A stretch of 64,000 bases of DNA from [Leptolyngbya] sp. PCC 7376 (GTDB taxonomy: Bacteria > Cyanobacteriota > Cyanobacteriia > Cyanobacteriales > MRBY01): the NCBI RefSeq assembly GCF_000316605.1, contig NC_019683.1:1906036-1970035 (forward strand), written 5' to 3'. This document shows, piece by piece, positions 1 through 64,000 of this stretch (positions are counted from its first letter, which is position 1; each line of letters opens with the position of its first letter). The notes under the pieces are model-generated. The model searched no databases. It saw only the letters and a list, made by a program, of their open reading frames with translations, and had not been told where the DNA came from. The position numbers were made by a program, and so were the translations under genes.

Positions 1-266
1 CGGCGCTTGGGCTTAAAGAAATTTGCAGCCATATCTTTTTGGGTGTTGTCGAGGAAGCTGAGACTAAAAACACCTGTTTTTTTGATCATGGCATGGGAGC
101 CAGAATCGGAGCGGACACAGTTAATGACAAGAGGCGGCTTAAAGGAGCCTTGCATTACCCAGCTGGCCGTAAAGCCATTCATCTCATCTCCATCCCGCAC
201 ACCGCAAATATATAATGCGTGGGGAATCTTGAGTAGCATCTCTTTTTTTGCTTTTTCGTCTAACAT
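1..266 (-). CDS. Flavin reductase-like domain protein, cut by window start
   Basis: Only the first 88 residues are present; the C-terminus lies beyond base 1. The frame opens with MLDEKAKKEMLLKIPHALY and continues through a segment (NGFTASWVMQGSF, then PPLVINCVRSDS) typical of FMN-binding split-barrel flavin reductases, in which these strands contact the FMN phosphate. Such proteins reduce or bind FMN using NAD(P)H; in cyanobacteria the domain also forms the C-terminal part of flavodiiron proteins, but the near N-terminal position suggests a free-standing one. The ATG at 266 has a GGGAG about seven bases upstream. It is divergent from moaB with about 50 bp between. The substrate cannot be inferred from a fragment. 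Confidence 0.75.
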   Translation of the reverse strand, partial: MLDEKAKKEMLLKIPHALYICGVRDGDEMNGFTASWVMQGSFKPPLVINCVRSDSGSHAMIKKTGVFSLSFLDNTQKDMAANFFKPKR

Positions 267-317
267 CTGGGGACTCCCAATAGTCTTCTCAACAACTGTT
301 ATTTATCTTTACATACC

Positions 318-824
318 ATGCCCCATCCTCACCCTGATTCTGATTTAAGTGCTGTGCGTTGTGGTGTGATTACAGTGAGTGATACGCGATCGCCGAAAAC
401 GGATAAGAGTGGCAAAATTATTCAGAGTTTATTATCGGAAGCGGGTCACGAGATTGCGCACTATGAGGTGGTGAGAGATGAACCGGATGAGATTGCATTA
501 CTCGTTAGAGAATTAGCCGAACAGGAAAATATCGAAGCGCTATTGCTCAACGGCGGCACAGGTATTTCTCCACGGGATAATACTTACGATGTACTGGAAC
601 GGATTATCGATAAAATTCTGCCGGGTTTTGGGGAGATTTTTCGGCAATTGAGCTACGAGGAAATCGGCTCGCGGGCGATCGCCTCCAGAGCGATGGCAGC
701 AACCTATGAAAGTACGCTGATTTTTTCGATGCCGGGGTCTAGCGGTGCGGTGCGTCTAGCGATGACTGAATTGATTTTGCCGGAATTACGCCATCTCGTG
801 AAACAGCTTAGTGGGAAATCCTGA
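318..824 (+). CDS. moaB: Molybdenum cofactor biosynthesis protein MoaB/Mog family
   Basis: 168 residues, the usual size of the single-domain MoaB/Mog fold. Family members bind molybdopterin and adenylylate it before molybdate insertion, or are inactive paralogues. Visible motifs are NGGTG at 78-82, followed by an Asp (D87) and the PGSSGAV loop at 139-145, which together form the molybdopterin-binding pocket. The protein is cytoplasmic, with no signal or membrane segment. The gene converges on the yvcK-like gene 33 bp downstream. MoaB and Mog cannot be cleanly told apart from one sequence; most cyanobacterial copies are named moaB. Confidence 0.88.
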   Translation: MPHPHPDSDLSAVRCGVITVSDTRSPKTDKSGKIIQSLLSEAGHEIAHYEVVRDEPDEIALLVRELAEQENIEALLLNGGTGISPRDNTYDVLERIIDKILPGFGEIFRQLSYEEIGSRAIASRAMAATYESTLIFSMPGSSGAVRLAMTELILPELRHLVKQLSGKS

Positions 825-857
825 AGAGGAAAAGACAGATCTTAGAGAGATGCAGAC

Positions 858-2276
858 TTAATTAATTTCGCTCTGAGCCATTTTTGATTGAATTCCTGCA
901 GCTTTACTAAACCATCGAATCAACAATCCAGCCAATTTTTCGTGATTGTGGCGCACATAACCGGTATCAGGATCTTCATCCATAATATTGGCAAGTACAG
1001 CCCGTCGACGGAGTTTCGCAACCTCTTCACGGTCGAGATAAACAGGATGGGAATGCTCGAGGGAATATCGACGTAGGGCCGTTTCGGAGGGTGATCGCTG
1101 GTGAACGAGCACCGCATCAAATAATTTTTCGCCACACACTCGATCAATAGCTTTTACATGATCTGCAACGGTATAACCATCCGTTTCTCCAGGCTGAGTC
1201 ATGATATTGCAGACATAAATTCGGGGTGCAGAACTGTTGGCGATCGCCTGTCGAATTTCCGGGACGAGCAAGTTAGGGATCACACTCGTGTAGAGACTGC
1301 CAGGCCCCATGATAATAAAATCTGCCTTTTCAAGCGCTGCCACCGCTGCGGGTAATGCAGGTGGATTGTGGGGATAACAGCCAAAATCAACAATCCTGCC
1401 ACCGGCCTGTGGAATGCGTGATTCACCCTCGACAAAACGACCATCGGCCATTTTTGCCCAAAGTTTTACATCACTGAGGGTTGCCGGCAAGACACAGCCT
1501 TTAATAGCCAACACCTTTGAACTTGCAACTACCGCCTGTTCGAGATCGCCCGTAATTTCGCTCATCGCCGTGAGAAACAAATTCCCAAAACTGTGCCCCA
1601 TAAGGCCATCGCCCGCTTTAAAACGATATTGAAAGAGCTCAGTTAATAATTTCTCTTCGTCTGCGAATGCTGCTAGACAATTGCGAATATCACCTGGCGG
1701 TAACACCCCAATTTCCCTACGCAAGCGACCCGAAGAGCCACCATCATCAGCAACGGTGACCACAGCCGTAATATTGCCACTGTACTTTTTAAGACCCCGC
1801 AACAAAGTGGAGAGACCTGTTCCGCCGCCAATGGCCACAATTTTGGGGCCTTTATTCAGTCGACGGCGGGTGTGGAGCATATCAACTAATTCTTCTTCAC
1901 CATGGGGATTTAGAACATCGGTAATCGCACCAAAGGTACGATTTTGTCCCCAGAGAATGAGGGTTAAGCCGAAGGCGATCGCCAACGGGCCAGAGATATG
2001 ACTGGGAATAACGGTGGTGATCCAACGAAGAAAATCTCGTGTGAGCATCATGAGGCGGGAAACGGGCGTCAGATCTAGCCAAATGGCCAGCCCCAAAGAG
2101 GTGAACAACACCCCAAAAGCACTGATCAGGAGCCATCGCTTTACGGAGAGGCCAGGGAGCATCCACTTAAATAAATGGTTTAGGCCAGCAGGTGTACGGT
2201 TTTTCACAGCGTTTACTGTTTTTGGGTAGGCACGGACACTTTTGCGTAAAGCGCGGCGAAAAGGATTGATCAACAT
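858..2276 (-). CDS. yvcK: YvcK/CofD-like family protein with N-terminal membrane segments
   Basis: 472 residues. The C-terminal two thirds match the CofD/YvcK fold: [10 protein letters not shown] at about 147-156, [12 protein letters not shown] at about 175-186 and LPPGDIRNC at about 192-200 form the nucleotide-sugar or phosphosugar binding loops. In Bacillus YvcK is needed for growth on gluconeogenic carbon and influences cell-wall synthesis. The cyanobacterial form adds a roughly 140-residue N-terminus with two hydrophobic helices (about 47-67 and 93-110), so the enzyme domain is probably tethered to the inner face of the plasma membrane. The ATG is preceded by GGAGAGAG. The gene lies 197 bp downstream of queD on the same strand. 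Its reaction is unknown. Confidence 0.85.
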
Positions 2277-2473
2277 ACTCTCTCCAGAACAACGCAGTGG
2301 CAGAGGCGATCGCCGCTGTTGTTTTGGTCTTTAGCCAGAAAAATACTCAAAGATCAATAGCGAAACGTCTAACCACCCCAAGTGTAACGGAGCTCACTTA
2401 TTGCAAAGCAGCCAGCCCCATTAGATTAATCTTTCGGTAGAGGAATGGACATTCTTACTAATGAAAGAGCATA

Positions 2474-2848
2474 TTATTCCCGATAAATACAGCCAGAAGT
2501 ACAAGTCTCCTTAATTTCAACAGCGGCCAAACCTTTAAGACCTGAGGCTTTCAACTTCCGGTAAATCCATTGAGCGATCGCCTCACTAGTAGGACTCTCC
2601 ATATCAAGACTTTCATTCAGATAATAATGGTCTAAGTACTCGTCGAGTAAAGGTTTCATGTATTGCTTGATGTCTCCAAAGTCCATAAGCATGCCCTGCT
2701 TTGGCCCAGATTCTATAAGGCGATCACCCTTAATATAGACCCGACAGACCCAACTATGACCATGCAAACGGGCACATTTCCCATCATGGTGAGGCAGACG
2801 ATGGGCTGCCTCGAAGCGAAATTCCTTATAAAGTTGCCATTGTTCCAT
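2474..2848 (-). CDS. queD: 6-carboxytetrahydropterin synthase QueD
   Basis: 124 residues, normal for QueD/PTPS-I. It converts 7,8-dihydroneopterin triphosphate to 6-carboxytetrahydropterin, the first committed step to queuosine and other 7-deazaguanines. Zinc ligands are His16, His29 and His31 (EAAHRLP and LHGHSW), the catalytic Cys is C25 (DGKCARLHG), and His74 and Glu114 (EIKE) complete the active site. The CTSGC near the C-terminus is also characteristic. The start lies 15 bp after the stop of leuD on the same strand, so the two are probably co-transcribed although the pathways are unrelated. Confidence 0.92.
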   Translation of the reverse strand: MEQWQLYKEFRFEAAHRLPHHDGKCARLHGHSWVCRVYIKGDRLIESGPKQGMLMDFGDIKQYMKPLLDEYLDHYYLNESLDMESPTSEAIAQWIYRKLKASGLKGLAAVEIKETCTSGCIYRE

Positions 2849-2863
2849 AGGAAATGCGGAACA

Positions 2864-3457
2864 CTAGGCCCAAGCAAGATACGGGAGCTGTTTAGCAGTT
2901 GTCGCAATTTCATCCGCAGCGGAAACTAATTGACCACAGCTATCCCAATTACCTTGAATTAGAGCTTGGCGAGCCCCTTCCCCTAAGCTGATCGCTTTTT
3001 TCCAATCGCCACAAACAATCTCTAAATTCTCAAGATCAATAGTGACCTCTGCCGCTGGATACGCTTCGATAAAAGATTGAACAGCATCAAGGGTTGCGGC
3101 CTCCGCTGTCACACAGGGAACGCCATTCGCGAGACAATTGCCAAAAAAGATCTCTGCAAAACTTTCCCCAATAATTGCTTTGATGCCCCATTTGAGAAGT
3201 GCCTGGGGAGCATGTTCCCGGGAGGAACCACAACCGAAATTATTATTTACGGCCAGAATACTTGCACCTTGGAATTGAACTTGATCAAAGGGGTGTTGAC
3301 CGTTCATCTGCTGACGATCATCAGCAAAGGCTTGCTCTCCTAGACCATCGAAGGTGACACACTTCAGAAATCTTGCCGGAATAATCCGATCTGTATCGAT
3401 ATCGTTGCCGCGTAACGCGATGCCATTGCCTGAAACTTGTTTGATTTCGCTACTCAT
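2864..3457 (-). CDS. leuD: 3-isopropylmalate dehydratase small subunit LeuD
   Basis: 197 residues. LeuD pairs with the Fe-S subunit LeuC to isomerise 2- and 3-isopropylmalate in leucine synthesis. The swivel-domain signatures are clear: [15 protein letters not shown] near the N-terminus, [13 protein letters not shown] in the middle (substrate-binding loop) and the following [17 protein letters not shown]. leuC is not in the window. The gene is divergent from the DUF6825-like gene at 3618, with 160 bp between that must hold both promoters. queD follows closely downstream. Confidence 0.95.
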
Positions 3458-3617
3458 TTCGCCAGTTTATAACCAAGGAGAGATTGTTAATTTAACATAT
3501 GCTTTCATCGTGATTCACAATCCTTTTGGCGATCGCCCCACAGACACAATCAACAGACGAAAACGGATTTAGTAGATATAATTTGTTACGAAGCCCATTA
3601 AGAAATGTTGCGGTGCC

Positions 3618-3947
3618 ATGAGCAATCCCCTAAATCAAGCCCTAGTCTACGGTCGCGTCTTCGCGGAAGTGCTCAAGGAAAAAGTCGAAACTGGTCTAAC
3701 CGATGTCCTCAGCGACCTCGGCAAGTTCGATGCTGAGCGAAACAAATGGATGCAAGACTTTAACGAGGAATTTCAAGCAAGAGTCGAGCGAGAAGTTCAA
3801 CGAACTCCCGATACTGGCAAACCTGTGACCATCAATATTGACGATGATGATGCTCCAGATTTGCAAGAAGTAATTGATAATCTCCGGGCTGAAATTGCAG
3901 CATTGAAAGCTGAACTCAGAGAGTACCGCGATCGCCAATCAAATTAA
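3618..3947 (+). CDS. Conserved cyanobacterial hypothetical protein (probably DUF6825 family)
   Basis: 109 residues with no signal peptide or membrane helix. The N-terminal half (NQALVYGRVFAEVLKEKVE) is a predicted helix. A central acidic stretch (NIDDDDAPDLQ, about 74-84) leads into a C-terminal heptad-like helix (VIDNLRAEIAALKAELREY) that probably forms a coiled coil. This resembles a small cyanobacterial family I associate with DUF6825, whose function is not established. It sits 79 bp upstream of the ABC1 kinase gene on the same strand and may share its transcript. Confidence 0.7.
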   Translation: MSNPLNQALVYGRVFAEVLKEKVETGLTDVLSDLGKFDAERNKWMQDFNEEFQARVEREVQRTPDTGKPVTINIDDDDAPDLQEVIDNLRAEIAALKAELREYRDRQSN

Positions 3948-4026
3948 GCATTCCGAAAATCATTGTCAGAATCTCTGACGAAATTCTCTCCATTCTCTAA
4001 AAATCCTTCGATAGGCAACCATTTTT

Positions 4027-5772
4027 GTGTCTGCATTTTCCCCTCAAATCAATTCGACAGCAGCGTCAAAATCGTCTGCGAAAAGCTCTTCTCGCTTAGA
4101 GCAAGCGAAGTCTGCCTATCGTTGGAACCGTGGTAACTATTCCAAAACTCGACGGCGTTTCGATATTTGGAAATTTGTCCTAACCTTAATTTTTAAGCTC
4201 ATTCGCAACTCTAAGAAGTGGACTTATCCTGGTGGCTTCACAGAAGAAAAACTGAGCGATCGCCGCAAAATCCAAGCCCGATGGATTAAAGAAAGTTTCC
4301 TTGAACTAGGTCCCACCTTCATTAAAGTTGGCCAGCTCTTTTCCACTCGTGCTGATCTTTTCCCATCAGAGTACGTTGACGAACTTTCAAAGCTCCAGGA
4401 TCGCGTCCCCGCCTTCTCCTTCGAGCAAACAAAAAAACTTGTCGAAGAAGACTTTGATAAGCCTCTCAACGAACTCTTTTATAGTTTCGATCCTGTGCCC
4501 TTAGCTGCGGCGAGCCTTGGCCAAGTTCACAAAGCCCAGCTCCATAGCGGCGAAGAAGTAGTTGTCAAAGTACAGCGTCCCGGCCTTGCTCAATTATTTA
4601 CGATCGATCTTGCGATCCTTAAAAAGATTGCTTGGTATTTTCAAAACCATCCTCGCTGGGGAACAAACCGTGACTGGCTCGGCATTTACGAAGAATGCTG
4701 CCGTATCCTTTGGCAGGAAACTGATTATCTGCGCGAAGGCCGTAATGCCGATACATTCCGTCGCAATTTCCGAGGTGCCAACTGGGTCAAAGTACCCAAA
4801 GTTTATTGGCGGTATGCTTCCCCTCGCGTACTCACCCTCGAATACATGCCCGGCATCAAAATCAGCCATTACGAAGCACTTGATGCAGCGGGGTTAGAAC
4901 GCAAAGAATTAGCGAGGTTAAGTGCTCAAGCCTATCTACAGCAGCTCTTAAATGATGGTTTTTTCCATGCGGATCCCCACCCAGGAAATTTAGCGGTTAG
5001 TCCAGATGGCGCGTTAATTTTCTATGACTTTGGCATGATGGGCGAAATCAAAGCAGATGTCAAAGCTGGCTTGATGGATACCATGGTGGGTATTACCGAA
5101 AAAGATGCCGGACGAGTCGTAGATTCCCTCGTAAATTTGGGGGCATTGCAACCAACAAACGATATGGGTCCTGTGCGCCGTTCAGTGCAATTTATGCTGG
5201 ACAACTTTATGGATAAGCCTTTTGATGCCCAATCCATTACAACAATTGGCGATGATCTATATGAAATTGCCTATGATCAGCCCTTCCGATTCCCAGCAAC
5301 TTTTACCTTTGTAATGCGTGCTTTTTCGACTATCGAAGGTGTCGGAAAGGGACTAGACCCAGATTTTAATTTTATGGCAGTGGCACAACCATTTGCTTTA
5401 CAAGTGATGAGTGAAAATTTACCGAGTGGTAGCAGCATCATTGACCAACTGGGCAAACAAGCGGCACAACTCAGTACCTCAACCCTAGGTCTACCCAGAC
5501 GCATCGAAGATACGATTGAAAAGCTGGATCGGGGAGATATTCGAATTCGAGTGCGATCGCAGGAATCAGATCGCCTACTCCGCAAGATTAGTGGCATGCA
5601 ATTGGCAACGAATTATACACTAATCATCTGTGCTCTAATTTTGTCTGCTACGCTGTTATTTGTGAATCAGTCGTTGATTCCAGCGGCTGTTGTTGGTGCG
5701 ATTACCTTAATCCCAGCATGGACTCTATGGCGACTACTAAAAAAGCTCGATCGCTATGATCGAAAATTTTAA
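4027..5772 (+). CDS. ABC1/AarF (UbiB-type) atypical kinase
   Basis: 581 residues starting at GTG. ABC1 kinases are protein-kinase-like ATPases linked to quinone and isoprenoid lipid metabolism; plastid relatives sit in plastoglobules. Diagnostic elements are the KxGQ motif (IKVGQLFSTRADLFP, K100 to Q103), the Ala-rich nucleotide loop AAASLGQVHKA (about 160-170), the lysine in VVVKVQRPG (K181), ADPHPGNLA (about 316-324) and DFG at about 335-337. Two hydrophobic helices near 530-570 anchor the C-terminus. The preceding Ser/Lys-rich 30 residues are probably disordered. Several paralogues usually exist per cyanobacterial genome, so no gene name is assigned. A PP2C phosphatase gene follows after 58 bp. 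Confidence 0.88.
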   Translation: MSAFSPQINSTAASKSSAKSSSRLEQAKSAYRWNRGNYSKTRRRFDIWKFVLTLIFKLIRNSKKWTYPGGFTEEKLSDRRKIQARWIKESFLELGPTFIKVGQLFSTRADLFPSEYVDELSKLQDRVPAFSFEQTKKLVEEDFDKPLNELFYSFDPVPLAAASLGQVHKAQLHSGEEVVVKVQRPGLAQLFTIDLAILKKIAWYFQNHPRWGTNRDWLGIYEECCRILWQETDYLREGRNADTFRRNFRGANWVKVPKVYWRYASPRVLTLEYMPGIKISHYEALDAAGLERKELARLSAQAYLQQLLNDGFFHADPHPGNLAVSPDGALIFYDFGMMGEIKADVKAGLMDTMVGITEKDAGRVVDSLVNLGALQPTNDMGPVRRSVQFMLDNFMDKPFDAQSITTIGDDLYEIAYDQPFRFPATFTFVMRAFSTIEGVGKGLDPDFNFMAVAQPFALQVMSENLPSGSSIIDQLGKQAAQLSTSTLGLPRRIEDTIEKLDRGDIRIRVRSQESDRLLRKISGMQLATNYTLIICALILSATLLFVNQSLIPAAVVGAITLIPAWTLWRLLKKLDRYDRKF

Positions 5773-5830
5773 GCAAATTCGCTAAACTCATTTCAAGATT
5801 ATTTAGATACGCTCCCTGAAATAAACGCTT

Positions 5831-6559
5831 ATGAAACGCCATTTTACGGGTCTCACTGATCCGGGGTTGGTACGCTCCGCTAACCAAGATTCTTATTACT
5901 TCGATCCTGAGGGACGCTTTTTCATTGTCGCTGATGGGATGGGAGGTCACGCTGGTGGCGAGCAGGCGAGTCGTATTGCCGCAGAATCGATACGTAAATA
6001 TTTAGAATCCCATTGGAAGTCATCCGAAAAGTCAGAGGAACTCTTAAAGACGGCGATTAAAGAAGCAAATAATGCAATCTTAGTGGACCAAGTAGAGAAT
6101 CCTGAGCGTCAGGATATGGGGACAACGGCAGTGATCGTCGCTTTTCGCCAGAAGCAAGTGTGGCGCGCCCATGTCGGCGATTCCCGTTTATATCGTCTTG
6201 GCACAGAAAACTTGGAGCAACTCACTGAGGATCACACTTGGGTTGGGAAAGCGATGAAAGCTGGCGATATTACAGCAGAACAAGCGAAAGTTCACCCTTG
6301 GCGTCATGTTCTCTCGCAATGCCTCGGTCGTAAGGATTTATTCCAGATTGATATTGCTCCCATCGAACTAGGGGATGGCGATCGCCTGATTTTATGTAGT
6401 GATGGCCTCACTGAAGAAGTGGATGATGAGGAAATTAAGACAATTATGTTGGATAGCGACACGCCCGAAAAAGCCGCATTAAACCTTGTGGAAGCTGCCA
6501 AAAATAATGGTGGCTCGGACAATGTCACTGTCATTGTGGTTAATGAAGCTGCTGAATAA
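5831..6559 (+). CDS. PP2C-type (PPM) Ser/Thr protein phosphatase
   Basis: 242 residues, the compact catalytic-only form similar to cyanobacterial tPphA/PphA and bacterial Stp. Metal ligands and motifs are visible in order: VRSANQD (D20), VADGMGGHAGG (D35, G36), the DMGTTAV strand near 98, HVGDSRLYRL near 115, ILCSDGLTEEVDD near 190 and GGSDNVTVIVV near the end. It removes phosphate from Ser/Thr; PphA of Synechocystis acts on the PII protein, but the substrate here is unknown. It follows the ABC1 kinase gene by 58 bp and converges on the phzF-like gene, stop to stop within 9 bp. Confidence 0.9.
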   Translation: MKRHFTGLTDPGLVRSANQDSYYFDPEGRFFIVADGMGGHAGGEQASRIAAESIRKYLESHWKSSEKSEELLKTAIKEANNAILVDQVENPERQDMGTTAVIVAFRQKQVWRAHVGDSRLYRLGTENLEQLTEDHTWVGKAMKAGDITAEQAKVHPWRHVLSQCLGRKDLFQIDIAPIELGDGDRLILCSDGLTEEVDDEEIKTIMLDSDTPEKAALNLVEAAKNNGGSDNVTVIVVNEAAE

Positions 6560-6567
6560 TTAATTGA

Positions 6568-7455
6568 TTAGCAAACATTCATTTCGCCACAGCTCACCAA
6601 CACCGAACTCCCGCCAACAGAAATCATTGAGATTTGCTTATTTTCTAATTTGAAAGTGAGTAATAGTTCGCTGGAACGACCCATCTTAATCCCTTGGGTT
6701 ATTTGCCATGTTTGTTCTGAGGTCTCAGAGTCAATATATTTGTGTAAATAGCCAGCGAGAGATGTCGCAGCAGAGCCTGTGGCTGGGTCCTCTGTAATCC
6801 CTAAACCAGGGGCAAACATACGTGCATAAATTTCATTCTTTTCTACAGTAAAGATATAAATATTTTGAGAATCTGATTGAGCTAGCTCTTTTTGCCAAAG
6901 GGTCATGTTTAGAGCGCAATTATCAACTGCTTCTTTTGTTGTGAGAGGAATATAGAAAAACGGCAAACCACAAGAAATGACAGCAGCATCTAAATTATCA
7001 GCTAAATCATTGGCTTCTAAAGAGAGTAAATTTGCAATATCCAAAGATGGGCTTACAGAAAAAGCAGGTAATTGCGCTGCTTGTAATGCAGTTGTTTGAA
7101 TCTGCTTATCAAACCAATGTAGAGCAACGGGAATTGTACCAACGCCTTCTTCTAAATTAATGATGTGTTTTAAGGGCAAAACTTTCCCTAAATAAGCGAG
7201 TAAATAAGCTGTACCAACAGTGGGATGTCCAGCAAAAGGGATTTCGGCACGGGGTGTAAAAATACGCAGCTTGAAGTCACAGACCTCATTTTCTGATGGC
7301 AATACAAACACTGTTTCTGAAAGATTTAATTCTTGGGCGATCGCCTGCATTTGCTGAGAGCTTAAACCTTCAGCTTCTGGGAAAACAGCAAGTGGATTGC
7401 CACCAAAAATCTGGTTTGTAAAAACGTCTAGTGTGTGAAAAATATAACGAGTCAT
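6568..7455 (-). CDS. PhzF family isomerase/epimerase
   Basis: 295 residues, the normal length for the two-lobed diaminopimelate-epimerase fold. The family signature is complete: FGGNPLAVF near 17-25, catalytic Glu47 in [21 protein letters not shown] near 75 and [16 protein letters not shown] near 222. PhzF itself isomerises dihydro-3-hydroxyanthranilate for phenazines, but most bacterial homologues act on unknown small molecules and no phenazine genes are nearby. It is cytoplasmic. A 99-residue membrane protein gene lies 20 bp upstream on the same strand. Confidence 0.88.
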
Positions 7456-7475
7456 TCATTCCCCTCAGCAAAAAA

Positions 7476-7775
7476 TCAACGGCGATCACGCTTTAAATCG
7501 CGAAGCACTTGTTCGGCATACCAACATTGAGACTTACCAGGTTGCTTAAGCTGGGCAGCATCCATCAATTGTTCAACAGCGCGGCGATCGCCATCAAATA
7601 ATTCAATTAAATATCTTTTAGTCAGAGAATCATAAAACTTCGCTTCTAAATATGCTGCTTTCTTTTTTTTTCGATGCTTTTGCCGAAAAATCTCAGACAA
7701 CAAAAGCCAGAACATTACAATCAGTCCCAAAATCAGAAACAGCAAAATTAGGTTTGTAAGCAATTGATTCATCAA
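7476..7775 (-). CDS. Hypothetical single-pass membrane protein
   Basis: 99 residues. A strongly hydrophobic N-terminal helix (about 5-27) is followed by a very basic stretch (RQKHRKKKKAAYL), which by the positive-inside rule places the C-terminus in the cytoplasm. The remaining 60 residues (SLTKRYLIELFDGDRRAVEQLMDAAQ, then WYAEQVLRDLKRDRR) are predicted helical. I do not recognise a named family; the style is that of small conserved cyanobacterial proteins. It is 35 bp downstream of metF and 20 bp upstream of the phzF-like gene, so all three could share a transcript. Confidence 0.7.
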   Translation of the reverse strand: MMNQLLTNLILLFLILGLIVMFWLLLSEIFRQKHRKKKKAAYLEAKFYDSLTKRYLIELFDGDRRAVEQLMDAAQLKQPGKSQCWYAEQVLRDLKRDRR

Positions 7776-7810
7776 TAGCCCAATGGCTCAACAGCTATAT
7801 CACAAAAAAA

Positions 7811-8722
7811 TCAAGAAACAAGAACAGGTTTGTCAGTCTTGATAGAGATTTCTGCAAGCTCTAAAACTTTTGGAATTAAATCTTCTCGCTTAACCGCCAT
7901 CAAATGAACCCCTTGGCACAAATCTTTAGCAATTTTCACTTGTTCCGCTGCAATTTTGATACCTTCTTCCAAAGGTTGGTCAGCATATTCTAAACGCTCA
8001 ATAATGCTGTCTGGAATCTGTGCACCGGGGACACAGCGATTAATAAATTTGGCATTTTTTGCAGATTTAAGCAGAAAAATTCCGGCAAGCACTGGCACAT
8101 TATGTTGACTCGCCACACGGCTCATAAATTCTTCTAGGCGAATGAAATCAGTAATCATTTGCGATTGGAAAAACCTGGCACCAGATTCGACCTTTTTAGC
8201 AAAACGCGATTCGATACTGTACCAACTTTTTAGTTGGGGATCGACCGCAGCACCCGCAAATAAATCAAGTGCGCCATCTGGTAATTTTTTATCGTTAAAA
8301 TCTTTACCACCGTTCAATTTAGTAATCAATTTTAAGAGACGGACGGACTCTAAATCAAACACAGGTCTAGCTTTAGGATGATCTCCTGCTTTGACAGGAT
8401 CCCCTGTAAGCGCCAGCATATTTCTTAGACCAAGGGCGTAGGCTCCCATAAGATCCGCTTGCAAACCAATCACATTGCGATCGCGGCAAGCCATCTGAAA
8501 TATTGGCTCAATACCATTTTGTAGAAGCACCGTAGAAGCAGCAATGGATGACATGCGCATCACTGCCCTACTTCCATCAGTCACATTGACACCATGCACT
8601 TTCTCTTTTAGCAAACTTGCCATATCGACCATATGCTGGGGATTGCCACCTTTGGGGGGAGCGACTTCAGCAGTGATCACAAATTCTTGGTTTTCAATGG
8701 CACGTCGCAGGCAGGTTGTCAT
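7811..8722 (-). CDS. metF: 5,10-methylenetetrahydrofolate reductase MetF
   Basis: 303 residues, the bacterial single-domain TIM-barrel form. It reduces methylene-THF to methyl-THF for methionine synthesis using FAD. Family segments include FVITAEVAPPKGGNP near the N-terminus with the catalytic Glu, VHGVNVTDGSRAVMRMS, the MLALTGDPVKAGDHP flavin or folate loop near residue 110, and VPVLAGIFLLKSAKNA near 205. The gene is 40 bp downstream of trpS on the same strand. Confidence 0.88.
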   Translation of the reverse strand: MTTCLRRAIENQEFVITAEVAPPKGGNPQHMVDMASLLKEKVHGVNVTDGSRAVMRMSSIAASTVLLQNGIEPIFQMACRDRNVIGLQADLMGAYALGLRNMLALTGDPVKAGDHPKARPVFDLESVRLLKLITKLNGGKDFNDKKLPDGALDLFAGAAVDPQLKSWYSIESRFAKKVESGARFFQSQMITDFIRLEEFMSRVASQHNVPVLAGIFLLKSAKNAKFINRCVPGAQIPDSIIERLEYADQPLEEGIKIAAEQVKIAKDLCQGVHLMAVKREDLIPKVLELAEISIKTDKPVLVS

Positions 8723-8762
8723 AGAAGCTTACGGTGGAGAAGTTTAATGATAATTAATCATT

Positions 8763-9770
8763 CTACAAGGCCGGTAGAAAACCCAGAGCATCTTTCACTC
8801 TTTTCAGGGTTGTATCAGCTACTTCCGCAGCTTTCGTTTGTCCATCTCGCAGCACCTGATCGAGATAGGCTTGGTCGGCAGTGAGCTCGTTATATTTTGT
8901 TTGAATCGGTTCTAAGGCCGACACAACAGTATCTGTAAATAGTGGCTTAAATTGTCCCCAACCCATCTCTGCACATTCAGTGGCAACAGCTTCTTTGGTT
9001 TGGCTACTGAGCAATGCATATAGGCTGAGCAAATTATTACACTCAGGACGTTCTGGGTTGCCGAATTCTAGGCCGCGTACAGGATCAGTTTTGCACTTTT
9101 TGATCTTCTTTTTAAGCACATCAGGGGGATCGAGAAGGTTAATGCGGCTCAGTTCAGAGGGATCTGATTTAGACATTTTCTTGGTGCCATCGGCTAAGCT
9201 CATCACCCGTGCACCAGATTTGCGAATCATAGGTTCAGGCATTTTGAGAACAGGTTTGTCCTCGGATCCAAATTTGTCGTTAATGCGAATAACAATATCG
9301 CGGGCTAATTCTAAATGTTGTTTTTGGTCTTCGCCAACGGGAACTTTATCGGCATCGTAAAGCAGGATATCAGCGGCCATCAACACAGGGTAATCGAGCA
9401 AACCAACGCTAACGTTTTCGCCTTGTTTTTGGGCTTTTTCTTTAAACTGAATCATCCGCTCCAACCAGTTCAGCGGCGTAATGCAGTTCAGTAACCAAGC
9501 GAGTTCGCTGTGGGCAGTGACATGGGATTGGACGAAAATTGTTGAATGTTCGAGGCTAATGCCACACGCGAGATAAAGTGCGGCGATCGCCCGAGTATTT
9601 TCAGCGAGCACTTTCGGGTCGTGAGGAACAGTAATCGCATGGAGATCCACAACACAAAAATAGCTATCGTAATCCTGTTGGATTTCAACCCAGTTTTGGA
9701 TCGCGCCTAGATAATTACCAAGGTGGAGATTACCAGTAGGTTGTACGCCTGAGAGGATACGCTGTGCCAT
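8763..9770 (-). CDS. trpS: Tryptophanyl-tRNA synthetase TrpS
   Basis: 335 residues from the chosen ATG at 9770. The frame remains open for 30 more codons upstream, but the conserved class I N-terminus starts exactly at MAQRILSGVQPTG, so the upstream extension is rejected. The HIGH-equivalent GNLHLGNYLG is at about 13-22 and KMSKS at about 196-200. GVQPTGNLHLG and the DLHAITVP strand are typical of bacterial TrpRS. It charges tRNA-Trp in the cytoplasm. It lies downstream of the amino-acid permease gene and upstream of metF on the same strand. Confidence 0.95.
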   Translation of the reverse strand: MAQRILSGVQPTGNLHLGNYLGAIQNWVEIQQDYDSYFCVVDLHAITVPHDPKVLAENTRAIAALYLACGISLEHSTIFVQSHVTAHSELAWLLNCITPLNWLERMIQFKEKAQKQGENVSVGLLDYPVLMAADILLYDADKVPVGEDQKQHLELARDIVIRINDKFGSEDKPVLKMPEPMIRKSGARVMSLADGTKKMSKSDPSELSRINLLDPPDVLKKKIKKCKTDPVRGLEFGNPERPECNNLLSLYALLSSQTKEAVATECAEMGWGQFKPLFTDTVVSALEPIQTKYNELTADQAYLDQVLRDGQTKAAEVADTTLKRVKDALGFLPAL

Positions 9771-9943
9771 GTGTTGCTGCTGTATTTGAATGCTCACCGA
9801 ATTATCATACAAAATGTTTCGGACTGTAAAGCTGCGCTGGCGATCATCCCAAAACGCCACAAGAGGTTTATGTCATAGGGAAAAAAATCTCCTCGCATAA
9901 ATCTCCAATCCAAATATGTATTTTTCTCAATCCAGCGTAACTA

Positions 9944-10834
9944 TTACATGGTGCCTTTGAATAAGCCTTGGGGACGGATAAAGAGAAGTGCCACCATGAT
10001 GAGTAATGCGACTCCGAGCTTATAGTCAGGGCCCAGAAACGCGACGCTCACTTCCTGAGCGACACCAATTACAAACGCTCCGGCGATCGCCCCGTAGGGA
10101 TTACCGATGCCACCCAAAATCACCGACGCAAACATCGGCAAAATTAGGAACCAGCCCATATTGGGACGGACTGTCGTGATCAAACCGTACATACTACCGG
10201 CGATCGCCGTTAATGAACCAGTAATTACCCAAGTCCAAAGTACAACCCGTTCTACATCAACCCCTGACACCCGTGCAAGATCGATATTGTCAGCTACCGC
10301 CCGCATTGCCTTACCAATCTTGCTGTTTTGCAACACGAAGTGTAGCCCCAGAATTACAAGCAAAGTCATCACCATCACCACTACCCGGTAATAAGCAATG
10401 CGAATATCACCGAATGCTTCCGGTAAACCAAACATTTCCGTGAGATTTATCGCTTTGACTACAGGCAAATCATACTGTTGATTCCCACTGCCCCAAATAA
10501 ATAACACCCCACTCCGGATGAATAGCGCCAAACCAATCGAAATAATAATCAGTGTTGTCGAAGTCGCCCGCTTATCTCGCATCGGCTGCCAGAGTAATTT
10601 TTCTGCAATGAGCATCCCTCCAATCGTTCCAAAAGCGCCCACTACCATCGATAGCCAAATATTGAGGCCGAAAGAATTGCAAAGCCACGTGACATAAGCG
10701 CCGAGGGTCATATAGTCGCCATGGGCAAAGTTCGATAAGCGCAAAATGCCATAGGTTAATGTCAAGCCTACGGCCGCCAGCGCTAAAATGCTGCCAACAG
10801 AGAGACCATTTAAAACGAGTTGGATAATATCCAT
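9944..10834 (-). CDS. Branched-chain/neutral amino-acid ABC permease, LivH/NatD type
   Basis: 296 residues from the ATG at 10834 (MDIIQLVLNGLSVG). An alternative start 26 codons upstream gives an N-terminus with no family resemblance. The pattern of about eight hydrophobic helices plus GLTLTYGILRLSNFAHGD and the cytoplasmic EAA-like loop (SKIGKAMRAVADNIDLARVSGVD) are typical of LivH. In cyanobacteria this subunit, called NatD, is one of two membrane components of the N-I neutral amino-acid importer; the NatA, B, C and E partners are not adjacent here, consistent with their scattered locations in other cyanobacteria. A divergent promoter region of 175 bp separates it from ycf33. Confidence 0.85.
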   Translation of the reverse strand: MDIIQLVLNGLSVGSILALAAVGLTLTYGILRLSNFAHGDYMTLGAYVTWLCNSFGLNIWLSMVVGAFGTIGGMLIAEKLLWQPMRDKRATSTTLIIISIGLALFIRSGVLFIWGSGNQQYDLPVVKAINLTEMFGLPEAFGDIRIAYYRVVVMVMTLLVILGLHFVLQNSKIGKAMRAVADNIDLARVSGVDVERVVLWTWVITGSLTAIAGSMYGLITTVRPNMGWFLILPMFASVILGGIGNPYGAIAGAFVIGVAQEVSVAFLGPDYKLGVALLIMVALLFIRPQGLFKGTM

Positions 10835-11009
10835 AGAGGCGAGGGAGATTAGGTAAGGCTGTAACAGGTTCACACAACAGACTACCCCGTGGGGGGACAA
10901 CTGTGAAAGCAATCGAGAATGCTACAATTTTGATGCGTATTTTGACCTATGAAATATCGATTTTAAAACAACACTTTATTCTTCTTTTTTGTCCTAATTT
11001 ATTTCAGCT

Positions 11010-11216
11010 ATGCAAGAGTTTTTTCAGAATGTTGCTCGTTATCCCACCTATATGGTCGCCCTTATCCTAGGGATTTTTATTAGTGTTTATGATTGGCTCA
11101 AACCAGTATTTTTCAAAAATAAGCTCACAACAACCGCTTCAATTGGTTTTCTAGCAAGTATTTTGGCATTCTTCTACTTCACCTTGCGAGCCATGCTCGG
11201 CCTAGAGGCTTTATAA
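11010..11216 (+). CDS. ycf33: Ycf33 family (DUF751) small membrane protein
   Basis: 68 residues with two predicted membrane helices (about 14-30 and 44-60). The sequence RYPTYMVALILGIFISVYDWLKP and the matching second helix are characteristic of Ycf33, conserved in cyanobacteria and some plastids. Mutant studies in other cyanobacteria have pointed to a role in electron flow around photosystem I, but its function is not settled. The protein is probably in the thylakoid membrane. It is followed by an intrinsic terminator at 11267-11313. Confidence 0.85.
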   Translation: MQEFFQNVARYPTYMVALILGIFISVYDWLKPVFFKNKLTTTASIGFLASILAFFYFTLRAMLGLEAL

Positions 11217-11266
11217 AACAGCATCACTCTACGGACTAGGACAAAAAACTAAAGAGCGAAAACAGA

Positions 11267-11313
11267 AGAGGGTTCGACGATAGAGAAAAATACCGATCAA
11301 ACCCTCTTTTTTA
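11267..11313 (+). terminator. Intrinsic terminator downstream of ycf33
   Basis: AGAGGGTT at 11267-11274 pairs with AACCCTCT at 11300-11307, followed directly by a run of six T and then ATA. The loop is long (about 25 nt) with a possible extra pairing inside. It fits the end of the ycf33 transcript; the reverse strand lacks a comparable T tract, so it probably does not end the convergent ATPase gene. Confidence 0.6.
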
Positions 11314-11357
11314 TATTTCAATCTCTCTTTTATCGAAAAAGTGTAAGTGCTGGAGCA

Positions 11358-13628
11358 TTAGCCAAATCGTAATCTCAGAGAATTTAGGACAACCAACACA
11401 GAACTCATTGCCATAAATCCAGCGGCAACAGATGGACTGAGGCTAACATTCCACAGAGGAAGGCAAACGCCAGCGGCTAAGGGAATTGCGATGAGATTAT
11501 AGCCCAATGCCCACCAGAGATTTTGGCGAATCACAGCCACGGTTGCACGACTTAATTTGAGAAGCTTCACAACATCTGAGAGGCGATCGCCCATCAACAC
11601 AACGTCAGCGGTGGCAAGAGCAACGTCAGTACTGCCAGACAACGAAATCCCTACATCAGCAGTGGCTAAGGCTGGCGCATCATTAATCCCATCACCCACC
11701 ATCGCAATAGATTGCTTTTCTGCATTAAGCTCGGTCAAGATTTTTGCTTTTTCGGTGGGAGAAACAGCAGAAAAATATTTTTGAATCCCGAGCTTTTGAG
11801 CAAGGTTTGAGACGATTGTTTTTTGATCGCCGCTGAGGAGCACGACATTTAAGCCCACATTTTGTAAATCGTGAACCATCTGGGCGGCATCATCCCGCAA
11901 AGGATCGGCGATCGCCACAATACCGACCACCTGTTGATTAATCGCAATGACAACGGAGGTATGGCCTTGGGCTGACCATTCTGCCGAGGTTTGCAAAAAC
12001 GCAGTAGGAATATTGAATTGCTCCGCTTCAAACCAACGCACACTGCCAATCTGTATTTGGCGATCGCCCACTGTTCCCCGCACACCTTTCCCTAAAACTG
12101 TTTCCACTTCAGTCGGTTCATCAAGAAATTCAGGATCAGTTGCCTGTAAAAATGCTTTGGCATAGGGATGATTAGTATGTTGTTCGACACTCGCAGCCAA
12201 ACTCAGTAACGTCGCAGAGTCATAGTTTGAAGCGCACAGAATCTCAACAATGCTAGGTTGACCCTGGGTTAATGTCCCAGTCTTATCAAAAACAACTGTT
12301 TGAAGTCTGTGAAGTCGTTCGAGGATGTCACCGCCCTTAATTAAAATCCCCTGCTCTGCACCAATGCCTGTGCCGACTAGCAATGCTGTGGGCGTTGCCA
12401 AACCCAAAGCACAGGGGCAAGCAACAACCAACACGGCGATCGCCAATTTTAGACTTAGGACTTCCGGGCTAATACTCGCCAATTCAACCCAAACTTTTGT
12501 GCCAATAAATTCCCAAAACAAAAATGTACACAGGGCGATCGCCATGACACCATAGGCAAAATAACCAGCTACCTGATCTGCCAACTGCTGTACTGGAGCC
12601 TTACGCGTTTGAGCGGCAGTCACTGTTCGAATAATCTGCGCCAAAACTGTATTTTGAGCAGTCTTTGTCACTTGGACGATGAGTACGCCTAATTGATTGA
12701 GTGTACCTGCTTTTACCGTATTACCAGGTCGTTTTTCAATTGGAATGGCTTCCCCTGTCAACATCGACTCATCAACGGTCGTTTCACCTCGCAAGACCTC
12801 ACCATCCACGGGCATTTTTTCACCAGGCAGAACCCTTACCCATTCCCCAATTTGTACCTGGGTCACCGGAATAATAACTTCATCGGTTTCGCCTTTATTT
12901 GCCCGACCCATTAGACGTGCTCCTTGGGGTTGCAACGCCAATAATGACTCCAATGCAGACATCGCATTTAGCCGGGCACTCCCCTCTAGGGTGCGTCCCA
13001 ACAAGATAAAACCAAGCAACATCACAGGTTCATCAAAAAAGCATTCCCAACCCAACTGCGGCGCAACCCAAGCCACACAGCTCGTCAGATAAGCACTCAA
13101 TGTCCCCAGTCCAACGAGAGTATTCATATTGGCATGGCCTTTTACCAAGCCAGTCCAACCATCTCGCAAAATCGGAAAACCTGGAATCAATAGGGCTAAA
13201 GTCGCCATGCCCCAATGCACAGCCATCAAATTAAAAATCGGGACTCTGATACCGCCGAGATGATGTAAATGATCGAGGGTTGACCCCACCAATAGTAAGA
13301 TCGCCGCCCCTAAACGCCAATATTGTTCGCGCTGAGTCTTCTGACGTTTTGCCTGGTAATCTTCAAAGGTTTCGGTTTCTGCTGTTCTTGGTTGGGTCGG
13401 GAACCCCATATCCGTTAATTTGCCGGCGATCGCCCCTGGGACAATTTTTTCCTGCTCATAGGTAACCACTGCCACTTCTGTAATCAAATTAACCGTGGCT
13501 GATAGCACTCCAGATTGCTGTTTTAGCTGTCGTTCTACAGCAGCAACACAGCCAGCACAACGCATACCTTGTACGTCAAATGCGGTGGTCATCGATTCAG
13601 GATTTTGGAGGACGGAAGATGAGGTCAT
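11358..13628 (-). CDS. ctaA: Copper-transporting P1B-type ATPase (CtaA/PacS family, CtaA-like)
   Basis: 756 residues. An N-terminal heavy-metal-associated domain carries GMRCAGC (C24 and C27) and lacks the GMxCxxC spacing variants of zinc pumps. Eight membrane helices surround the CPC motif of helix 6 (about residue 405), the TGE loop (MLTGEAIP), the phosphorylated Asp in DKTGTLTQG (about 447) and GDGINDAPAL near 655. CPC plus the single metal-binding domain indicates Cu(I). Cyanobacteria usually have CtaA in the plasma membrane and PacS in the thylakoid, passing copper to plastocyanin and oxidase. MRCAGCVAAVE resembles CtaA more than PacS, but I rate that split at only about 60 percent. A second ATG at codon 13 is an alternative start. 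Confidence 0.88.
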   Translation of the reverse strand: MTSSSVLQNPESMTTAFDVQGMRCAGCVAAVERQLKQQSGVLSATVNLITEVAVVTYEQEKIVPGAIAGKLTDMGFPTQPRTAETETFEDYQAKRQKTQREQYWRLGAAILLLVGSTLDHLHHLGGIRVPIFNLMAVHWGMATLALLIPGFPILRDGWTGLVKGHANMNTLVGLGTLSAYLTSCVAWVAPQLGWECFFDEPVMLLGFILLGRTLEGSARLNAMSALESLLALQPQGARLMGRANKGETDEVIIPVTQVQIGEWVRVLPGEKMPVDGEVLRGETTVDESMLTGEAIPIEKRPGNTVKAGTLNQLGVLIVQVTKTAQNTVLAQIIRTVTAAQTRKAPVQQLADQVAGYFAYGVMAIALCTFLFWEFIGTKVWVELASISPEVLSLKLAIAVLVVACPCALGLATPTALLVGTGIGAEQGILIKGGDILERLHRLQTVVFDKTGTLTQGQPSIVEILCASNYDSATLLSLAASVEQHTNHPYAKAFLQATDPEFLDEPTEVETVLGKGVRGTVGDRQIQIGSVRWFEAEQFNIPTAFLQTSAEWSAQGHTSVVIAINQQVVGIVAIADPLRDDAAQMVHDLQNVGLNVVLLSGDQKTIVSNLAQKLGIQKYFSAVSPTEKAKILTELNAEKQSIAMVGDGINDAPALATADVGISLSGSTDVALATADVVLMGDRLSDVVKLLKLSRATVAVIRQNLWWALGYNLIAIPLAAGVCLPLWNVSLSPSVAAGFMAMSSVLVVLNSLRLRFG

Positions 13629-13787
13629 AAAAAGTTTTTCAGTCCAGAAAGCCTACTGATCCGAGTATGACGAAAATTCAAGACTCCAAACCGTTTACGC
13701 TCAAATCGACAAAAATCTTCAGACTCTTCCGGAGAGTAGTCCTCCTTTAGAGAAAGTAAGAAGTGGTAGATGCACCCTGATTGATAG

Positions 13788-13816
13788 TCTCGGCCTTTTA
13801 GGTCGGGATTTTTTTT
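13788..13816 (+). terminator. Orphan plus-strand intrinsic terminator
   Basis: TCTCGGCC (13788-13795), loop TTTTA, then GGTCGGGA (13801-13808) form an 8-bp stem with two G-U wobbles, followed by eight T. Both flanking protein genes are on the minus strand, so nothing known on this strand ends here. A plus-strand small RNA starting between about 13630 and 13720 is the simplest explanation. Confidence 0.55.
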
Positions 13817-13859
13817 GTCAACATAAAACTGAAGCTCAGGCGATCGCCAAAATTCAGAT

Positions 13860-13891
13860 AAACAAATAGGACTCCCGCCTCTTGGAAGTCC
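13860..13891 (-). terminator. Intrinsic terminator of the chemosensory operon
   Basis: On the minus strand GGACTTCC, a 7-nt loop and GGGAGTCC form an 8-bp stem with one G-U pair, followed by TATTTGTTT. It lies about 40 bp beyond the stop of the CheA-like gene, the last gene of the operon. Confidence 0.5.
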
Positions 13892-13929
13892 CTAAACCCA
13901 AACTATTTTCATCTCTCTTCGCCTGAAAC

Positions 13930-16900
13930 TTAAGATGGGGCGATCGCCGCAGTTTGAGATTGTTTCGTTTCAGCGACGGCAGACTGTAATGTTTCGATTA
14001 ATTCTTGATCCAGATAAGGCTTAGTGAGATATCCGTTTGCCCCGAGCTGCTGTGCTAATTGACGGTAGCGCTTACTGCCGCGCGAAGTGAGCATCAACAC
14101 AGGTAAATCAGTTTTCGCATGTTGCTTACGACATCGCCCTAAAAATTCAAATCCATTCATCTGCGGCATTTCCACATCACAAATAATTCCTTCAACCTCT
14201 GGATGTTGTTCTAACTGATTTAAACCATCAGCGCCATCTTGAGCTTGGACAACGCGATATCCAGCTTTCTGCAATGTCGTCGATAGCGTTTGCCTAGTGG
14301 TTAAAGAATCATCAATCACAAGGACAGTCGGCAACACCAGCTTTGGCTTGAGATGTCTCATATGAGTATCGATCATCGCAATTTTTTGGGTGCCTTTCCG
14401 AATCATTCGCTCAAGTAAAGCAGCACCATCTAGTACCGTAACCAAACGTCCATCACCAAGCACCGTACAGCCAGAAATATAGCTGGGTGGGTTAATCGCG
14501 CTGCCAAAGGGTTTAATCACGAGATTTTGCTCTAGCAAAATTTGATCAACCTTAATACCAATCACATCATTCCCCTGGGAAATCACAAGCACCATTTGCT
14601 GCCCTGCCTGTTTCCAGATGCTACTCATGTTGCTGCGCGCCCAAGTGCCCATAATTTGTTGGCGGCTAGCGATTAGCGATGAAGGATAATTAAATCCAAC
14701 CAGCAAATCTTGAATCAGTGGTACGGGACGACCTTTCCAAGTGAAAATTTCTTTATTATCTTTTTGCTTGATATCCTCTGGCGCAGCGGCGGCGATCGCC
14801 GAGAGACTATTAACGGGAATAGCGAGAAAACTTTCTTGCGCACGGAATAAGAGTAATTTTGTAATGGTCATACTCCAAGGCAAACGCAGCGTAAACGTTG
14901 TCCCTTTACCTAGCTCTGAGGTGATGGAAATATTGCCCTTTAGTGCCCGGATTTGGAGACGTACTGCATCAAGACCAACACCTCGTCCTGACAAATGACT
15001 AACCTTTGCCGCAGTGGAAAAGCCCGGCACAAACAATAACTCATAGACTTGAGCTGAAGACATCGCGGCAGCTTCATCGGCATCGATGACACCTTTCTCA
15101 ATTGCTCGATCACGGATTTTGTCGATATCAATACCCCGGCCATCATCACGCACCTCAAGGTAGGTGGAGTTCCCACGGTTATAAGCTTTGATGATAATGG
15201 TGCCGGAGTCAGACTTACCTGCGGCTAAGCGTTCTTCCGGAGTATCAATGCCATGATCAAAAGCATTACGCACTAGATGTACAAGGGGATCATAGAGCTT
15301 TGACAAAATAGCGCGATCCACCAAAGTCGTGGTTCCTTCGAGTTCGAGGGAAACAGGCTTATTACTTTTAACCGATAAATCTCGCACTGTTCGCGGAAAG
15401 CGATTGAGCAGATCTCCAATCGGCAACATCCGCGCTTCAAGCAAATTATGTTCGAGTTGCTTAATAGTTTGTTGGCGCTGTTTGAGATTTTGTTGATCCT
15501 GCTGATTGATGAGGGTTGTATCTTCGATGGTTTCACCAAGCTGTGCCATTTCTTCAGCGATGGTGGAAGCAAAGACCACAAATTGAGCTAATTGAGCTCG
15601 GGCCTGGGGGTTCTTAATAACAAGTTCTTTAGAATACTGCTGAAATTGATTGGTGATTTTATTGAAGCGATTAAACCAACGTTTCAGAGAATCGAGAGCA
15701 TCAAGGCTTTGTTTATTGCGAAGTAGGGCACTATTATCCTGAGTAACCAGTTCACCAACAAGGTTGTTGAGGTAATTCAGTCGTCCCATATCCAAACGGA
15801 CGCTCAAACTACTGGTGTCGATCATTGGAGCCGCCTGACTCGGCGATCGCCCAACTGATAAATCACGTTTTGGCTTATTTGGTAAAGATTCTGGTATTTG
15901 CGCTACAGCTGGAGAAACGTCTTCTTCTACGGCCATTTCTTTTTCTTCTACAGCCATTTCTTTGACAATCGGCAATTCCGTAGGAGGCGGGCCAGTTTCT
16001 GGTGCTGCGACGATTGGCTCTTCAGGGGGTTTTGCTCCATTAGTGACAAGCACTTGGGGCATGGGCTCTCGCACTGTTTCTTCAACAACAGCAGTTAATA
16101 AATCACCAGCATCATCTTCATCGTCTTCAATAATTAGGCTAGCTAGCTCATCATCAGAAAAGAGTAGTGTGCTTTCATCATCACTCTCTTCTCCCAAAAA
16201 TTGGATAGCAGCTAATTCTGTAGGATCAAGCTCTAAATCATCATCTATTACTGGTGTTTCAGCTTCGGGGCGATCGCCATTTATCGTTGGTACAGTTTCT
16301 TGAATAAGCGGCACTGTATCTTCATTGGTTACAGCTTCAGGTTCTGTCTGACTGGTTTTAGGCTGAGTTTGGGTTAGCTCTAATAAAGCTTGGCTCGGTT
16401 CACCACCTTGGGTGCGATCGCCATTAACAACGGCCTGTTGCCCTAATCGGAAATCATGGAGAGCCAGGGATGCGATTTTAACAACATGCTCACCATTCAC
16501 CTCCACCGCATCTGCCGCAGCTTGGGCGATCGCCGCAAACCCTTCTAAATTCAACATGTCCCCCAATGTCGCCAACACTTCCAACTGAGAGGCTAGATCA
16601 GACACCGGCGATTTAACAGGCGGCTGCTTCACAAAATTTTCAAGACGCGCAAGGGCTTGGGGTACCTCTTCCGTAAAAATAAATTCTGTAATGTCCCCTT
16701 CCATCTGCATTTCAGGGAGTTCTGCCGCTTCCGAGAGGGCATGGCCAAGTTTTGCCTCTAGGGACACAAAAATTGGCTTTGCTTTATCTAACGCTCGATC
16801 TGGATCATACTCACCTGTTTGAATCTGCTGTCGAATCGGCTCCTGAAGAGCATCATAGGCTTGCAAAAGAAGATTCTCTAGCTCTAGATCAAAAACCGTA

Positions 16901-17151
16901 TCTTCCTTATATAGAGCACGGATCCCATTTTCCAGATCATGGGCAATGGACTGCACTGCCATCAAACCAATACAAGCTGCACCACCCTTAATCGAGTGAG
17001 CGGCCCGCATCAAGCCATGAATTTTTTGCGCTTCATGCTCCTGAACCAAGGTCATCAACCCAGACTCAAGATGCTGGAGCAATTCCATTGACTCCTGCAC
17101 AAAGAATTCATATGCCTGATCATTGGTATCAACGCGTGTTTCCCTTGCCAT
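13930..17151 (-). CDS. CheA-type hybrid histidine kinase with C-terminal receiver (PixL/PilL-like)
   Basis: 1073 residues from the ATG at 17151; TTG at 17157 and GTG at 17154 are in frame, and AAGAGG upstream would suit the TTG, so the start is uncertain by two codons. Order of domains: Hpt with phospho-acceptor His (RAAHSIKGGA, about residue 52); an acidic low-complexity linker (about 240-430); dimerisation region (about 450-590); CheA-type ATPase with NAFDHG and DDGRGID (about 600-760); CheW-like domain (about 770-910); and receiver domain (VIDDSLTTRQT, phosphoryl Asp near 992 in CDVEMP, K in TKPY). This is the layout of the phototaxis and pilus kinases PixL and PilL/Hik36. It is the distal gene of a five-gene cluster and phosphorylates its CheY partners. 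Confidence 0.88.
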   Translation of the reverse strand: MARETRVDTNDQAYEFFVQESMELLQHLESGLMTLVQEHEAQKIHGLMRAAHSIKGGAACIGLMAVQSIAHDLENGIRALYKEDTVFDLELENLLLQAYDALQEPIRQQIQTGEYDPDRALDKAKPIFVSLEAKLGHALSEAAELPEMQMEGDITEFIFTEEVPQALARLENFVKQPPVKSPVSDLASQLEVLATLGDMLNLEGFAAIAQAAADAVEVNGEHVVKIASLALHDFRLGQQAVVNGDRTQGGEPSQALLELTQTQPKTSQTEPEAVTNEDTVPLIQETVPTINGDRPEAETPVIDDDLELDPTELAAIQFLGEESDDESTLLFSDDELASLIIEDDEDDAGDLLTAVVEETVREPMPQVLVTNGAKPPEEPIVAAPETGPPPTELPIVKEMAVEEKEMAVEEDVSPAVAQIPESLPNKPKRDLSVGRSPSQAAPMIDTSSLSVRLDMGRLNYLNNLVGELVTQDNSALLRNKQSLDALDSLKRWFNRFNKITNQFQQYSKELVIKNPQARAQLAQFVVFASTIAEEMAQLGETIEDTTLINQQDQQNLKQRQQTIKQLEHNLLEARMLPIGDLLNRFPRTVRDLSVKSNKPVSLELEGTTTLVDRAILSKLYDPLVHLVRNAFDHGIDTPEERLAAGKSDSGTIIIKAYNRGNSTYLEVRDDGRGIDIDKIRDRAIEKGVIDADEAAAMSSAQVYELLFVPGFSTAAKVSHLSGRGVGLDAVRLQIRALKGNISITSELGKGTTFTLRLPWSMTITKLLLFRAQESFLAIPVNSLSAIAAAAPEDIKQKDNKEIFTWKGRPVPLIQDLLVGFNYPSSLIASRQQIMGTWARSNMSSIWKQAGQQMVLVISQGNDVIGIKVDQILLEQNLVIKPFGSAINPPSYISGCTVLGDGRLVTVLDGAALLERMIRKGTQKIAMIDTHMRHLKPKLVLPTVLVIDDSLTTRQTLSTTLQKAGYRVVQAQDGADGLNQLEQHPEVEGIICDVEMPQMNGFEFLGRCRKQHAKTDLPVLMLTSRGSKRYRQLAQQLGANGYLTKPYLDQELIETLQSAVAETKQSQTAAIAPS

Positions 17152-17393
17152 CACCAAAACATGACCCTCTTAGCAGCCAATAAACATTTAAACTACACCT
17201 ACAACAACCATACGCAGCAATCGGGTGTGATTCAGAAAAATAAACAATCATTCATTAGGGTCAAGCTTCGCCAAGCTGACTCTTTAACGATAGAAATGAA
17301 GCAATCCAGAGTCCTCCCAAACCTGCTGTAACCCTATCTAATGGTGATGTTTAGGCGATAGCAGGTCTAGGCGGGGCGATCGCTCCGAGAGAC

Positions 17394-20300
17394 TTACTGA
17401 ACCTTAAACTCCGACACACTCTGTTGCAGTTCTCCCGCAACACCGAGGAGCTTCGTAAAGGATTCCGCCACCTTGACTGATTGCTCAGATGTTTGGCTAG
17501 AAATTTCCGCCACATCCTGCATAGTCTGGTTTAGTTCATTCGAGATATTTACCTGAGTTGATGCCGATTTCGCAATCTCTTCAACCACACGGTTAATACT
17601 TGTACTCACTTTTGCCAGATCTGTCAGAGTTTGACGAGTTCCTTTCACAAGCTTTGTCCCGATTAATACCCGCTTCCGACCAATGTCCATCGCCTTGATT
17701 ACCTCATTAGTCTCCGATTGGATCTCTTCGATAATCTCCTCAATTTCCTTGGTCGCATTGGCAGACTGTTCCGCTAAAGTACGGACTTCATTGGCTACCG
17801 CAAAACCCTGTTCCTCTTCTCCAGCTCTTGTGGCCTCAACCGATGCATTCAGAGCAAGAAGATTCGTCTGATTTGCCAGTTCACGAATCAAATTCAGTAC
17901 CCGCGAAATTTTCTGAGAAGCATCCGCAAGATTTTTTACCTTGCGCGCCGTTGCTTCTACAGTTTGTTGAATGGCCAAAATACCTTGTACAGTTCGGTTC
18001 ATCGCTACATCACCAGCTTTTAGGGTTTTGTTTGCGAGTTGTACCTTTTGTTGAGCATCTTGGGCATTCGTGGCAACCTCACGGATAGAGGTCGTCATAT
18101 CAGTAATTTTCTGGAGTGCTTCCCCAACACTTTCCGCTTGACGCAACGCTTCTGTGGACAGGTTCTTAATTTGACTTTCACTGTCTTGAGCGGTTTCCGA
18201 CACGATAGATGTCGAATCTTGTACTTGTTGCACCAGTTGTTGGAGGTTCTCAATCGTTGCATTAAAGAAGTCAGCAACGGTTCCCATTTCCCCCTCTGTT
18301 ACACCAGCTCTTACGGTGAGGTCGCCTTCAAAAGAATTCTCGATTTCTTCGAGGAAATTTTCGATTTGACCTTGAAGCTGCTCTTTCTGTTGCCGTTGCT
18401 CTTGGGATGTTTCTTCCGCTTGCTGACGAGATTCTTCAATTTCATTGAGTAATAGTGCTTGATCCAGGGCATAACCGAGCTGAATTGCAACCTGCCGGAA
18501 AGATTCCACTAGGGGGGCTTCCCACTCACGGGTGCTGGAACATTGGTGTGCCCCAAGCAACCCATACAGTTTTTGATTCACCAAAATCGGCACTACCACG
18601 TTGGCTTTCACCTGCCATTTTCCAAGTTGTTCCTCGTGACAAGCGGTGAGTCCGGCCTGGTTAACATCGGGCGTCACTTGTACACGTCCTTGGCGATAGG
18701 GTTCAACGTAATCTTCAGGGAAACAAGGTACCTCACCATCTGCCATCATGTCTTGGCTCAACTTCCGCCAGCCACTAGCAACCGCTTCATACGGAATATT
18801 ACCGCCCCAGTTTTCATCAAATCGATAGACCACAACACGATCGCACTTCATGAGTTTGAGTGCTTCCTCTGTACCTGTCCGGAAGATTCGTTCAACGTCA
18901 AGGGACTCACGCACCCGGAAACTAATCAAGTTCACCTGTTTGGTTCGAGCAACCGCTTCTTCTTGAGCACGGCGGAGAAGAGCTTGGTCAAGGGCATAAC
19001 CGATTTGCTCTGACAGCTGTCGAATCGTATCTGTTTCCAACTCTGTCCAAGAGCGTGTATTCGAACACTGATGTACCACTAAAAGGCCATACAGCCGTTG
19101 GTTTGCTACGATGCCTGCGGCCATATAGCCTTTCACACCGTAGGGTGAAAACTCATTAACGTGGCAGTCAACAAAATCAGAGTTAAAAATATCCGTAACG
19201 GTTTTAATGTTGCCCTTCAGGTAATACTTCGAGAATTTCTCTGTGACATGAGGCTCATTCGTACGGACACCAAGGGTAGCCGGATAGCCTGTATTCACGG
19301 ATTCTGAGGTGATAATACCTTTCCAAGAGGAGTCAAATTCATAAATAATGGCGCGATCACTCCCAAGAATTTCTCGAGTTTCTTCGACAGCCACATTCAA
19401 AATCGCTTCAACTTCAGAGGATTCCTGTAAGCGTAAACGCGTTTCATTCAAGCGTTTTGCCCGCTCTTGCTCTTCTCGTAGAAATGCTTGCTCAAGTACA
19501 TAACCTGTTTGCTGAGCAATTTGTTTTAGAGTATTGATTTCAGTGTCAGTCCACTGACGGAAATCAGAACACTGCTGCACCATAAACATGCCATATAGTT
19601 TTTGGTTAGCAACAAGTCCCACTGCCATATAAGCCTTAACGCCATGGGCTTCCACCTCTTTCAGTTGACATTCTATAAAGCCTGCTTCATAGACATTTTC
19701 ATAGGCGAGCACTTTACCGCGTATATAGGACTTCGCTAATTTGTCGCCTACCAGTTGCTCATTGGTTTTGAATCCCAGAACTGAATCTACTCCAGTGGCA
19801 ACTGATTCAGCATTAACAATGCCCCGCCATTCTCCATCAAATTTATGGACGAATACACGATCCGCATCAAGAATGTCTCGAGCTTCATCGACGGCAGCAT
19901 TGAGAATTTCGCTTACCTCAAAAGATTCTTGCAGGCGAGCACTAACATCACTCAAACGCTGAGCACGCTCTGCGGTCATTTGCCGCTGCTCAATCAGATT
20001 AATTCGCTCTAAGGCAAAACTTACCTGGTTACTAATTTGACGCAATAGACTATTCTCAGATTCTTGCCATTGTCGAACCGATTGACAGCTATGCACCACC
20101 ATCAGTCCGAATAGTTTTTTCTCAATGGTGACAGGCGCAATCATCAGCGATCGCACCTGGGAGAGTTCGAGATGTTCGCGCTGAAATTCACTCAGGCCAG
20201 CCCCAGTCATCCGGCTCAGAACGGTGATTTTGCCCCGTTGTGCCTGTTTAACGTAACGTTCATCTAGACCACAATCATGGAGACTTTTATCAAGGAGACT

Positions 20301-21782
20301 CTTCCAGCGGGGTTCTGAAGATTCGGCGATCGCCGTACCCTTCAGTTGAGCATCCACCTTGAAAATAACAACCCGATCAACCTTAAGTGCTTCCCGAGCA
20401 TCATCGACAACACTATCGAGAATTTCTTCAATATCGCTGTAGCCACCCAATCGTGCCGAAATATCATTGAGAATCTGTGCCTGAAGTGCGGCATCTTCTT
20501 GTTGCTGCAGCGCAAATGCCTGGTCAAGGGCTGTCCCAATCTGTACTGCTGCTTTCTTGAGAATTTCAGTTTCATTCCCTGTCCAACGTCGTGCGGAAGT
20601 ACACTGATGGACGACCAAAAAGCCCATTAGCTTTTGTTTTGCCATAATCGGCGCGACAAGACTTGCCCGAATTGCTCTTGCCTTGAGCTGATCGAGGGTG
20701 GCATCATCAATTTCTAGCTCATAAACATCGTTCACACGGTTAAGCTGACCGCGTTGATAGGCTTCGAGATAGGACAGAGCTAGCCACGGACTTGGCAATG
20801 CCATTCCCATAGTGGTGGGAAATTGCCGTTCGACAGACTCTGCCACAACTTGGTTTTGTCCTTCAGCATTGAGGCGACAAACAACGACGCGATCGCCCTT
20901 CAGCGCATTATGAACTTCCTGAACTGCTGCCGCAAAAATATCATCTGCAGTGAGGGATTCTCGAATACGCAAACCAATTTGGTTTAGCCACTGCGCCTGT
21001 TCTGCAGCCTCTCGCTGTTGACCAAGAAGTTGCGCTTGGTCAAGGGCATAACCCACCTGAACAGCCAGCTGACGGAAAAAATCAATCTCGGATTCAGACC
21101 ATTCCCGCGCATTAGAACAATGGTGCGCCACTAACAAGCCATATAAATCGCCTTCTAAAAGTAAGGGGGTTGTCAAACTGGCTTGGGTATCCAAACGCTG
21201 CAGTTGCTCTAATAAAGAACTATCAAGCTGAACGCTATTACTGACATCATCAACCGCCTCTACTCGCCCTTGCTGATATAACTTAATCGCTTGATCCGAC
21301 ATGGAATTGCCCATGTAGTAAGAGCCCAAGGCACTCGGCCAAAGACGCTCAACCGATTCATAGGAACCTTTTGCCAGCCAATTTTCATCAAAAATATAGA
21401 CAACTACCCGATCCACATCGAGGGCATTACGAGCATCTGTGACTGTGGCGTTGAGAATATATTCAAAGTTGAGGGACTCTCGAATGTGAGAGGTCATCGC
21501 ATTCAACAATTCTGCCCGTTCTACAGCTGCTCGCTCAGTTGCGAGGAGGGATTGCAGCTCGTCAGTCATCATATCGATGTTAGAGCGGAGGCTACTAAGC
21601 TCTCCCACCAAGGCACCTGCTTTAGAACTCAGGGCAGAGTGCTTGGCATCAGATGAAAGGGACTGTACGGGAACGAGGGTCAGGGTCTCTTCAATCCGTC
21701 GTTCTTGGGCAGAAAGGGAAGGGTTTTCTAGACCACTGTTTTTATTGGGATCGTTGTTGGGACGGATGGGAGTCTGAGTCAT
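17394..21782 (-). CDS. Soluble methyl-accepting chemotaxis protein with six GAF domains (PixJ-like)
   Basis: 1462 residues. After a 75-residue leader come six GAF domains at roughly 95-257, 275-425, 440-597, 612-767, 782-935 and 950-1112, a Gln/Glu-rich helix, a HAMP-like segment (GDLTVRAGVTEGEMGTVADF, about 1154-1173) and an MCP signalling hairpin (about 1200-1440, tip ELANQTNLLALNASVEATR). No membrane helix is visible, unlike Synechocystis PixJ. GAF6 has Cys1048-His1049 in LTACHEEQL and a second Cys1020 in EVPCF, the two positions used by DXCF-type cyanobacteriochromes. GAF5 keeps Cys873-His874; GAF4 has Cys705-Gln706; GAF1 to GAF3 lack the canonical Cys. It probably senses light and drives the adjacent CheA kinase. 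There are 236 bp to the CheA-like gene. Confidence 0.88.
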   Translation of the reverse strand: MTQTPIRPNNDPNKNSGLENPSLSAQERRIEETLTLVPVQSLSSDAKHSALSSKAGALVGELSSLRSNIDMMTDELQSLLATERAAVERAELLNAMTSHIRESLNFEYILNATVTDARNALDVDRVVVYIFDENWLAKGSYESVERLWPSALGSYYMGNSMSDQAIKLYQQGRVEAVDDVSNSVQLDSSLLEQLQRLDTQASLTTPLLLEGDLYGLLVAHHCSNAREWSESEIDFFRQLAVQVGYALDQAQLLGQQREAAEQAQWLNQIGLRIRESLTADDIFAAAVQEVHNALKGDRVVVCRLNAEGQNQVVAESVERQFPTTMGMALPSPWLALSYLEAYQRGQLNRVNDVYELEIDDATLDQLKARAIRASLVAPIMAKQKLMGFLVVHQCTSARRWTGNETEILKKAAVQIGTALDQAFALQQQEDAALQAQILNDISARLGGYSDIEEILDSVVDDAREALKVDRVVIFKVDAQLKGTAIAESSEPRWKSLLDKSLHDCGLDERYVKQAQRGKITVLSRMTGAGLSEFQREHLELSQVRSLMIAPVTIEKKLFGLMVVHSCQSVRQWQESENSLLRQISNQVSFALERINLIEQRQMTAERAQRLSDVSARLQESFEVSEILNAAVDEARDILDADRVFVHKFDGEWRGIVNAESVATGVDSVLGFKTNEQLVGDKLAKSYIRGKVLAYENVYEAGFIECQLKEVEAHGVKAYMAVGLVANQKLYGMFMVQQCSDFRQWTDTEINTLKQIAQQTGYVLEQAFLREEQERAKRLNETRLRLQESSEVEAILNVAVEETREILGSDRAIIYEFDSSWKGIITSESVNTGYPATLGVRTNEPHVTEKFSKYYLKGNIKTVTDIFNSDFVDCHVNEFSPYGVKGYMAAGIVANQRLYGLLVVHQCSNTRSWTELETDTIRQLSEQIGYALDQALLRRAQEEAVARTKQVNLISFRVRESLDVERIFRTGTEEALKLMKCDRVVVYRFDENWGGNIPYEAVASGWRKLSQDMMADGEVPCFPEDYVEPYRQGRVQVTPDVNQAGLTACHEEQLGKWQVKANVVVPILVNQKLYGLLGAHQCSSTREWEAPLVESFRQVAIQLGYALDQALLLNEIEESRQQAEETSQEQRQQKEQLQGQIENFLEEIENSFEGDLTVRAGVTEGEMGTVADFFNATIENLQQLVQQVQDSTSIVSETAQDSESQIKNLSTEALRQAESVGEALQKITDMTTSIREVATNAQDAQQKVQLANKTLKAGDVAMNRTVQGILAIQQTVEATARKVKNLADASQKISRVLNLIRELANQTNLLALNASVEATRAGEEEQGFAVANEVRTLAEQSANATKEIEEIIEEIQSETNEVIKAMDIGRKRVLIGTKLVKGTRQTLTDLAKVSTSINRVVEEIAKSASTQVNISNELNQTMQDVAEISSQTSEQSVKVAESFTKLLGVAGELQQSVSEFKVQ

Positions 21783-21885
21783 GGTTATTGCGGCAAATTC
21801 AACAAGTTAGGTAAGAATGTTGGAGAAAAAAGGAAGAAAGTATGATTTCAAAATTGTTTTTGATCTCGTCTATGAAATTTTCTTT

Positions 21886-22380
21886 TCAAGTCGGCGATCG
21901 CAGGGTTTCGAGTAATGCACCAAGATTGACACTGACCACAGAGGTATCCTTCATGGCAGCAAAAGAACCATTGAGTAGGGGAGCTACTTCAGGTTTAAAC
22001 GAATCTGGCAATTTAGCCTGGATTTTCGTACTATCACACCGGATCAGCTGACGCACTTCCGCAACGAGAATGCCAAAGCTTTGTTGATTTATAGTGACTT
22101 TGAGCACATTGCATTTTGCAGATTGATAGTCAGTGCTTAGGAGGGGTGGCAAGCCCAGGGCATAGGATAAATCAACTAGCCAGAGTACTTCACCACGCCA
22201 ACCGCATATACCAACAACGGCGGGGGGCAAATCGGGGATTTGAACAATGCTGTCTAAGCCAAGATTGACTGTTTCCGTCAGCTGACTAGTGGGAATCATG
22301 CCCCATAGTTTCTGGGTTAGAAGAAAGCTAATAAATTGCTGTTCTGTGGTAGGGGGATCTGTCGATGTTTTTGGAGCCAT
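21886..22380 (-). CDS. CheW-like coupling protein (PixI/PilI-like)
   Basis: 164 residues from the ATG at 22380; a TTG three codons upstream is in frame but sits directly on the AAAGG ribosome site, so the ATG is chosen. The CheW fold shows as PPAVVGICGWRGEVLWLVDLSYALGLPP (the RG-x-V/I-L-x-L-x-D signature) and NVLKVTINQQSFGILVAEV. It bridges the multi-GAF receptor and the CheA kinase encoded in the same cluster. It lies between the CheY-like gene and the MCP gene, 103 bp from the latter. Confidence 0.85.
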   Translation of the reverse strand: MAPKTSTDPPTTEQQFISFLLTQKLWGMIPTSQLTETVNLGLDSIVQIPDLPPAVVGICGWRGEVLWLVDLSYALGLPPLLSTDYQSAKCNVLKVTINQQSFGILVAEVRQLIRCDSTKIQAKLPDSFKPEVAPLLNGSFAAMKDTSVVSVNLGALLETLRSPT

Positions 22381-22528
22381 ATCATGCAACCTTTGATGGG
22401 AGGGGATAGCAGATGTCCTGAGTGGGGTTTAAAGCCAAAAAGTTATGCTCGTTTTTTTCGAGGGCGATCGCCAGCCGCAACTTAGAAAGGGACTGGCAAT
22501 CAGTAAATGAACCCTTACCGCCCGATGA

Positions 22529-22891
22529 TTAGCCGACCCATTTACGGACAGCACCGAGGAGCGCATCTTGATCGATAGGCTTGGTGATGTAATCATTGGC
22601 GCCCTGTTTAGCAGCCCATTTTTTGTCCATTTTTTCGGATTTGCTGGAGCACATAATCACCGGAATTTTTTCAGTTTTAGGATCTTTTTTGAGTTCACGG
22701 CATAGTCCAAACCCGCTCTGACCAGGCAACACAACATCCAGGACAATGCCATCTACGGCTTTCTGGCTCAAAATTGCTTTTGCTGCCTCTGCAGTCGTCA
22801 CCTTCAATAGGGTAAATCCCGCCCCTTCCAGACAGGATGTAATAATTTGCGCTTCAGTCGGACTGTCTTCAACGAGCAATAATGTTGACAT
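22529..22891 (-). CDS. CheY-like response regulator (PixH/PilH-like)
   Basis: 120 residues, a stand-alone receiver domain: acidic pair in LLVEDSPTE (E8, D9), phospho-acceptor Asp52 in IVLDVVLPG, the Ser in VIMCSSKSEK and Lys in DYITKPID near the C-terminus. There is no output domain, so it acts by protein interaction, probably on type IV pilus machinery, as assigned to PixH and PilH. It is the second gene of the cluster. Confidence 0.88.
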   Translation of the reverse strand: MSTLLLVEDSPTEAQIITSCLEGAGFTLLKVTTAEAAKAILSQKAVDGIVLDVVLPGQSGFGLCRELKKDPKTEKIPVIMCSSKSEKMDKKWAAKQGANDYITKPIDQDALLGAVRKWVG

Positions 22892-22964
22892 CTTAAACCT
22901 CTAAAAAATAATTGAAACGGACATGAAATCCTACGGTATTTGAAGGCGATCGCCCCAATGGAAC

Positions 22965-24188
22965 TTATAGATTTCGTGATAAGGCAGAATTCGCAACCCC
23001 TACATCAACCGGAATCTGGTCAGTCGTTTGTTTTTTTTCGGCAATTTCCTCCAAGTATTTTTCAACGAGGGCCAAAGTCTTCTCTGCATCTGGTGGTTTA
23101 CCCAGAAAATCAGAAGCCCCGACCAATTTCGCTCGATTGCGATCAATCAGCGTGTCTCGACTCGTCAGTACGATAATGGGGGTTTTCTCAAAAACCGATG
23201 TCTGCCGTAAAAATTTGCAGACACTATAGCCACTCGCATTCGGCATGACGAGATCGAGAATAATAATGTCTGGCTGATTTTCAATTAATTTTGCAACACC
23301 TCGCATCGGCTCATTAATAGCCAATGTTTTGTAACCTGCGCCTTCTAAAATCTTTTTCAAAGTCTGGAGAATGACCGGACTATCATCAATACAAGCAATC
23401 AGACCTTCACGACTAGGCTCTTGACTGCCCCGAGACTGGCGAGCGGATGAACTCGCTGCTTTATCCATTCCAGCCAAAGGATGAGGTAAGTCCGTGATTT
23501 TTTTGAGCTGTACGATGCGCTTTTTCAATAAGGGGATGAGCGCTTTCGTCACGTTAGTAACAGATTTTCCTAATTGAACTGAAATATCCCAGAGCGTCGA
23601 TTGTCCATTAAGATAACGCCCAAAAACCCCTAGGGCAGAAGGGTTTACTCCTGTACGCAATACTGGTGCGAGAGTCGGACTAAGGTTTCCCAAACCAGCG
23701 CTTTGCCACTGCCGCTGTAAGGCGACGACTTTCGAAATATCTGGATCTACTTCTAGATAGGACAGGGATAAACTCAGGGCAATTTCTGTCGCCTGCTTGG
23801 AGTTTTCTTGCCATTCAATCGTGGCATTGCCATAACAGCCAAGATCAAAAAAAACTTCTTGGGCGATCGCCCGAATAATTGCCTTTGCCTGAACCACCGT
23901 AATTTGTTTGTGGTTAATCCCTTGATAGAGGAGCTGATACTCCCACATATGAGCATCGTGTAATTCTTTTGGATTTGGAATCCAGTCAGGCACCAATCGC
24001 TTGGTAATTCTATTCCAGCGACGCGTTTCATGAATCCCAGCTTTCGCATAAAGCAAACGACCAGACAAAAGATAAATCCGTCCTTTTGTCTGACTATTAC
24101 CAATAACCAACTCCCCTGTTGCCCGTTTTTGACAAAGAACATTGAGTTGTTCAGCGATCAATTTGAGGGTGTTGACTGTGGCTGTCAT
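22965..24188 (-). CDS. PatA-like response regulator with DUF4388/PATAN N-terminus (PixG/PilG-like)
   Basis: 407 residues. The N-terminal 110 residues (TGELVIGNSQTKGRIYLLSG, then RLLYAKAG) match the PATAN/DUF4388 module of PatA regulators. A helical middle and a Ser/Arg-rich linker (about 245-260) follow. The C-terminal receiver (about 263-385) has ACIDDSPVI, phosphoryl Asp312 in IIILDLVMP, and KPPD. Family members are the first gene of pix and pil clusters and transmit the kinase signal to the pilus motors; PATAN domains bind PilB or PilC-type partners. It is the promoter-proximal gene here, with a long AT-rich upstream region. Confidence 0.85.
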   Translation of the reverse strand: MTATVNTLKLIAEQLNVLCQKRATGELVIGNSQTKGRIYLLSGRLLYAKAGIHETRRWNRITKRLVPDWIPNPKELHDAHMWEYQLLYQGINHKQITVVQAKAIIRAIAQEVFFDLGCYGNATIEWQENSKQATEIALSLSLSYLEVDPDISKVVALQRQWQSAGLGNLSPTLAPVLRTGVNPSALGVFGRYLNGQSTLWDISVQLGKSVTNVTKALIPLLKKRIVQLKKITDLPHPLAGMDKAASSSARQSRGSQEPSREGLIACIDDSPVILQTLKKILEGAGYKTLAINEPMRGVAKLIENQPDIIILDLVMPNASGYSVCKFLRQTSVFEKTPIIVLTSRDTLIDRNRAKLVGASDFLGKPPDAEKTLALVEKYLEEIAEKKQTTDQIPVDVGVANSALSRNL

Positions 24189-24319
24189 ATCGTTTTAGAG
24201 CTTTATCGCTCACTAATAATAACTTTGGAATTCTATGTTTTTGTTGCTTTTTTTTAAGAACGATAGAAAACTTATTCTGCTATTTCTATGTTCACAGGAG
24301 TCACCAACCTTGCACTCTA

Positions 24320-24347
24320 ACTCTATTTAAATTTAACGCTAAGTCAA
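24320..24347 (-). promoter_or_regulatory. Candidate sigma70-type promoter for the chemosensory operon
   Basis: Reading the minus strand, TTGACT (24347-24342), a 16-bp spacer and TAGAGT (24325-24320) lie about 130 bp before the ATG of the PatA-like gene. The -10 match is 4 of 6. The fit is only moderate and nothing else supports it, so this is a suggestion. Confidence 0.3.
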
Positions 24348-24844
24348 TTGCTATTTCAAGTTAGTAAAATTCAGATGCCAGCTTCAGCAACTAATCTAGT
24401 GGGATACTACTCTCTTTGCTGCTTGACACTTGTTCGTAGACTCAGGAAAACAATCCGGACAAGAAAAAAAAGTTCTGCCCATACTTAAGTGATTTCACGC
24501 AGGTGCTCGAGGTAAGTAATTGTACTTTAAGCAACTATTTAATTGTTTTAATAAACATCTCAAGCGACATTGTTTTTTGCCTATAAAGACATGTAACTAA
24601 CAAGAGAAAATCCTATGCCTAAGAAATGAGTGGCAAATCACCATAGAGCAGTACTCTCCACTATAAATGATTAGCTTGAGAACCGTGGTTTTCAATATCA
24701 CTATCATTGGAGAAAAGTAATCCGATATTAATGACAAAGTAAACAGAGTACGCCAGTTTTTGCTTCAACTAATCTCAAATAAAAACAAGAAGAAAGACTG
24801 TACTCTGAATTTCAATCAAGCTTTAAAAGTTTGTCTTAAAAAGA

Positions 24845-24875
24845 GAAAAAAATATTGTTTTATCCCAAACAATAT
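24845..24875 (-). terminator. Orphan minus-strand terminator-like hairpin
   Basis: ATATTGTTT (24852-24860), 6-nt loop, AAACAATAT (24867-24875): a perfect 9-bp stem. On the minus strand it is followed by TTTTTTTCTC. No gene on that strand ends here; the plus strand has no T run after it. The stem is AT-rich, so termination efficiency may be modest. Confidence 0.4.
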
Positions 24876-25105
24876 CCACACTAAAAAAGAAGTAAGCAAC
24901 ATCTAAAACTAATCTAGTATTTCCAGAGGGTAGGTTTATAGTTTTTATCGCACAATCCCCAGCATTTATTAATTACAACAAATGCATTTTCAACAGAATA
25001 TTGATCATATTTTTTAAATATAATTTTTTGCAATAGGATATTTATCAGCTTTAACGATAGGATGGCGATCGCCTAAAGAGAATGAGACAATAAGATTTTT
25101 TTGTT

Positions 25106-25783
25106 ATGGCAGATATCGCATCACTAATTAATCAAGTACGCGCCGAAGCGAAGCGGGAAGAATTCCCCATTGATAGTCCGGTGTATCGCGCTGCCAAACT
25201 CGAACCAACGCAACCGGTTTTATATGGGGGGAATCTGAAAAGTCAGCTGTGCTTTTTTGGGCGGGACCTCGGGCGGGATGAGGTACATGGACGTCAGCCA
25301 CTTTACGGCGCAGCAGGAACGCTAGTACGGCAGGGTTTTTACTATGCGATGCACGGCAAAAAAATTCATGATAAAGAGCAGTTAGCCACAGTCTGTCAGC
25401 GAGTTCTGTTAACGAATACAGTTCCTTACAAGCCACCCGGCAATAAGGCCTATTCTGTCGCAGTAAAAAAGCGATTTCGTCCTTTCATCGAAAAGTTATT
25501 AGTATTGCACTGGCAAGGCCAACAAATTATTACCTTGGGTACGGAAGCATTTAAGTGGTTTGATCCCTATGGACGACGTGGTGAAATCAATGGCTTTTTT
25601 CGGCAGGCTGATCGCTTTGACACATCGCTTCAGGTGACATTGAGAGCAACGGATGATCAAGGTATTGAACATCAAAAAACAGTAGCTCTTTCGCCCCTTC
25701 CTCACCCTTCTCCACTGAACCAACGTTACTACGCAAAATTTCCCCAAATGTTACAAAATCGCCTTGGTTCGATCGCCTTTTAA
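25106..25783 (+). CDS. Uracil-DNA glycosylase superfamily protein
   Basis: 225 residues. The core shows superfamily signatures: LCFFGRDLGRDEVHGRQP near 48-65 (motif 1 region, where family 4 and 5 enzymes have GExPG), LLTNTVPYKPPGNKAYS near 101, and PLPHPSPLNQRYYAKFP near 200 (the leucine-loop His motif, usually HPSP). Only two or three Cys are present, so there is no 4Fe-4S cluster of the family 4 or 5 type. It may excise uracil or another base from DNA, or be a superfamily member with altered specificity. It is monocistronic by appearance, with the AT-rich gap upstream. Confidence 0.75.
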   Translation: MADIASLINQVRAEAKREEFPIDSPVYRAAKLEPTQPVLYGGNLKSQLCFFGRDLGRDEVHGRQPLYGAAGTLVRQGFYYAMHGKKIHDKEQLATVCQRVLLTNTVPYKPPGNKAYSVAVKKRFRPFIEKLLVLHWQGQQIITLGTEAFKWFDPYGRRGEINGFFRQADRFDTSLQVTLRATDDQGIEHQKTVALSPLPHPSPLNQRYYAKFPQMLQNRLGSIAF

Positions 25784-25857
25784 TATTTTCTGGGCATTGT
25801 TGGGGATGAAGCAAAATTTCTTATGATAGAAACACAGTCTTGAGGAGAGCTCGCACA

Positions 25858-26451
25858 ATGGCTAAGTGGTTTACAACGGGGGCGATCGCCGCACTTGTTG
25901 GCAGTTTTGGTATTTGCCTGGGAGCAAATGCACTGCCAGGTGATTTAAAAGAAGATGTCGCAACTTGGATTGAGGCAAATCCAAGTTTTCGAGATAGCCA
26001 AGTCCACAATCTCATGGTGACTCGCTTTAATACTGCGGCTCAGAAATTCACGTTTGAGGCATCGCTCTATTCGCCGACCTACATCAACGAGAAAAATTTC
26101 GGCCTCATTCGCAGCGAAAAAATCAGCTTTTTTGATGTCACGAATGGTGTGACATTCGAGCGTCTAGAGGAAGCGCTACGCACCATCTATGGCGTAAATA
26201 TCTATCAGGATTATGCCAGTGCCCGGGAGATTTATTCTTATCCTGATATCGCAACAGTCAACCGTTCCAAACGCGAAAATCTGCCGACCCTCCGTGCTCA
26301 GAATGGCAAACTTTATGAAGGCGATCGCTTTGCATACTGGATCGAGATTGTCGAAACCAATCCAGAGACTGGCTTTGCCAATCGTGGACACATCACCGTT
26401 TTAGAGAAAATCGATTTGCCTGCCCTCGAAAATCAAATTAGCAGCCGTTAG
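25858..26451 (+). CDS. Hypothetical exported protein
   Basis: 197 residues from the ATG at 25858, which has AGGAGAG eight bases upstream; a TTG six codons earlier is in frame but lies inside that site. The N-terminus (AKWFTTGAIAALVGSFGICLGANALPG) is a Sec signal peptide with likely cleavage near residue 25. The mature part has alternating hydrophobic segments suggesting a beta-rich domain (FTFEASLYSPTYIN, RFAYWIEIVETNPETGFANRG). I recognise no family. Its stop codon overlaps that of the convergent cruP-like gene by 4 bp. Confidence 0.75.
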   Translation: MAKWFTTGAIAALVGSFGICLGANALPGDLKEDVATWIEANPSFRDSQVHNLMVTRFNTAAQKFTFEASLYSPTYINEKNFGLIRSEKISFFDVTNGVTFERLEEALRTIYGVNIYQDYASAREIYSYPDIATVNRSKRENLPTLRAQNGKLYEGDRFAYWIEIVETNPETGFANRGHITVLEKIDLPALENQISSR

Positions 26452-27983
26452 GTTGTTTCGTTCTCTCGCTCAAAATCATTACCAGAGCCATACTTAAGTG
26501 CCTCCCGCAGTCGTTGCATCCGAAAATCAACAGTGGGAGGCAATTTTTTGCTGAGATGATAGCCAGAGCTATACACACCTAGTGACAAATAATGACGTAA
26601 CCAATCACTGAGAGTACCCACTCCTAAAGTCGGCAATAACGGCAGTACTGTTTTGAAATTGACACGAGGCAATGTTTTCGCCAGCCCTTTAAACTGCACA
26701 ACATCTTGCAAAAAAGGATTGAGCACGTCATCACCCAGCTCTGACATCACTTCAAACACAGCGTTCATCAGATCGTTAATTTGATTGGGATTACACCGCT
26801 GCTGCACGCCGACACTCATCGCTTTTTGAAAAAGCCAGGTTACAGATAAATTCGGTTGATAGGGTTGCAGTTTTGCAAGGGAATGGCGATCGCAACAATC
26901 TTGCTTTAGAGCATCATTAATTCCAGCAGTCAGCCTTGCTAAATGTCTGAGCATTGACCCAAAGCCTCCGAAACTCACTGGAGATTGTGCACCGCTACTG
27001 TCTCCAATCGGCAAAATACGACCCCAAGGATATCGCACTGGACTTTGGCGATAACTGGGAAAAAATCCAAACAGAAATCGACGAAAGTCCAAGGCTGCCA
27101 GCTCAGTCTGCTGATATTCCGGTAGAAGCTTGAGATATTCGTCGAGTAGAAACTCAAGACTAAATCGATCGGGATGGGCATCGAGGTAGGTAAAAAGATA
27201 AGTGGTGCGACCATCCTTCGCTGGAAATGCTTCCCAAAAATATTGGCATTGGTTACGGATCGGCGTGAAAGAGTAAATCAAATCACCTGTTTTGTTTTGC
27301 TCAAATCCTTTGGCGCAACTCCCCACCACTAGGCAAATTCCATCGGGTTTACGGCCTTGGCGAGCTTGCTGGGCAATAGGGGAGAAATGTCCCATGCCAT
27401 CGAGGATAAGGCGTGTTTTTAAAGTGAGCTTAGCGGTTTTGGCGATCGCCCCATTGTCATAAACTTCGATAGTGGTACAGGCATTATGCTCAAAAACTTT
27501 GCCACCCCAAGTCAAAAACTTTTCCTTTAATTTTGCGAGTAAGGCTTTTGGACTGACGCCAATATTGAGGATATTCTCGACCCAGAGGGGTTCACCATGG
27601 AGAAACTGCACTCGCGCTGGATTGTATTCTGTGTAAATCACCTCCTGTAGCTCCTTCGGCGTTAGCAACTCCAACTCAGTTAGAACTACCAGCTCTGAGC
27701 GTGAAATATTCCATTCTTGGTCACGTCCCTGCAAAATACCTTTTTCGAGAACAATGACCTGCCAGCCCTGACGCTGTAATATCGCCGCCAACATAATGCC
27801 AAGAGTTCCGCCACAGACCACCACATCGCAGTCATACTCTTGCAGAGTTTGATTACTAGTCTGAACAATCTCTAGCTGAGGAATCTGTCCATTACGCCAT
27901 TGAGACCATCGCTGATCAGCAAATTGCAGGCCTTTTAACGGGTTTCCATTCACTTGACTGAGAATCTCTTGTACTTGTCCCAT
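26448..27983 (-). CDS. cruP: CruP-type lycopene cyclase paralogue (FAD-dependent)
   Basis: 511 residues from the ATG at 27983, fixed by a perfect GGAGGTGA five bases upstream. The dinucleotide-binding motif is VVVCGGTLGIMLA near 58, the variant GGTLGI being typical of CruA and CruP rather than CrtL cyclases. Further matches are ILDGMGHFSPIAQQ (about 205) and GRILPIGDSSGAQSPVSFGGFGSM (about 325), the flavoprotein C-terminal FAD motif. The length (about 510) fits CruP rather than CruA (about 640). CruA is proposed to cyclise lycopene; CruP has weak activity and has been linked to protection against reactive oxygen in plants. It is membrane-associated. The call CruP over CruA rests on length and recall. 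Confidence 0.75.
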   Translation of the reverse strand: MGQVQEILSQVNGNPLKGLQFADQRWSQWRNGQIPQLEIVQTSNQTLQEYDCDVVVCGGTLGIMLAAILQRQGWQVIVLEKGILQGRDQEWNISRSELVVLTELELLTPKELQEVIYTEYNPARVQFLHGEPLWVENILNIGVSPKALLAKLKEKFLTWGGKVFEHNACTTIEVYDNGAIAKTAKLTLKTRLILDGMGHFSPIAQQARQGRKPDGICLVVGSCAKGFEQNKTGDLIYSFTPIRNQCQYFWEAFPAKDGRTTYLFTYLDAHPDRFSLEFLLDEYLKLLPEYQQTELAALDFRRFLFGFFPSYRQSPVRYPWGRILPIGDSSGAQSPVSFGGFGSMLRHLARLTAGINDALKQDCCDRHSLAKLQPYQPNLSVTWLFQKAMSVGVQQRCNPNQINDLMNAVFEVMSELGDDVLNPFLQDVVQFKGLAKTLPRVNFKTVLPLLPTLGVGTLSDWLRHYLSLGVYSSGYHLSKKLPPTVDFRMQRLREALKYGSGNDFERENETT

Positions 27984-27988
27984 GGCGA

Positions 27989-27996
27989 TCACCTCC
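27989..27996 (-). promoter_or_regulatory. Strong ribosome binding site that fixes the cruP start
   Basis: GGAGGTGA on the minus strand, five bases before ATG 27983, is fully complementary to the 16S 3' end. The in-frame GTG at 27992 lies inside this site and cannot be the start. Confidence 0.8.
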
Positions 27997-28089
27997 CGCT
28001 ATCTCTCATTTTTCTAGGCTAGTTTTATCATTTTCTGGCTAAGTCATTGACAATAAGTACTTCAAAAGCAGACAAAAAAGAGGATTTGC

Positions 28090-28118
28090 TTGACTTAACA
28101 AAACGCAATGAATAAAAT
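28090..28118 (+). promoter_or_regulatory. Sigma70-type promoter for the gene at 28218
   Basis: TTGACT (28090-28095), a 17-bp spacer and TAAAAT (28113-28118) give a near-consensus promoter. It lies about 100 bp upstream of the ATG at 28218, giving a leader of roughly 90 nt. Confidence 0.55.
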
Positions 28119-28217
28119 CAGCGTAACTTATGTTGCTCGCCTATTCGTAGACGATGTCTTCTATAGATTTAAAGATTTAAGAAATATTTTTTAGATTATC
28201 CCCCAAGGAGCTTACCC

Positions 28218-28679
28218 ATGCTTAAGAAATTGTTTGGAAATGCCGAAGAAAAATTTGTAATGGAATTACCTGACTCTCAGGGACAAAATTCTAGTGCGGC
28301 AATGGCTCCTACTATTATCCAAAAAGAAGAAACAACATCTGCTCCAGCAGAAAAGATGGCAATCATCGCTGTCGATAGTGATGCAACGACAGAGATTGAC
28401 GTTCCTAAATCTGCACCTGTTGTAGCTCCAGAGCCCGTTAAAGCTGCGACTACAGCTCCTGCTTCTGCGCAAGCTGAAGTTGAGAAGGCAAGTACTCCAG
28501 CTGCAACAGTAGTAGAGGAGACGACTGAAAATACAGCAGTAGCTGCGACTCCCGCAGCGCCAGTCGGATCTTTTTCTGACAAGTTTCTAGTCAATGCGGG
28601 CAATACCAATGCTCGTCGTCGCCCCAGTAAAAGTATGGATCCATTTATGGGATTGGCTCGCACAATGGGTGGTCGTTAA
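28218..28679 (+). CDS. Hypothetical Ala/Pro/Thr-rich protein
   Basis: 153 residues with AAGGAG eight bases before the ATG and a good promoter upstream, so it is expressed. The N-terminus (MLKKLFGNAEEKFVMEL) and C-terminus (FLVNAGNTNARRRPSKSMDP, then FMGLARTMGGR) look like conserved short motifs. The middle (about 40-115) is low-complexity Ala, Pro, Thr and Glu, probably disordered. There is no signal peptide or membrane helix. I do not recognise a family; a linker-type protein with two short docking ends is plausible but unproven. A terminator follows at 28761. Confidence 0.75.
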   Translation: MLKKLFGNAEEKFVMELPDSQGQNSSAAMAPTIIQKEETTSAPAEKMAIIAVDSDATTEIDVPKSAPVVAPEPVKAATTAPASAQAEVEKASTPAATVVEETTENTAVAATPAAPVGSFSDKFLVNAGNTNARRRPSKSMDPFMGLARTMGGR

Positions 28680-28760
28680 ATTCACCATTGTATTGAGAGA
28701 CATATCAAGGCTGTAGCAACAACAGCTGAAATAATCGAGTTGGATTTGTTGAGTATGACC

Positions 28761-28787
28761 AGAGGGGCGATCGCCTCTCTTTTTTTG
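28761..28787 (+). terminator. Intrinsic terminator built on a HIP1 octamer
   Basis: AGAGGGGCGATCGCCTCTCT is a near-perfect palindrome centred on GCGATCGC (one G-U pair), directly followed by a run of seven or more T. It lies 80 bp beyond the stop of the gene at 28218. Confidence 0.65.
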
Positions 28788-28974
28788 TAGATTTATTTCC
28801 AAAACCTAGTGAAATAGCTTCAGTCACAGTGCTTCCAGAAGCATGTCAGATGTAGCCAGCTGATCATTGCGATTCCGATAATGCAACACTAATCACCTGA
28901 AATTTCCGGAAACCACCAAATTTAGAGAAACATCTATTTATAATGAGTCCAAACTCCTGTGTACTGCCGCGTCT

Positions 28975-31900
28975 ATGCATCCCAACGAGCCGGACTCTCC
29001 CGCACTTTCCGAACAGAACACGTCACCCCTGAAAAAGCACCGCCTTCTGATCGGACTGGTTATTGGCGCACTGGTTGCAGTGGGAGGCGGTATGGGGTTC
29101 GCTCGCTATTTCATTTTTAAACGCCTCTCGCCCACCATCGAAACACAACTGACAAATTTAATTAATCGCCCGGTCAACCTAGGGGAAGTAAAATCCTTTT
29201 CCCTAAATGGTGTTCGTCTTGGCTACTCCGAACTCCCTGCCACAGAAGATGAAACCGATCAGGTTTTGCTGGAAGGCGTTGTTGTTAATTTTAGTCTTTG
29301 GCCACTACTCACCCAACGCAAGCTCAATCTCGATATCACTCTCCTCAAACCCCAAATTTATATCGAGCAAGACATTGATAATGTGTGGGTCGCTCTCGAT
29401 ATTCAGGACGATGACGACGATGATGGCGGTGGCATCAAAGTTGATGTCAACAATATTTATCTCAAAAATGCAGATTTAACCGCGCGCTCACGCATGGAGT
29501 CGGGCACTCTACAAACCCCTATTGAAATAACAGTCCCCTATGGCAAGGGCAAGCTCGTTCAAAACGATGAAGCTATTGATTTTGACCTAGAGGGCACCCT
29601 AAAACGTGGCGGAACTTTAGGCGTAACGGGTATCGCGAATCTTACTGATAGTTCTTTTTCTCTCGATCTACGCGCCAAAAAGCTTCAAATTTCGACCGTG
29701 ACAGATTTATTGCCATTGCCTTTTACCCTGGCGGAAGGCTTGGTAGATGGCCAACTAGCGATGAATTTGGCACCCGGTGGTGAGCTCACAGATTGGCAAG
29801 GGGAAGTAATCACAGAAGGTACAACCCTGATTTTGCCGCAGTTGGTCAAGCCGATTAAAGGAATGGACAGCAAAATCACTTTTGAGGAACAGCGTCTAGA
29901 TTTTACAGATCTGTCGGGCAGCTTAGGGAAAGTAGATCTCGCTGGTGAAATGAATTTAGATCTCAGCGGTTCAATTGAAGGCAAGCTGATTAGTCAGCCG
30001 GTGACGATTGGAGATTTGTTGACGACGTTTGAGTTGGATGCGCCGGAATTTGTGCTGGATGGTCAGCTGCGTGCTTTGGTCTCTGTGACGGGGGCATTAG
30101 AGGAGCCGCAACTGTTTATCGATGCGGTCAATTACGATACGTTGACGTTTGACCGCATTACGTTTGATCAGTTTCAGGGCACGTTGGCGATTATTGGCAG
30201 TCAGTTTTTCGTTGAAAATTTTGTTGCCACACCAACTCTTGGCGGTCAGTTTCAGGGTCAGGGTTTAATTCAAATGCCAACAGAGGCATTCCCTGAAGGG
30301 GCGATCGCCATCAATACAACGGGCACTCAATTACCGACTAATGCATTGGCGCAACTCTACGAAATTCCAACGCCTGTGCCACTGGGAACGGGACAAGGGG
30401 ATTTTGTCTTTGAGGCAACGGTAGATAAAGTTGATCAGTTTGTGGTGTCAGGTTCAGCTGTCATTCCAGTCGCGGGAGGACTGGTCACCGCCACGAATTT
30501 GAAGGTCACCCAAGAACGTTGGCAAACTCCCGCAACCGCCCGTGGTTTAAGGCTCAATGAACTTTATACACAGCCCTTACCGCCTTTCGCAGAAAATAGC
30601 TTGGTGAATGGTGAGTTTGACGCAACAGGTGCACTTTCTCCTGATGCCGCAGATCCCGATCCGCTTCAAGTGACAGGTCAAGCGCGCACAACTCTCGCGG
30701 GCGGCACGGCGATCGCCAACAATTTAAGGGTCAAAGATGGCTTATGGAAAACAGATATTAGCCTTGAGGGATTAGAACTCAATCGTTTGGCACCGGATTT
30801 ACCACCTGTAGCTGCCACCTATAGCGGCGAGTTTGTGGCGGCGGGAATGCTCGATAATCCCAGTGCTGATGCCATCGATGCTGCTGGGGCGGGTCGCCTA
30901 ACCATTGCGGATGGTGGCGTAATTCGTACCGAAAATGTGGCGATCGCCAAAGGTGAATGGTATAGCCGCGCGGAAGTGGACAACGTTAATCTCGTTAACT
31001 TTTCGCCATTACTCGGCAACTACGTCAGCACTGTACCCACCAATGGTTCCTTCGAGGTACGCGGTGTGCTCGACAATATTGCCCTCGAAGCTGTGCTCGC
31101 CCAAGGACAAGCCGTCTCCCAACTCGCAGGGGGCAGGGTTGAAAGCAATAATATTACGCTCCAGCAAGGTGAATTCGCGAGCCAAATGGTAGCGATGGGA
31201 GTCGCCCTTTTCCCCTTTTCTGAGCAAATGACAGGCTTTGGTTCTGGTGAATTTGCCGTCATTGCCGATGCGATTAATCCTGACTTGAGTCGCTTACAAG
31301 TTCAGGGTGAGGCGCGTTTTAGTGAGGGACTATCGCTGATTGAGTCACCCCTACGGAGTAAATTTACTTGGACTGGCTCCCAACTCCAAATTCAAGAGGC
31401 GATCGCCACCGGATTTTCGGCCAATGGCTTAGTGGATATTAATACAGCCCGTTTAGAAACTGATCCGTTGGCCGCTATCGAAAATGTGGGATTAAACCTT
31501 AATCTCGCGAATTTTGAATTGGCAGGTTTACCCTTACCACCGAATGCACGCTCACTCACCTTGGCGGGACAAACCAGTTTTGTGGGGACAGTACAGGGGG
31601 CGCCGCTCCAACCCCAAGTCGATGGTAGTTTGCGATTCAATAATCTGGAGGTCGGGGATCTTATCTTTGAAAATCAGATCGAAGGCTCTATCCAAACCCG
31701 TAGCGATCGCCGTCTCCTCATTGCTCTCGAAGGGGAAAGCGATCGCCTCATTGCCCGTCTGAATAAAAATCTGCGTCCCGAACAAGCCGTACTTCAAGTT
31801 GCAGACACCAGCCTCGATGTTGCGGTGCAATACGGCACAAATCAAATTGACCCCAAACAACTTCGTCTCACAACCAAGAATTTTCCCGTTACCCTCGCCA

Positions 31901-34743
31901 AGGCGATCGCCCAAGACCAGCCCCAAGTTCAACAGATCGATTTTCCCCTTGCAGACATTCCGATGGATGGACGAATTTCGAGTGAGTTAACTGCGGATCT
32001 ACAAAACTTATCTGCTTCCGGTCGGTTAATTGTTGATTCCCCTACCGTTGGTGTGATTCGGGGCGATCGCCTCAACGGCGACTTTTACTACGGCAATAAC
32101 CAACTTGTCTTACGGGATATGGCTTGGCGACAACAAGGTAGCCTGTACGCCGTTAACACCACCATTAACCTTCCCAACGATAATAGCCAACCCACAATTG
32201 CCCTCACCGGACAAGTGGAACAAGGCCGCATCGAGGATATTCTCGTGGCAATGCAGCTGTTTGATTACAGCGACTTTCAAAATTTAGGCAAATTATCCCT
32301 ACCAGATTACTTTGGCAAATCCAGCATCTTTGGTGATAGCCAAGACCTCTACGACACTGTAGATCTCGTCAACCCAAGAGATTTCCCCAAAGAAGTAATC
32401 ACCCTTAATGTCCCCGCCGATCCAAAACTGATTCAACCCGATAACGATACCCGCCCCACTACCAGTTGTCGTGAACTGCTCAATCGCAATACCAGCCAGT
32501 CCCAAGATCCAAATACACTCTTCGTACGCAATAGCCAAGACTTATCCTTTGCCGAACGTGCAGCTCTCATTAACTGTGTCCAGACCAAAATTGCTCTCAA
32601 TGATCGCGAGGCAAGTAAGACTTTACTGCCAGCGCAACTTGCCGACTTACGAGGAGCAGTTAATGGCCAATTCACTCTCAATCTAGATAGTGAAGCAAAC
32701 CTTGAAGCAGACTTTGACCTCCGAGGTGGCTACCAAGAAATTACAGAACTCGGCGAAACCACTCTAATTGGACGACCGTGGCAGTGGGGCGCAATTGAAA
32801 TTCCCTATGTCGTGGCTCGCGGTGTCCTACGCAATAATGTGTTGACTCTCAGACCCATTAATATTCAACTGCCCGATGGCCAAGTCATTTTTATCGGTAG
32901 CTTTGGTGGCGAAACCCAGTCAGGACAGCTGCGATTAAATGAAATTCCCGTGGCCTTCCTCCAAAAATTTGTCGATTTGCCTGAAGCCGTTGGTTTACAA
33001 GGGTCGATTAATGCGAGTGCCAACCTTGCTGGTACGCCAAAAGACCCTTCTGCAAGGGGTGAGATGAGTATGACCAATGCGCGTATTAACGATGCCGAGA
33101 TTAGTGCGGTTACCGGAAACTTCGCCTATGAGAATGCCCATCTGGACTTTACTGTGGACGGCGAACTTCTAGAGGGGGTTGATCCGTTAACGGTGGTGGG
33201 TAGTATTCCCTATCAGTTACCGAATACAGATGTGGCTCCAGATAGTAATGAGTTGAAATTGACGTTTAATCTTAAGGATGAAGGGTTTATTTTGCTCAAT
33301 ATTTTGTCGAGAGGACAGTTAGCTTGGCTGGACGGTCAAGGTCAGATGGATTTGACAATTGATGGCGAGATTGATCCGGAAACAGGTCGCCCAGAAGATT
33401 TGATCGCGCAAGGGCAAGTGGCGATCGCCGATGCAGAGATCCAGGCGAAAACATTACCCGATGCCCCTCTCACTGATGTCAATGCAAAGATCGACTTCAA
33501 CTTTGATAACTTCACTATTCGCGAACTCACCGGAGACTTTAGTGGTGGGGAAGTCGATATCAGCGGCACTCTGCCAATTGCCCAAGCTAATGCAGAAGAA
33601 AACCTCAACGTAAAACTAAACGACCTTAACTTTGTCCTACCAGACCTTTACGAAGGCGGTGTCAATGGCGATCTCACCATTGCAGGCTCTGCCCTAGAAC
33701 CAATTATTGGTGGTGATATTAACCTTAGTGAGGGTCGTATTTTCCTCGTCGACAATCAACAACAAGTCGCAGTGACTCCACAAGGAACAACCAATACAAA
33801 ATCCGACCCTAAAACAACCGATACAAAGCAGCTGAAACAGTCCACAAAAATAGTCCCTAGCCCAGCAGCCCCGAATGTCGATCTCACTGCTCTCACCGAA
33901 TTCCGCGATCTAAGAATCACCCTAGGGAAGAATATACAAATTACCCGTAGCCCAATCCTAAATTTCCTTGCCACCGGCGATATGCTATTCAATGGCACCT
34001 TGATTGATCCAAAACCCAGCGGCATTATCGAACTCAAACGAGGCCAAGTGAATCTCTTCGCCACCCAATTCCGCCTCGACAAAGGCAATAAAAATACAGC
34101 AACCTTTATCCCCAGTCTTGGCCTTGACCCTTACCTTGATGTTGCTCTTCAAGCATCACTTGTCGAAACCCCTCAATCATCGCTAATCAACACAGATCCA
34201 TTGTCAGCAGAAGTTCAGGACAACAGCGTCTTTAGCGCAACCCAGATCGGCACTATCGAGACCATTCGTGTCCGAGCCAAAGTTGAAGGCCAAGCCAGCC
34301 AACTCGACAACAGCGTAGAACTGAGCAGTAGCCCGCCCCGCAGCGAAACCGAACTTGTTGCTTTACTCGGCGGCACATTACTTGATAGCTTCACATCAGA
34401 AGGGACAGATAGTGGTCTAGCCCTTGCCAACCTAGCAGGTTCTGCCCTACTCAATACCGTCCAAGATACAATCGGCAATGCCCTTGGGCTGAGCGAACTA
34501 AGACTCTTCCCCACAGTAATTGCTGACGATGAAGAAGACCGCAACACGACCCTTGGTCTAGGAGCCGAATTAGGTATCGATATCACGCCTAGTTTTTCCT
34601 TCTCTCTCCTCCAAATCCTCAATAGCAGCGAAACGACTCAATTTGGTATTAGATATCGCCTTAACGATGAAATTTTTATCCGTGGCTCGACAAATCTGAG
34701 TGATGATAGTCGCCTAACTGTAGAGTACGACCTGAAATTCTAG
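28975..34743 (+). CDS. TamB/DUF490-type translocation and assembly protein
   Basis: 1922 residues, the largest protein here. One N-terminal membrane helix (about 24-46) is followed by an AsmA-like start (LSPTIETQLTNLINRPVNLGEV), then about 1500 residues of repeated beta segments, and a C-terminal DUF490/TamB domain ending in FGIRYRLNDEIFIRGSTNLS and RLTVEYDLKF. TamB-type proteins span the periplasm as a beta-taco and move lipids or outer-membrane proteins with an Omp85 partner; the partner gene is not here. Odd points are six consecutive Asp near residue 145 and about five related units of 67-74 residues starting near 470, 542, 616, 688 and 755. A Ser/Thr/Lys-rich insert lies near 1605-1630. 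Confidence 0.85.
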   Translation: MHPNEPDSPALSEQNTSPLKKHRLLIGLVIGALVAVGGGMGFARYFIFKRLSPTIETQLTNLINRPVNLGEVKSFSLNGVRLGYSELPATEDETDQVLLEGVVVNFSLWPLLTQRKLNLDITLLKPQIYIEQDIDNVWVALDIQDDDDDDGGGIKVDVNNIYLKNADLTARSRMESGTLQTPIEITVPYGKGKLVQNDEAIDFDLEGTLKRGGTLGVTGIANLTDSSFSLDLRAKKLQISTVTDLLPLPFTLAEGLVDGQLAMNLAPGGELTDWQGEVITEGTTLILPQLVKPIKGMDSKITFEEQRLDFTDLSGSLGKVDLAGEMNLDLSGSIEGKLISQPVTIGDLLTTFELDAPEFVLDGQLRALVSVTGALEEPQLFIDAVNYDTLTFDRITFDQFQGTLAIIGSQFFVENFVATPTLGGQFQGQGLIQMPTEAFPEGAIAINTTGTQLPTNALAQLYEIPTPVPLGTGQGDFVFEATVDKVDQFVVSGSAVIPVAGGLVTATNLKVTQERWQTPATARGLRLNELYTQPLPPFAENSLVNGEFDATGALSPDAADPDPLQVTGQARTTLAGGTAIANNLRVKDGLWKTDISLEGLELNRLAPDLPPVAATYSGEFVAAGMLDNPSADAIDAAGAGRLTIADGGVIRTENVAIAKGEWYSRAEVDNVNLVNFSPLLGNYVSTVPTNGSFEVRGVLDNIALEAVLAQGQAVSQLAGGRVESNNITLQQGEFASQMVAMGVALFPFSEQMTGFGSGEFAVIADAINPDLSRLQVQGEARFSEGLSLIESPLRSKFTWTGSQLQIQEAIATGFSANGLVDINTARLETDPLAAIENVGLNLNLANFELAGLPLPPNARSLTLAGQTSFVGTVQGAPLQPQVDGSLRFNNLEVGDLIFENQIEGSIQTRSDRRLLIALEGESDRLIARLNKNLRPEQAVLQVADTSLDVAVQYGTNQIDPKQLRLTTKNFPVTLAKAIAQDQPQVQQIDFPLADIPMDGRISSELTADLQNLSASGRLIVDSPTVGVIRGDRLNGDFYYGNNQLVLRDMAWRQQGSLYAVNTTINLPNDNSQPTIALTGQVEQGRIEDILVAMQLFDYSDFQNLGKLSLPDYFGKSSIFGDSQDLYDTVDLVNPRDFPKEVITLNVPADPKLIQPDNDTRPTTSCRELLNRNTSQSQDPNTLFVRNSQDLSFAERAALINCVQTKIALNDREASKTLLPAQLADLRGAVNGQFTLNLDSEANLEADFDLRGGYQEITELGETTLIGRPWQWGAIEIPYVVARGVLRNNVLTLRPINIQLPDGQVIFIGSFGGETQSGQLRLNEIPVAFLQKFVDLPEAVGLQGSINASANLAGTPKDPSARGEMSMTNARINDAEISAVTGNFAYENAHLDFTVDGELLEGVDPLTVVGSIPYQLPNTDVAPDSNELKLTFNLKDEGFILLNILSRGQLAWLDGQGQMDLTIDGEIDPETGRPEDLIAQGQVAIADAEIQAKTLPDAPLTDVNAKIDFNFDNFTIRELTGDFSGGEVDISGTLPIAQANAEENLNVKLNDLNFVLPDLYEGGVNGDLTIAGSALEPIIGGDINLSEGRIFLVDNQQQVAVTPQGTTNTKSDPKTTDTKQLKQSTKIVPSPAAPNVDLTALTEFRDLRITLGKNIQITRSPILNFLATGDMLFNGTLIDPKPSGIIELKRGQVNLFATQFRLDKGNKNTATFIPSLGLDPYLDVALQASLVETPQSSLINTDPLSAEVQDNSVFSATQIGTIETIRVRAKVEGQASQLDNSVELSSSPPRSETELVALLGGTLLDSFTSEGTDSGLALANLAGSALLNTVQDTIGNALGLSELRLFPTVIADDEEDRNTTLGLGAELGIDITPSFSFSLLQILNSSETTQFGIRYRLNDEIFIRGSTNLSDDSRLTVEYDLKF

Positions 34744-34789
34744 GCATAAAACAAGAAAAGTGAACAATCTTTCCTGAGAAACGTTAACA

Positions 34790-34804
34790 TTAGTTAATAA
34801 CTAA
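34790..34804. promoter_or_regulatory. Perfect inverted repeat upstream of ftsH
   Basis: TTAGTTA A TAACTAA is a 7-bp perfect palindrome about 80 bp before the ftsH start. It has the size and position of an operator, but no regulator is identified; in AT-rich DNA it could be chance. Confidence 0.3.
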
Positions 34805-34881
34805 CCTGAATGACAGGATAAGACTCTCTTTTAAGAAAACCACCATATTGCTTATCCTCAAATGCTAGGAGGCTCCCAGTA

Positions 34882-36744
34882 GTGAATAAAAACAATAAAA
34901 AATGGCGCAGTGCAGGGCTTTATGCACTTTTGGCGATCGTTGTGATCTCCTTGGCTGTGTCCTTCTTTGATCAGCAACCCCAGAGCCGTGAAACATGGCG
35001 CTACAGTGAATTTCTAGAACAAGTTCAAAGTGGCAATATTGAGAGCGTTAAGATTAGCTCTGACCGTTCTCAAGCATTTGTTCCCGCCCAAGATGGGACA
35101 CCAATTCTCGTAAATCTTCCTCCCGGAGATACTGAGCTTATCGATATCCTCAGCAACAACAGCGTTGATATCGCAGTATTGCCTCAGAGCGATGACAATT
35201 GGGTCTTCCGTGCACTCAGCACTTTGATTTTCCCAATCCTGCTACTTGTCGGTTTGTTTTTCTTGCTTCGCCGTGCTCAAAGTGGCCCTGGTTCCCAAGC
35301 AATGAACTTCGGGAAATCTAAGGCTCGTGTACAGATGGAGCCTCAAACTCAAGTTACTTTCGGTGATGTCGCTGGTATTGAGCAGGCAAAGCTGGAATTG
35401 ACTGAAGTTGTTGACTTCCTCAAAAATGCTGATCGTTTCACTGCTATCGGAGCAAAAATTCCTAAGGGCGTTCTCCTCGTTGGCCCTCCTGGAACTGGTA
35501 AAACTCTCCTTGCAAAGGCTGTAGCTGGCGAAGCTGGTGTACCATTCTTCTCCATCTCTGGTTCTGAATTCGTAGAGATGTTCGTTGGTGTCGGCGCATC
35601 CCGCGTCCGTGACCTTTTTGAGCAAGCTAAGCAAAACGCGCCTTGTATCGTCTTTATCGATGAGATTGATGCTGTCGGTCGTTCCCGTGGTGCCGGTCTT
35701 GGTGGCGGTAATGATGAGCGTGAGCAAACTTTGAACCAACTTCTTACTGAGATGGACGGTTTCGAAGGCAATACTGGCATTATCATCATTGCGGCAACAA
35801 ACCGTCCTGATGTACTTGATGCAGCACTTCTACGTCCTGGCCGTTTTGACCGTCAGGTTGTGGTTGACCGTCCTGATTATGCAGGTCGTTTGGAAATTCT
35901 TAATGTCCACGCTCGCGGCAAGACGCTATCCAAGGATGTCGATCTTGAAAAGATTAGTCGTCGTACACCTGGTTTCACAGGTGCAGATTTGTCTAACCTT
36001 CTTAATGAGGCCGCAATTCTTGCAGCACGTCGTAATTTGACTGAAATTTCGATGGATGAAATCAACGATGCGATTGATCGTGTGATGGCTGGTCCTGAGA
36101 AGAAGAATCGTGTAATGAGTGAAAAGCGCAAGACACTTGTTGCTTATCACGAAGCTGGCCATGCCCTTGTTGGTGCTTTGATGCCTGACTATGATCCTGT
36201 TCAGAAAATCAGTATTATTCCTCGTGGTCGTGCTGGCGGTCTCACTTGGTTCACGCCTAGTGAAGATCGGATGGACTCTGGTTTGTATTCTCGCTCTTAT
36301 CTCCAAAACCAAATGGCAGTTGCCCTTGGTGGTCGGATTGCTGAAGAAATTATCTTCGGTGCGGAAGAGGTTACTACTGGTGCGTCTAATGACCTCCAAC
36401 AGGTTGCAAATGTCGCCCGTCAAATGATTACTCGCTTTGGGATGAGCGATCGCCTTGGCCCTGTTGCCCTTGGTCGCCAAAACGGAAACGTATTCATGGG
36501 TCGTGACATTGCATCTGACCGTGATTTCTCTGATGAAACGGCTTCTGTCATTGACGAAGAAGTGCGTGGTCTCGTAGAAGAGGCTTATGTCCGCGCAAAG
36601 GATGTCCTCGTTGGCAACCGTTCAGTTCTTGACCGTTTGGCTGACATGCTTGTCGAGAAAGAAACTGTTGACTCTGAAGAGTTACAAACATTGCTAATGG
36701 AAAGCGATGTCAAAATGGCCGCTTTCTCCAATGCTTCTGCATAG
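34882..36744 (+). CDS. ftsH: ATP-dependent zinc metalloprotease FtsH (FtsH1 type)
   Basis: 620 residues starting at GTG, with AGGAGG upstream. Two membrane helices (about 11-27 and 108-130) flank a short lumenal or periplasmic domain. The AAA domain has Walker A GPPGTGKT (201-208), Walker [13 protein letters not shown] and the second region of homology ([19 protein letters not shown]). The zinc site is HEAGH at 423-427. The N-terminus ([19 protein letters not shown], then [12 protein letters not shown]) matches Synechocystis FtsH1 (Slr1390) much better than FtsH2, FtsH3 or FtsH4. FtsH1 pairs with FtsH3 in a plasma-membrane complex that controls regulators such as Fur during iron stress. Two hairpins follow, the second a strong terminator. 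Confidence 0.95.
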
Positions 36745-36756
36745 GCGAATTTAGTG

Positions 36757-36779
36757 GAAACTCACAGACTGTGAGTTTC
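36757..36779. terminator. Perfect hairpin after ftsH
   Basis: GAAACTCACA, GAC loop, TGTGAGTTTC: a 10-bp perfect stem 12 bp past the ftsH stop, without a clear T run. It may protect the mRNA 3' end or act with the terminator 20 bp downstream. Confidence 0.5.
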
Positions 36780-36800
36780 ATTTACACTGAATAAATAATG

Positions 36801-36836
36801 AAAAAGTGACTCTCAATTTGAGAGTCACTTTTTTAG
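36801..36836. terminator. Bidirectional intrinsic terminator between ftsH and ycf34
   Basis: AAAAAGTGACTCTCAA pairs with TTGAGAGTCACTTTTTT across a single T, giving a 16-bp stem whose ends are an A run and a T run. It reads as a terminator on both strands and suits the convergent ftsH and ycf34 genes. Confidence 0.8.
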
Positions 36837-36887
36837 TGGGGATCTTATTTCTTGTCAGCAAAAAACGGGTTGATGCTGGATAAAAAT

Positions 36888-37136
36888 TTAGGTGGGAACA
36901 GCTTCGCCAGGGCGCAATTTTGCCCATTTACCATCTTCACGGGAAAAACTTTCACAGCCGACGACATCCCATTCCATCTCAATCATTTCACCCTCAGAAC
37001 GGATATTGACATTAATAGTTGGTTCTTTGGGTTCGAAGGTCGGGTCTTCAGTGAGATGGGGTTGTTGATGTTGAGTTTCGACCACATGGTAAGTCTGACA
37101 TCGATCCACATATTCACAGTTGATACAAATACACAT
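36888..37136 (-). CDS. ycf34: Ycf34 family protein
   Basis: 82 residues from the ATG at 37136. An in-frame TTG seven codons upstream is rejected because the conserved family start is MCICINCEYVDRC. Cys2, Cys4, Cys7 and Cys13 form the N-terminal cysteine cluster that binds a 4Fe-4S centre in Ycf34; CQTYHVVETQH follows. Synechocystis work links Ycf34 to maintenance of photosynthetic electron transport. The C-terminus (MIEMEWDVVGCESFSREDGK) is also conserved. It converges on ftsH with a shared terminator. Confidence 0.9.
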   Translation of the reverse strand: MCICINCEYVDRCQTYHVVETQHQQPHLTEDPTFEPKEPTINVNIRSEGEMIEMEWDVVGCESFSREDGKWAKLRPGEAVPT

Positions 37137-37307
37137 GCTACGCCTCGCTAACCTCAAGGTCTTCTCAGTATAGCGATTCTGTCAAAAGGCTTGGGAAGGC
37201 TGAATTAGTGGGTGGTGATCGCCGCAAGAAATATCAATCAATTTAGCCAATCACTATCGTAATTAAAGCGTGAGATATCTACTTGGTGATCGCCAAAGAA
37301 AGAGTAT

Positions 37308-38276
37308 TTAATACGTCTGAGTCGTGCCAAGCGGACAGGCTAGAGTTTGCCAACTTTCATCAAAATAAGGTTCATCAGGAATTTGACCACCTTTTTCAGA
37401 CTTTTTACACAGAATCGATACAGTCGTTGGATAGCCAAGCTCTACCTCGCTTTCTAACGCATAGACTCCACCGACAATATGGTGACCAGACGGCGATTTA
37501 GCGACAGCTTGGGAGGTGACTAATTTCGCATTTTCGCTGGTCAGATAATAGCTGTAATACTCAGTATCCTCAGACACTCCGATTTGTAACTCACTAATAT
37601 CACTTGTAAACGTTTCATTTTCTAGCCAAAATGCTTGTTGGGCACGGTTCATCGCCCCTAAGTTTTGCACTGCTTCGGTCACTTTACTTTCAGCTTCTGC
37701 TTCCTGACAGCGTTCTTGCATCATGTCGTAGCGTTCTTTCGACTGCTCAATCAATTCAGCAACATCCAGCGTTTGAATATCATTCAGAGATCCAATGGTG
37801 TTGGGGTTTAGTAGAGATAGATTAATTGTCGTGTCCAGATTAACGAGCTCTGACTCAAGCATAGCCATATCCTCACATCCTTGCCCTGTATCCCAGACAG
37901 AGAACATATCTTCGAGATTCAGCTCTTGGGGGGCGAGGGGGAAACGATAAGCGACTAAATACTGTTTTCCGGCAATATCAATCGTATTGCCTTGGGTAAA
38001 GTAGGTATTACTATAGACATTTGAAATTCCGAATAGGCTAAACCAAGTTTGGATCAGATCCGCAAATTCATATTGGCCCGAAATCCGGAATTCACGCCAA
38101 GAGCCATCCAGTTCACCCAAAGTTAAATCTAGGGGATGATCAGAAGCATCTGGCATGAGGGGATTAGCTTGGGCAGCGCTGCTATTTTGCTTCATTGCCG
38201 CTGGGGCGATCGCCATCAAACTAGCGAGACAAAAAGCAGCAGTTTTTTGTTGAGAAATCCAATGCATTATCTTCAT
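37308..38276 (-). CDS. Exported protein with type IV pilin-like (Pilin_GH) C-terminal domain
   Basis: 322 residues from the ATG at 38276; an in-frame ATG 15 codons upstream would bury the signal peptide. The N-terminus (HWISQQKTAAFCLASLMAIAPAAM) is a Sec signal. The middle (about 60-180) is a novel domain with WREFRISGQYEFADLIQTW. From about 200, NLGAMNRAQQAFWLENETF, then TSDISELQIGV and YYSYYLTSENAK match the globular half of cyanobacterial type IV pilin-like G/H proteins, but without a prepilin helix. Four Cys could form disulphides (CEDM, RCQEA, ILCKK, LACPL). It is a secreted or lumenal protein of unknown role, not a pilus subunit by sequence. Confidence 0.7.
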   Translation of the reverse strand: MKIMHWISQQKTAAFCLASLMAIAPAAMKQNSSAAQANPLMPDASDHPLDLTLGELDGSWREFRISGQYEFADLIQTWFSLFGISNVYSNTYFTQGNTIDIAGKQYLVAYRFPLAPQELNLEDMFSVWDTGQGCEDMAMLESELVNLDTTINLSLLNPNTIGSLNDIQTLDVAELIEQSKERYDMMQERCQEAEAESKVTEAVQNLGAMNRAQQAFWLENETFTSDISELQIGVSEDTEYYSYYLTSENAKLVTSQAVAKSPSGHHIVGGVYALESEVELGYPTTVSILCKKSEKGGQIPDEPYFDESWQTLACPLGTTQTY

Positions 38277-38422
38277 AGAACTCAGAGAATAAATCGTCCC
38301 CAATGGAGTTAGCTTCTCCATTTTCTCTAAAAAATTTCGGATAGCTCACTGTTTGCAAGGATTTTTATTAGCTCTGAATATAGATGACTTCTAAAGCAAT
38401 TAATTTATAGCCATATGTTCTC

Positions 38423-38451
38423 AAAAAAAAACGACAGGCATAACCTGTCGT
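38423..38451 (-). terminator. Intrinsic terminator of rpsF
   Basis: On the minus strand ACGACAGG, 5-nt loop and CCTGTCGT form a perfect 8-bp stem followed by eight or more T. It lies about 95 bp past the rpsF stop. Confidence 0.75.
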
Positions 38452-38546
38452 CGGAATCTCAATTAATTATGCTTGTTGACATTGCAGCGAGAAAACTTTC
38501 AAATAGCCAAACAGAATTTCTAGACCAACAATGTCAAAGAATTTAT

Positions 38547-38903
38547 TTACGCACCAGCAGCAGCAGGCTCAGAAGGAGGTGCATTTTCCGCATCGGTAAC
38601 CTCAACAGGCTCAGCATCCATTCTCATAGTTAGGTAGCGGATAACCTCTTCACCCAGACGCATATCACGCTCATAGGTCTTGATTTGGCTACCATCTGCC
38701 TTGAAATTAACTTGGATGTAAATGCCATCGTTAAAGTTTTGGATGGGATATGCAAGGTGACGTTTGCCGCGTACTTGAACCTGCATGTCAGTCGCACCGG
38801 ACTCTTGCAGCATGGTCTTGTACTTTGTGGATACTTCTTGAACCTGCTCTTCACCGAGGTCAGGACGCAAGATGTACATTAATTCGTAATTATTTGTGCT
38901 CAT
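38547..38903 (-). CDS. rpsF: 30S ribosomal protein S6
   Basis: 118 residues from the ATG at 38903; 18 more in-frame codons upstream lack any S6 resemblance. The S6 fold is evident: NYELMYILRPDLGEEQV, RGKRHLAYPIQNFNDGIYIQVNF (shown here in two pieces of the same strand pair) and YERDMRLGEEVIRYLTMRM. S6 binds S18 and 16S rRNA in the platform of the small subunit. The C-terminal tail (EVTDAENAPPSEPAAAGA) is an Ala/Pro-rich extension common in cyanobacteria. It is a single gene here, without the rpsR and ssb neighbours usual in other bacteria. Confidence 0.95.
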   Translation of the reverse strand: MSTNNYELMYILRPDLGEEQVQEVSTKYKTMLQESGATDMQVQVRGKRHLAYPIQNFNDGIYIQVNFKADGSQIKTYERDMRLGEEVIRYLTMRMDAEPVEVTDAENAPPSEPAAAGA

Positions 38904-38955
38904 TAAAGAAAGTATTCCTTTTGGACGATGGGCTACTCCAGACTTTTTGTAAATC

Positions 38956-38976
38956 AAAGAACATCATTTGTTCTTT
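38956..38976 (-). promoter_or_regulatory. Hairpin in the rpsF leader
   Basis: AAAGAACA, 5-nt loop and TGTTCTTT form a perfect 8-bp stem about 55-75 nt before the rpsF ATG. S6 is known to control its own mRNA in several bacteria through a leader structure, but the conserved CCG bulge of that motif is not obvious here. Confidence 0.35.
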
Positions 38977-39123
38977 AGTAAGTAGCAAGGATATAAAATT
39001 CTACTATACCTGGTACCGATTTGGATATTACTTTTGAAAGCCCGCTTATTTTGTGGCGCTTCTCCAGTATGCTGGCACGGGTGATGGACTTTATGTTATG
39101 AAAATTGGTTCTGATTTTTTGCT

Positions 39124-39903
39124 ATGGCGCAACGTTATGTCCGGATCCAAACTCGCCAAGGACAAATTTACTATGGCGTACTTCATTTAAATCGTGAGGT
39201 CAAGGTTTTAGATGCGCCAGCTTGGCTAGGTGGTCAGTTAACAGAAATGGTCATTGAGCCAGACAGTTATTCAATTTTGCCACCCTGTGCGCCGTCAAAA
39301 GTGATTGCGGTTGGTCGAAATTTTGTGGGTCATGCATCGGAGCTGGGCAATGAAGTACCCACGGAACCCTTACTCTTTCTCAAACCTTCCACAACCATCA
39401 TTGCAAATGAAGAAAATATTGTTTACCCATCCCAGTCCAATTGGGTGGATTTTGAAGGGGAATTGGCATTGGTGATTGGCGATCGCACGTCTCATTGCAC
39501 AGCGGAAGAAGCTCATACAAAGATTTGGGGCTACACGATCGCCAATGACGTGACGGCAAGAGATTTACAGAAACAAGATGGTCAATGGACAAGGGCAAAA
39601 GGATTCGATACATTTTGTCCACTGGGGCCTTGGATTGTGCGGGAACTGAGTCCAGAGGCGAAATTACAGACTTATCTCAATGATGCATTTGAGCCGCACC
39701 AGTCAGCTTCTGTGTTGGATATGGTGTTCTCGACGACGGAACTCGTAAGCTATATTTCCAAAATTATGACTTTGCTGCCAGGCGATGTGATTTTGACGGG
39801 CACACCTTCAGGGGTCGGGAAAGTCAATATCGGCGATCGCATCCGAATTGCCATTGAAGGCATTGGTGAACTCGAAAATATAGTGGTTGCCCCAAAACAG
39901 TAG
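39124..39903 (+). CDS. Fumarylacetoacetate hydrolase (FAH) family protein
   Basis: 259 residues. The C-terminal FAH fold shows KVIAVGRNFVGHASELG near 60, EPLLFLKPSTTI near 82, the metal ligands in DFEGELALVIG (about 110-120) and the D in NDVTARDLQ (about 142), then RAKGFDTFCPLGPW near 158 and VILTGTPSGVG near 228. Family members hydrolyse acylpyruvates, decarboxylate or tautomerise oxaloacetate. The substrate is not set by sequence; oxaloacetate tautomerase or acylpyruvase activity is the usual guess for free-standing copies. It is cytoplasmic and divergent from rpsF. Confidence 0.88.
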   Translation: MAQRYVRIQTRQGQIYYGVLHLNREVKVLDAPAWLGGQLTEMVIEPDSYSILPPCAPSKVIAVGRNFVGHASELGNEVPTEPLLFLKPSTTIIANEENIVYPSQSNWVDFEGELALVIGDRTSHCTAEEAHTKIWGYTIANDVTARDLQKQDGQWTRAKGFDTFCPLGPWIVRELSPEAKLQTYLNDAFEPHQSASVLDMVFSTTELVSYISKIMTLLPGDVILTGTPSGVGKVNIGDRIRIAIEGIGELENIVVAPKQ

Positions 39904-39974
39904 AGACGAAAGAACATCCGGTAAAATTTACTCCACAGTTATCCCACAACATTTATCGGATTTGCCCCAAGCCT

Positions 39975-41714
39975 ATGTCTCCCGTTTCTCGCTTTGCTAT
40001 TAGTGCGTCGCTCGTTTCTTTGTTGGGCTTAACCGCCTGTGGTGGTACTCAAATTTCCCCATCATCCCAAACCACAACCGACGATACAACGCTCTTAAAA
40101 CTTCTCTATTGGCAAGCACCAACAATCTTAAATCCTCATCTCTCCACAGGCTTTAAAGATTGGGAAGCAAGTCGCATTACCCTTGAACCGCTAGCGACCT
40201 TTAACGAAGAAAGTGAGCTAATTCCCATTTTGGCGGCCGAAATTCCAAGCATCGAAAATGGTGGGGTAGCGGAAGATGGTTTATCGGTAACTTGGACATT
40301 AAAGCAGGATATTCAATGGTCTGATGGTGAACCGTTTACAGCAGCTGATGTTGTTTTCACTTACGAATGGGCGAGTAATCCTGATACGGGCGCGACCAGT
40401 CTTGGGATTTTTGAGGTGATTGACAGTGTTGAAGCGATTGATGATTTGACCGTAAAAGTGACTTTTAAAGAGATTGCCCCTGCTTGGTTTGGGGTCTTTG
40501 TGGGCAGCGAAGGGATGATCTTACCGAAGCATGAGTTTGAGGAATATCAAGGCACTGAGGCGAGAACAGCTCCAGCAAATTTAATGCCCGTAGGAACTGG
40601 GGCTTATCGAGTCGCCGAATTTAAACCGGGGGATGTAGTGGTTTATGAAAAAAATCCCAATTACCGTGATGCAGAAACCGTTAGTTTTGAGCGGATTGAA
40701 CTTAAGGGTGGTGGAGATGCGACCTCTGCGGCACGGGCAGTGTTGCAGACAGGGGATGCAGATTTCGCCTACAACCTCCAAGTGGAATCGAAAATTCTGG
40801 ATGAGCTGAGTCAAGGTGGACAGGGAGAGGTAGTGGCTAGCTATGGTTCTCTCGGCGAGCGGATTATTCTCAATTTCACTGACCCCAACAAGGAAACCGC
40901 TGAGGGAGAGCGATCCAGCACGGAATTTCCTCACCCATTTTTGACTGATATAAAAGTCCGGGAGGCGATCGCCATAGCTATTGACCGTGACACGATTACC
41001 GAGGAGCTTTATGGCATTACGGGCACGGCAAACGCTAATTTTGTGGTGAATCCACCGGAATTAGTATCGCTGAATACGAGCTATGAATTTGATTTAGAGA
41101 AAGCGAATACTTTGCTTGATGAAGCGGGCTGGGTGGATAGCAATGGCGATGGCACACGCGATAAAGACGGCGTGGAAATGACAATGGTTTTCCAAACGTC
41201 GGTGAATCCATTACGTCAAAAAACTCAGGTGATCGCCAAACAAAATTTGCGAGAACTTGGCATTGATGTGGAGCTAAAAAGCATTGATGCCAGCGTATTC
41301 TTTTCGGGTGATCCGGCGAATGCTGACACAACCGAAAGATTTGTCGCGGATTTGCAGATGTTTACGACAGGTAATACCAATCCCGATCCGATGCCCTATC
41401 TCAAGCGTTACACTTGCGACCAAATTCCGACGATGGCAAACAGTTGGACAGGGGATAATTATTCTCGCTATTGCAATTCTGACTACGACGAACTTTGGAC
41501 TACAACAAATAAGGAGCTTGATCCTGCAAAACGTCAGGCAGCAATTATCGAGATGAACGATTTGCTCATCAATAATTTTGTGGTGATTCCCCTTGTACAC
41601 CGCGCCGAAACAGCTGGGGTTAGCAGCAAGTTATCTGGGGTTTCTCTCACGCCTTGGGATATGAATACTTGGAATATTGCTGAATGGAAAAAGATTTCCG
41701 AAACGACCGAATAA
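39975..41714 (+). CDS. ABC transporter substrate-binding lipoprotein, family 5 (peptide/nickel type)
   Basis: 579 residues. The N-terminus (SRFAISASLVSLLGLTACGG) is a lipoprotein signal with lipobox LTAC and acylated Cys22. The mature protein follows the DppA/OppA plan: TLKQDIQWSDGEPFTAADVVFTYEW split across residues 110-135, PVGTGAYRVAEFKPGD near 205, and VREAIAIAIDRDTI near 330. It captures peptides or other solutes in the periplasm for an importer whose permease and ATPase genes are not nearby. It follows the FAH gene by 71 bp and converges on trpD. Confidence 0.9.
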   Translation: MSPVSRFAISASLVSLLGLTACGGTQISPSSQTTTDDTTLLKLLYWQAPTILNPHLSTGFKDWEASRITLEPLATFNEESELIPILAAEIPSIENGGVAEDGLSVTWTLKQDIQWSDGEPFTAADVVFTYEWASNPDTGATSLGIFEVIDSVEAIDDLTVKVTFKEIAPAWFGVFVGSEGMILPKHEFEEYQGTEARTAPANLMPVGTGAYRVAEFKPGDVVVYEKNPNYRDAETVSFERIELKGGGDATSAARAVLQTGDADFAYNLQVESKILDELSQGGQGEVVASYGSLGERIILNFTDPNKETAEGERSSTEFPHPFLTDIKVREAIAIAIDRDTITEELYGITGTANANFVVNPPELVSLNTSYEFDLEKANTLLDEAGWVDSNGDGTRDKDGVEMTMVFQTSVNPLRQKTQVIAKQNLRELGIDVELKSIDASVFFSGDPANADTTERFVADLQMFTTGNTNPDPMPYLKRYTCDQIPTMANSWTGDNYSRYCNSDYDELWTTTNKELDPAKRQAAIIEMNDLLINNFVVIPLVHRAETAGVSSKLSGVSLTPWDMNTWNIAEWKKISETTE

Positions 41715-41723
41715 GTTCATCGA

Positions 41724-41746
41724 AAGGGCATTTAGCAAACGCCCTT
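41724..41746. terminator. Hairpin between convergent genes
   Basis: AAGGGC (41724-41729) pairs with GCCCTT (41741-41746), and three further pairs form after one mismatch, leaving a 3-nt loop. There is no T tract, so it is a weak terminator candidate for the binding-protein gene or trpD. Confidence 0.35.
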
Positions 41747-41756
41747 ACCGACTGAT

Positions 41757-42794
41757 TTATGAATTCAGAAAAGTAACTAGGGATTGAAGTTTATCCCATG
41801 CTGCGCCACTGGCAATGACATCTTTAGCTTTGGCAATACCTGCGGTGTGATCTCCCCACTCAATGGAACCAGCAACTTGCAGGGCTAGAGAAGCATTGAG
41901 GGCAACAACATCAGTTTGGGCTGGAGTCGCTTTTCCTTGGAGAACATTAGTGAGAATTTCTTGATTCACTGGAATATCGCCACCTTTCAAGTCTGCGAGG
42001 GGCACGGAAGTTAATCCTAATTCTTGGGGATCGAGGGTAATGGATTGCACATCATCGCCATTTACTACAGTCAAATCTGTCAAATCCCCTAATCCTGCTT
42101 CGTCAAGTTTCTCGCGACCATGGAGAACCATTGCTTTTGTTGTACCGAGCTGTTGCAGGGCGATCGCCATGCGTTCGATAAATTTCGGATCGTACACACC
42201 AATAATTTGACCTGTGGGCTGGAGGGGATTTACCAAAGGGCCAAGCAAATTAAACACTGTACGGATTTTCATTTCCTGACGAATCGGAGCCACTGCCTTC
42301 ATCGCTGGATGCCAGCCTCGCGCAAACAAAAACGTAATGCCGACTTCCTCCAATGCCGCTGCCACTTTATCGCTAGGCGCACTGAGATCAACACCCAACG
42401 CTTCCAATACATCCGCCGAACCCACTTGACTGGAGGCCGAACGATTACCATGTTTTGCGACTTTGACCCCCGCCGCTGCCGTGACAAAAGCTACCGCTGT
42501 CGAAATATTGAATGTCGAGGAACCATCGCCTCCCGTACCGCAAGTATCCACAACGGGTTGATTATGGGTCAGGGTTTCCTGTTGGAGAGATTGAGCCTTG
42601 AGGACGCGCGCCATCCCGGTTAACTCATCCGCCGAAACCCCTTTGGTTTGAATTGCGGCGAGAATTGCCCCCGACATAATTGGAGAAATTTCTTCATTGA
42701 GCCAACCCGTCATCAATGTGCGAGCTTGTTCCTGATCGAGGGAAACCCCTTCAATGAGTTGTTTAAGAAAGTCTGTCCAATTTGTGGTGGTCAT
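41757..42794 (-). CDS. trpD: Anthranilate phosphoribosyltransferase TrpD
   Basis: 345 residues. It transfers phosphoribose from PRPP to anthranilate in tryptophan synthesis. Motifs are [18 protein letters not shown] near 83 (the GTGGD PRPP loop), [23 protein letters not shown] near 107 (two halves of the anthranilate site) and [13 protein letters not shown] near 176. The protein is cytoplasmic. Other trp genes are not adjacent, as usual in cyanobacteria. It is divergent from the pentapeptide gene at 42921. Confidence 0.95.
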
Positions 42795-42920
42795 AGCAAA
42801 AACGCAAGCAAAAAAATTTTATTCTCTCCAAAAACTTTAGCGGAATTCCCAGCCATTCCGAGAATCTTTTAGAATATGCCTTGAAAAAGATTCTTTTAGG
42901 CAACGGGCAATTTGAGGGTT

Positions 42921-43418
42921 ATGAAGGTTTTAGTGAGAATTGCAGTCTTATTAATGATGGTCTTAAGTTTGGGGTTTGGTTCTCCTGCTTATGCATCTAG
43001 TCCTGCGGCAACATCTCGGTCTGCGGTTGATAGTGAAGACTTTGCTAATGAAAATTTTGCGGGTCAAAATTTCCAGGGGGCTGAGTTTACCCAGGTCAAT
43101 TTCCGCAATGCAGATATGAGCAATACTGATTTGCGAGGTGCTGTATTTAATAGCTCACAATTGCAAAACACAAATTTACATGGTGCAGATATGAGTAATG
43201 GTATTGCCTATCTCTCAGCATTTACAGGCGCTGATTTGTCTGGTGCAATCTTTGAGGAAGCGATTCTATTACGCTCCACGTTTGATGATGCAAATATTGA
43301 TGGCGCTGATTTTAGCTTTGCAGTACTTGATGGCTCCCAGCAGAAGAAACTTTGTGCCGCTGCAACAGGTGTCAATCCTGTGACAGGTATTGAAACAGCT
43401 GACTCGTTGGGTTGTTAG
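42921..43418 (+). CDS. Exported pentapeptide-repeat protein
   Basis: 165 residues from the ATG at 42921; a TTG three codons upstream is less likely. A Sec signal peptide ends at AYASS (about residue 26). From about 38 to 140 the A(D/N)LxX pattern repeats: NFAGQNFQGAEFTQVNF, NADMSNTDLRGAVF, NLHGADMS, GADLSGAIFEEA and DGADFSFAVLDG, which forms a right-handed quadrilateral beta-helix. The two C-terminal Cys (KLCAAATG and the terminal Cys) may form a disulphide. Thylakoid-lumen proteins of this type exist in plants and cyanobacteria with no settled function. There is a weak terminator at 43473. Confidence 0.85.
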   Translation: MKVLVRIAVLLMMVLSLGFGSPAYASSPAATSRSAVDSEDFANENFAGQNFQGAEFTQVNFRNADMSNTDLRGAVFNSSQLQNTNLHGADMSNGIAYLSAFTGADLSGAIFEEAILLRSTFDDANIDGADFSFAVLDGSQQKKLCAAATGVNPVTGIETADSLGC

Positions 43419-43472
43419 TGTTATTTTGCTGATTAGTCGTATTTGCTCAGTAAGTATGATTCAGTTGATTGG

Positions 43473-43503
43473 ACTGGTTGGGTATTTGCTTGGCCAGTTT
43501 TTC
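43473..43503 (+). terminator. Possible terminator after the pentapeptide gene
   Basis: ACTGG (43473-43477) pairs with CCAGT (43494-43498), extended by two G-U pairs, and is followed by TTTTTC. The 16-nt loop makes it weak. Confidence 0.35.
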
Positions 43504-43594
43504 TTTGATTTTTGTCCCATCCAGAAACTGAATTGGGTTATAACAAGTCGGATTATGATACGAATGATTCAAAAGAGCGGGGCTTGAGGATTTG

Positions 43595-44740
43595 ATGGGA
43601 CGAAATTGGTTAGCGGTTACGGTGATCGCCGGATGTTTCTGGACAATAGCTGGGGCAAATCCTATCTTGGCTCAGGTGCTAGAAAAAGTAGAGCTAGAAG
43701 CAAGTTCCTATGCGGATTTAGATCTATGGTGTGAATGCAATAGAACGCCTTTAATCGAATCCATCAACCACAGCTTGACCTATCTCGATACCGCAAAGTC
43801 AGCAGAAGATTACGCTAACCTCGATTTACCCCCAAAGTTTTCCCGCGACAATGTTCGGCGATCGCTCCTTAGGTTTCGAGAATTAGTGCAAGCAAGCAAT
43901 GATCCTCATAAATTGCAACAACAAATCCAACAAGAATTCGATTTTTACCAATCTGTTGGCACTGATAGTTTGGGCACCGTAGACTTTACCGCTTATTTTG
44001 AACCGTCCTATCAAGCAAGTCCTGTCCAAACCGAAAAATTTCGTTATCCCATTTATCGCCAACCACCCACATTTGACCAATGGCAATCTCCTCATCCCAC
44101 CCGCGCTGAGCTAGAAGGAGCCAATGGCCTTGCTCCAGCCGATAGTCCATTGCGAGGGCAAGAATTAGTTTGGTTACCCAGTCGTTTGGAAGCTTACTTA
44201 GTTCAAGTGCAAGGCTCCGCACGTTTGCAACTCCCCAATGGCAAGATCATGACAGTCGGTTTTGATGGTAGTACTGACTATGGCTATGTAAGTCTCGGGA
44301 AAGAACTGATTAACGATGAGATCTTTTTACCCGAAGAATTGAGTTTACCCAAATTAATCGACTACTTCGAAACGAATCCCGACAAGCTCAGTGAATACAT
44401 TCCTCGCAATAACCGCTTTATCTTCTTCCGCGAAACCTTTGGTTCTCCCCCAATCGGCAGCCTGAATGTCCCTGTCACTGCCCACCGCTCCATTGCCACT
44501 GACAAATCACTAATGCCACCAGGGGCGATCGCCTTAGTTTCGACCGTGTTACCTTTTCCTGCCTACAATGGCGAGTGGTTCAAACTAGATCGCACTTTTT
44601 ATGCCTTGGATCAAGATACAGGTAGTGCGATAAAAGGGGCTGGCAGAGTCGATATTTTTCTTGGCACAGGCACAAACGTCCAAACAGAAGCTGGACTAGT
44701 GAATGATCAAGGGCAACTCTACTATCTCTTACTCAAATAA
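43595..44740 (+). CDS. mltA: Membrane-bound lytic murein transglycosylase A (MltA)
   Basis: 381 residues from the ATG at 43595, with GAGGA five bases upstream. A signal peptide (about 1-26, ending ANPILAQ) exports it; no lipobox is clear, so it may be periplasmic rather than an outer-membrane lipoprotein as in E. coli. The MltA barrel shows FTAYFEPSYQAS near 128 and GNDxx-type strand VQGSARLQLPNG near 205. The C-terminal 3D domain has GAIALVSTVLP and GAGRVDIFLGTG with the catalytic Asp. It cleaves peptidoglycan to 1,6-anhydromuropeptides. A TPR-protein gene follows 33 bp downstream. Confidence 0.88.
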   Translation: MGRNWLAVTVIAGCFWTIAGANPILAQVLEKVELEASSYADLDLWCECNRTPLIESINHSLTYLDTAKSAEDYANLDLPPKFSRDNVRRSLLRFRELVQASNDPHKLQQQIQQEFDFYQSVGTDSLGTVDFTAYFEPSYQASPVQTEKFRYPIYRQPPTFDQWQSPHPTRAELEGANGLAPADSPLRGQELVWLPSRLEAYLVQVQGSARLQLPNGKIMTVGFDGSTDYGYVSLGKELINDEIFLPEELSLPKLIDYFETNPDKLSEYIPRNNRFIFFRETFGSPPIGSLNVPVTAHRSIATDKSLMPPGAIALVSTVLPFPAYNGEWFKLDRTFYALDQDTGSAIKGAGRVDIFLGTGTNVQTEAGLVNDQGQLYYLLLK

Positions 44741-44773
44741 CTATCCACTTTTTTCTTAATACGAAACATCAAA

Positions 44774-45205
44774 ATGCCTTTTTTTTCTGATAAAGCCATC
44801 GAAAAAAATCGAAAAAAAAATAAACGTCGGAATATCATCATGCTAACAATTGGTGCAGGTTCATTTGCAGCCACAGGCCTGATTTCCATCAGTAAAAATA
44901 TTGTCGGAGGATTTACTCAAGACCTATCCAAGGATGCGACCGAACAACGGCTACAGGCAAATCAAAACCTTATTCAGAAAGAAGCGGGAGCATTAATTGT
45001 TTTAGAGCGTGAACCAAATAATCCTAATGCCCTCAAAAGTTTGGCAGAAGCTCGGATCGCATTAGAAGACTATGAAGGAGCCCTTGAACCACTCGATCAA
45101 CTATTGGGCATATTCCCGAACAATCAGAAATTTCAAGAGATGCGATCGCAAGCAGAGCAGAATTTAAACAGCTCATCTGAATCGGGAACAACCACAGAGA
45201 AATAA
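44774..45205 (+). CDS. Membrane-anchored TPR protein, paralogue of the next gene
   Basis: 143 residues. A very basic N-terminus (KAIEKNRKKNKRR) precedes one hydrophobic helix (about 21-42), so the C-terminal part faces the periplasm or lumen. Two TPR-like helix pairs follow: LIVLEREPNNPNALKSLAEA and ALEDYEGALEPLDQLLGIFP. The tail is Ser/Thr/Glu-rich. The same plan and the phrase LEREPNNPNAL recur in the gene at 45297. It is probably a small scaffold; the partner is unknown. It is likely co-transcribed with mltA. Confidence 0.75.
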   Translation: MPFFSDKAIEKNRKKNKRRNIIMLTIGAGSFAATGLISISKNIVGGFTQDLSKDATEQRLQANQNLIQKEAGALIVLEREPNNPNALKSLAEARIALEDYEGALEPLDQLLGIFPNNQKFQEMRSQAEQNLNSSSESGTTTEK

Positions 45206-45296
45206 CAAGACATTGGCACGCCCAGTATTCCAGTGTTTCAGAAAGGGTATGGGCTAAAATAGGAGAAATTTTTCATCCAAAAACCACCATAAACTT

Positions 45297-45845
45297 ATGC
45301 CATCTACCTCGAAAAAATCTGCAAAAAGTAAGGGCAAAGGACAATTTTGGCAGAAAGCTGTTCTTTTTATCGGTGGTGGTGCATTTCTAGGTACTGCAAT
45401 GCTCCCAATCATTGGGGGACTATTCAACCGCAATGAACAAAATACTCCAGCTCACTCCGCTGGAAATCAAGGTGCTTCAAGATCCACAGCAGAGTTGCAA
45501 GAGCTAGAAGCGAATTTACTACTCGTTTTAGAAAGGGAACCCAATAATCCAAATGCCCTGCAAAATTTAACGCGAGTACGTTTGGAAATGGGCGATCTCC
45601 CAGGAGCTATTGATCCGCTGGATAAGCTGATTACATTGTTTCCAGAGGATCAAGTGCTCAAGGATCTTAAAGTTCAACTAGAGCAAAATATCGTGCAGAC
45701 AAATCCTCAAGGTATTCCAGTAGAAGAAAATGTTAGCCCTACAACCACACCAGATATCGTTGAATCCGAAGCAACGGATGGGCTAGAGGTTGAATCGGAG
45801 GCTGTTCCAGAAACAGAAGATACAGAAAATCCTGCTGCTGAATAA
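45297..45845 (+). CDS. Membrane-anchored TPR protein with acidic tail
   Basis: 182 residues, related to the preceding gene: basic N-terminus (STSKKSAKSKGKGQFWQK), one membrane helix (about 20-42), then LLVLEREPNNPNALQNLTRV and LEMGDLPGAIDPLDKLITLFP as two TPR units. It differs by an acidic, Pro/Thr-rich tail of about 45 residues, probably disordered. The pair looks like a tandem duplication that has diverged outside the TPR core. It is 92 bp from its paralogue. Confidence 0.75.
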   Translation: MPSTSKKSAKSKGKGQFWQKAVLFIGGGAFLGTAMLPIIGGLFNRNEQNTPAHSAGNQGASRSTAELQELEANLLLVLEREPNNPNALQNLTRVRLEMGDLPGAIDPLDKLITLFPEDQVLKDLKVQLEQNIVQTNPQGIPVEENVSPTTTPDIVESEATDGLEVESEAVPETEDTENPAAE

Positions 45846-45882
45846 ACTTTTTTGGCGATCGCCCCATTAAATTCTCCAACGT

Positions 45883-46545
45883 ATGAATTCACGTTCACTG
45901 TCAGCTGCTGTTTTGTTACTCCTCATTACTGGGGGTTGTATTCTCCTACTGCAAAATAGCCAGCCACTGAACCTGATTATTCTCAATCGTCCATTACCTT
46001 TGAAATTACCTTTAAGTTTTTGGGTGATTTTCGCGGTGATTGCGGGTATTATCACCAATCTAATTCTGCAACTTCTCTTGGGATTTGAAAGTTCAAAGCA
46101 GAGCGATCGCCTAAATGAACGTCTCGAAAATCTCAAGCAACGCCCTCCCCGTAAACCAGATAATCGCACCGGACGCTCTGACTGGGAACGCAGCCGCGCC
46201 AATTACGATTGGACAGATAAAGATGTTGAGGAAGAGGATGCTGAATCTTGGGATATTGAATCGCCTCCCCAAAACCCCACACGTCCCAAACCACCGCCAA
46301 AAGCGAAAGACGCTTCTAAAACAGAGAAAGTGCGGTCAAATCAACCCCAGCCCAAACGTCCCCGCCCTAACCCGAATAATAAATCTAACCCCTCACAACG
46401 ACCTCGCCGCACAACATCCCAACCACCAAAAAAATCAGGCAACAGTGTTTATGATGCTGACTATCGAGTAATCACACCGCCCTACAACGCCGATGAAGCG
46501 CCACCTCAAATTCCCAATTTAGATGACGATGAAGAATGGATTTAG
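45883..46545 (+). CDS. LapA-like two-helix membrane protein with long Pro/Arg-rich tail
   Basis: 220 residues. Two hydrophobic helices (about 7-25 and 44-68) joined by a short polar loop match the LapA/DUF1049 layout. The following cytoplasmic region is highly charged and Pro-rich (for example PRPNPNNKSNPSQRPRR) and probably disordered. The C-terminal motif SVYDADYRVITPPYN is a conserved ending I recognise from cyanobacterial relatives and may be a docking peptide. It lies 37 bp after the TPR gene on the same strand. Confidence 0.75.
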   Translation: MNSRSLSAAVLLLLITGGCILLLQNSQPLNLIILNRPLPLKLPLSFWVIFAVIAGIITNLILQLLLGFESSKQSDRLNERLENLKQRPPRKPDNRTGRSDWERSRANYDWTDKDVEEEDAESWDIESPPQNPTRPKPPPKAKDASKTEKVRSNQPQPKRPRPNPNNKSNPSQRPRRTTSQPPKKSGNSVYDADYRVITPPYNADEAPPQIPNLDDDEEWI

Positions 46546-46593
46546 ACAGATTTAGTCTGGTACGCTAGGACGGCATTATTGCGAGATTTATCC

Positions 46594-47007
46594 ATGAGTT
46601 TATCCCCCGAATTAGCAGCAGCGATCGCCATCCTGAACGAAAAAAGCTGTATTGAAACACCCCACATCGACTCCGAAACAGAGCGGGAAACACTGCGGCA
46701 AAATATTCAGTTCGTTTCGAAAGAAGCAGATTGGGAAAATATTGGGATTTGCGCTGATAATGCGACAGTTGCGGTGGATTCGGTTCGACAGTATCTAGCA
46801 GCATTGGGTTATAAAAATGACTTTAAAGCTGACGTCAGTGAATGGGCAGACAAACCGGTTTACCTCAAATTTAATACCCAAAAGATGGCGCACTACCTCG
46901 ACGATTATGAAGGCAAATATCGCGGCGTACTCATCGCAATCCAGTCAGAAACTGACGAATTACAGGGAACCTACGGACATTTTCCCCTTGATCTGTTTGC
47001 TGGATGA
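46594..47007 (+). CDS. DUF1824 family protein
   Basis: 137 residues from the ATG at 46594; a TTG five codons upstream is rejected because the domain starts at SLSPELAAAI. The protein is soluble and acidic. The segments NIGICADNATVAVDSVRQYLAALGY and PVYLKFNTQKMAHYLDDYEGKYRGVLIA (each read in shorter pieces) are typical of DUF1824, restricted to cyanobacteria and some algae, with no assigned function. It is 48 bp after the LapA-like gene. Confidence 0.75.
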   Translation: MSLSPELAAAIAILNEKSCIETPHIDSETERETLRQNIQFVSKEADWENIGICADNATVAVDSVRQYLAALGYKNDFKADVSEWADKPVYLKFNTQKMAHYLDDYEGKYRGVLIAIQSETDELQGTYGHFPLDLFAG

Positions 47008-47048
47008 TTTAGCATAGAAAAACTTGTGGTTTTCTCGGGAGCTGTGCC

Positions 47049-47738
47049 TTGATTAAAGCGTTATCCGCCTCTATTCTTTTCAACTTTGGGGCGATCGCCT
47101 ACCTTTCCTCGCCAGCAATGGCACAAACTCTCACTCCAGATCAACTCGAACTCTCTCCAGAGATTATCGAACATAGTCCCGTAATCCAACGTTGGAGTGA
47201 AGAAGCACCCAATGTATTGGAGGATATTCGCCATGATCCGAGTTTTACGACCCGTTGGCGGGTTGGCTATAGCACCTTTCCGTCGAATGATGATCGCAGT
47301 GGGATCAGTGTTGGGGTAGAAGATCTATTTATTAAGCGCACATTGCCTCTCACATTTTCGGCGGAAGGTCACACTACATTTGATGGCGATCGCTCTAATT
47401 TTGCAGCACGGGCGAATTATTATCTTTTCCCTTTGGGCAACCGTCTAAATTTTGCCCCAACCTTGGGTTACCACACCTTTTCTGGTGAAAGCTATGATCG
47501 CGATGGTTTAGAAGTTGGCGGAAAAATCCAGCTCAATCTTTCTCGTTCTGGCGCATCAACCATTTCCCTGAGTCAACAGTTCGTCAATCTCTCAGGCGAT
47601 GAGGAAATGGGGATTACAACCCTAGGCGTTGGCTATGCCTTTGCGCGCCATTTACGCCTAGCCACAGAAATCCAAAAGCATAATTCTACTGCAGCAAAAG
47701 AAAGCCGTGTCGGAATTTTTCTGGAAGTTTTACCCTAA
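47049..47738 (+). CDS. Exported small beta-barrel-like protein
   Basis: 229 residues with a TTG start; GGGAG lies seven bases upstream and no better codon precedes the signal peptide. The N-terminus (KALSASILFNFGAIAYLSSPAMAQ) is a Sec signal. From about residue 65 the chain alternates polar and aromatic residues in strands (TTRWRVGYSTFPS, ISVGVEDLFIKRTLPLTFSAEG, NFAARANYYLFPLGNRLNFAPTLGYHTF read as separate strands), ending with a hydrophobic strand, as expected for a 10- to 12-strand outer-membrane barrel. I do not recognise the family. Its 3' end overlaps cobA by 9 bp tail to tail. Confidence 0.7.
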   Translation: MIKALSASILFNFGAIAYLSSPAMAQTLTPDQLELSPEIIEHSPVIQRWSEEAPNVLEDIRHDPSFTTRWRVGYSTFPSNDDRSGISVGVEDLFIKRTLPLTFSAEGHTTFDGDRSNFAARANYYLFPLGNRLNFAPTLGYHTFSGESYDRDGLEVGGKIQLNLSRSGASTISLSQQFVNLSGDEEMGITTLGVGYAFARHLRLATEIQKHNSTAAKESRVGIFLEVLP

Positions 47739-48500
47739 GGCCTTTTCCATCTGATTTTGTGGATGCAATTCAACCACACGGCCAATGATGGCGATCGCCG
47801 GCGCAGAAAATCCAGTGGCCTCAACCTTGTCATTAATATTCGCCAAAGTACCCAGTAATTCCTCTTGATCCGGGCGTGTCCCCCAACGAATTAATACGAT
47901 TGGCGTTTCAGGAGTCAGCCCTCCAGATAACAATTCCAGCACAATCTGCGGCAAATTGTGGATTCCCATATATATAACGAGTGTTTCTGAACCTTGGGCG
48001 ATCGCCTGCCAATTCACATTGGGGCGATATTTGCCAACAGCCTCATGTCCCGTAACGAAAGTTGCCGAAGAACTATAACCACGGTGCGTTAAAGGAATAC
48101 CGGCATAAGCTGGTGCCGCAATACCCGACGTAATTCCCGGCACAACCTCTACCGGAATATTTGCATCCTGCAAATCAGCCATTTCTTCACCGCCACGCCC
48201 AAAAACAAACGGGTCACCCCCTTTCAGACGCACAACAATGGCATGTTCCTGAGCCTTCTCGATCAAAATCCGAGTCGTTTCATCCTGCTTAAGCGAATGC
48301 CGTCCCCGCCGTTTCCCCGCGTGAATGCGTTCAGCCCGCGGATTAATCATCAATAAAATTGGGTCACTCACAAGGGCGTCATAAACAACAACATCCGCCA
48401 TTTCTAAAAGCGTTTTTCCTTTCAGCGTAAATAAACCAGGGTCACCAGGACCCGCACCAACCAAATAAACCTTACCGACAGGACTAGAAACTTGAGTCAT
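47730..48500 (-). CDS. cobA: Uroporphyrinogen-III C-methyltransferase
   Basis: 256 residues, the single-domain SUMT form. It adds two methyl groups from S-adenosylmethionine to uroporphyrinogen III, giving precorrin-2 for sirohaem and cobalamin. Motifs are VYLVGAGPGDPGLFTLKG (about 11-28), VVYDALVSDPIL, VVRLKGGDPFVFGRGGEEM (about 95-113) and VPGITSGIAAPAYAGIPLTHR (about 125-145 in two pieces). No CysG oxidase or chelatase domain is fused. It shares its 3' end with the beta-barrel gene. Confidence 0.93.
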   Translation of the reverse strand: MTQVSSPVGKVYLVGAGPGDPGLFTLKGKTLLEMADVVVYDALVSDPILLMINPRAERIHAGKRRGRHSLKQDETTRILIEKAQEHAIVVRLKGGDPFVFGRGGEEMADLQDANIPVEVVPGITSGIAAPAYAGIPLTHRGYSSSATFVTGHEAVGKYRPNVNWQAIAQGSETLVIYMGIHNLPQIVLELLSGGLTPETPIVLIRWGTRPDQEELLGTLANINDKVEATGFSAPAIAIIGRVVELHPQNQMEKALG

Positions 48501-48718
48501 ATTGTTTGTAGAACAGGGATAGAGAGAGCCAATAAATTGTTAACGGCTATTTAAGATTTACTTATGTGATTTACGAATGCCAAAGCATATCATGGTGACA
48601 AATATTTTTTGTAGCACGGATATCTCTTTGATGCATTGATGTGACGAAACCATGGGAATCCCCAATTCGCAAACATCACAACACTCCTCTTGCTACACGA
48701 TCAAAATCGACAGCGACG

Positions 48719-48743
48719 AAAAAGAGGAAGCAAAAGCTTCCTC
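48719..48743 (-). terminator. Intrinsic terminator of the small gene at 48790
   Basis: On the minus strand GAGGAAGC, TTTT loop and GCTTCCTC form a perfect 8-bp stem followed directly by TTTTT. It lies about 45 bp past the stop of the 47-residue gene, supporting its reality. Confidence 0.75.
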
Positions 48744-48789
48744 AAATAGAACGAACCAAGTCAGAGCAATATATTCAGCGATATTGCTG

Positions 48790-48933
48790 TTAGTTTTTTT
48801 GTGCTGTTTTAACTTGATTAGCACGAACCTGTTGGAGTAGAAGATCTAGCTCCGCCTGGATCGAAAGATACTTAACTTGGGCATCAAGAGATAATTTCGT
48901 TGCAATGCGATCCTGAATGGCAGATTGAGACAT
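48790..48933 (-). CDS. Small conserved-looking helical protein (47 aa)
   Basis: 47 residues from ATG 48933 to TAA 48790: it begins MSQSAIQDRIATKLSLDAQV and continues with KYLSIQAELDLLLQQVRANQ. The sequence has a clear heptad pattern of Leu, Ile and Val and is predicted to be one or two amphipathic helices; small proteins of this style are common in cyanobacteria, though I cannot name the family. No strong ribosome site is visible. A strong intrinsic terminator lies just downstream on the same strand, with cobA beyond it. The 62-codon plus-strand frame opposite is not believed. Confidence 0.65.
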   Translation of the reverse strand: MSQSAIQDRIATKLSLDAQVKYLSIQAELDLLLQQVRANQVKTAQKN

Positions 48934-49105
48934 GGTATTTAAGTACTACTAAAATTATTTTTTTAAATTAGGTAGGTATATTAACTCAAAACGTACTTTT
49001 GTACCGTTCTCAAAGTGATTTCCTAGTGCAGTGAAAGTAGCAGGATAGAATATATTGTCGCCAAATTCTTGGGCGCGAGTTGCAGAAAAAACTTGAGGAA
49101 CACAG

Positions 49106-50251
49106 GTGCTGTTATCAAAAGGTTTAGAAATCGAGATCTTCACAGGCACACCACAGGGAGAGGTTATCGGTTTGTCGGATCAGATCGTAAGACAGCTAGA
49201 TGGTTTTGTGCGTGAGCCAGATAGTCGCAACGTCGAATATACAACTCCTCCCTGCTGCTCCTATGAAAGTTTGCTTTGTGCGATTTTGCAGCCTCGTTTG
49301 CAATTAAGGAATTATCTCCAGACATTGGGAGACTACACATTAATTCCTGGCAGTACTTTATCTTTGGGCGATGCGAGTCGTTTTTTCCGCTCTGACCCCA
49401 ATAATCCTTATCACGCCTATATCGAAAACACCTATGGCACTGATGTGGTCACCGCGAGTGTACATATCAATATTGGTATCGAAGATTTAGATGTCTTATT
49501 TCGAGCTTGCCGTTTAGTCCGTCTGGAGGCACCACTCGTTTTAGCACTCAGTGCATCGTCTCCATTCCTAGATGGTAAGGTCACGGGTTCCCATTCTCAC
49601 CGTTGGCAAGTTTTCCCGAAAACGCCTCGACAAGTACCGCTATTTCGGAATCATCAGCATTTTATTGACTGGACAAATGAACAATTAGAGTTGGGGACAA
49701 TGCAAAATGTCCGTCATCTCTGGTCCTCTGTCCGTCCGAATGGCGATCGCCGCCCCTATTCCCTCAATCGTTTAGAACTACGTATTACTGATCTCGTTGT
49801 TCAGCCATTGCAACTGCTTTCGATTGTGGCGTTTTTAGAGGCACGTATTCAACAATTAATTGATCAACCTCACCTCGACCCTCTGAAATCCAGTCAACTT
49901 AGTGTGGAGAAATTGCTTGAGATCACCGATAAAAATGAAAAGCTTGCAGCACAACATAGTCTCGAAGCAGCGTTAACTCATTGGCGTACAGGTGAGACGA
50001 TTACGGCAAAAGATTGGATTAGCAATATTTATGATGAGGTTTATCCGATTGCGAAGGGAGCAGGATTTGCTTGCTTCCTCAGTCCACTGAAAAAAATTCT
50101 TCGGGAAGGCAACCAAGCTCAGCAATGGCTCACAGCCCATACCCAAGGACAACCGCTTCCTAAGATTATTCAGCAGGCGATCGCCACAGCAGCTGAACAA
50201 GACCAAGAACTCAGCAAATATCTTTGCGAACCAGCAGCACTTGTCGCCTAA
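49106..50251 (+). CDS. gshA: Glutamate-cysteine ligase, cyanobacterial type
   Basis: 381 residues starting at GTG, with GAGGA six bases upstream; LLSKGLEIEIFTGTPQGEV is the conserved family start. It joins glutamate and cysteine, the first step of glutathione synthesis. Cyanobacterial GshA forms its own subfamily, distantly related to plant and proteobacterial enzymes. Visible blocks are EYTTPPCCSYESLL near 43, TASVHINIGIEDLDVLF near 118, SHSHRWQVFPKTPRQVP near 163 and RRPYSLNRLELRITDLV near 214. gshB is not in the window. Confidence 0.9.
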   Translation: MLLSKGLEIEIFTGTPQGEVIGLSDQIVRQLDGFVREPDSRNVEYTTPPCCSYESLLCAILQPRLQLRNYLQTLGDYTLIPGSTLSLGDASRFFRSDPNNPYHAYIENTYGTDVVTASVHINIGIEDLDVLFRACRLVRLEAPLVLALSASSPFLDGKVTGSHSHRWQVFPKTPRQVPLFRNHQHFIDWTNEQLELGTMQNVRHLWSSVRPNGDRRPYSLNRLELRITDLVVQPLQLLSIVAFLEARIQQLIDQPHLDPLKSSQLSVEKLLEITDKNEKLAAQHSLEAALTHWRTGETITAKDWISNIYDEVYPIAKGAGFACFLSPLKKILREGNQAQQWLTAHTQGQPLPKIIQQAIATAAEQDQELSKYLCEPAALVA

Positions 50252-50388
50252 AGATTGCACAAAAGCTTAGCTTGAAGTTTTCGCCAAAATTTGCCCACTA
50301 TATATAAAGCTCCTATCACGACACTTATGTATAGTGACCAACGGCTTATGAATAGTAAGCCTCCGACCTTTACCAAAAAAAACACGTC

Positions 50389-50844
50389 ATGCCTCAACTT
50401 GTGTTGGTCCACCCACAGATCCCTCCCAACACTGGCAATATTGCCCGCACCTGTGCCGCCACTGAAACCGAACTTCACCTCGTCGGTCCCCTTGGCTTCG
50501 AAATCAGCGATCGCCAATTGAAGCGTGCAGGCTTAGACTACTGGCCTCACGTCAAACTCACTTTGCACCCAAGTCTTGATCATTTTCTCGCTGAACATAA
50601 ACAACGAGGTGGCAGACTACTCGGCTATAGTGTCCGCGGCCAATACACCTATACCGAATACGAATACTGTTCGGATGACTGGCTCCTCTTCGGCAGCGAA
50701 ACCCAAGGACTCCCCGCTGACCTTCTCCAAAACTGCGATGACACCCTCACAATTCCTATCAGCAAAACCCATGTCCGTAGCCTGAATCTTTCCGTTAGCG
50801 CCGCCGTTGGACTATTCGAAGTACGTCGTCAATTGGGCCTGTAA
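50389..50844 (+). CDS. trmL: tRNA (cytidine(34)-2'-O)-methyltransferase TrmL
   Basis: 151 residues, the minimal SPOUT methyltransferase. It methylates the ribose of the wobble base in tRNA-Leu isoacceptors. Family motifs are LVHPQIPPNTGNIARTCAAT (about 5-24), LVGPLGF, LLFGSETQGLP (about 100-110) and the trefoil-knot end VRSLNLSVSAAVGLFEVRRQ (about 129-148). The protein is a cytoplasmic homodimer. The gene stands alone, followed by a 470-bp gap. Confidence 0.92.
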   Translation: MPQLVLVHPQIPPNTGNIARTCAATETELHLVGPLGFEISDRQLKRAGLDYWPHVKLTLHPSLDHFLAEHKQRGGRLLGYSVRGQYTYTEYEYCSDDWLLFGSETQGLPADLLQNCDDTLTIPISKTHVRSLNLSVSAAVGLFEVRRQLGL

Positions 50845-51170
50845 TTGCAAGGGCATAAGAAATTTTTATCAAATTCCTGAATTAACAGCATCCAATAGAA
50901 AACTAAACCACAGATCACACAGTTCTTTTGCATGCTTTTGCTCAAAAGTACGTAAAATTACTGACATTTGATTTTCTCCAAGATCACGATGTAGCAATGA
51001 TTCTGGCGGTTACCCAAACAGATCAAAAAAAAATGTGCTATACCAGTGCTACTCTCAGAAACTTTATTGGATTCTGATGGGAACAGTAATTTGTTTTGTA
51101 TTGCAGATTACTGATTGGTAATTGATTTTTGCCTTAACTAGGCGACAATGATTGCCTCGCCCTTGTGCAA

Positions 51171-51194
51171 AATAAAAAAGCAAGGTAACCTTGC
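51171..51194 (-). terminator. Orphan minus-strand intrinsic terminator
   Basis: GCAAGG, TTA loop and CCTTGC on the minus strand, followed by TTTTTTATTTT. No minus-strand gene is present to the right within this interval, so it would end an antisense or small RNA starting near the CRP-like site or inside the peptidase gene. Confidence 0.55.
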
Positions 51195-51221
51195 CTAGAC
51201 ATTCATTGCAAACTCAAATTT

Positions 51222-51237
51222 AGTGATCTAGATCACA
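51222..51237. promoter_or_regulatory. CRP (cAMP receptor protein)-like binding site
   Basis: AGTGATCTAGATCACA matches the ideal TGTGATCTAGATCACA at 15 of 16 positions and contains the perfect 14-bp palindrome GTGATCTAGATCAC. Cyanobacterial SyCRP1 recognises the same TGTGA-N6-TCACA core. It lies about 80 bp upstream of the peptidase start, a usual distance for an activator or repressor site. Confidence 0.6.
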
Positions 51238-51303
51238 TCGAGTTGATACACAAATTCAAGTTCAAAGTTCACTTTGACCCTGATGTATCGCTCACCACAC
51301 AAC

Positions 51304-51309
51304 AGGAGG
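51304..51309 (+). promoter_or_regulatory. Ribosome binding site that fixes the peptidase start
   Basis: AGGAGG lies six bases before TTG 51316. The longer in-frame starts (TTG 51274, ATG 51283) have no such site and would place AGGAGG inside the coding region as an Arg-Arg pair. Confidence 0.65.
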
Positions 51310-51315
51310 TTGTTT

Positions 51316-53493
51316 TTGAAAGACGTACAACAGAAGTCCATTAGTCAACTGACGATGGAAATGAATACTTCAATGTCGTCCATGAGGTTGCTCCGGGATG
51401 ATCAAGTTTCCACTCCCATAGGGGTCGGATCCGGCCAAATTGGCTCTCGCTCATCTCTCGCTAAAGTCTCCCTCGCACTGTCAGTCAGTGTCGTTGGACT
51501 TTTACTCCCTGACCATCAACAGGTTCAGGCAGTTGAAGCAGCAACCTTGGAAAATTCACAAACAGACCGACCTATTTCCCAAGGAGAAACGTTTATGATT
51601 CCTGCTCCGGTAACTTTAGCAACGGCTCCTGAGGTTCAACCCGCGGTTGAATCTAGCCAGCTAGTCGCTGCTGTAAGCCCAAGTTCAACCAATAGGGTTG
51701 AACCTGAACTCCCCGCCATTAAGCACACTGTTGCGGCCAATGAGACTTTTTGGTCTATCGCCCAGCGTTATGGGGTCTCTGCCGAGGCGATCGCTAAACT
51801 GAATAATCTAGCTATTGACGCTAGCCTGTCTGCGGGACAGTCGATCAAAATCCCGACAACCCTTAGTCAGCCCGTTGCTGTGGCTCCTAAAGCGGTTGAA
51901 ATACCAAAAGCAGCACCTGAGGTCGCGACCTTAGAACCCAGTAAGCGCGTTTTTGCGCCCACTGCTACAGATTTACAAGCTCAAGAAGATGAGGCGATCG
52001 CCACACTCCGGGCGAAGCAAGAAAATCTCGCAGAAGATATTGAGCAACTGCGTGACCAAAAGACAGAGCTAGTCTTTGATGCAGAAGATGCCAAGCGAGA
52101 GCAGCCCGAAACCCTCATTAGTTCTACTGCTATTCAGCAACCAACCTCGGCAACTGTCGTAAAAGAGGAAGCTGTCATTATCCCTGTACCTCTACCGCAA
52201 CAGCCTACAGCTAAGCGTGAAGAGGTGGCAGAGGTTGATACAGAGACTCTCATTGCCAACCGTGCAATCTCTAGCGATAGCCGTTTGCCAGAGCCTCCTA
52301 GCCTGAGTCAGCTACCTGGTGTTGAACCATCTGCTGAGCTAGAAGTTTCCAATGAGCCCCTTAGCGTTACAGCTCAGGTTCCCGTTGCAAAGCAAATTCC
52401 TGAAATCCAGACTGCTCGAGCACTAGACACCGAGTCTACAACTGTCGTTGCAACCGCAACACTCAATAAGACTCATGTCGTTCGTTCTGGTGAAACTCTT
52501 TACGCGATCGCCCGTCGTTATGGCGTTGCAGGTCATGAGCTCATCGCAGCTAATCGTCTGGACAATCCCAATGTGATTAAGGTTAACCAAACGTTGGTTA
52601 TCCCCACAGGTCACAAAAACTCTGGTCAAAACTTTGTTGCTCTTCTGCCTCGTACAGAAGCGACTCAGGGCATTAATCGCAATAGTCAAACCCTTGCAAA
52701 TGCACCAAGTCTAACTCTTTCAGAGCCCACTCAGAATAGGGAAGAAGAGCCTCTTGTTTTGAGTTTTGACGTCACTGCTGAATCTGCAGTCAATGAATTG
52801 CGGGCAGACATTGCACGGATGCGTCAGAATTACCAAGAGCAACGGGCAAGTGAATCTCCCAAAGCTCAAGCATCTGTCGAATTCACGCTCCGCTCTAATC
52901 CCACTGAAACTGTTGTGGTTAATCCAGAATGGCAAAGTGAAGTGAAGGCTGTAGAAGAAGTCGTTCCTGAAGCACCTCAACAACTAGCTGCAGCATCCCA
53001 AGCTGATATCACGAACTACAATTCCCTACTACGTTTGTCCGTAGGTGAAACTGTTAGTCCTGAGCTCCCCCCTCTAGCTAATCCTGATGAATACCTTCCC
53101 GGCGAAGAAGTATTTAACGGTTACATTTGGCCTGCACAGGGTGTCCTAACCTCTGGTTGGGGTCGTCGCTGGGGTCGCATGCACAAGGGTATCGACATCG
53201 CAGCTCCTGTTGGCACACCAATTTTCGCTGCTGCTGGTGGTGAAGTTGTGAGTGCAGGTTGGAACTCCGGTGGTTACGGTAACTTGGTCAAGGTTAAGCA
53301 CAGTGATGACAGTGTGACGCTCTATGCTCACAACAGCCGCATTTTGGTTCGTAAGGGACAAAAAGTGAAGCAGGGTCAACAGATTGCTGCTATGGGTAGC
53401 ACTGGATTTAGCACTGGTCCTCACCTCCACTTCGAGGTTCATAAGGCTGGTCAAGGTGCAAGAAACCCTGTTGCTTTCTTGCCTAAGCGCTAA
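51316..53493 (+). CDS. LysM-domain M23 (LytM-type) peptidoglycan hydrolase
   Basis: 725 residues with a TTG start chosen from the AGGAGG at 51304. A hydrophobic segment (about 48-67, AKVSLALSVSVVGLLLP) anchors or exports the protein. Two LysM repeats follow (IKHTVAANETFWSIAQRYGV, about 135; KTHVVRSGETLYAIARRYGV, about 388), separated by a Glu/Pro-rich linker with a short coiled coil. The C-terminal M23 domain has HKGIDIAAPVGTPI and TGPHLHFEVHKAG, giving the zinc ligands H-x(3)-D and HLH. It is probably an active endopeptidase of cell-wall peptide bridges. A CRP-like site lies upstream and a terminator at 53529. Confidence 0.85.
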   Translation: MKDVQQKSISQLTMEMNTSMSSMRLLRDDQVSTPIGVGSGQIGSRSSLAKVSLALSVSVVGLLLPDHQQVQAVEAATLENSQTDRPISQGETFMIPAPVTLATAPEVQPAVESSQLVAAVSPSSTNRVEPELPAIKHTVAANETFWSIAQRYGVSAEAIAKLNNLAIDASLSAGQSIKIPTTLSQPVAVAPKAVEIPKAAPEVATLEPSKRVFAPTATDLQAQEDEAIATLRAKQENLAEDIEQLRDQKTELVFDAEDAKREQPETLISSTAIQQPTSATVVKEEAVIIPVPLPQQPTAKREEVAEVDTETLIANRAISSDSRLPEPPSLSQLPGVEPSAELEVSNEPLSVTAQVPVAKQIPEIQTARALDTESTTVVATATLNKTHVVRSGETLYAIARRYGVAGHELIAANRLDNPNVIKVNQTLVIPTGHKNSGQNFVALLPRTEATQGINRNSQTLANAPSLTLSEPTQNREEEPLVLSFDVTAESAVNELRADIARMRQNYQEQRASESPKAQASVEFTLRSNPTETVVVNPEWQSEVKAVEEVVPEAPQQLAAASQADITNYNSLLRLSVGETVSPELPPLANPDEYLPGEEVFNGYIWPAQGVLTSGWGRRWGRMHKGIDIAAPVGTPIFAAAGGEVVSAGWNSGGYGNLVKVKHSDDSVTLYAHNSRILVRKGQKVKQGQQIAAMGSTGFSTGPHLHFEVHKAGQGARNPVAFLPKR

Positions 53494-53528
53494 TTTGCAT
53501 CAGATATAAAATCTAATTATTTTCTTAG

Positions 53529-53557
53529 AGAGAACGATGATCATCGTTCTCTTTTTT
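53529..53557 (+). terminator. Intrinsic terminator of the LysM/M23 gene
   Basis: AGAGAACGATGA and TCATCGTTCTCT form a perfect 12-bp inverted repeat (loop from its central bases) followed by TTTTT. It lies 36 bp past the stop. Confidence 0.8.
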
Positions 53558-53671
53558 ATTTTTTATTGCTCAGAGTTGTCCTGACAATTCAAAACAAAGT
53601 AGATTTCGATAAGAGACAATCTCCCTCAGACAATCAGCAATATCCATTTCCACAACTTGATGTAACGACCT

Positions 53672-54421
53672 ATGAGTGAGCTGACAACAAGCAACGTTCA
53701 AATTCAAAACGGTGAGTTGAAAATTGACGCTTATCTAGCCCAACCAACAACAAATGAACTTTGTCCTGCTGTGATTGTGGTGCAAGAAATTTTTGGGGTA
53801 AATGCTCATATTCGTGAGGTAACAGAGAGAGTTGCGGCTTTAGGCTATGTGGCGATCGCCCCAGCTATTTACCAGCGTATAGCTCCTGGTTTTGAAACAG
53901 GGTATGCACCAGAAGATATTAAACTCGGGCGGCAATATAAGGTTCAGACTAAAGCCTCTGAGCTACTCAGCGATCTACAAGCAACAGTAGATTATCTTTA
54001 CGCATTGCCACAAGTACAACAAAAAGGAATTGGCTTAATTGGATTTTGCTTTGGAGGTCATGTTGCTTATCTCGGGGCAACACTAGATGCAGTAAAAGCC
54101 ACAGCTTCTTTTTACGGCGCGGGCATTGCTAATTGGTGTCCGGGAGAAGAGGAGCCCACAACAATAGACAGAACAGCCGATATTGACGGCGAAATATACT
54201 GTTTTTTTGGCAAAGAAGATACTTCCATTCCTATGGAACAAGTAAAACAAATTGAGGCAGCACTCCAAAATAACAACATCAAACATCAGATTTTTATCTA
54301 CGACAACGCAGGTCATGGTTTCTGTTGCGATCGCCGTGCTAGTTATGAGCCCACGGCTGCGGCAGATGCTTGGGAAAAAGCTTGTAGGCTATTTGAGCAT
54401 GTGCTTTCCGACGATAAATAA
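53672..54421 (+). CDS. Dienelactone hydrolase family protein
   Basis: 249 residues, an alpha/beta hydrolase. Catalytic residues are Cys126 in IGFCFGGHVAY (the Cys nucleophile of dienelactone hydrolases), Glu39 in VVQEIFGVN, an Asp in FGKEDTSIP (near 184) and His in NAGHGFCCDRR (near 215). It hydrolyses lactones or esters; dienelactone itself is unlikely as a substrate because no chlorocatechol pathway is seen. The protein is cytoplasmic and apparently monocistronic. Confidence 0.88.
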   Translation: MSELTTSNVQIQNGELKIDAYLAQPTTNELCPAVIVVQEIFGVNAHIREVTERVAALGYVAIAPAIYQRIAPGFETGYAPEDIKLGRQYKVQTKASELLSDLQATVDYLYALPQVQQKGIGLIGFCFGGHVAYLGATLDAVKATASFYGAGIANWCPGEEEPTTIDRTADIDGEIYCFFGKEDTSIPMEQVKQIEAALQNNNIKHQIFIYDNAGHGFCCDRRASYEPTAAADAWEKACRLFEHVLSDDK

Positions 54422-54579
54422 AATTGAAATTAAGCCATTACGCCTATTCCCATCCATTGCAAATTTGAGCCACCCTAGAAAAGATAGATGATCACAACAA
54501 CATCAGATCTTGTTGCTATCAGATAATCCTGAGCACCAGAGAATCAGGGGAAACACGTTACGGAGAGCGGGATAGAAAG

Positions 54580-56220
54580 ATGGATAAATTGCTAGATCTT
54601 TGGAGTAACATTATTTCGCCAGAAGGCTATATGCCCCATGGTCATTGCTATCTTTGGCAAACTCCCCTCGTCTGGCTGCATGTCACATCCGATGTGTTGA
54701 TCGGTCTGGCTTATTTTTCAATTCCCCTTTGCCTCGTTTATTTTGTGCGCCGCGCAGAGAATGTGCCATTCCGTGGAATTTTTCAGCTTTTTTCCCTATT
54801 TATCATTGCTTGCGGTTTGACTCACTTCGCTGAAGTTTGGACATTATGGCATCCTGCTTATTGGCTATCGGGCAGCTTAAAAGCCTTGACAGCAGTAATT
54901 TCCGTCTATACTTCCATTAAATTAGTGCCGACCATTCCCCAAGCTCTATCTCTCAAATCTCCAAAAACACTTCAAATTCTGAATGAGCAATTGCAGAATC
55001 AAATTCAGGAACGAACAGTTGCCGAAGCCAAAATTCTCACGTTAAATCAACAGCTCGAATCACGGATTGAAGCAAGAACTCTATCATTAGCAGAAACAAA
55101 TGAGCGCCTGACGAAAGAGGTTGCAATACGTCGTCGAGCCGAAGAATCATTTCAGATTGCGAATAACAAACTGGCTGACCAGCTTGCACAACTCGAACAA
55201 TTTACGGCAGTCCAAACTTGTATTAGTGAGCTGAGTGAGACCTTACAAATCTGTCATTCGCTGGAAGAGGCCTTTAAGGTCAGTGCAAAATTAATTAAGG
55301 GAATTTTCCCCAACTGCCGAGGCTATATTTTCATGGCACGCTCAGTGTCCTCATCTCAGTTAGACTGTGTTGCAAAGTGGGGTGATCAAGCCATAACAAA
55401 AATGATTACAAGCCTTGAGCAACAAGATTGTTGGGGCATTCGGAAAAGTACTCCCCATATCTCGGATCTAGAAGGGGCAGGTTTATGTTGTGAGCATCTC
55501 CAGGGCTCTCCCGCTGCGATGATTATTTGTGTACCCTTAATTATTCAAGGGGAAGTTTTAGGGCTATTCCAACTGGAATCGGATAAAGTGCTTGAGCCTT
55601 TAACTCAGGGTTATGCCAAAAATGTTGCGGATCAACTGGCTTTATCTTTTAAAAATCTCAAACTTCGGGGTGAGCTCAAGATACAAAGTTATTCGGATCC
55701 CTTAACAGGGCTCTACAATCGTCGTTATCTGGAAATTTACTTGACTCAGAGATTTTCAGGTTGGACGAAAGAGGATAGAGTCGCCAGCTTGATTTTGTTT
55801 GATGTGGATCATTTTAAGATGGTCAATGATACATATGGTCATGATGCTGGGGATCTAGTACTGCAATATATCGCGCAATTTCTCAAGGTCAATGTACGGA
55901 ACATCGATCTCATCTGCCGTTATGGTGGGGAAGAAATTTTAGTTGTTCTGCCGAATGCTCCTTTACAACAGGCTTATCAACGAGCAGAAATTTTACGGCA
56001 AGGTATCCAACAACTAAAGATTCGCCATGAACAGCAATTTTTGCCTTCAATTACTGTATCGGCAGGGGTTGCTAATTTTTCTGATGAGCTTAATACAGTA
56101 ACCAAAGTGCTCAAGGCCGTAGATCAAGCGCTTTATCAGGCCAAAGATGAGGGGCGCAATTGTGTTATTTCTGTGGGATTGGAAGTTGAGGCGATCGCCC
56201 CCAAAGAAAGCCCCCATTAA
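54580..56220 (+). CDS. Diguanylate cyclase with ETR1-like ethylene-binding membrane domain and GAF
   Basis: 546 residues. Three membrane helices (about 31-55, 66-87, 96-116) match the ethylene receptor domain: SDVLIGLAYFSIPLCLVYFV has Asp38, Tyr45, Ile48 and Pro49, and FIIACGLTHFAEVW has Cys78 and His82, equivalent to the copper ligands Cys65 and His69 of Arabidopsis ETR1. A coiled coil (about 128-200) and a GAF-like domain (about 205-350) follow. The GGDEF domain (about 370-535) has DPLTGLYNRRY, FDVDHFKMVNDTYGH and RYGGEEI, so catalysis of c-di-GMP from GTP is probable. Synechocystis has the same sensor in the histidine kinase SynETR1 (Slr1212), here with a cyclase output. Confidence 0.85.
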   Translation: MDKLLDLWSNIISPEGYMPHGHCYLWQTPLVWLHVTSDVLIGLAYFSIPLCLVYFVRRAENVPFRGIFQLFSLFIIACGLTHFAEVWTLWHPAYWLSGSLKALTAVISVYTSIKLVPTIPQALSLKSPKTLQILNEQLQNQIQERTVAEAKILTLNQQLESRIEARTLSLAETNERLTKEVAIRRRAEESFQIANNKLADQLAQLEQFTAVQTCISELSETLQICHSLEEAFKVSAKLIKGIFPNCRGYIFMARSVSSSQLDCVAKWGDQAITKMITSLEQQDCWGIRKSTPHISDLEGAGLCCEHLQGSPAAMIICVPLIIQGEVLGLFQLESDKVLEPLTQGYAKNVADQLALSFKNLKLRGELKIQSYSDPLTGLYNRRYLEIYLTQRFSGWTKEDRVASLILFDVDHFKMVNDTYGHDAGDLVLQYIAQFLKVNVRNIDLICRYGGEEILVVLPNAPLQQAYQRAEILRQGIQQLKIRHEQQFLPSITVSAGVANFSDELNTVTKVLKAVDQALYQAKDEGRNCVISVGLEVEAIAPKESPH

Positions 56221-56276
56221 ATTTCGCGCAAACCAGTACAATTTTGGGAGTTATTTACCACCGCTCAAAAAATATC

Positions 56277-56504
56277 ATGTCGAATCCTGTTCCCCTTGAT
56301 GAACCTGTGATCCAGCTCGATCAATTTCTGAAAGTGATGAATTTCGTCGCGACAGGAGGTCAAGCCAAAGCGATGATCCAAGGGGGATTTGTCGAGGTCA
56401 ATGGCGAAACGGAAACCCGCCGTAAAAAGAAGCTCCGCCATGGTGATATTGTCACTTTCGAAGGTGAGACAGTAGAAGTCGAGTTTAATGAGGATGCTGA
56501 TTAA
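56277..56504 (+). CDS. S4-domain RNA-binding protein (YbcJ/RqcP-like)
   Basis: 75 residues from the ATG at 56277; an in-frame start 11 codons upstream lacks conservation. The S4 fold is complete: IQLDQFLKVMNFVATGGQAK, MIQGGFVEVNGETETRRKKK and LRHGDIVTFEG. It matches the short YbcJ group rather than the tRNA synthetase or S4 proteins. Relatives bind structured RNA, possibly on the ribosome. It lies 57 bp after the diguanylate cyclase and converges on the VWA gene within 6 bp. Confidence 0.85.
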   Translation: MSNPVPLDEPVIQLDQFLKVMNFVATGGQAKAMIQGGFVEVNGETETRRKKKLRHGDIVTFEGETVEVEFNEDAD

Positions 56505-56510
56505 GCCGAA

Positions 56511-57773
56511 TCAATTGCTATTGCTAGGTGGTTGAATAATTGTTTTTGAAACCATACGGGTCCGTTTGCGATCGCCTTTTGAGAGTTCATTTCCGCTTTG
56601 AAGTTGGGTCGCATTTTTTTGGAGTACCGTCGCCGCATTATCATCACCCAATTGGATGGCTGTTTTTGCGGCTGTTTGGAGCATTGTTGCCGCCCCTTGG
56701 CGATCGCCGGATTTGAGTTTAGCCTCAGCCATCTGCGTTTGGCGATATTTTGCTAAAGCTAAAATCGACATCTGTACCGTCGAGTCAACATCTGGCTGAT
56801 AATTCGCTTGAACTTCTACGCTCACAGGAATGCTTTCCGATAACAGTTGGGTTTGTCCTGAAGCTGGGTCATCATAACGAACCTGCGCAGTAGCAATGAT
56901 GTGATCGCCAGCCGCCAGTTGATCGATATATACATTGGCGAGAATGACACGAGGTACATCCGTCAACAAATCCCCTAAGCGCGCACCATAAAAATCCCCT
57001 TCTCGAATTACCTCTAGCTCAATTGTTTCCGGAGCCACTTGTGCTAAAGGCTTGAGATCGGCCAAACGAGAATAGGTCGTGAGTTGTAGCAAAAGTTGAG
57101 CATTGGTTAAGCCAACAGACTGTGCTCGGGACAATAATCGATTGAAAGTTTCACTCGCTTGTTCAGGTGTTTCGATATAGGCGAGGCTGCCATTCGCCGC
57201 GTCGGCAATGCTTTCGAGGACATCTTGATTCCAGTTCACACCAAAACCAAGGGCATTTAAAGTGACACCAAATTCTGCGGCTAATCGCGCAATTTTTAGG
57301 CAACGGTCATTATCACCATGTTCATTTTCGCCATCGGTCAACATAAAAACCTGAGATGCATAGTTGCCGCTCACTGCAGCCAATTCATCGAGTCCGAGAC
57401 GCATTCCATCGTCAATACTGGTACCACCAGCGGCTTCTAGACGACTAATTTTCTTTTTGATTTGTTCTTTATCAGCGACTGTTTGATTATTGACAATCAC
57501 TTTTGCCTTATGGTCAAAGGCAATCACAGATAGGCGATCGCCCGCATCAAGGCGATCAACTAATTGAATGGCCGCTTCTTTTACAGTGCGGAGGGGCTTG
57601 CCTGCCATCGAGCCACTATGGTCAAGCACTAAACATAGGTTTAACGGTAAGCCTTGCTGCTGAGACAACTCGTCGGCGATCGCCGAAATCGAAAAAGACA
57701 ACTGCCGTTGACTATGGGATTGCTGCGCATCAAGGTGAGCATCACTCAAAAGAACTTGCAGGCCGACTTTCAT
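56511..57773 (-). CDS. von Willebrand factor A domain protein
   Basis: 420 residues from the ATG at 57773; a TTG six codons upstream is in frame but less likely. The VWA domain (about 44-220) has the MIDAS motif LVLDHSGSMAG (Asp51, Ser53, Ser55), the Thr in GGTSIDDGM and the Asp in MLTDGENEHGD, so it should bind a divalent metal and a protein ligand. The C-terminal half is beta-rich followed by helices with AATMLQTAAKTAIQLGDDNAA, resembling the VIT-less bacterial VWA proteins. There is no signal peptide. The partner is unknown. Confidence 0.85.
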   Translation of the reverse strand: MKVGLQVLLSDAHLDAQQSHSQRQLSFSISAIADELSQQQGLPLNLCLVLDHSGSMAGKPLRTVKEAAIQLVDRLDAGDRLSVIAFDHKAKVIVNNQTVADKEQIKKKISRLEAAGGTSIDDGMRLGLDELAAVSGNYASQVFMLTDGENEHGDNDRCLKIARLAAEFGVTLNALGFGVNWNQDVLESIADAANGSLAYIETPEQASETFNRLLSRAQSVGLTNAQLLLQLTTYSRLADLKPLAQVAPETIELEVIREGDFYGARLGDLLTDVPRVILANVYIDQLAAGDHIIATAQVRYDDPASGQTQLLSESIPVSVEVQANYQPDVDSTVQMSILALAKYRQTQMAEAKLKSGDRQGAATMLQTAAKTAIQLGDDNAATVLQKNATQLQSGNELSKGDRKRTRMVSKTIIQPPSNSN

Positions 57774-57905
57774 ATTGTTTCTCTCGCACAAAACATTAGT
57801 TTTCCCCTCACTCTCCAGCAGGGAAATTCCGTAAATTCAGCATATCTTTTTCCTCTGCCCATGCCAGTATTCCGCAGTGGATTGTAATATCTGCGACCCC
57901 GAATC

Positions 57906-58460
57906 CTAACTCAAAGCCACAGCCAAACTCACGGCAGTTAAAATCGAGAGAATGACGACAATGACAGTATTTCGTTTTTTTTCAGCATCCGTGAGTGGGC
58001 GAATGAGTTTATTCATCCAAAATATCCGTACTTTGAGATGTCGTCCCAAGAGCAAATATCGACTATAGGCAGAACGAAAACCATTTTGACGATAAAAAGG
58101 TTTCGCGTATTCAGAAGACCAAACATAAACAGTACGGCGTTTTTGCGAATCTAAAATCTCAATTGCCGCTGCTAACAACTCTGAGCCAATGCCTTGCCGA
58201 ACGAAATCTGGATGGACAAATAACCCTGTAATTTGCGCATTTCTTGGGAGAAAAGCGATAAAGCCAATAATTTTTTCATTACAGACTGCGACGACAATTA
58301 GCTCATTTAGTTGGGATCGTTTCTGATGCTGGTCTTTAATCAGAGCATTGAGGATAGCTTCATCTAATGAAGTGCCTAACAATATCTGCAAACTTAGATT
58401 TTGGACAGCTAAAAGCTCATTAAAGTCCGGTGCCTCAGCAAGGCGATACAGTAATTTCAT
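57906..58460 (-). CDS. GNAT acetyltransferase with C-terminal membrane helix
   Basis: 184 residues. The GNAT core spans about 1-145: IIGFIAFLPRNAQITGLFVHPDFVRQGIGSELL carries the acetyl-CoA loop (RQGIGS), and VWSSEYAKPFYRQNGFR is the C-terminal motif. After a basic linker (NKLIRPLTDAEKKRN) a hydrophobic helix (about 164-183) anchors the enzyme to a membrane, with the catalytic domain in the cytoplasm. Most GNAT enzymes are soluble, so the tail is unusual. The substrate is unknown. Confidence 0.82.
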   Translation of the reverse strand: MKLLYRLAEAPDFNELLAVQNLSLQILLGTSLDEAILNALIKDQHQKRSQLNELIVVAVCNEKIIGFIAFLPRNAQITGLFVHPDFVRQGIGSELLAAAIEILDSQKRRTVYVWSSEYAKPFYRQNGFRSAYSRYLLLGRHLKVRIFWMNKLIRPLTDAEKKRNTVIVVILSILTAVSLAVALS

Positions 58461-58715
58461 AGAGGCTTAAATGAGGCAGTAATTTTGTCTGAGATAGCTG
58501 ATGTGTGAGGAAAGCTCAATAAAAGAATGGGGGTCAATCGTTAGATTTGTGGGGAAATTATAGAAATAGAGATGAGGCTAACGAAGAAATTTTAGCGTGA
58601 TGAAATTGTTTCTAGGGTTTCTATTGCGTACTGTATCTAGCCGAGGATATGGATAGCTTGATATCTGCAAAAGTACTATAAGATCAAGGCGTCTATCCTT
58701 TTCGTATAAAGATTT

Positions 58716-59039
58716 ATGACTGCTGGTAAACAGAATTTGGATGTCTCTCAAAGCCTTGGGCCGCTTTTACAGGAAGTTGTGGCGATCGCCACACAACATG
58801 AAGGGGAAGGACACACTCAACTCGCAATCCTAAGACAGCTCGAATTGCTCCATCGCAATATCTGCGAAAACTACTTTTATCCCACTCTGCCCGAACGTCG
58901 ACGGGATTTATATAATCTCCTGCGGGATATGGAAGAAAACGGCGGATGGCCTTACATTGCCCGCCCAAAGCTCAAACTCATTATGCAATCTCTCATGGAA
59001 GCCGAAGCTGAACAACTCGAAAATACAGAGCTTGAATAG
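58716..59039 (+). CDS. Hypothetical helical protein
   Basis: 107 residues, soluble. The sequence is mostly helical: LDVSQSLGPLLQEVVAIATQ, HTQLAILRQLELLHRNICEN, PERRRDLYNLLRDMEENGGW and a Glu-rich end. RPKLKLIMQSLMEAE suggests a conserved C-terminal helix. I do not recognise a family. It lies 84 bp upstream of the membrane protein and histidine kinase pair and may share their transcript. Confidence 0.7.
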   Translation: MTAGKQNLDVSQSLGPLLQEVVAIATQHEGEGHTQLAILRQLELLHRNICENYFYPTLPERRRDLYNLLRDMEENGGWPYIARPKLKLIMQSLMEAEAEQLENTELE

Positions 59040-59123
59040 AAATTTCAGAGATTTATGTCGATTTTGACGGACTTTAGCGGTTGCTTTATGTACTAGAGAA
59101 TATTGTGGTAACAGCACGGAAAC

Positions 59124-60017
59124 ATGAAAAGTCTTACCCGACTCGCACATCAGGGCAATGTTAAAGCCATTATGGAAATCCTCAACAAGCAGTTGCAAGA
59201 GGCTGGGGTCAATACCCGCGTTGCCCTCGGCGCTAATGGGATTTTAGAAATCTTGTGTGAAGCGGGACATCCCGAAAACTTAGATAAAAAGATAATTGTG
59301 CGTCGCATTCAGCACAGTCTTGATCAGTTATCGCCTCGGCCATTTCGACAGGTTCATATCCAGAGCTGTCTCACAAATGATGTTCAGTCTCTCTGGGTAT
59401 CGACTCTCAGTTGTGATGCACGGCGTAAATTACTTTGGTCCGAAAATATCCAGATTCAACATCGCCCATGGCTCAACCGATTGTTACGTCGTTGGGGAAT
59501 TAAGCCACCCAAACGATTTTTAAAATTCAAGCGTCGCCGCGCGAGACTCAATTCTTCTCAGGTCTCAAATTCATCGAAATCTGCCGAGCAACAAACGTCA
59601 CCTCTTGTTACATTTTCTCCCCAACAACAATTAATTATGGGGGCGATCGCCATCGGCTTTATTGGCTGGTTTAGCCACGATTGGTGGGAACTAAAAATGC
59701 AAGTTCAGCAAAATACATCGACGGTCACTAGCGTTACCCAGAACAAAGAAATAGGAACAAACGACCAAAATATAGAGCCTTTTAATCAAGCTGTCCGCCT
59801 CGCCAATCAAGCTGTAGAAGAGGGACAATCTGCCACAACCTATGGTGAATGGCTTGATTTAGCAAACCGTTGGCAGCAAGCTTCAGAGCTGATGGAATTA
59901 GTGGCACCAAATCATCCTCGGTATGCGGAGGCACAGGAGCGAGTCTTGAGCTATCGTCAAAATAGTGAAGTAGCCCTCGTTAATGCGAAGGCACTAGTTC
60001 CCGATCTTTCTCAGTAA
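59124..60017 (+). CDS. Hypothetical single-pass membrane protein paired with a histidine kinase
   Basis: 297 residues. The N-terminal ~110 residues (LAHQGNVKAIMEILNKQLQE, then GVNTRVALGANGILEILCE) match a module seen at the start of many cyanobacterial membrane proteins. A basic segment (PPKRFLKFKRRRARL) and one membrane helix (about 170-188) follow, then an external helical part with AVRLANQAVEEGQSATTYGE and WLDLANRWQQASELMELV, TPR-like in character. It lies 9 bp upstream of the histidine kinase gene, so the two are co-translated and may act together. Function unknown. Confidence 0.72.
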   Translation: MKSLTRLAHQGNVKAIMEILNKQLQEAGVNTRVALGANGILEILCEAGHPENLDKKIIVRRIQHSLDQLSPRPFRQVHIQSCLTNDVQSLWVSTLSCDARRKLLWSENIQIQHRPWLNRLLRRWGIKPPKRFLKFKRRRARLNSSQVSNSSKSAEQQTSPLVTFSPQQQLIMGAIAIGFIGWFSHDWWELKMQVQQNTSTVTSVTQNKEIGTNDQNIEPFNQAVRLANQAVEEGQSATTYGEWLDLANRWQQASELMELVAPNHPRYAEAQERVLSYRQNSEVALVNAKALVPDLSQ

Positions 60018-60026
60018 CAGTACTCC

Positions 60027-61835
60027 ATGGCACTCGATTCTCTCTACCGTTGTTTGACACGTTCCTCTGATCCAGATGTTGTTGTTGATAATTTAGCGGA
60101 GGCGATCGCCCATCTTTTTTCGGTAGAGGTGGTACATATTGCTATTGACCGTTTAACTCCGGAGCCTCTGATCGGTCATTACAGCAAAAACCCTGATCTG
60201 AATGGATTTGTCGATCTAACGCCTCCCACAAAAGCAGTTATAGAAACAAAGCTCAAAGCAAAGAAATATCAGAAATTAAAACAACAGAGCATCCAAGAAA
60301 TTACACTAATCCCCATCGAGACAGAGGATAATGGTGCCAACTGGATTGGGATTGGCTCTTTTTCCTCACTCCCCACACTAGAGGAAATCACCAGCACGGT
60401 TATTCCACCGCTACAACTTGCAACTCAGCTGCTTTGCTTGCAACAGCACAAAAATCAAAACCACGAGAGTAATGCACTCCTCGCTCAAATTAATCAGCTG
60501 ATCGATGCCGAAATGAGCATCAACAAATTGCTGCAAAAGGCGATCGCCGCCATGACAGATTGCTACGACGTTGATTTTGGCATAGTCGGATTATTCAAAT
60601 ATGCAAATCCTCTCCTTGCGAGAAATGATCGCCAAACCTGTCCCGATGCCACATTCAATGTCGTTAATGAGACAGATATTTTGCCGCAGCAAGTCCTGCT
60701 CAAAGACTGTACGCTTTGCCAGCGAGCATGGCTTTTAGCACCAGAGATTTTGGCGATCGAAAAGCTAGGAACCGATTCGACGATTGCGTCTCCCCTTGCT
60801 GATGATTATCAAAGTTTTCTCGTCACTCCTCTAATGGGTCAGCAGTCTACCGATGGTCAAAACAGTACCATTGTCGGCTTAATCATTTTGGGGCAACAGG
60901 AACCGCGTGCTTGGCAGCCCCAAGAAAAACAACTCGCGACATTTTTAGCGCACCAGCTCAGTACCGCGATGATCCATCAGCAATCTCTCCAACGGGTGCA
61001 AACCCTTGTGGATGAACGAACAGCACAGCTCAAATGGAGTCTCGATGTACAGGCAAAATTAGGGGCAAAAATGCGTCAGCAGATTCAGCAACTCCGTCAG
61101 CTCAATGTGCTCAAAGATGAATTTCTCAGCACGATGAGTCACGAGCTAAATACGCCCCTCGCTACGATGAAAGTTGCTGTAAAAATGCTCAAGCAACCTG
61201 GGCGATCGCCAGAAAAACAAGCCACCTATCTCGACATCCTCGAACAAGAACTCACACGCGAAAGCAAACTGATTAAAGACCTGCTGAAATTGCAGCATTT
61301 CGAGTCAGAAAAATTTGCCATTAAACCTCAGCGCCTAGTGCTTAAACCTATTCTCGAAGGAATGCAAAAAGAATTTAACCAGCGTTGGCAATTACTTAAA
61401 GGCATCGAACTAGAGATTAACTATACCCCTGAAAATATCTCCCAAAAACTCCAAATCGAAACTGATGAAGAAAGCCTCAGCAGCGCTCTCAGTGAATTGC
61501 TGACCAATGCTGGGAAATATTCAGCTCGCAACACCAAAGTACGCCTCGAAGTTGAATATTTATCGAAGTCTCCCGCCCTTGTGCAGCTCCGCCTCTGTAA
61601 TGATGGTTCAGGCATTTCTGTCGAAGAACAAGAACATATTTTCGAGAAATTCCGGCGAGGGGCAGGGGTTACAGATCAAGCGATTCCGGGTACTGGCTTA
61701 GGACTGGCATTAGTTAAAGCACTAGTCGAACAACTCGAAGGCACCATTGATGTAAGTAGCGAGCCGAATAATGATGGCGAAACCCATGAAACTTGTTTTG
61801 TGATGACCTTTCCGCAAAGCATGGTCGGTCTCTAG
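60027..61835 (+). CDS. GAF-domain sensor histidine kinase
   Basis: 602 residues with no membrane helix. Two weak GAF-like regions (about 1-135 and 150-320) precede a coiled coil and the kinase core: phospho-acceptor His372 in STMSHELNTPLATM, N-box ELLTNAGKYSA, G1 LCNDGSGISV, F-box HIFEKFRRG and G2 GTGLGLALVKALVEQ. Cys pairs in the second GAF (KDCTLCQRAW) are not at bilin positions. No response regulator gene is adjacent, so this is an orphan kinase with the preceding membrane protein as likely partner. Its stop overlaps the convergent ogt-like gene by 4 bp. Confidence 0.85.
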   Translation: MALDSLYRCLTRSSDPDVVVDNLAEAIAHLFSVEVVHIAIDRLTPEPLIGHYSKNPDLNGFVDLTPPTKAVIETKLKAKKYQKLKQQSIQEITLIPIETEDNGANWIGIGSFSSLPTLEEITSTVIPPLQLATQLLCLQQHKNQNHESNALLAQINQLIDAEMSINKLLQKAIAAMTDCYDVDFGIVGLFKYANPLLARNDRQTCPDATFNVVNETDILPQQVLLKDCTLCQRAWLLAPEILAIEKLGTDSTIASPLADDYQSFLVTPLMGQQSTDGQNSTIVGLIILGQQEPRAWQPQEKQLATFLAHQLSTAMIHQQSLQRVQTLVDERTAQLKWSLDVQAKLGAKMRQQIQQLRQLNVLKDEFLSTMSHELNTPLATMKVAVKMLKQPGRSPEKQATYLDILEQELTRESKLIKDLLKLQHFESEKFAIKPQRLVLKPILEGMQKEFNQRWQLLKGIELEINYTPENISQKLQIETDEESLSSALSELLTNAGKYSARNTKVRLEVEYLSKSPALVQLRLCNDGSGISVEEQEHIFEKFRRGAGVTDQAIPGTGLGLALVKALVEQLEGTIDVSSEPNNDGETHETCFVMTFPQSMVGL

Positions 61836-62392
61836 GAGCGACACAAAGCCAAGTTCAAATGTTTTTTCTCCCAGTCAAGGATCGCAATTTTCCGCTCAAT
61901 CCCCCATCGATAACCGCCCATCGCTCCTGATGTTCGAATCACTCGATGGCACGGTACAACATAACTCACTGGATTACGCCCAATCGCAGTACCAACAGCG
62001 CGAACGGCTTTCGGTTGGCCAATCTGTTCAGCTATCTGCTGATAGGTTGTGGTCTGTCCATAGGGAATTTCGAGTAAGGCTCGCCAGACTTTGAGCTGAA
62101 AATCGGTGCCTTTCAGATGGAGGTCAACAATATTGGCGTGAGTGGCATCTGGAGCAAAGAGACGATCGCCCAATTCCTTAATCAAGTCTGGAGTATGACG
62201 CAGTTCAACTTTGTTGCCCCATTCTGAGGAGAGAAAATCAGTGGCGATCGCCGGATCCGAACTATCCGGAAAATATAAATTACAAATACCTTTTTCAGTG
62301 GTCGCAATCAAACAATCCCCAAAGGGCGAATCATATAAACCATATTGAAGAGGAAGAGGATTTTGCCAGCGTTGCACTTGTGGAAGACCCAT
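61832..62392 (-). CDS. ogt: Methylated-DNA-[protein]-cysteine S-methyltransferase (Ogt/MGMT)
   Basis: 186 residues from the ATG at 62392; an in-frame TTG 22 codons upstream is possible, but the domain starts at QYGLYDSPFGDCL. The enzyme transfers the methyl group from O6-methylguanine to its own cysteine, here in VVPCHRVIRTSG. The DNA-binding helix (TTTYQQIAEQIGQPKAVRAVG) and the GRNP turn are intact. The N-terminal domain is normal for Ogt and there is no Ada regulator domain. It is divergently placed to nothing; the saccharopine-like gene upstream is on the same strand. Confidence 0.88.
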   Translation of the reverse strand: MGLPQVQRWQNPLPLQYGLYDSPFGDCLIATTEKGICNLYFPDSSDPAIATDFLSSEWGNKVELRHTPDLIKELGDRLFAPDATHANIVDLHLKGTDFQLKVWRALLEIPYGQTTTYQQIAEQIGQPKAVRAVGTAIGRNPVSYVVPCHRVIRTSGAMGGYRWGIERKIAILDWEKKHLNLALCRS

Positions 62393-62526
62393 AAGAGTAA
62401 TTTCTATTGTGTAATTTTTGGGGCGATCGCCAAACTTATTTAGCTCTGCTAACGCCAATACTAGGATAATTATTTGCCCCTAAGATATAGGGATTTAACC
62501 AGTTAAATCCCTACTTAATGATATTT

Positions 62527-63513
62527 CTAACGCACAAACTGAGGCATCATTTCAGCGGCAGTAAAGATACCGGATAAACCTTGCTTTTGGAGCCAAATAC
62601 CAGTTTTCAGATAACCAAACGCTGGACCACAAACATTAGCTGCCATACTGGTTTCATCACCAAGCGTGAATGTGTGTGTCGAAATCTTGCCTTCAAACGT
62701 CCGACCAGTTATCTGCACATTGGTGCTGAGAGGCTTCTTCGGATTGCGAGTATCCACAATGCCACCAACAGTCACCTGATCACGGGAGCAGATTCCTGCC
62801 ATTTCGAGCATCACATCATCCGCATGCTCCATATTTTCGAGGGAAATAATACCATTGGTTTCATCTAATAAAGCTTCTACTTCCGCATCGGTCATCGCAC
62901 GTGCCTTTTCCACATCAAACTCAGGCATATGTGCAATATCTTCACGAATAGTTGCCCGGTAAGCTTCCCAATTTGCGATACCCACACCGAACGTAATTTC
63001 CACACTGTGAATTTCAGCATAGCTTTGAGCTGCAACCGATGCAGCTGCGGTGAGCAGACCAGGCGTTGCACCACAGCCAGTCATGTAGGTAATACCAGCA
63101 TCTTTAACATCATCGCGTAGGGTGAAAATTTGCTCCATTGCGCTAGTACGTTTGAGAGCATCAACTAACACACCAGTCCAATCAGATTTCACGAATTGGC
63201 GGGTTACATCTGCCATAAATGTATTGGGAAGATTCGGCAGGGCAAGGAAAAAGCCATCAACATCAGAATTCTCGATAAGATCAGCAATGCTGTCATTGCT
63301 GAGGACACCGCCATTCTCAACATGGCCAACAGAACCTTGGCTGTTGTAAGCGGCAATACAAGTATTTGGGTCTAGGCCTTCGGGGTTGTAAACATAGCCT
63401 TTCTTGTCGGCAGCGGCCACGAGAATCATTTCAGATTTGGGCGCGAGTACACGGGCAGCAGCTTGTCCTAAGCCTCCAAAGCCCAAGACACCAACACGAA
63501 TTACATTACTCAT
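62527..63513 (-). CDS. Saccharopine dehydrogenase-like NAD(P)-dependent oxidoreductase
   Basis: 328 residues. The N-terminus is a Rossmann fold ([20 protein letters not shown] at 8, 11 and 13), followed by [12 protein letters not shown], the [14 protein letters not shown] strand and [21 protein letters not shown], typical of this family. A central alpha/beta catalytic domain covers about 165-290. Homologues occur widely in cyanobacteria with unproven substrates; relatives act on saccharopine, carboxynorspermidine or related amines. AGAAGAAAAT upstream of the ATG is a fair ribosome site. The thioesterase gene is 72 bp upstream on the same strand. Confidence 0.82.
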
Positions 63514-63584
63514 AGATTTTCTTCTCTATAGAATTCAAAAATTTTCGACGATATACCGACTGTCTATTATCGGTAGAAATTGAG

Positions 63585-64000
63585 TTAAATCCCACGAATT
63601 TTTCTTAACGCATCCATAAATGCAGGGGGAAGTTTACGCATCACTTTGCCTTTCTCGCGATCAATGCTCACAAGGATGATTTGAGCAGTGAGGTAAAGCT
63701 CTTTACCATCAGGAGATTCGATTCGATTTTCCCACTCCATCCGGACGCCTTTCATTTCCTGCATACGTACTTTAACAATCGCCTCCATACCCATACGCAA
63801 TGGACGATGGTAACGGGTATTTAATTCGACAACAGGCAAATCACAACCTAGTTGAACGAATTCGGCATAGTCCATTCCGATAGATTTGAGGCAGGCGACC
63901 CGTGCTTCTTCGAGCCAATTTATATAGTTACCGTGCCAGACGATACCAGCGTAATCGGTATGGTGGGGATACACAGTAATGGGATATTCAAACCAAGGCT
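63585..64000 (-). CDS. YbgC-type acyl-CoA thioesterase, cut by window end
   Basis: The frame is open through the window edge, so the 5' end is missing; an internal GTG at 63974 is not the start, because the conserved FEYPITVYPHHTDYAGIVWH strand runs across it. At least 137 residues are present. The hotdog fold has the catalytic Asp in HTDYAGIVWHGNYINW, then WLEEARVACL and NTRYHRPLRMGMEAIVKV. It hydrolyses an acyl-CoA, perhaps a short or aromatic one; similarity to cyanobacterial DHNA-CoA thioesterase (MenI) is too weak to assign. Confidence 0.85.
   Translation of the reverse strand, partial: PWFEYPITVYPHHTDYAGIVWHGNYINWLEEARVACLKSIGMDYAEFVQLGCDLPVVELNTRYHRPLRMGMEAIVKVRMQEMKGVRMEWENRIESPDGKELYLTAQIILVSIDREKGKVMRKLPPAFMDALRKIRGI

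Follow-up and report, generated by a model that had tools for sequence, protein, structure and literature searches.

The window (the whole 64,000-nucleotide stretch of PCC 7376 DNA analyzed here) carries, between a gene of the dienelactone hydrolase family (DLH) and a gene for a small putative S4-type RNA-binding protein, the gene for the protein P0001 (Table 1). The open reading frame put forward in the original prediction is real, with the strand and ATG start given in Table 1, and the architecture claimed for it, an ETR1-type domain, a GAF domain, and a GGEEI cyclase on one chain, is borne out. In Pfam, ETR1_N (PF25487) scores 139.3 bits against a cut-off of 27 (E = 5.1e-41) and GGDEF 162.5 bits against 23.8 (E = 9.2e-48), and because these scores far exceed the cut-offs, the matches are not due to chance. 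The GAF domain, at 20.8 bits slightly below its cut-off of 22.4, is backed by the mixed fold at residues 228–371 of an AlphaFold2 model and by the related cyclases L186, L237, L212, L124, and L196, all of which pass that cut-off. As regards a cyanobacteriochrome-type chromophore GAF domain, Pfam finds only a plain, weak GAF match in the middle domain of P0001; HisKA and HATPase are not matched at E = 0.01, i.e., there is no histidine kinase output by Pfam. The AlphaFold2 model, built from a 39-row alignment (mean pLDDT 86.8, pTM 0.57, with residues 13–25 and 536–546 below 50), predicts three membrane helices (residues 31–58, 65–90, and 94–123), one continuous helix leading out of the ETR domain, and then the mixed folds of the GAF and GGDEF domains. 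By E-value, the best Foldseek hit for the model is Dcsbis, a Pseudomonas diguanylate cyclase (E = 3e-18); the superposition is poor (rmsd 16.9 over 345 columns, query TM-score 0.29), so the domain arrangement of Dcsbis is not matched by the model.

Table 1. Coordinates of the features discussed (positions in the window, or in the locus named)
Feature	Position	Strand	Details	Basis
P0001, ETR-GAF-GGDEF protein, whole gene	54580..56220	+	ATG start, 546 aa	
PHGHCYLW motif, N-terminal, before TM1	54634..54657	+	residues 19–26	alignment
ETR1_N domain	54667..54954	+	residues 30–125	Pfam, alignment, AlphaFold2 model
Predicted signaling helix, single and long, ETR domain to GAF	54961..55251	+	residues 128–224	AlphaFold2 model
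GAF domain	55261..55647	+	residues 228–356, below Pfam cut-off	Pfam, alignment, model
GGDEF domain	55690..56160	+	residues 371–527	Pfam, PleD alignment
Upstream neighbor, DLH family	53672..54421	+	left border of syntenic slot	Pfam, synteny
Downstream neighbor, small putative S4-type RNA-binding protein	56277..56504	+	right border of syntenic slot	synteny
Chemosensory cluster	13930–24188	-	CheA-like hybrid kinase, MCP with six GAF stretches, CheW, receiver, DUF4388-receiver	Pfam
Decayed cyclase fragments, G004, syntenic slot of P0001 gene	L303:6831–7136			
Free HPt ORF, PCC 7376 kinase locus	L315:6546–6941	-	131 aa	Pfam

Within the ETR domain, the six residues to which ligand and copper positions had been ascribed, Asp38, Tyr45, Ile48, Pro49, Cys78, and His82, are all found at the predicted places. 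Across 30 aligned rows of related ETR domains, D38, Y45, I48, C78, and H82 fall in invariant columns, and the column of P49 is at least 90% conserved. D38, Y45, I48, P49, and I75 match the ethylene-binding positions Asp25, Tyr32, Ile35, Pro36, and Ile62 of AtETR1, where we take Tyr32, Ile35, Pro36, and Ile62 to be required for ethylene binding; besides I75, K101 (the counterpart of K91 in AtETR1) is also retained, and helix 2 contains the Cys and His pair, C78 and H82, that would ligate Cu(I). According to excerpts of two papers, ethylene binding requires seven residues (PMC6682694 and PMC11819568), and the latter gives roles for D25, C65, H69, and K91 of AtETR1. A PDB sequence search with the ETR domain of P0001 returned nothing better than E = 0.18, the best matches being unrelated proteins. 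The PHGHCYLW motif ahead of the first membrane helix is kept in most cyanobacterial ETR rows compared (among histidine kinase rows, H20 in 164/176, C23 in 168/176, and W26 in 172/176) and is a possible disulfide or second metal site. Elsewhere in the window, on the minus strand at 11358–13628, lies a gene for a Cu(I)-translocating P-type ATPase (TIGR01511, 577.7 bits against a cut-off of 397) with CAGC and CPC motifs. By analogy with RAN1, which supplies copper to ethylene receptors in plants, this ATPase could be a source of copper for an ETR domain.

The ETR-GGDEF architecture is a recurring minority type among related genomes. ETR1_N is matched in 48 of 60 genomes (PCC 7376 and 59 relatives), in which 131 distinct ETR ORFs were counted after leaving out short fragments (in G034 and G041, and one each in G006, G031, and G047) and several sub-cut-off matches; with output domains scored by purpose-built models, and with one ORF being a partial ETR match, 113 are kinases, 16 carry GGDEF, and 2 have neither. 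Six of the 16 end with the GGDEF domain, and ten have a longer tail. Pfam confirms six GGDEF-only proteins (P0001, L186, L212, L124, L196, and L216) and finds EAL together with ETR1_N in 10/10 of the long-tailed ORFs, the ETR match being weak in two of the ETR-GGDEF-EAL proteins (L224, 59 bits; L232, 28 bits). Among the best 80 named loci, some of whose ORFs run off the contig (L065, L074, and L110), ETR and GGDEF occur together in one, L106 from Aphanothece, with the same coordinates and scores as L126. A search of 386 genomes with full-length P0001, three candidates being scored per genome, gave no other full-length relative at E = 1e-85; a search of 373 genomes with a five-row alignment added L237 (confirmed by Pfam) and later L251 and L257, in which the ETR domain was found by the purpose-built model only. 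L313, a 638-residue candidate from G024, was rejected: it carries GGDEF, but the ETR model does not match it at E = 1. No relative of P0001 was found in viral contigs, and among the best 5000 plasmid records none covers 80% of the protein.

All six ethylene-site residues (D, Y, I, P, C, and H) are intact in 5/7 GGDEF-only, 5/8 GGDEF+EAL, 134/176 histidine kinase, and 4/6 other rows, in a set that differs from the 131 ORFs (it excludes duplicates, loci numbered below L034, and domains shorter than 95 residues, and it includes L237 in addition). Among the eight proteins of the ETR-GAF-GGEEx build, the site is intact in P0001, L186, L124, L237, and L251 and damaged in L212 (Cys to Tyr, Pro to Ser), L196 (Asp to Glu, Tyr to Phe, Pro to Ser), and L257 (Cys to Gly). 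With three of the eight damaged, loss of an intact site does not prevent a cyclase of this build from persisting, and the damaged sites argue against a universal need for the site. In the GAF domain, C284, W285, R288, C304, H306, and C317 (window positions 55429–55530) are kept in 5/5 aligned ETR-cyclases and form a possible metal or redox site; a PDB sequence search with this domain gave no match at 0.1. The GAF domain could be the main sensor of P0001, and the ETR domain could now be mainly a membrane anchor, with the cyclase either controlled through C284, C304, H306, and C317 of the GAF domain or constitutive. It speaks for such an anchor that the three damaged proteins have lost parts of the ethylene site and kept the GGEE motif and RxxD, the third of them, L257, strengthening the point slightly, and that the GAF-GGEEx module also occurs in 11 proteins that have a complete N-terminus and no ETR match. 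However, every ETR position compared is intact in P0001, L186, L124, L237, and L251, which would not be expected of a bare anchor, and we consider a mainly anchoring role for the ETR domain of P0001 unlikely, though deserving of some weight.

The Cu site of P0001 could also serve copper sensing, in which case the ETR domain would respond to copper itself or to a different ligand bound at that site, with the cyclase reporting copper status. Cys78 and His82 are both present in 6/7 GGDEF-only, 7/8 GGDEF+EAL, 165/176 histidine kinase, and 5/6 other rows, and the gene for the Cu(I) P-type ATPase is in the same window. Yet P0001 has kept D38, Y45, I48, P49, and I75 as well, and the matching positions of AtETR1 matter for ethylene; moreover, the ATPase gene is ∼41 kb from that of P0001, and such genes are common. 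Relatives with an ETR domain are also reported, in excerpts of PMC6682694 and PMC11819568, to bind ethylene, and overall a copper sensor seems to us improbable.

On the output side, the GGDEF part of P0001 aligns to PleD, its best solved relative by sequence (E = 4e-32), with D408, K413, N416, D425, E451, E452, K522, and R526 falling on catalytic, metal, and GTP residues of PleD and with the RxxD inhibitory site (R440-x-x-D443) conserved. The signature is GGEEI (residues 449–453), just as had been predicted, Ile replacing Phe, the canonical fifth residue of GG[DE]EF. In the GAF-GGEEx list (32 rows, one a copy of P0001, hence 31 distinct proteins), position five is occupied by I, L, or M in 29/31 and by F in 2/31, and RxxD is present in 31/31; GGEEI is therefore a subfamily variant, not decay. 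The ETR-containing relatives illustrate this range, with GGEEI in L186, L124, and L212, GGEEL in L196, GGEEF in L237, and GGEEM in L251. In the alignment, Arg390 of PleD, which in the numbering we assume is the secondary I-site arginine, is Ile in P0001. That P0001 is a receptor for c-di-GMP or GTP and not an active cyclase, as this Ile and the departure from GG[DE]EF might suggest, is very improbable, given that the PleD catalytic positions are conserved and that aliphatic residues are usual at position five in the subfamily.

The likeliest function of P0001, to which we assign a probability of roughly 0.6 on the strength of its sequence, is that of a membrane-bound diguanylate cyclase under the control of an ethylene-type sensor that depends on Cu(I). 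The N-terminal three-helix domain would coordinate Cu(I) via Cys78 and His82 and, through the metal, bind ethylene or a related small alkene, the long helix and the GAF domain would relay the change in the sensor to the GGEEI cyclase, and the cyclase would make c-di-GMP under feedback inhibition at the RxxD site; ligand, copper, enzymatic activity, coupling, and the sign of the response are what we infer here. With intact ethylene/Cu(I) and cyclase sites on one polypeptide, ethylene could set c-di-GMP directly through P0001. The whole PCC 7376 genome (5,125,950 bases in one contig) contains a single ETR match at E = 0.001, and because P0001 is thus the only ETR-type receptor found in it, any ETR-mediated ethylene response should run via c-di-GMP and not via a phosphorelay. 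The link that the original prediction drew to the chemosensory cluster is not supported: the cluster exists (its DUF4388-receiver protein is presumably PatA-like), but ∼30 kb and many genes separate it from the P0001 gene, it is on the opposite strand, and a Pfam scan of 11358–24188 shows no connection. At E = 0.001 the genome has 34 GGDEF and 24 EAL matches, no match to the PilZ effector, and two to ComFB, which is not counted as a c-di-GMP effector because it is reported as a c-di-AMP receptor in an excerpt of PMC12313861.

Each of the six genomes compared within the genus (PCC 7376, or G000, and G001–G005) has exactly one ETR match. In G001–G005 the protein is a hybrid kinase with a frame of 1234–1262 residues (L114–L118), and Pfam scans of two of the five found ETR1_N, PAS, HisKA, HATPase_c, receiver, and Hpt domains. 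In these kinases Asp38 is Asn in 4/5 (L114, L115, L116, and L118), and Lys101 is replaced in 5/5; because mutation of D25 in AtETR1 abolishes ethylene binding, as stated in an excerpt of PMC11819568, the four with Asn may no longer bind ethylene. The block GCS2-SpoU-M23-DLH-S4-vWA (S4 and vWA being putative names) is syntenic in 5/5 of G001–G005. In G001, G002, G003, and G005 the DLH and S4 genes are adjacent, with no credible cyclase match in the gap. The slot in G004 contains pieces matching residues 200–245 (59%, E = 2e-11), 231–284 (31%, E = 2e-6, in another frame), and 513–532 (65%, E = 3e-4) of P0001, with no credible ETR part among them, and by these matches the remnant is a decayed cyclase. 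Being absent from G005 and decayed in G004, the cyclase gene is dispensable in the genus.

The corresponding kinase locus of PCC 7376, flanked by an RNA methyltransferase-like gene on one side and by serine hydrolase-like and dnaN genes on the other (putative names), holds a free HPt ORF that is 43% identical over 118 residues to the C-terminus of the G005 kinase (E = 2e-31); in the rest of the gap the next best kinase match spans only 33 residues (E = 0.12). The HPt ORF is intact and may still work as a phosphotransfer protein. When six syntenic proteins are concatenated (1841 columns), the unrooted tree places G000 with G005 and then with G004, against G001–G003, with all three inner branches at 100/100; on this tree, if the gene entered the slot once and descended vertically, the cyclase gene is older than the divergence of G000, G005, and G004. 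The domains of P0001, its intact sites, its status as the sole ETR copy found, and the lack of a kinase-type ETR at the syntenic kinase locus can all be read from the DNA. At about even odds, we propose that one genus has exchanged its single ETR receptor between a phosphorelay type and a c-di-GMP-writing type, the kinase having been reduced to a free HPt in PCC 7376 and the cyclase to a decayed fragment in G004, and that, if the ligand is ethylene, P0001 is a one-protein ethylene-to-c-di-GMP receptor. What is new is that members of a single genus have lost receptor types in a complementary way, and the six-genome comparison amounts to a natural experiment in which sister species have one ETR protein each, with different outputs.

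The ETR domain and the GAF-GGDEF module seem to have joined or parted repeatedly. In a 31-row tree of the GAF-GGDEF module, where P0001 sits on a long branch and 12 of the remaining 23 rows are truncated at the N-terminus and could hold an ETR domain, a single clade of the eight ETR rows (L251 and L257 included) is rejected (AU p = 0.00015). A single origin of the fusions is thereby discarded, and starred branches force at least two changes. Tests on six and on five ETR rows gave 0.337 and 0.174, values that apply to those rows only. Trees of the ETR domain itself were built from 197 and 66 rows, and neither fixes the placement of P0001. In the larger one the nearest row to P0001 by path is the cyclase L237, and the GGDEF-only rows cluster (3 changes against a shuffled mean of 6.9, with 0/500 as low). 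In the smaller one P0001 stands beside eight kinase ETR domains, those of the genus included, at a weak support of 81/76; neither a grouping of the six GGDEF-only rows (AU p = 0.27) nor one of P0001 with the genus kinases (AU p = 0.245) is rejected.

In excerpts of the open-licence PMC literature we found no paper on ETR-GGDEF proteins, and the ETR-GGDEF and ETR-GGDEF-EAL relatives of P0001 are likewise undescribed there. The ethylene-binding domain in the excerpts of PMC5812497, PMC7076178, PMC3546692, and PMC10419127 is that of the kinase UirS/SynEtr1, and the GGDEF there belongs to Cph2 (PMC7076178 and PMC3546692) or is a figure label (PMC10419127). In an excerpt of PMC6682694, a distinct gene encoding a diguanylate cyclase domain is grouped with GeiEtr2, and for K. 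xylinus no ethylene receptor is reported, according to part of PMC4686702. Ethylene binding is described, again in excerpts, for Synechocystis and Geitlerinema cells and for the SynEtr1 and AzoEtr1 domains in yeast (PMC6682694 and PMC11819568).

Among comparable proteins, PleD has the catalytic domain and residues of P0001, but neither PleD nor Dcsbis has an ETR domain, and their inputs differ from that of P0001. The ETR-PAS-GAF-GGDEF proteins L186, L124, L212, L196, and L237, which are 41–47% identical to P0001, combine the same sensor and output families, P0001 being without the PAS domain; L251, L257, and the ETR(-PAS)-GGDEF-EAL proteins of other cyanobacteria (L126 and others) likewise have its sensor and output families. 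The hybrid ETR-PAS-PAS-kinase-receiver-HPt proteins of the genus resemble P0001 in being the single ETR protein of their genomes and differ in their phosphorelay output. The tested bacterial ethylene receptors, SynEtr1 and AzoEtr1, are kinases in the excerpted accounts (PMC6682694 and PMC11819568). SynEtr1/UirS (slr1212) of Synechocystis PCC 6803 is, like P0001, a cyanobacterial protein with an N-terminal ethylene-binding domain and the sole such gene in its genome (excerpt of PMC6682694), but its middle domain is a light-sensing cyanobacteriochrome, where P0001 has a weakly matching plain GAF domain, and its output is a histidine kinase that feeds response regulators, where P0001 has GGDEF (excerpts of PMC6682694 and PMC5812497). 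AzoEtr1 of Azospirillum brasilense is a functional bacterial ethylene receptor, and ethylene there alters biofilm and lowers c-di-GMP, by a pathway that the excerpt of PMC11819568 states to be unknown. It is an ETR-PAS-histidine kinase with a predicted response regulator adjoining (PMC11819568, same excerpt), whereas P0001 carries a cyclase in the receptor, and because ethylene domain and cyclase form one chain, an effect of ethylene on c-di-GMP is directly testable in vitro.
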